Source: Gammaproteobacteria bacterium
GTDB lineage: Bacteria; Pseudomonadota; Gammaproteobacteria; Eutrophobiales; Eutrophobiaceae
DNA length: 10,329 nucleotides
Reading direction: 5' to 3'
Assembly: GCA_009843675.1 (NCBI GenBank)
Contig: VYCZ01000099.1
Coordinates: 1-10,329 of the forward strand
Each line of letters starts with the position of its first letter. Positions within the stretch are counted from its first letter, which is position 1. Position numbers and translations under genes: made by a program. The notes under the pieces were generated by a model. It saw nothing but the letters and a program-made list of their open reading frames with translations. It made no database searches and had not been told where the DNA came from. Of this stretch, positions 1 through 10,329 are shown piece by piece.

Positions 1-1179
1 GAACCGGATTTCAGCGCCATTGCCCTGTCCGAACCCGGCGCGCTGGACCGTCCCGACGAACTGGCGCCTGCCGATGAGTTACGCGACATGGCCTTCGGGA
101 TGATACGGGTCCTCGATGAGGGACACCGGGCCGCTAGTCCCTGGAACCCGGAACTGCCCGCCGGCGCGTTGCGTGACGGGTTGCGGCACATGTCGATCAC
201 CCGTCTCTATGACGACCGTATGCTCAGGATGCAGCGCCAGGGCAAGATGTCGTTCTACCTGAAGTGCACCGGTGAGGAAGCCGTATCGGTTGCCCAGTGC
301 ATGGCGCTGGATGACGGCGACATGCTGTTTCCCACGTACCGCCAGCAGGCCCTGCTGATCACGCGCGGTTATCCCCTGCTGGACATGATGTGCCAGTGCC
401 TGTCCAACGCCGGAGACAGGTTGCAGGGCCGGCAGATGCCGGTTATGTACAGTTCGGACGTACATAAATTTTTCAGTATTTCCGGCAACCTGGGTACCCA
501 GTTTTCGCAGGCTGTCGGCTGGGCCATGGCCGCCGAGTACAGGAAGACCGGGGACATTGCCGCGGCCTGGGTGGGCGAAGGCACCAGTGCCGAGGCGGAT
601 TTCCACTATGCGCTCACCTTCAGTGCGGTATACCGCGCGCCGGTGATACTGAACGTGGTGAATAACCAGTGGGCCATATCCACCTCCCAGAACGTGGCAG
701 GGGGTGATGCGAACCCGTTTGCCGCGCGCGCCATCGGTTATGGCATCCCCGGCCTGCGCGTAGACGGCAATGACTTTCTCGCCGTATTCGCAGCCACCCG
801 ATGGGCCGCGCAGCGGGCGCGCGCAGGCGCCGGCCCGACCCTGATCGAGCTGTACACTTACCGCGCCGCGGCTCATTCCACCAGCGACGACCCGGGCCGG
901 TACCGGCCAGCCGACGAGTGGGAACACTGGCCCCTAGGCGATCCCATAGCGCGCCTGAACCAACATTTACTGGCCCGGGGTGAAGGGTCCGAGGCGGCAC
1001 ACGAACAGACGCAGGCGGAATTGGAGGACACGGTGAGCAGAACCTGGGAAGAGGCGCTCTCACTGGGAACCTTGAATGAAGGCCCGCGCCCGCCCGACTC
1101 GGCCATGTTTGAACACGTTTACAAGGAGATGCCGCCGCATCTCCTGGAACAGCGCCGGCAGCTTGAGGCAATAAAATGA
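1..1179 (+). CDS. bkdA1: Branched-chain 2-oxoacid dehydrogenase E1 alpha subunit, 5'-partial
   Basis: This is the alpha subunit of the thiamine-diphosphate-dependent E1 of the branched-chain 2-oxoacid dehydrogenase complex. With E1 beta it decarboxylates the keto acids of valine, leucine and isoleucine and passes the acyl group to E2 lipoate in the cytoplasm. The frame is open from base 1 (392 codons plus stop). The bases before the first ATG (88) still read as family-like protein, so the true start lies upstream of the window; Pseudomonas BkdA1 is about 410 residues. Visible motifs are PTYRQQ, the ThDP signature GEG (574-582) running to NN (661-666), and HSTSDDPGRYRPADEW, the conserved phosphorylation-loop region. 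The ThDP motif has GEG rather than GDG, a variant also found in human BCKDHA. The C-terminal motif FEHVYKEMPPHL strongly resembles Pseudomonas BkdA1. The stop overlaps the next start by 4 nt (ATGA). The assignment is firm; the exact N-terminus is unknown. Confidence 0.95.
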   Translation, partial: EPDFSAIALSEPGALDRPDELAPADELRDMAFGMIRVLDEGHRAASPWNPELPAGALRDGLRHMSITRLYDDRMLRMQRQGKMSFYLKCTGEEAVSVAQCMALDDGDMLFPTYRQQALLITRGYPLLDMMCQCLSNAGDRLQGRQMPVMYSSDVHKFFSISGNLGTQFSQAVGWAMAAEYRKTGDIAAAWVGEGTSAEADFHYALTFSAVYRAPVILNVVNNQWAISTSQNVAGGDANPFAARAIGYGIPGLRVDGNDFLAVFAATRWAAQRARAGAGPTLIELYTYRAAAHSTSDDPGRYRPADEWEHWPLGDPIARLNQHLLARGEGSEAAHEQTQAELEDTVSRTWEEALSLGTLNEGPRPPDSAMFEHVYKEMPPHLLEQRRQLEAIK

Positions 1180-2261
1180 ATGCAGTATTAAATGTCGAGG
1201 ACGGCCCGGCACTGCAACCTGCGGCAATAGAGGCGGCGCCCGGGGAAGTGCATGCAATGTCCATGATCCAGGCCCTGAACTCCGCCATGGATGTGATACT
1301 GGAACGGGACCCCAACGTGGTGATTTTCGGCGAAGACGTCGGCTACTTCGGCGGCGTGTTCCGCTGCACCGAAGGCCTGCAGCAGAAGCACGGCGAGGAC
1401 CGCGTGTTCGATACGCCGATTGCCGAGGGCGGTATCGTGGCGACGGCGATCGGCATGGGCGTCAACGGCCTGCGACCGGTGGTTGAGATCCAGTTTGCCG
1501 ACTATATTTACCCGGCCTTCGACCAGATTGCCAGCGAACTCGCCCGCCTGCGTTATCGTAGCGCCGGCCAGTTCTGGTCGCCGGTGACGATACGCACGCC
1601 CTGCGGCGGCGGCATCCGCGGCGGGCAGACCCACTCGCAGACACCGGAGGCCCTGTTTGCCCACGTCTGCGGCCTGAAGACGGTGATGCCGTCGAATCCT
1701 TACGACGCCAAAGGCCTGCTGATCAGCGCCATCGAGGACGATGACCCGGTCATCTTCTTCGAGCCCAAACGCCTGTACAACGGCCCGTTTGACGGCGACC
1801 CAGGCAAGCCGGCCGTGAGTTGGGACAGCCACGAAAAGGGACAGGTCCCCGCCGGCCACTACCGGGTGCCGCTGGGCAAGGCGGACATCGTGCGGGCCGG
1901 AAACGACGTAACCGTGCTGGCCTACGGTACCATGGTGCACGTGGCGCTGGCGGCAGCGGCGCAGGAAGGTATCGATGCCGAAGTAATCGACGTGCGCACC
2001 CTGATGCCTCTGGACATCGAAACAGTCTGCGCCTCCGTGTGCCGCACCGGGCGCTGCGTGATCGTACACGAAGCCACGCGCTTCTGCGGCTATGGAGCGG
2101 AACTCTCCGCACAGGTGCAGGAGCGTTGCTTCTGGAACCTGGAGGCGCCCATAGAGCGGGTGACGGGTTGGGACACACCCTACCCGCACGCGCAGGAATG
2201 GGCCTATTTTCCGGGACAGGCCCGGGTGGCCGCTGCGCTGCAACGGACCCTGGACGCCTGA
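1176..2261 (+). CDS. bkdA2: Branched-chain 2-oxoacid dehydrogenase E1 beta subunit
   Basis: This is the beta subunit of the E1 heterotetramer (361 aa). It pairs with the upstream alpha subunit to form the ThDP site and dock on E2. Recognisable family stretches are FGEDVGYFGGVFRCTEGL, GLRPVVEIQFADYIYPAFDQ, GGQTHSQTPEALFAHVCGL (the conserved His is residue 153), MPSNPYDAKGLL and, near the end, ERVTGWDTPYPHAQEWAYFP, which is almost the same in Pseudomonas BkdA2. The start at 1176 has a GAGG Shine-Dalgarno (1165-1168, 7 nt spacing) and overlaps the E1 alpha stop, so it is preferred. It gives about 27 more N-terminal residues than the start of the Pseudomonas protein. An in-frame ATG at 1257, preceded by GGGGAAG at 1242-1248, would give a more typical N-terminus and cannot be excluded. 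The stop is 2 nt before the E2 start. Confidence 0.95.
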   Translation: MNAVLNVEDGPALQPAAIEAAPGEVHAMSMIQALNSAMDVILERDPNVVIFGEDVGYFGGVFRCTEGLQQKHGEDRVFDTPIAEGGIVATAIGMGVNGLRPVVEIQFADYIYPAFDQIASELARLRYRSAGQFWSPVTIRTPCGGGIRGGQTHSQTPEALFAHVCGLKTVMPSNPYDAKGLLISAIEDDDPVIFFEPKRLYNGPFDGDPGKPAVSWDSHEKGQVPAGHYRVPLGKADIVRAGNDVTVLAYGTMVHVALAAAAQEGIDAEVIDVRTLMPLDIETVCASVCRTGRCVIVHEATRFCGYGAELSAQVQERCFWNLEAPIERVTGWDTPYPHAQEWAYFPGQARVAAALQRTLDA

Positions 2262-2263
2262 CC

Positions 2264-3517
2264 ATGGCTGAGTATTCGTTCAAGTTGCCGGACCTTGGCG
2301 AAGGCACCGTCGAGTCGGAGATCGTCGCCTGGCGCGCCGGGGTCGGTGATGCCGTCGAAGCTGATCAACCCCTGGTGGACGTGATGACGGACAAGGCCAC
2401 CATAGAAATCACCGCGCCGGTCACCGGCACCCTGGTCTCTATCGCCGGCGAGGCCGGCGATGTCATCGCGGTGGGCGCCGAGTTGGCGGTATTTGCCACA
2501 GGTGGCGACGCTCCCCATTCGTCATTCCCGCGCAGGCGGGAATCCAGTGAAATAACGGGTCACCCGGAGGGCGACACAGTATCCCACTGGATGCCGGAAC
2601 AAGTCCGGCATGACGAGGTAGACGCGAGCGGCGAGCCTGCGCCCGTCAGGCCGCAGACCTCCCCCGCTATTCGCCGTCTCGCCAGGGAACGCGGCATCGA
2701 TCTCAACGGAATAAACGGCACCGGGCCGAACGGGCGTATCACCCGCGCGGATATCGAGGCTTGCCCGGATCCGGCTGGAAAGCCCGCCGTGGTGGAATCC
2801 GGACCGGAAACAACCGGCGTCCATGAAATCAAGCTGGTGGGCCTGCGCCGCAAGATAGCCGAACAGATGAGCCTGAGCACAAGTCGTATCCCGCACTTCA
2901 GTTATGTCGAGGAAGTCGATATCACCGAACTGGAGCGACTGCGCCGGCAACTAAATGAGACGCGGCAGGAGGACCGGCCTGAACTCACCTACCTGCCTTT
3001 CGTCATGCAGGCCCTGGTGAAGGTAGCAAGTGAATTTCCCCAGTGTAATGCACACTTTGACGATGAGCGCCAGGTCATCACGCAATTCGATCCGATCCAC
3101 ATCGGTATTGCGGTGCAGACCGGTGACGGCCTGATGGCGCCAGTGATCCGGCACGTTGAAACCCTGGATCTGTGGCAATGCGCCCGGGAACTGCGCCAAG
3201 TGGCGGAAAAAACGAGAACCGGCAAGGCTCGCAGGGAAGAACTCACCGGTTCCACCATCACTATCACCAGTCTGGGCGCACTGGGCGGCATTGTTTCCAC
3301 TCCGATCATCAATCACCCTGAAGTCGCCATCATCGGCATAAACAGGACGCAACAACGCCCGGTATTCCAAAATAACGGGGTTACCCCCCGTCTGATGATG
3401 AACATCTCATCCTCATTCGACCACCGCGTCGTTGACGGCCATGACGCTGCCTGCGCCATCCGGGCGCTGAAGCAATACCTGGAATTCCCGGCAACATTGT
3501 TCCTGCCTGAATCCTGA
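2264..3517 (+). CDS. bkdB: Branched-chain 2-oxoacid dehydrogenase E2 (lipoyl acyltransferase) with repeat-derived linker
   Basis: This is the E2 core of the complex (417 aa). It accepts the acyl group from E1 on lipoate and transfers it to CoA. Domain order: one lipoyl domain (residues 1-78; motif DVMTDKATIEI, lipoylated Lys44), a linker (79-130), a peripheral subunit-binding domain for E3/E1 (about 131-167; TSPAIRRLARERGIDL, then GTGPNGRITRADI), a second linker, and the acyltransferase domain (about 183-417) with the active-site motif DHRVVDG (His387, Asp391). The frame is open much further upstream, but ATG 2264 begins the lipoyl domain exactly and lies 2 nt after the E1 beta stop. It has only a weak ribosome site, so translation is probably coupled. 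Residues 86-118 are encoded by an inserted palindromic repeat. No E3 gene follows, so lipoamide dehydrogenase must be encoded elsewhere. The choice of branched-chain over other substrates rests on the E1 genes. Confidence 0.93.
   Translation: MAEYSFKLPDLGEGTVESEIVAWRAGVGDAVEADQPLVDVMTDKATIEITAPVTGTLVSIAGEAGDVIAVGAELAVFATGGDAPHSSFPRRRESSEITGHPEGDTVSHWMPEQVRHDEVDASGEPAPVRPQTSPAIRRLARERGIDLNGINGTGPNGRITRADIEACPDPAGKPAVVESGPETTGVHEIKLVGLRRKIAEQMSLSTSRIPHFSYVEEVDITELERLRRQLNETRQEDRPELTYLPFVMQALVKVASEFPQCNAHFDDERQVITQFDPIHIGIAVQTGDGLMAPVIRHVETLDLWQCARELRQVAEKTRTGKARREELTGSTITITSLGALGGIVSTPIINHPEVAIIGINRTQQRPVFQNNGVTPRLMMNISSSFDHRVVDGHDAACAIRALKQYLEFPATLFLPES
2519..2616. repeat. Palindromic interspersed repeat inserted in frame in the E2 gene
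   Basis: This element of about 98 bp has outer ends TCGTCAT and ATGACGA and inner ATCCAGT / ACTGGAT, so its two arms are inverted copies of each other at their edges. Each arm also folds alone: CCCGC-GCA-GGCGGG at the left and GCCGGA-ACAAG-TCCGGC at the right. From memory, arms of the type CATTCCCGCGCAGGCGGGAATCCA and CCGGCATGACG form a common intergenic repeat of beta- and gammaproteobacteria. Here it is read through without a stop and encodes residues 86-118 of E2, including the telltale FPRRRESS. It lies between the lipoyl and E3-binding domains, a place that tolerates length change. The exact family name and insertion boundaries cannot be fixed by eye. Confidence 0.85.
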
Positions 3518-3523
3518 TCAGAT

Positions 3524-3570
3524 TTTCGGGGTCAGAGTAAAAATTCTGACGAATTTCTTACTCTGACCCC
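3524..3570 (+). repeat. 43-bp palindrome (REP/RAYT-type), copy 1, with 4 shared flanking bases
   Basis: From 3528 to 3570 the sequence has perfect 13-bp inverted ends, GGGGTCAGAGTAA and TTACTCTGACCCC. Inside these is a second perfect inverted pair AAATTC-tgac-GAATTT, with a single unpaired C. The whole can form a 19-bp stem with a 4-nt loop. With four flanking bases it matches the reverse complement of 10060-10106 at 46 of 47 positions. It lies 6 nt after the E2 stop and could act as an mRNA 3' stabiliser or weak terminator, although no T-run follows. I associate GGGGTCAGAGTAA palindromes with REP-like elements mobilised by IS200-like (RAYT) transposases; none is present here. Confidence 0.9.
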
Positions 3571-3580
3571 AAATATATAG

Positions 3581-3609
3581 TTGCGTGCCGATAATCAATA
3601 TGGGTTAAA
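3581..3609 (+). promoter_or_regulatory. Possible promoter for the hydrolase/DUF2784 pair (weak)
   Basis: TTGCGT (3581-3586) and GTTAAA (3604-3609) are 17 bases apart and stand 45-75 bases before the hydrolase start. The local sequence is AT-rich compared with the rest of the window. The match to sigma-70 boxes is poor, so this is only a guess for where transcription restarts after the palindrome. The remaining bases of the 136-bp gap (3518-3653) show no gene. Confidence 0.25.
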
Positions 3610-3653
3610 CTGGTAGAGACGCAATAACTGGTGATTCACGGCGGATAATATCG

Positions 3654-4445
3654 ATGATCGTCGAACAGATCTGGACCGGTAACGACTGGCGCAACTTCAA
3701 TTACCTCATCGCCTGCCCTGACACCGGCGAGGCGCTGGCCATCGACCCCCTGGACCACGAAAAATGCTTGCTGCACGCCCAGGACCAGGGCTGGGAAATC
3801 ACCCAGGTGCTGAATACCCACGAACACCATGACCACACAGGCGGCAATGCCGCGATGATAGACGCGACGGGCGCGGAATTGCTCGCCCACAAAAATGCCA
3901 GGGACAGGATTGTCGGGATAGACAGGCCGTTGTCCGCGGGTGATGTCATTAAAGTCGGCAGAACCGTGGAACTGGAAGCGCTGGATACGCCGGGTCATAC
4001 CATGAGCCACATCTGCCTGCTCTCCCATACGGACCAGCCTGCCCTGTTCTGCGGGGATACCTTGTTCAACGCGGGAGCGGGTAACTGCCATAACGGCGGG
4101 CACCCGAACGAGTTGTACCTGACTTTTTCCGGCCAACTGGCGCTTCTGCCCGATGACACCCTGATTTATCCCGGCCATGACTATATCATCAACAACCTGC
4201 AGTTCACCCTGAGCAGGGAGCCCGGCAATTCAGACGCCCGGTCATTAAGGGATGAGTTGATCGACCAGGACCCGGATGACGCCCTGGTCACCACCCTTGG
4301 AATGGAAAAAACCGTCAACACCTTCTTCCGCTTGAGAAACCCGGAAGTCATAGAGAAACTGCGCGAAGATTTCCCCGATCTGCCTGCCGAACCCGACGAA
4401 AAAACGGTCTTCCTGAAACTGCGGGAGATAAGAAACAGCTGGTAA
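3654..4445 (+). CDS. gloB: Glyoxalase II-type metallo-beta-lactamase-fold hydrolase (hydroxyacylglutathione hydrolase)
   Basis: This is a 263-residue MBL-fold hydrolase, most likely a hydroxyacylglutathione hydrolase that converts S-lactoylglutathione to lactate and glutathione in methylglyoxal detoxification. The dinuclear metal site is complete: THEHHDHTGGN (His56, His58, Asp60, His61), PGHT (His115), GDTLF (Asp135) and PGHDY (His175). The length and the C-terminal helical part (about 176-263, ending KLREIRNSW) fit the glyoxalase II family (about 250-260 aa) rather than shorter MBL proteins. The ATG at 3654 is preceded by a modest GCGGA ribosome site. The DUF2784 gene starts 1 nt after its stop, so the two are probably co-transcribed. 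A thioesterase acting on another glutathione or CoA thioester is an alternative. Confidence 0.88.
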   Translation: MIVEQIWTGNDWRNFNYLIACPDTGEALAIDPLDHEKCLLHAQDQGWEITQVLNTHEHHDHTGGNAAMIDATGAELLAHKNARDRIVGIDRPLSAGDVIKVGRTVELEALDTPGHTMSHICLLSHTDQPALFCGDTLFNAGAGNCHNGGHPNELYLTFSGQLALLPDDTLIYPGHDYIINNLQFTLSREPGNSDARSLRDELIDQDPDDALVTTLGMEKTVNTFFRLRNPEVIEKLREDFPDLPAEPDEKTVFLKLREIRNSW

Positions 4446-4446
4446 G

Positions 4447-4860
4447 GTGACGCTGTCTCCGACCTGGTTACTGCTTGCCGCCGACGGGTTGTTGATTATT
4501 CACGCCCTGTTTATCGCCTTTGTGGTTTTCGGGCTGATATTTATTATCGCCGGCCTGGTCAGGGGGTGGCGCTGGATCAGGAATCCCTGGTTCCGTTTCA
4601 TTCATCTTGGCGCAATAGGTATCGTTGTCATACAGTCCTGGTTGAATATAATCTGCCCGTTGACGATCTGGGAAAATAGCCTGCGGGACAAAGCCGGCGA
4701 AGCAACCTACGCCGGTTCGTTTATCCAGCACTGGCTGCACAAGTTGATCTTCTACCAGGCGGAAGCCTGGGTATTTACGCTATGTTATACCGTATTCGGC
4801 GCGCTGGTGGTCCTGGCCTGGTACCTGGCGCCGCCCTCGTCCCCGCGCAGGCGAAATTAA
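4447..4860 (+). CDS. DUF2784 small integral membrane protein
   Basis: This is a 137-residue membrane protein of the DUF2784 family, whose function is unknown. It begins with GTG, 1 nt after the hydrolase TAA, with no clear ribosome site, so translation is probably coupled. Hydrophobic segments lie at about residues 8-38, 52-69 and 106-128. The family signature is in the middle: a membrane segment followed by CPLTIWENSLR (70-80), then an AG...Y..SFIQHW stretch (83-96). The final seven residues, SSPRRRN (131-137), and the stop codon fall in a decayed copy of the same repeat that sits in the E2 gene, so the native C-terminus was probably different. It faces the ferredoxin oxidoreductase gene tail-to-tail. 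Confidence 0.85.
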   Translation: MTLSPTWLLLAADGLLIIHALFIAFVVFGLIFIIAGLVRGWRWIRNPWFRFIHLGAIGIVVIQSWLNIICPLTIWENSLRDKAGEATYAGSFIQHWLHKLIFYQAEAWVFTLCYTVFGALVVLAWYLAPPSSPRRRN

Positions 4861-4884
4861 CGGGGGTCAAGCCCGGCATGACGA
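4837..4884. repeat. Decayed copy of the CGTCATTCCC palindromic repeat
   Basis: The left part TCGTCCCCGCGCAGGCG (4837-4853) matches the left arm of the element in the E2 gene with small losses. The right part GTCAAGCCCGGCATGACGA (4866-4884) matches its right arm. The middle section and the inner inverted bases are gone, so the copy is about 48 bp instead of about 98. It covers the last codons of the DUF2784 gene and most of the 35-bp gap before the convergent oxidoreductase gene. It may serve as the transcript end for both, but has no T-run. Confidence 0.75.
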
Positions 4885-4895
4885 ACAAGGCAATA

Positions 4896-7800
4896 TCAGG
4901 CAACTTTCTTCAGGGTAGCCTCCAGGGCCTCCCCATGCTCATCCGCCAGTGCCGCGTCCCGTAATTCCCTGATCTTTGTCGCCGCTTTGGGCCGGTTGCG
5001 CAGGCTGTTCAGCGCCTCCATGATCCGGTTGAAGTTCGCTACGCCCCGTTCGTGCGTCTCGCCGTAGCCTTTTACCAGGCGCCGGCATTCGGCGGCTTCC
5101 ACGGCCAGGTCGTAATCGTCGGCGGCGCAGTCCAGCACCGTAGCCAGCCACTTCTCAATGGCGGCGGTTTCCGTTTTGTAACGCAGGGTCGAACGGCGCG
5201 TGAACCGCCATCCGGCAAGCAGGTAAAGCAACAGGAAGCCGGACAGGCTGGTGGTGTTGATCTTCCTGCCGCGTCTGCAGAACAGGCCCAAAAAATTCCT
5301 CAGTATCGGTGTTTTCAGGTACAGGTAGCCTTTCCAGGCCGGCATGATGTCGCACAGCTCCTGTACCCTGGGGTGCATGAATTCCTGCCAGGTCACGACC
5401 TGGCCCTGCTCCGCCTGTACCTCTTTTCTCACCCTGTCAAAGCGCGTGGAGCGTATTTTCAGGTCCGCCACCCGGATCGCGTCTTCGTAAGCCATCGAGA
5501 GCGCCAGGTAACGGGCGGTCTCAACGGTCAACAGGTAGTCCCGGTCAGCACGATCCGCCCGCAGGACGGGTTGCAGCCTGTCCAGGTACTGATTGGCGTA
5601 ACGGACGTCCTGGTAATCCGCCAGTTTGCTTGCGGCTGCCCGGATGATCTCATGGGTTTGCGGCGGGAACTCCGACCGGACCCGCTCCAGCAATGCCTGT
5701 ACGTGCTCATGGACCGGCGCTTCGACAACGTCCGCGGCCGCCGGCCGCTCCTGTTGTTCCTGCTGCTTCTGCGCGTGTGCATAGCCTGCGTCAAACCCTT
5801 TCAGGTTGGCCTCAACCGCAACACCTCCCTCGGTGATGATCTCGGTAAAGGCTTCCCGGCCGAACGGCAGGGCGCCGGAACCGGCGGCCGCGCCCAGCAA
5901 CACTGAACTGATGACGCTACCTGTCCGGCCGGCCAGTACATCCATGTCGAAACCGATGAAATGCCTGGCATTCTCCGTCACGGCTTCCATGATCCTGCCG
6001 GTATTCGCCCGCCCATCGCCCAGTGCGGTTTTCTCCCCGATGGCGTAGTCCCGATGGGTGGACACCAGAGCGGTGGTCATGTCCGGCGTGTTCAAGCCCC
6101 GCAATACGGCGCGCCCGCCCTCGATGAGTTCGCCGGCGATGACCAGGTCCACGCGCCCGGGCACCGGCATCAAGGCCAGCACCGCCGGGTCGTCCCCGAC
6201 CGCATCCCGCGGGAAGAACTCCAGGTAGTAAACGGTCGCACCGGTGCGCTGGGCAACGCCGGGCACGGAGGTGGATTGCGCCAGGTAACCGGAACGCTCA
6301 GCCGCCTGGATCAGCCAGTTGCTGAGCACGCCGCCGCCCTGCCCACCCATGGCCAGGATGGCGATCTTGATGGGTTCGGCCTGTCCTGCCTGTGGGGCAT
6401 CTGCGCCCTCCCGGTTAATTTTCTCCTGCTTCCATACTGGCAGGGAGGCGGAATGACCTTCCTGTCCCGCTCCGGCAGGGTCTGTCGTTGCAACGGTCCG
6501 TTTGCGGCGGAGCAGGTCCGACCAGGCCTGCAGCCTGCCTATGACGAACGAACGGAAGGCCGCCAATGCCCTGTCGGCAAGGTTAGGGTTATAGACGATA
6601 TCGGCCTTGTAAAACGACGGGCACAGTACCGCGGCATGGGCCACCTCGCCGCAGACGCCGCACCCGACACAACTGTTGACGACGGTTGCTACCGGATCCT
6701 TTCTCAGGGGGTCGGGGTTGTCCTTGATGGTCAGCGACGGACATCCGGACAGCCTGATGCAGGAATGATCGCCGGTGCAGGTGTCTTCATCAATACCGAA
6801 GCGCTCCCGCACGTAGCGTTTATTCTGTTTAAGCAGGTTCCTTATCTGCGGTTTGATCCTCCGTTGACGGTTAAGCTGGCACTCTCCTTCCGCAACGATG
6901 AGTTTCGGACCCTTATCCCTGGTGGTCATGGCCTCTCTCAGGGCATGCAGGGATTCCTGGATATTGTAGGTATGGACTTTCCTGATCCATCTCACGCCCG
7001 CGCCCTTGAGCGCATCGACGATGGAAACCCGGTACTGGCGCCTTTCCGCATCGGCCTTCGATGATGGGATCCACTGGCCGCCCGTGGCCGCGGAATAGCC
7101 GTTATCGACCACCACGATGATGCCGTCATGCTCGTTTTCCACCGCGTTGCCGATCCCGGTGGCCAGGCCGTTGTGCCAGAAACCGCCGTCGCCCATGATG
7201 CTCATGGCGCGTTTTTCGTGGGGCACCATCAGGGCCGAGGCGCTGGACGGACCCAGGCCGTAGCCGGTGATGGTGTTGCCGATGTTGAAGGGGGCGACCG
7301 TGGCGAAGGAATGGCAACCGATGTCCATGCTTACCTGCAGTTTGCCGAATTCCTTCTCCAGCAACTTGACCGCGGAGAAGAACGGGCGTTCCGGGCAGCC
7401 GGTACACAGGCCGGACGGCCGTTGTGGCACCAGTTGCGCCAGTTCTTCCCGGTTCGCGCCGTTGGTCTTTTCCAACGGCGGAACGGTGACCGCTCCGGGT
7501 TCCCAGCGCGTCAGGAATTTGCGCAGCCCCTCCTCCATCAACTGGCAGGTATACTCCCCGGCCATGGTAAACACGTCCTTGCCGTGCACCCGGGCCTGTA
7601 CGTCGTGGCGTCTCAGGATGGTGTTGATGTTCTGTTCCAGGTAGTCCGGCTGGCCTTCCTCCACCAACAGCACCGCCTTTTTGTCCCGGCAGAAACGCAC
7701 CACCTCCGCATCCACCAGGGGATAAGCTACGTTCAGGATATACATGGGGATGGTGTTGTTGCCGAACACGTCGGAACATCCCACGTACTCCATCGCCCGG

Positions 7801-8624
7801 TTCAGGGTGTTGTAGAGGCCGCCGGGGACGATAATACCGATATCCTTGAAGCGGCCCTCTATCACGTCGTTCAGGCTGTTCTCCTCTATGAATTTCAGCG
7901 CCGCCGGCCAGCGTTGTTCGGTTTTTTCCGTCTCATGTTGATAGTTGAACGGGGGCAGGACGATGCGCTCCACGTCCCGCGCCGGGTCATCCAGGGCATC
8001 GGTCACGGTAAATGCCGGGCGCCTGTTGTCTTTGGTATTCAATACGCCGTGGACGTGGCAGGCCCGCACCCGCAGCTGCAGCATCACGGGTGTGGATGAC
8101 GCTTCGGACAATTCAAAACCCTTCTCGACTATCCCGGCAATGTCGTTCAGGTTGGGTCTAGGGTCGAGCAACCACATCTGGGATTTCATGGCAAAGGCAT
8201 GGGACCGTTCCTGCATGATGGATGCGCCTTCACCATAATCCTCCCCGATGATGATGAGCGCGCCGCCCCTGACCCCGGCGGAGGCTACGTTGGCCAGCGC
8301 GTCCGAGGCCACGTTGGTGCCGACGGTGGATTTCCATGCGACCGCGCCGCGCAGCGGGTAATTGATCGAGGCAGCCAGCATGGAGGCCGCAGCCGCCTCA
8401 CTGGCGGACTGCTCGAAGTGGACGCCCAGTTCTTCCAGGATCTCCCTGGAATCGGAAAAAACGTCGATCAAGTGGCTGATGGGGGACCCCTGGTAGCCAC
8501 CGATATAGGAGACGCCGGATTGCAGCAGGGCCTTGGTCACCGCGAGGATGCCCTCCCCGTGCAGTTCGTCGCCATCTCCCAGACGGAGCATCTGGACTTC
8601 TTTTGCGAAAGAGCGTTCAGCCAT
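4896..8624 (-). CDS. Fused indolepyruvate-type 2-oxoacid:ferredoxin oxidoreductase (IorA-IorB-DUF6537 in one chain)
   Basis: This single chain of 1242 residues oxidatively decarboxylates a 2-oxoacid, probably an aryl pyruvate, to the acyl-CoA and reduces ferredoxin or another low-potential carrier. Order: N-terminal pyrimidine-binding/transketolase domains (about 20-390; GGYQGSPISHL), CTGCPERP (407-414), ThDP domain with GDGG (478-481) to VVVDNG (504-509), an iron-sulfur region (616-669), a linker (about 700-751), a gamma (IorB) domain beginning AILAMGGQGGG (GGQGGG 760-765), and a C-terminal DUF6537-like region (about 970-1242). The iron-sulfur cysteines are widely spaced: C616, C622, C628-P, then C652, C655, C658 and C668-P. 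The linker contains no in-frame start for a separate IorB; the nearest ATG is Met759, inside the motif. The start is 5 nt after the cyclase stop without a clear ribosome site, implying coupling. Substrate is inferred from family only. Confidence 0.9.
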   Translation of the reverse strand: MAERSFAKEVQMLRLGDGDELHGEGILAVTKALLQSGVSYIGGYQGSPISHLIDVFSDSREILEELGVHFEQSASEAAAASMLAASINYPLRGAVAWKSTVGTNVASDALANVASAGVRGGALIIIGEDYGEGASIMQERSHAFAMKSQMWLLDPRPNLNDIAGIVEKGFELSEASSTPVMLQLRVRACHVHGVLNTKDNRRPAFTVTDALDDPARDVERIVLPPFNYQHETEKTEQRWPAALKFIEENSLNDVIEGRFKDIGIIVPGGLYNTLNRAMEYVGCSDVFGNNTIPMYILNVAYPLVDAEVVRFCRDKKAVLLVEEGQPDYLEQNINTILRRHDVQARVHGKDVFTMAGEYTCQLMEEGLRKFLTRWEPGAVTVPPLEKTNGANREELAQLVPQRPSGLCTGCPERPFFSAVKLLEKEFGKLQVSMDIGCHSFATVAPFNIGNTITGYGLGPSSASALMVPHEKRAMSIMGDGGFWHNGLATGIGNAVENEHDGIIVVVDNGYSAATGGQWIPSSKADAERRQYRVSIVDALKGAGVRWIRKVHTYNIQESLHALREAMTTRDKGPKLIVAEGECQLNRQRRIKPQIRNLLKQNKRYVRERFGIDEDTCTGDHSCIRLSGCPSLTIKDNPDPLRKDPVATVVNSCVGCGVCGEVAHAAVLCPSFYKADIVYNPNLADRALAAFRSFVIGRLQAWSDLLRRKRTVATTDPAGAGQEGHSASLPVWKQEKINREGADAPQAGQAEPIKIAILAMGGQGGGVLSNWLIQAAERSGYLAQSTSVPGVAQRTGATVYYLEFFPRDAVGDDPAVLALMPVPGRVDLVIAGELIEGGRAVLRGLNTPDMTTALVSTHRDYAIGEKTALGDGRANTGRIMEAVTENARHFIGFDMDVLAGRTGSVISSVLLGAAAGSGALPFGREAFTEIITEGGVAVEANLKGFDAGYAHAQKQQEQQERPAAADVVEAPVHEHVQALLERVRSEFPPQTHEIIRAAASKLADYQDVRYANQYLDRLQPVLRADRADRDYLLTVETARYLALSMAYEDAIRVADLKIRSTRFDRVRKEVQAEQGQVVTWQEFMHPRVQELCDIMPAWKGYLYLKTPILRNFLGLFCRRGRKINTTSLSGFLLLYLLAGWRFTRRSTLRYKTETAAIEKWLATVLDCAADDYDLAVEAAECRRLVKGYGETHERGVANFNRIMEALNSLRNRPKAATKIRELRDAALADEHGEALEATLKKVA

Positions 8625-8629
8625 CGCGC

Positions 8630-9367
8630 TTATTCGGTGACGGCAAATACCCTGGCGGGGGAGCCGTCCATGCCGTCCAGGGGCAGGGGGATGCCGTACA
8701 AAGTGAACTCCCTGCCGTTGAGTTTGCCGATGTCGGTGAGCAACTGGATGATGATGGTCTTGTTGCCCAGCAGGGTCTTGTGGTTGCGTCCGGGCGGCTG
8801 GTCCGCCTCGATGCCGAGCCAGAACGGCGCCTCGGGGAAGCAGTCCAGGGCCACTGCCTTGCAGCCTTTCTCCACGATGTATTCCGCCGCGGTGGTATCC
8901 AGGAATATGGATTCGCCCCAGAATTCGTCAGTGCCCCAGGCCCGTTCGGTCCAGCCGGTGTACAGAACGGGGATGACGCCGGCATCGATCTCCACGCCGG
9001 TCCTGATGATCGCGTCGGCGGTAATGCGTTCCCGTCCCTTCAGGTGGGTCAGGGGCACTACCACGCCCTTGCCGATGGTGTGCTCCAGGGGGATCTGTTC
9101 CACCGTCCAGCCGCCGGACTCCAGGAAATGGCAGGGGGCGTCGATATGGGTGCCGATATGGGTAAGGATCTCCAGCCGGGACAGCATGTGCGGGGTGAAC
9201 TCGAGGTTGTCGTCCAGTTCGATGTCGCGGCTCTCCAGGTATGCTTTCTGCACTTCTCCCATGCAGGACAACACCACGCAGCGAGTGGGATTCTCTTCAT
9301 ACTCGCGCAGGTTCGGGATGCCCTGCATGTGGCGATTGACTGGCAGTGTCAGGTCGATGACGGCCAT
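8630..9367 (-). CDS. Cyclase-family (kynurenine formamidase-like) metal-dependent hydrolase
   Basis: This is a 245-residue protein of the cyclase superfamily (PF04199), which includes kynurenine formamidase and other amide or lactone hydrolases using divalent metal. The family metal motif HxGTHxDxPxH is complete at residues 70-80 (HIGTHIDAPCH; His70, His74, Asp76, His80). The start at 9367 is well supported by a GGAGG-type ribosome site about 5 nt upstream (9373-9378 on the plus strand). No signal peptide is seen, so it is cytoplasmic. It lies 33 nt after cofC and 5 nt before the ferredoxin oxidoreductase gene, so it probably belongs to the same operon. The substrate is not readable from sequence. 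Formylkynurenine would fit a link to tryptophan breakdown, but the superfamily is broad. Confidence 0.88.
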   Translation of the reverse strand: MAVIDLTLPVNRHMQGIPNLREYEENPTRCVVLSCMGEVQKAYLESRDIELDDNLEFTPHMLSRLEILTHIGTHIDAPCHFLESGGWTVEQIPLEHTIGKGVVVPLTHLKGRERITADAIIRTGVEIDAGVIPVLYTGWTERAWGTDEFWGESIFLDTTAAEYIVEKGCKAVALDCFPEAPFWLGIEADQPPGRNHKTLLGNKTIIIQLLTDIGKLNGREFTLYGIPLPLDGMDGSPARVFAVTE

Positions 9368-9400
9368 GGTGTCCTCCGGTCGTAAAACTGTTTCAGTATA

Positions 9401-10036
9401 TCACCTATCAACCGGTTCCAGCGATCGCAGGTAACGCCAGGTACGGTTTGCCCCGGACTGTTTCCGTAACGCATGCAGGTCGTCGGGCAGGTCCATGTCC
9501 CGGGCCAGGCCGGTGGGCTTCACAACGTTGAAGGGTATCCGGCGTTGTTCCGCTTCCTTGCGAAATTCATCAAAGCTGTTTTCGCCGTATTTCAATTCCA
9601 TGGCAAGGGGCGGGGTGAACACCAGGCCGTTGGTGCCGCCGTCGTTGGCGGCGGGGCACAGGGTGACGCCTTCCCTGTGAACTCGGTCCAGGTAAACCAG
9701 GTCCCGTTCTTCGAGTTCCGGCACATCGGCGGGGATAATGAGTGTCTTGTGAGCGCTCTTGCCGGTGATATGTTTTATACCTTTCAGAACGTCCGCGGCA
9801 TAACCACCGTCGGTTCCGGTGTCGAGTACGTCAACGCCTTTTGCGCGCGCCAACTCCATGACATCCGTATCGCAACTGACCACCGTAACGCCGCCGACCA
9901 CGGCAGATCCGGCCAGGGTGTCGAGAATGTCTTCCAGCATGCACAGGCTGAGTTGCCGGCGTTGCTCCGGTGTCAATACACCGGCAAGCCGTAACTTGGA
10001 GTGCTCCAGCCGTTTTACGGGAATAATCACCCACAT
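9401..10036 (-). CDS. cofC: CofC/FbiD-type guanylyltransferase for cofactor F420 biosynthesis
   Basis: This 211-residue nucleotidyltransferase is of the CofC/FbiD family. It joins GTP to 2-phospholactate, phosphoenolpyruvate or 3-phosphoglycerate (depending on lineage) to make the activated side-chain precursor of coenzyme F420. Family marks are the start MWVIIPVKRLEHSKLRL, the LIIPADVPEL metal and nucleotide region, and AANDGGTNGLVF followed by YGENSFDEF. The ATG at 10036 is chosen because CofC proteins usually begin with MWxIxPVK; an in-frame TTG at 10054 would add six residues with no homology support. There is no strong ribosome site. A 43-bp palindrome sits just upstream, between it and the F420 reductase gene. 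Which three-carbon phosphate it uses cannot be decided by eye. CofD, CofE and the Fo synthase genes are not in the window. Confidence 0.9.
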   Translation of the reverse strand: MWVIIPVKRLEHSKLRLAGVLTPEQRRQLSLCMLEDILDTLAGSAVVGGVTVVSCDTDVMELARAKGVDVLDTGTDGGYAADVLKGIKHITGKSAHKTLIIPADVPELEERDLVYLDRVHREGVTLCPAANDGGTNGLVFTPPLAMELKYGENSFDEFRKEAEQRRIPFNVVKPTGLARDMDLPDDLHALRKQSGANRTWRYLRSLEPVDR

Positions 10037-10059
10037 GCAGTTATCCGATACCAAAATCA

Positions 10060-10106
10060 GGGGTCAGAGTAAGAAATTCGCCAGAATTTTTACTCTGACC
10101 CCGAAA
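10060..10106 (-). repeat. 43-bp palindrome (REP/RAYT-type), copy 2, with 4 shared flanking bases
   Basis: Its reverse complement matches 3524-3570 at 46 of 47 positions, so it is the same element in the opposite orientation. It retains the 13-bp inverted ends and the inner AAATTC / GAATTT pair. It occupies nearly all of the 53-bp gap between the F420 reductase gene and cofC and overlaps the end of the former. As a hairpin inside the transcript it could dampen read-through or protect the upstream message. Confidence 0.9.
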
Positions 10107-10329
10107 TTTCATCAATGCCGGTGATGCGGATGCCGGAATGGGGGGTCTTGTAAGCCCGGTTGATATGGATAAGCAGGCTGGTCAGGGCTTCGGCAGCCGC
10201 GGCGTTGGCCAGTTTCCCGGCATTGATGGCCCGGCAACCGCTGTCTTCCACCAGTTGCATCACTTCCCTGCGGGTTTCCGGGTCGTCGCCGGTCACCAGG
10301 ATGTCGCAATCTATCTCCACGTCCTGTTC
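10090..10329 (-). CDS. npdG: F420:NADPH oxidoreductase, C-terminal part (5' end outside window)
   Basis: These 79 codons plus stop are the C-terminal part of an NpdG/Fno-type F420-dependent NADP reductase, which exchanges hydride between F420H2 and NADP+ in the cytoplasm. The diagnostic stretch is DCDILVTGDDPETR, then a Rossmann-type tail with AINAGKLANAAAAEALTSLL and the family end INRAYKTPHSGIRITG. Full-length members are about 210-230 residues, so about two thirds lies off the right edge. The frame is open to the window end; the GTG at 10320 is an internal codon, not a start. The final residues SGSE and the TAA stop are encoded by the 43-bp palindrome, so the original stop was probably lost or moved. 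It is the first visible gene of the minus-strand operon. A different member of the same reductase family is possible but less likely next to cofC. Confidence 0.82.
   Translation of the reverse strand, partial: EQDVEIDCDILVTGDDPETRREVMQLVEDSGCRAINAGKLANAAAAEALTSLLIHINRAYKTPHSGIRITGIDEISGSE

Follow-up and report, generated by a model that had tools for sequence, protein, structure and literature searches.

An F420 Gene Unit Joined to a Cyclase-Oxidoreductase Pair in Part of a Gammaproteobacterial Genus

The Locus and Its Right Edge

The window, meaning the whole analysed stretch of 10,329 nucleotides, makes up the first part of a 12,230 bp contig and carries npdG, cofC, a cyclase-family gene and a gene for a fused oxidoreductase of the indolepyruvate ferredoxin oxidoreductase (IOR) type, all four on one strand (Table 1). 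Intergenic gaps of 53 nt (npdG-cofC), 33 nt (cofC-cyclase) and 5 nt (cyclase-IOR) separate them, which confirms the layout described in the earlier note. GGAGG precedes the cyclase ATG. Among the window genes there is no ferredoxin gene, which counts against the explanation preferred below.

Table 1. Genes and other features of the window, with the evidence for each
Feature	Position	Strand	Evidence or remark
2-Oxoacid dehydrogenase E1 alpha, E1 beta and E2 genes	88..3517	+	Family matches; separate opposite-strand unit
GloB-like metallo-beta-lactamase-fold hydrolase	3654..4445	+	Family matches; convergent neighbour
DUF2784 protein	4447..4860	+	Family match; convergent neighbour, outside the operon
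Fused IOR-type 2-oxoacid oxidoreductase, 1242 aa	4896..8624	-	TPP domains, Fe-S cysteines, POR gamma domain, DUF6537
PF04199 cyclase-family metallohydrolase, 245 aa	8630..9367	-	90.3 bits, cut-off 23.1
cofC, 2-phospho-L-lactate-type guanylyltransferase, 211 aa from ATG	9401..10036	-	TIGR03552 127.1 bits, cut-off 105
REP-like palindrome GGGGTCAGAGTAA...TTACTCTGACCCC between npdG and cofC	10060..10102		13-bp arms
npdG (fno) 3' part, NADPH:F420 oxidoreductase	10090..10329	-	5' part beyond the right edge, past a short N gap

The 5' part of npdG is found at about 10,341 to 10,778 on the contig. The two pieces are 88% identical to the NpdG of a relative (L006) over its residues 146-221 and 1-146, and it is this relative's copy, not the split gene of the window, that scores 201.7 bits with TIGR01915 (cut-off 149.8). 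More F420 genes had been expected past the right edge, but the rest of the contig carries only the remainder of npdG, tRNA-Gln and a DNA methylase fragment, which rules out an F420 cluster continuing rightward. The npdG stop codon lies inside the palindrome, which belongs to the most frequent repeat of the own-genome stretches that were read: in their 485,712 bases GGGGTCAGAGTA has 27 matches, both strands counted. As this palindrome intervenes between npdG and cofC, it is less sure that npdG is transcribed together with the other genes than that cofC, cyclase and IOR share a transcript.

Identity of the Cyclase

The metal motif of the cyclase, HIGTHIDAPCH at residues 70-80, agrees with the HxG[T/A]HxDxPxH pattern of isatin hydrolase, and the HxGTHxDxPxH form is common to it and the isatin hydrolases LaIHA and LaIHB. 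The closest solved chain is 1r61; a solved isatin hydrolase matches at only E 7e-4. According to the available text of PMC6117287, isatin hydrolases are marked by GLQC or GLAS and by a WxW/FxW pocket motif, and the kynurenine formamidase KynB by I(L/I)E. The window cyclase has IIQL in place of GLQC/GLAS, its Gln aligning with the Q of GLQC, and lacks WxW/FxW, so that isatin is not indicated by the signature and a plain isatin hydrolase is ruled out. KynB is likewise ruled out by motif comparison, its motif site reading IIQ.

These comparisons bear on a kynurenine-type route of tryptophan catabolism, with the cyclase as kynurenine formamidase and the IOR handling aromatic pyruvates generally. 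The sole NCBIfam match of the cyclase is indeed to arylformamidase (TIGR03035), and 1r61 has IIIE at the position of the KynB motif given in the available text of PMC6117287. This match nevertheless reaches only 37.4 bits where the cut-off is 223.05, the window motif is IIQ, and neither kynureninase nor tryptophan dioxygenase is present among the eight window genes scanned, making this route very unlikely.

The Oxidoreductase and Its Relatives

The oxidoreductase shares the TPP, Fe-S and POR gamma architecture of indolepyruvate:ferredoxin oxidoreductase (IorAB). It differs from IorAB in being a single chain with an extra DUF6537 and in scoring below the cut-off of the IOR alpha equivalog TIGR03336 (268.1 bits against 650.9), whereas PRK08312 for the beta half (649.3 against 348), POR (46.5 against 27.4) and DUF6537 (157.2 against 27) all exceed theirs. 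No solved structure matches its sequence at E <= 0.001. It is 51-59% identical to homologues in 11 plasmid regions (one iad-like Azospirillum cluster). In an unrooted tree, the IORs of the genus, of G058 and G177-C44 are split with support of 100 from the ten plasmid relatives and G177-C85.

Aromatic-type genes are present in 7 of the 10 annotated plasmid regions, the Variovorax region having none in the stretch fetched. A cyclase-family gene lies near the plasmid IOR in four of these ten regions and is lacking from the fetched stretch of the other six; three of the four cyclases carry GLQC or GLAS. Cyclases bearing isatin-hydrolase motifs and IOR subunits recur together on alphaproteobacterial plasmids, and a near-miss motif occurs in an actinomycete. 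The window cyclase is 23-28% identical to the plasmid cyclases and has a 7-residue insert (FPEAPFW) relative to the motif-bearing ones. In G177, a single strand encodes a tryptophanase-family lyase, an old-yellow-enzyme protein, a cyclase, IOR alpha and IOR beta. The aromatic or tryptophan-like setting proposed earlier is therefore borne out for relatives of the oxidoreductase, through the plasmid clusters and G177.

A comparable locus is the iad type for indole-3-acetate in Variovorax, Achromobacter and Bradyrhizobium, in which IOR subunits and an amidohydrolase annotated as kynurenine formamidase share one catabolic locus, as described in the available parts of PMC9613470 and the preprint PMC12633357. 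The former gives IadA and IadB, named indolepyruvate ferredoxin oxidoreductase subunits, as exclusive markers of iad-like operons; in the latter IadI, annotated as kynurenine formamidase, acts in the iad pathway, and iadC-K2 without iadAB suffices for making anthranilate in Variovorax, which can therefore dispense with the IOR step. Unlike iad loci, the window has fused IOR subunits, a cyclase without isatin-hydrolase motifs and adjoining F420 genes, and the window genes scanned include no Rieske oxygenase IadCDE, IadF-H or MarR regulator. Sequence comparison used iad-like plasmid clusters rather than the named iad loci, and a search of 86 own-genome stretches for iad-type genes found distant relatives only. 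A Rieske alpha/beta pair outside the window (C12) was ruled out as IadDE, its G002 copies being 29% identical to the Azospirillum pair; they are 51% and 40% identical to a Hydrogenophaga oxygenase. No relative of salicylyl-CoA hydroxylase was found at E <= 1e-8 in 485,712 of the 2,625,863 own-genome bases, and the literature search found nothing on point for an IOR with a cyclase and F420.

Conservation of the Neighbourhood

The order npdG-cofC-cyclase-IOR recurs in four of the seven genus genomes, as a search across genomes proposed in the earlier note revealed, which is more than chance. All six relatives that bear a name are gammaproteobacterial MAGs. The cyclase-IOR gap varies from 5 nt in the window to about 150 in L006 and 190 in L005. 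Linkage is missing from the remaining three: the genes lie apart in G018 and in G023 (1.36 Mb on one contig), and G020 (95% complete) has no cyclase or IOR match. Outside the genus, in G058 and G177, the pair again lies away from cofC. npdG-cofC and cyclase-IOR are thus two joined units.

It is possible, if doubtful, that the two met by chance in an ancestor of some genus members and share no pathway, being held together by short evolutionary distance and general synteny; the chemistry proposed for the pair may apply even then. Consistent with this are the missing linkage, the REP-like repeat between npdG and cofC, and the conserved block itself, which runs on into DUF2784-GloB-E2-E1, so that the synteny is not operon-specific; the GloB-like gene adjoins cofC in L008 and lies 2.6 kb from the IOR in L086. 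Against it, the gene order holds even where two genomes share just 62% identity in CofC, and cofD is present in 8 of 8 genomes found with the window's cyclase subfamily. These represent three lineages, and the chance of cofD in both G058 and G177 is about 0.006 at background rates of 7/46 and 14/368. As CofD is otherwise rare, being present in just 15 of the 369 genomes sampled from the class, a functional link between F420 and the pair stays alive. In a phylum-wide sample, the own genome was the sole match for the cyclase (1/398).

F420 Genes of the Genome

The genome encodes a full F420 set above curated cut-offs, namely cofC, cofE-cofD and a fused fbiC (cofG+cofH), spread over three contigs (CofD 289.4 bits, cut-off 257.45; CofE 276.8, cut-off 180.65; FbiC 1164.3, cut-off 1018). 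The cofD, cofE and fbiC proposed for a search were all found, on contigs other than that of the window, and the earlier placing of F420 genes in a proteobacterium, where they are uncommon, is upheld by the complete set and the rarity of CofD in the class. All genes of the bacterial F420 clusters (npdG/fno-cofE-cofD-cofC-fbiC) are present, but in the window's genus they are dispersed over three loci. Of ten other F420-positive Gammaproteobacteria that were read, seven lack such scatter; in this genus it is again consistent with chance adjacency.

Family profile scans of the cyclase and the IOR gave no match to an F420-binding family. A more likely F420 user is a Mer-like luciferase-family gene (LLM) near fbiC, whose copy in G002 (L055) has F420-dependent Mer as its best solved match (E 4.3e-42). 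With 172.8 bits, the LLM stays below the Mer cut-off of 348.7. All seven genus genomes have an LLM-FAH pair, which lies no more than about 3 kb from fbiC in five of the six in which fbiC was found, and ring-hydroxylating oxygenase genes lie near fbiC in four genomes. In the available part of a 2021 FEMS review (PMC8498797), no F420H2-dependent reductase or F420-reducing dehydrogenase from bacteria other than Actinobacteria is recorded as studied experimentally.

These genes, the 8 of 8 co-occurrence with cofD, and the flavin-dependent old-yellow-enzyme protein of the equivalent G177 operon, a type not found in the own-genome stretches searched, would all suit an F420-dependent aromatic catabolism in which F420H2 made by NpdG feeds a reductase of the IOR's CoA thioester, the four genes and the fbiC-linked Mer-like enzyme forming one pathway. 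This is unlikely, given that the LLM and the cyclase-IOR pair lie on different contigs and that G020 keeps cofC, cofD, fbiC and LLM-FAH-M20 with no match to the pair, so that this use of F420 is independent of cyclase and IOR. Still more doubtful is the specific branch in which cyclase and IOR would yield an amino-aryl-CoA, reduced by an NpdG-fed, F420H2-dependent luciferase-family hydride transferase that takes over from the old-yellow-enzyme-type reductase of the G177 operon and of salicylyl-CoA/2-aminobenzoyl-CoA-type monooxygenase-reductases. The co-occurrence with cofD speaks for the F420-dependent catabolic module first proposed; the pair's occurrence elsewhere unlinked to F420 genes, and the F420 genes of G020 without the pair, speak against it.

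A Proposed Composite Operon

On balance, we favour a composite operon made of an npdG-cofC F420 unit and a cyclase-IOR aromatic catabolic pair, neither enzyme of which is expected to bind F420. NpdG would transfer electrons from NADPH to give F420H2, and CofC would make the F420 side-chain precursor, the other synthesis steps being encoded elsewhere in the genome. The cyclase would probably act on an indole- or tryptophan-derived aromatic, either opening a cyclic amide or removing an N-acyl group, to yield an aromatic 2-oxoacid that the TPP/Fe-S IOR is predicted to decarboxylate oxidatively to an aryl- or arylacyl-CoA, with reduction of ferredoxin. Both this order of reactions and co-transcription of the genes are presumed. 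Besides the missing ferredoxin gene, several results count against this explanation: the low identity of the window cyclase to the plasmid cyclases and its lack of isatin-hydrolase motifs, the dispensable IOR step in Variovorax, the plasmid regions showing no cyclase or no aromatic-type gene in the stretch fetched, the lack of a salicylyl-CoA-hydroxylase relative in the own-genome bases read, and the LLM score below the Mer cut-off. The substrate of the pair is probably an indole- or tryptophan-like compound, which it would degrade; in function, it most resembles the conversion of isatin to isatinate together with IadA/IadB of the iad-type indole-acetate loci. The F420 genes are co-located, F420 is probably a cofactor of neither cyclase nor IOR, and a working link between the F420 genes and the pair is suggested.

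Should the F420-dependent branch prove true, it would represent a novel use of F420. The locus offers concrete gammaproteobacterial F420 candidates: a Mer-like hydride transferase encoded close to fbiC, and a catabolic pair that, in the genomes sampled, is seen only where cofD is present. The recurrence of isatin-hydrolase-motif cyclases with IOR subunits further points to a role for IadA/IadB beyond the iad descriptions in the available texts.

Boundaries of the run

The genome is metagenome-assembled (2.63 Mb, 466 contigs, 77% complete), and the window spans bases 1-10,329 of C104, a contig of 12,230 bp, where npdG, cofC, a gene for a cyclase-family metallohydrolase and a fused indolepyruvate oxidoreductase-type gene (IOR) follow one another. 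The earlier note expected further F420 genes past the right edge; the flank instead holds the rest of npdG, a tRNA-Gln, a 200-residue ORF that matches nothing in Pfam and a fragment of a DNA methylase (PF01555, 50.1 bits). The tRNA-Gln stands directly ahead of npdG in all six named genus relatives as well, which, together with the content of the flank, indicates that the run begins with npdG and that no F420 gene precedes it on C104. Within the window, a tRNA scan found no tRNA, and Rfam gave no match at gathering score. The two REP-like palindromes of the window, one of which includes the npdG stop codon, contain the 14-mers that occur most often in the own-genome stretches. A second repeat type (SSFPR[RK]RES...) lies in frame within the E2 gene near 2522 and, in L014 (a stretch of the same genome), where the fbiC ORF starts.

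Positions of features in the window, its flank and other stretches read
Feature	Location	Coordinates	Strand	Remark
npdG (3' part), cofC, cyclase-family gene, 1242-codon oxidoreductase	window		minus	right to left; gaps 53, 33, 5 nt
E1 alpha, E1 beta, E2 (2-oxoacid dehydrogenase), GloB-like hydrolase, DUF2784 protein	window		plus	
REP-like palindromes	window	3528-3570; 10060-10102		GGGGTCAGAGTA
Short N stretch, remaining npdG, tRNA-Gln(ctg), 200-residue ORF, DNA methylase fragment	C104, right of window	tRNA 10,807-10,880		in this order
Sterol biosynthesis cluster	L014 (own genome, C12)	1419-9955		upstream of fbiC
Molybdopterin oxidoreductase	L014	16629-18740		after fbiC
Molybdopterin oxidoreductase	L008	88-2208		adjoins npdG-cofC
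Tryptophanase-family lyase, Oxidored_FMN (old-yellow-enzyme) protein, cyclase, IOR alpha, IOR beta	L098 (G177)	4535-12534		one strand

A composite neighbourhood

The neighbourhood is real and conserved in part of the genus, and it combines an F420 unit with an aromatic-acid unit. All readings here were made from sequence in metagenome-assembled genomes, and the samples hold one genome per species. In the order sample (53 genomes, all of one family), CofC is matched at E <= 1e-5 in 14 and the cyclase at E <= 1e-30 in seven, one of which (G018) is broken by a contig end. Among the seven genomes of the genus, npdG-cofC-cyclase-IOR is whole in the own genome (G000), G022, G019 and G021. In G018, cofC is followed by a different ORF on the opposite strand (Nramp-like by eye only) and the cyclase-IOR pair is found on another contig; in G023, cofC and the pair are 1.36 Mb apart; and in G020, GloB comes directly after cofC, and a search of the genome at E <= 1e-30 finds no cyclase and no IOR. 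A tree of CofC, NpdG and CofD, the last from five of the seven genomes, branches off G023 first (support 71), then G021 (70), G018 (91) and G019 (89), after which G020 parts from G000/G022 (100). This branching, weakly supported at depth, is compatible with units that joined after the G023 split and were later broken in G018 and G020.

The F420 gene set and its use

In the own genome, cofE-cofD lie on C198 and fbiC, in fused form, on C12, and each scores above its NCBIfam cut-off. CofD is present in all seven genus genomes and FbiC in six, the search of these genomes not finding it in G018. The relatives carry two sets of labels, G001-G006 being taken, from agreement of coordinates and sizes, as G022, G019, G018, G020, G021 and G023 in that order. 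The genus divides its F420 gene set among three loci; in G023, whose assembly is mostly a single contig of 3.57 Mb, cofC lies at ~1.80 Mb, cofD at ~2.84 Mb and fbiC at ~3.05 Mb. In the class sample, CofD is matched at E <= 1e-20 in 15 of 369 genomes, 14 of them exceeding the cut-off, as do three of 14 control genomes, all archaea. The cofD neighbourhood was read in 10 of the 14 cofD-positive class genomes other than the own: cofC, cofD and cofE occur together in seven (G177, G066, G423, G351, G218, G149, G068) and fbiC in six, the exceptions being G214 (cofD only), G321 (cofE-cofD only) and G075 (without cofC). G012 carries cofC-fbiC on two contigs, one of these also with cofD and cofE (L095, L096). 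The word Gammaproteobacteria is absent from the FEMS F420 review (PMC8498797), and a literature search by title and abstract returned no paper on F420 genes of this class, though such papers may exist.

A luciferase-family protein and a fumarylacetoacetate (FAA) hydrolase are adjacent in all seven genus genomes, and within ~3 kb of fbiC in five of the six in which fbiC was found. The nearest solved relatives of the G019 copy belong to the F420-dependent Mer family of methylene-H4MPT reductases (E 4e-42), the copy's own score lying below the Mer cut-off (172.8 vs 348.7); luciferase-family matches number 1 to 21 per genus genome, and many need not use F420. Since G020 has the F420 genes and this cassette without cyclase or IOR, F420 use there is independent of the pair.

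The sterol cluster in L014 encodes a Rieske oxygenase, an ERG4/ERG24 reductase, a P450, a sterol methyltransferase and a single 1142-aa protein that combines squalene epoxidase with squalene/oxidosqualene cyclase (TIGR01787, 504 bits, cut-off 322.7; TIGR03463, 720, cut-off 851). It recurs in G022 (L056/L057; SdmA-like 402.7 and SdmB-like 292.6 bits, both below the cut-off of 600) and in G019 (L055), there without a called methyltransferase, and is absent from the G021 and G023 stretches read; bacterial sterol clusters are described from sponge metagenomes in a passage of PMC10070321. A molybdopterin oxidoreductase of ~700 aa follows fbiC in four genomes (L014, L055, L056, L061), and neither of the two copies scanned (L014, L008) reaches the cut-off of any NCBIfam model among the matches listed.

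The cyclase-IOR pair

Two genomes beyond the genus also carry the pair, G058 (same family) and G177 (another family). At E <= 1e-40, the cyclase is found in two of 369 class genomes (own and G177) and one of 398 phylum genomes (own). CofD is matched at E <= 1e-5 in all eight genomes with the cyclase, seven above the cut-off; that of G058, below it, begins at a contig end. Cyclase and CofD overlap in the order sample with p = 2e-5, six of the seven cyclase genomes being one genus; with the genus excluded, the probability that G058 and G177 would both be cofD-positive is ~0.006 (7/46 x 14/368). This co-occurrence is suggestive of a tie between pair and cofD, resting on two events that could also have arisen by exchange of genes between similar habitats.

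Each of the six genus genomes with an IOR encodes it as a single chain; G058 and G177 have it as two chains, as do the plasmid regions where both subunits are annotated. The alpha-beta linker measures ~92 residues in the window, 133 in G018 and 179 in G023 (L086, L088), with peptide repeats in the latter two. Plasmid records with IOR relatives number 55 at E <= 1e-30, 43 covering at least 80% of the query. Surroundings were read in 11 (flanks 6-12 kb), one without annotation (Novosphingobium) and ten annotated (Azospirillum, Caballeronia, Pukyongiella, Sagittula, Variovorax, Ruegeria, Shinella, Hydrogenophaga, Paracoccus, Tsukamurella). Seven of these ten have at least one of a salicylyl-CoA 5-hydroxylase/oxidoreductase (Azospirillum, Caballeronia, Tsukamurella), a cupin with FAA hydrolase (Caballeronia, Sagittula, Ruegeria, Shinella, Tsukamurella) and a ring-hydroxylating dioxygenase (Azospirillum, Hydrogenophaga). 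A cyclase-family gene is present in four (Pukyongiella, Shinella, Paracoccus, Tsukamurella), zero to five genes from IOR and not always on its strand; two of these cyclases have GLQC, one GLAS and one GLTS, and three have WxW, extended to WxWxW in Paracoccus only.

Isatin hydrolase, according to a passage of PMC6117287, has an apparent signature of GLQC/GLAS plus metal site, with a WxW/FxW pocket motif. The window cyclase has the metal motif and a Gln at the position aligned with the Gln of GLQC, but IIQL stands where the signature has GLQC/GLAS, and the W motif is missing; nor does the protein match the KynB motif I(L/I)E. Its closest solved chain, 1r61 (E 6.6e-18), carries no name beyond metal-dependent hydrolase. 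These mismatches, with so general a nearest relative, place it, as judged from sequence, in a distinct subfamily.

In indole-3-acetate degradation (iad) loci, IadA/IadB are called exclusive markers of iad-like operons, whose route reaches anthranilate by way of isatin and isatinic acid (passages of PMC9613470); parts of a preprint (PMC12633357) have IadI, annotated kynurenine formamidase, working late in the route, and anthranilate produced by iadC-K2 without iadAB. We infer that IadAB-type enzymes would act on isatinate or a similar arylglyoxylate, a step that the passages cited here do not state.

In G177, the lyase scores 622.7 bits with PRK13238 (cut-off 285); its scores with the tyrosine phenol-lyase model (549.3) and with both TnaA models (547.2, 488.4) all fall below the respective cut-offs. 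The Oxidored_FMN protein (PF00724, 119.8 bits) is 31-32% identical over 193-229 residues to the C-terminal half of three salicylyl-CoA 5-hydroxylase/oxidoreductases. A second IOR alpha/beta lies on contig C85 of this genome. The gene content of the operon is compatible with tryptophan or indole as the origin of the pair's substrate, and the operon is a possible indole-route unit. The F420-dependent catabolic module proposed in the earlier note stays among the live readings, not as the best supported one.
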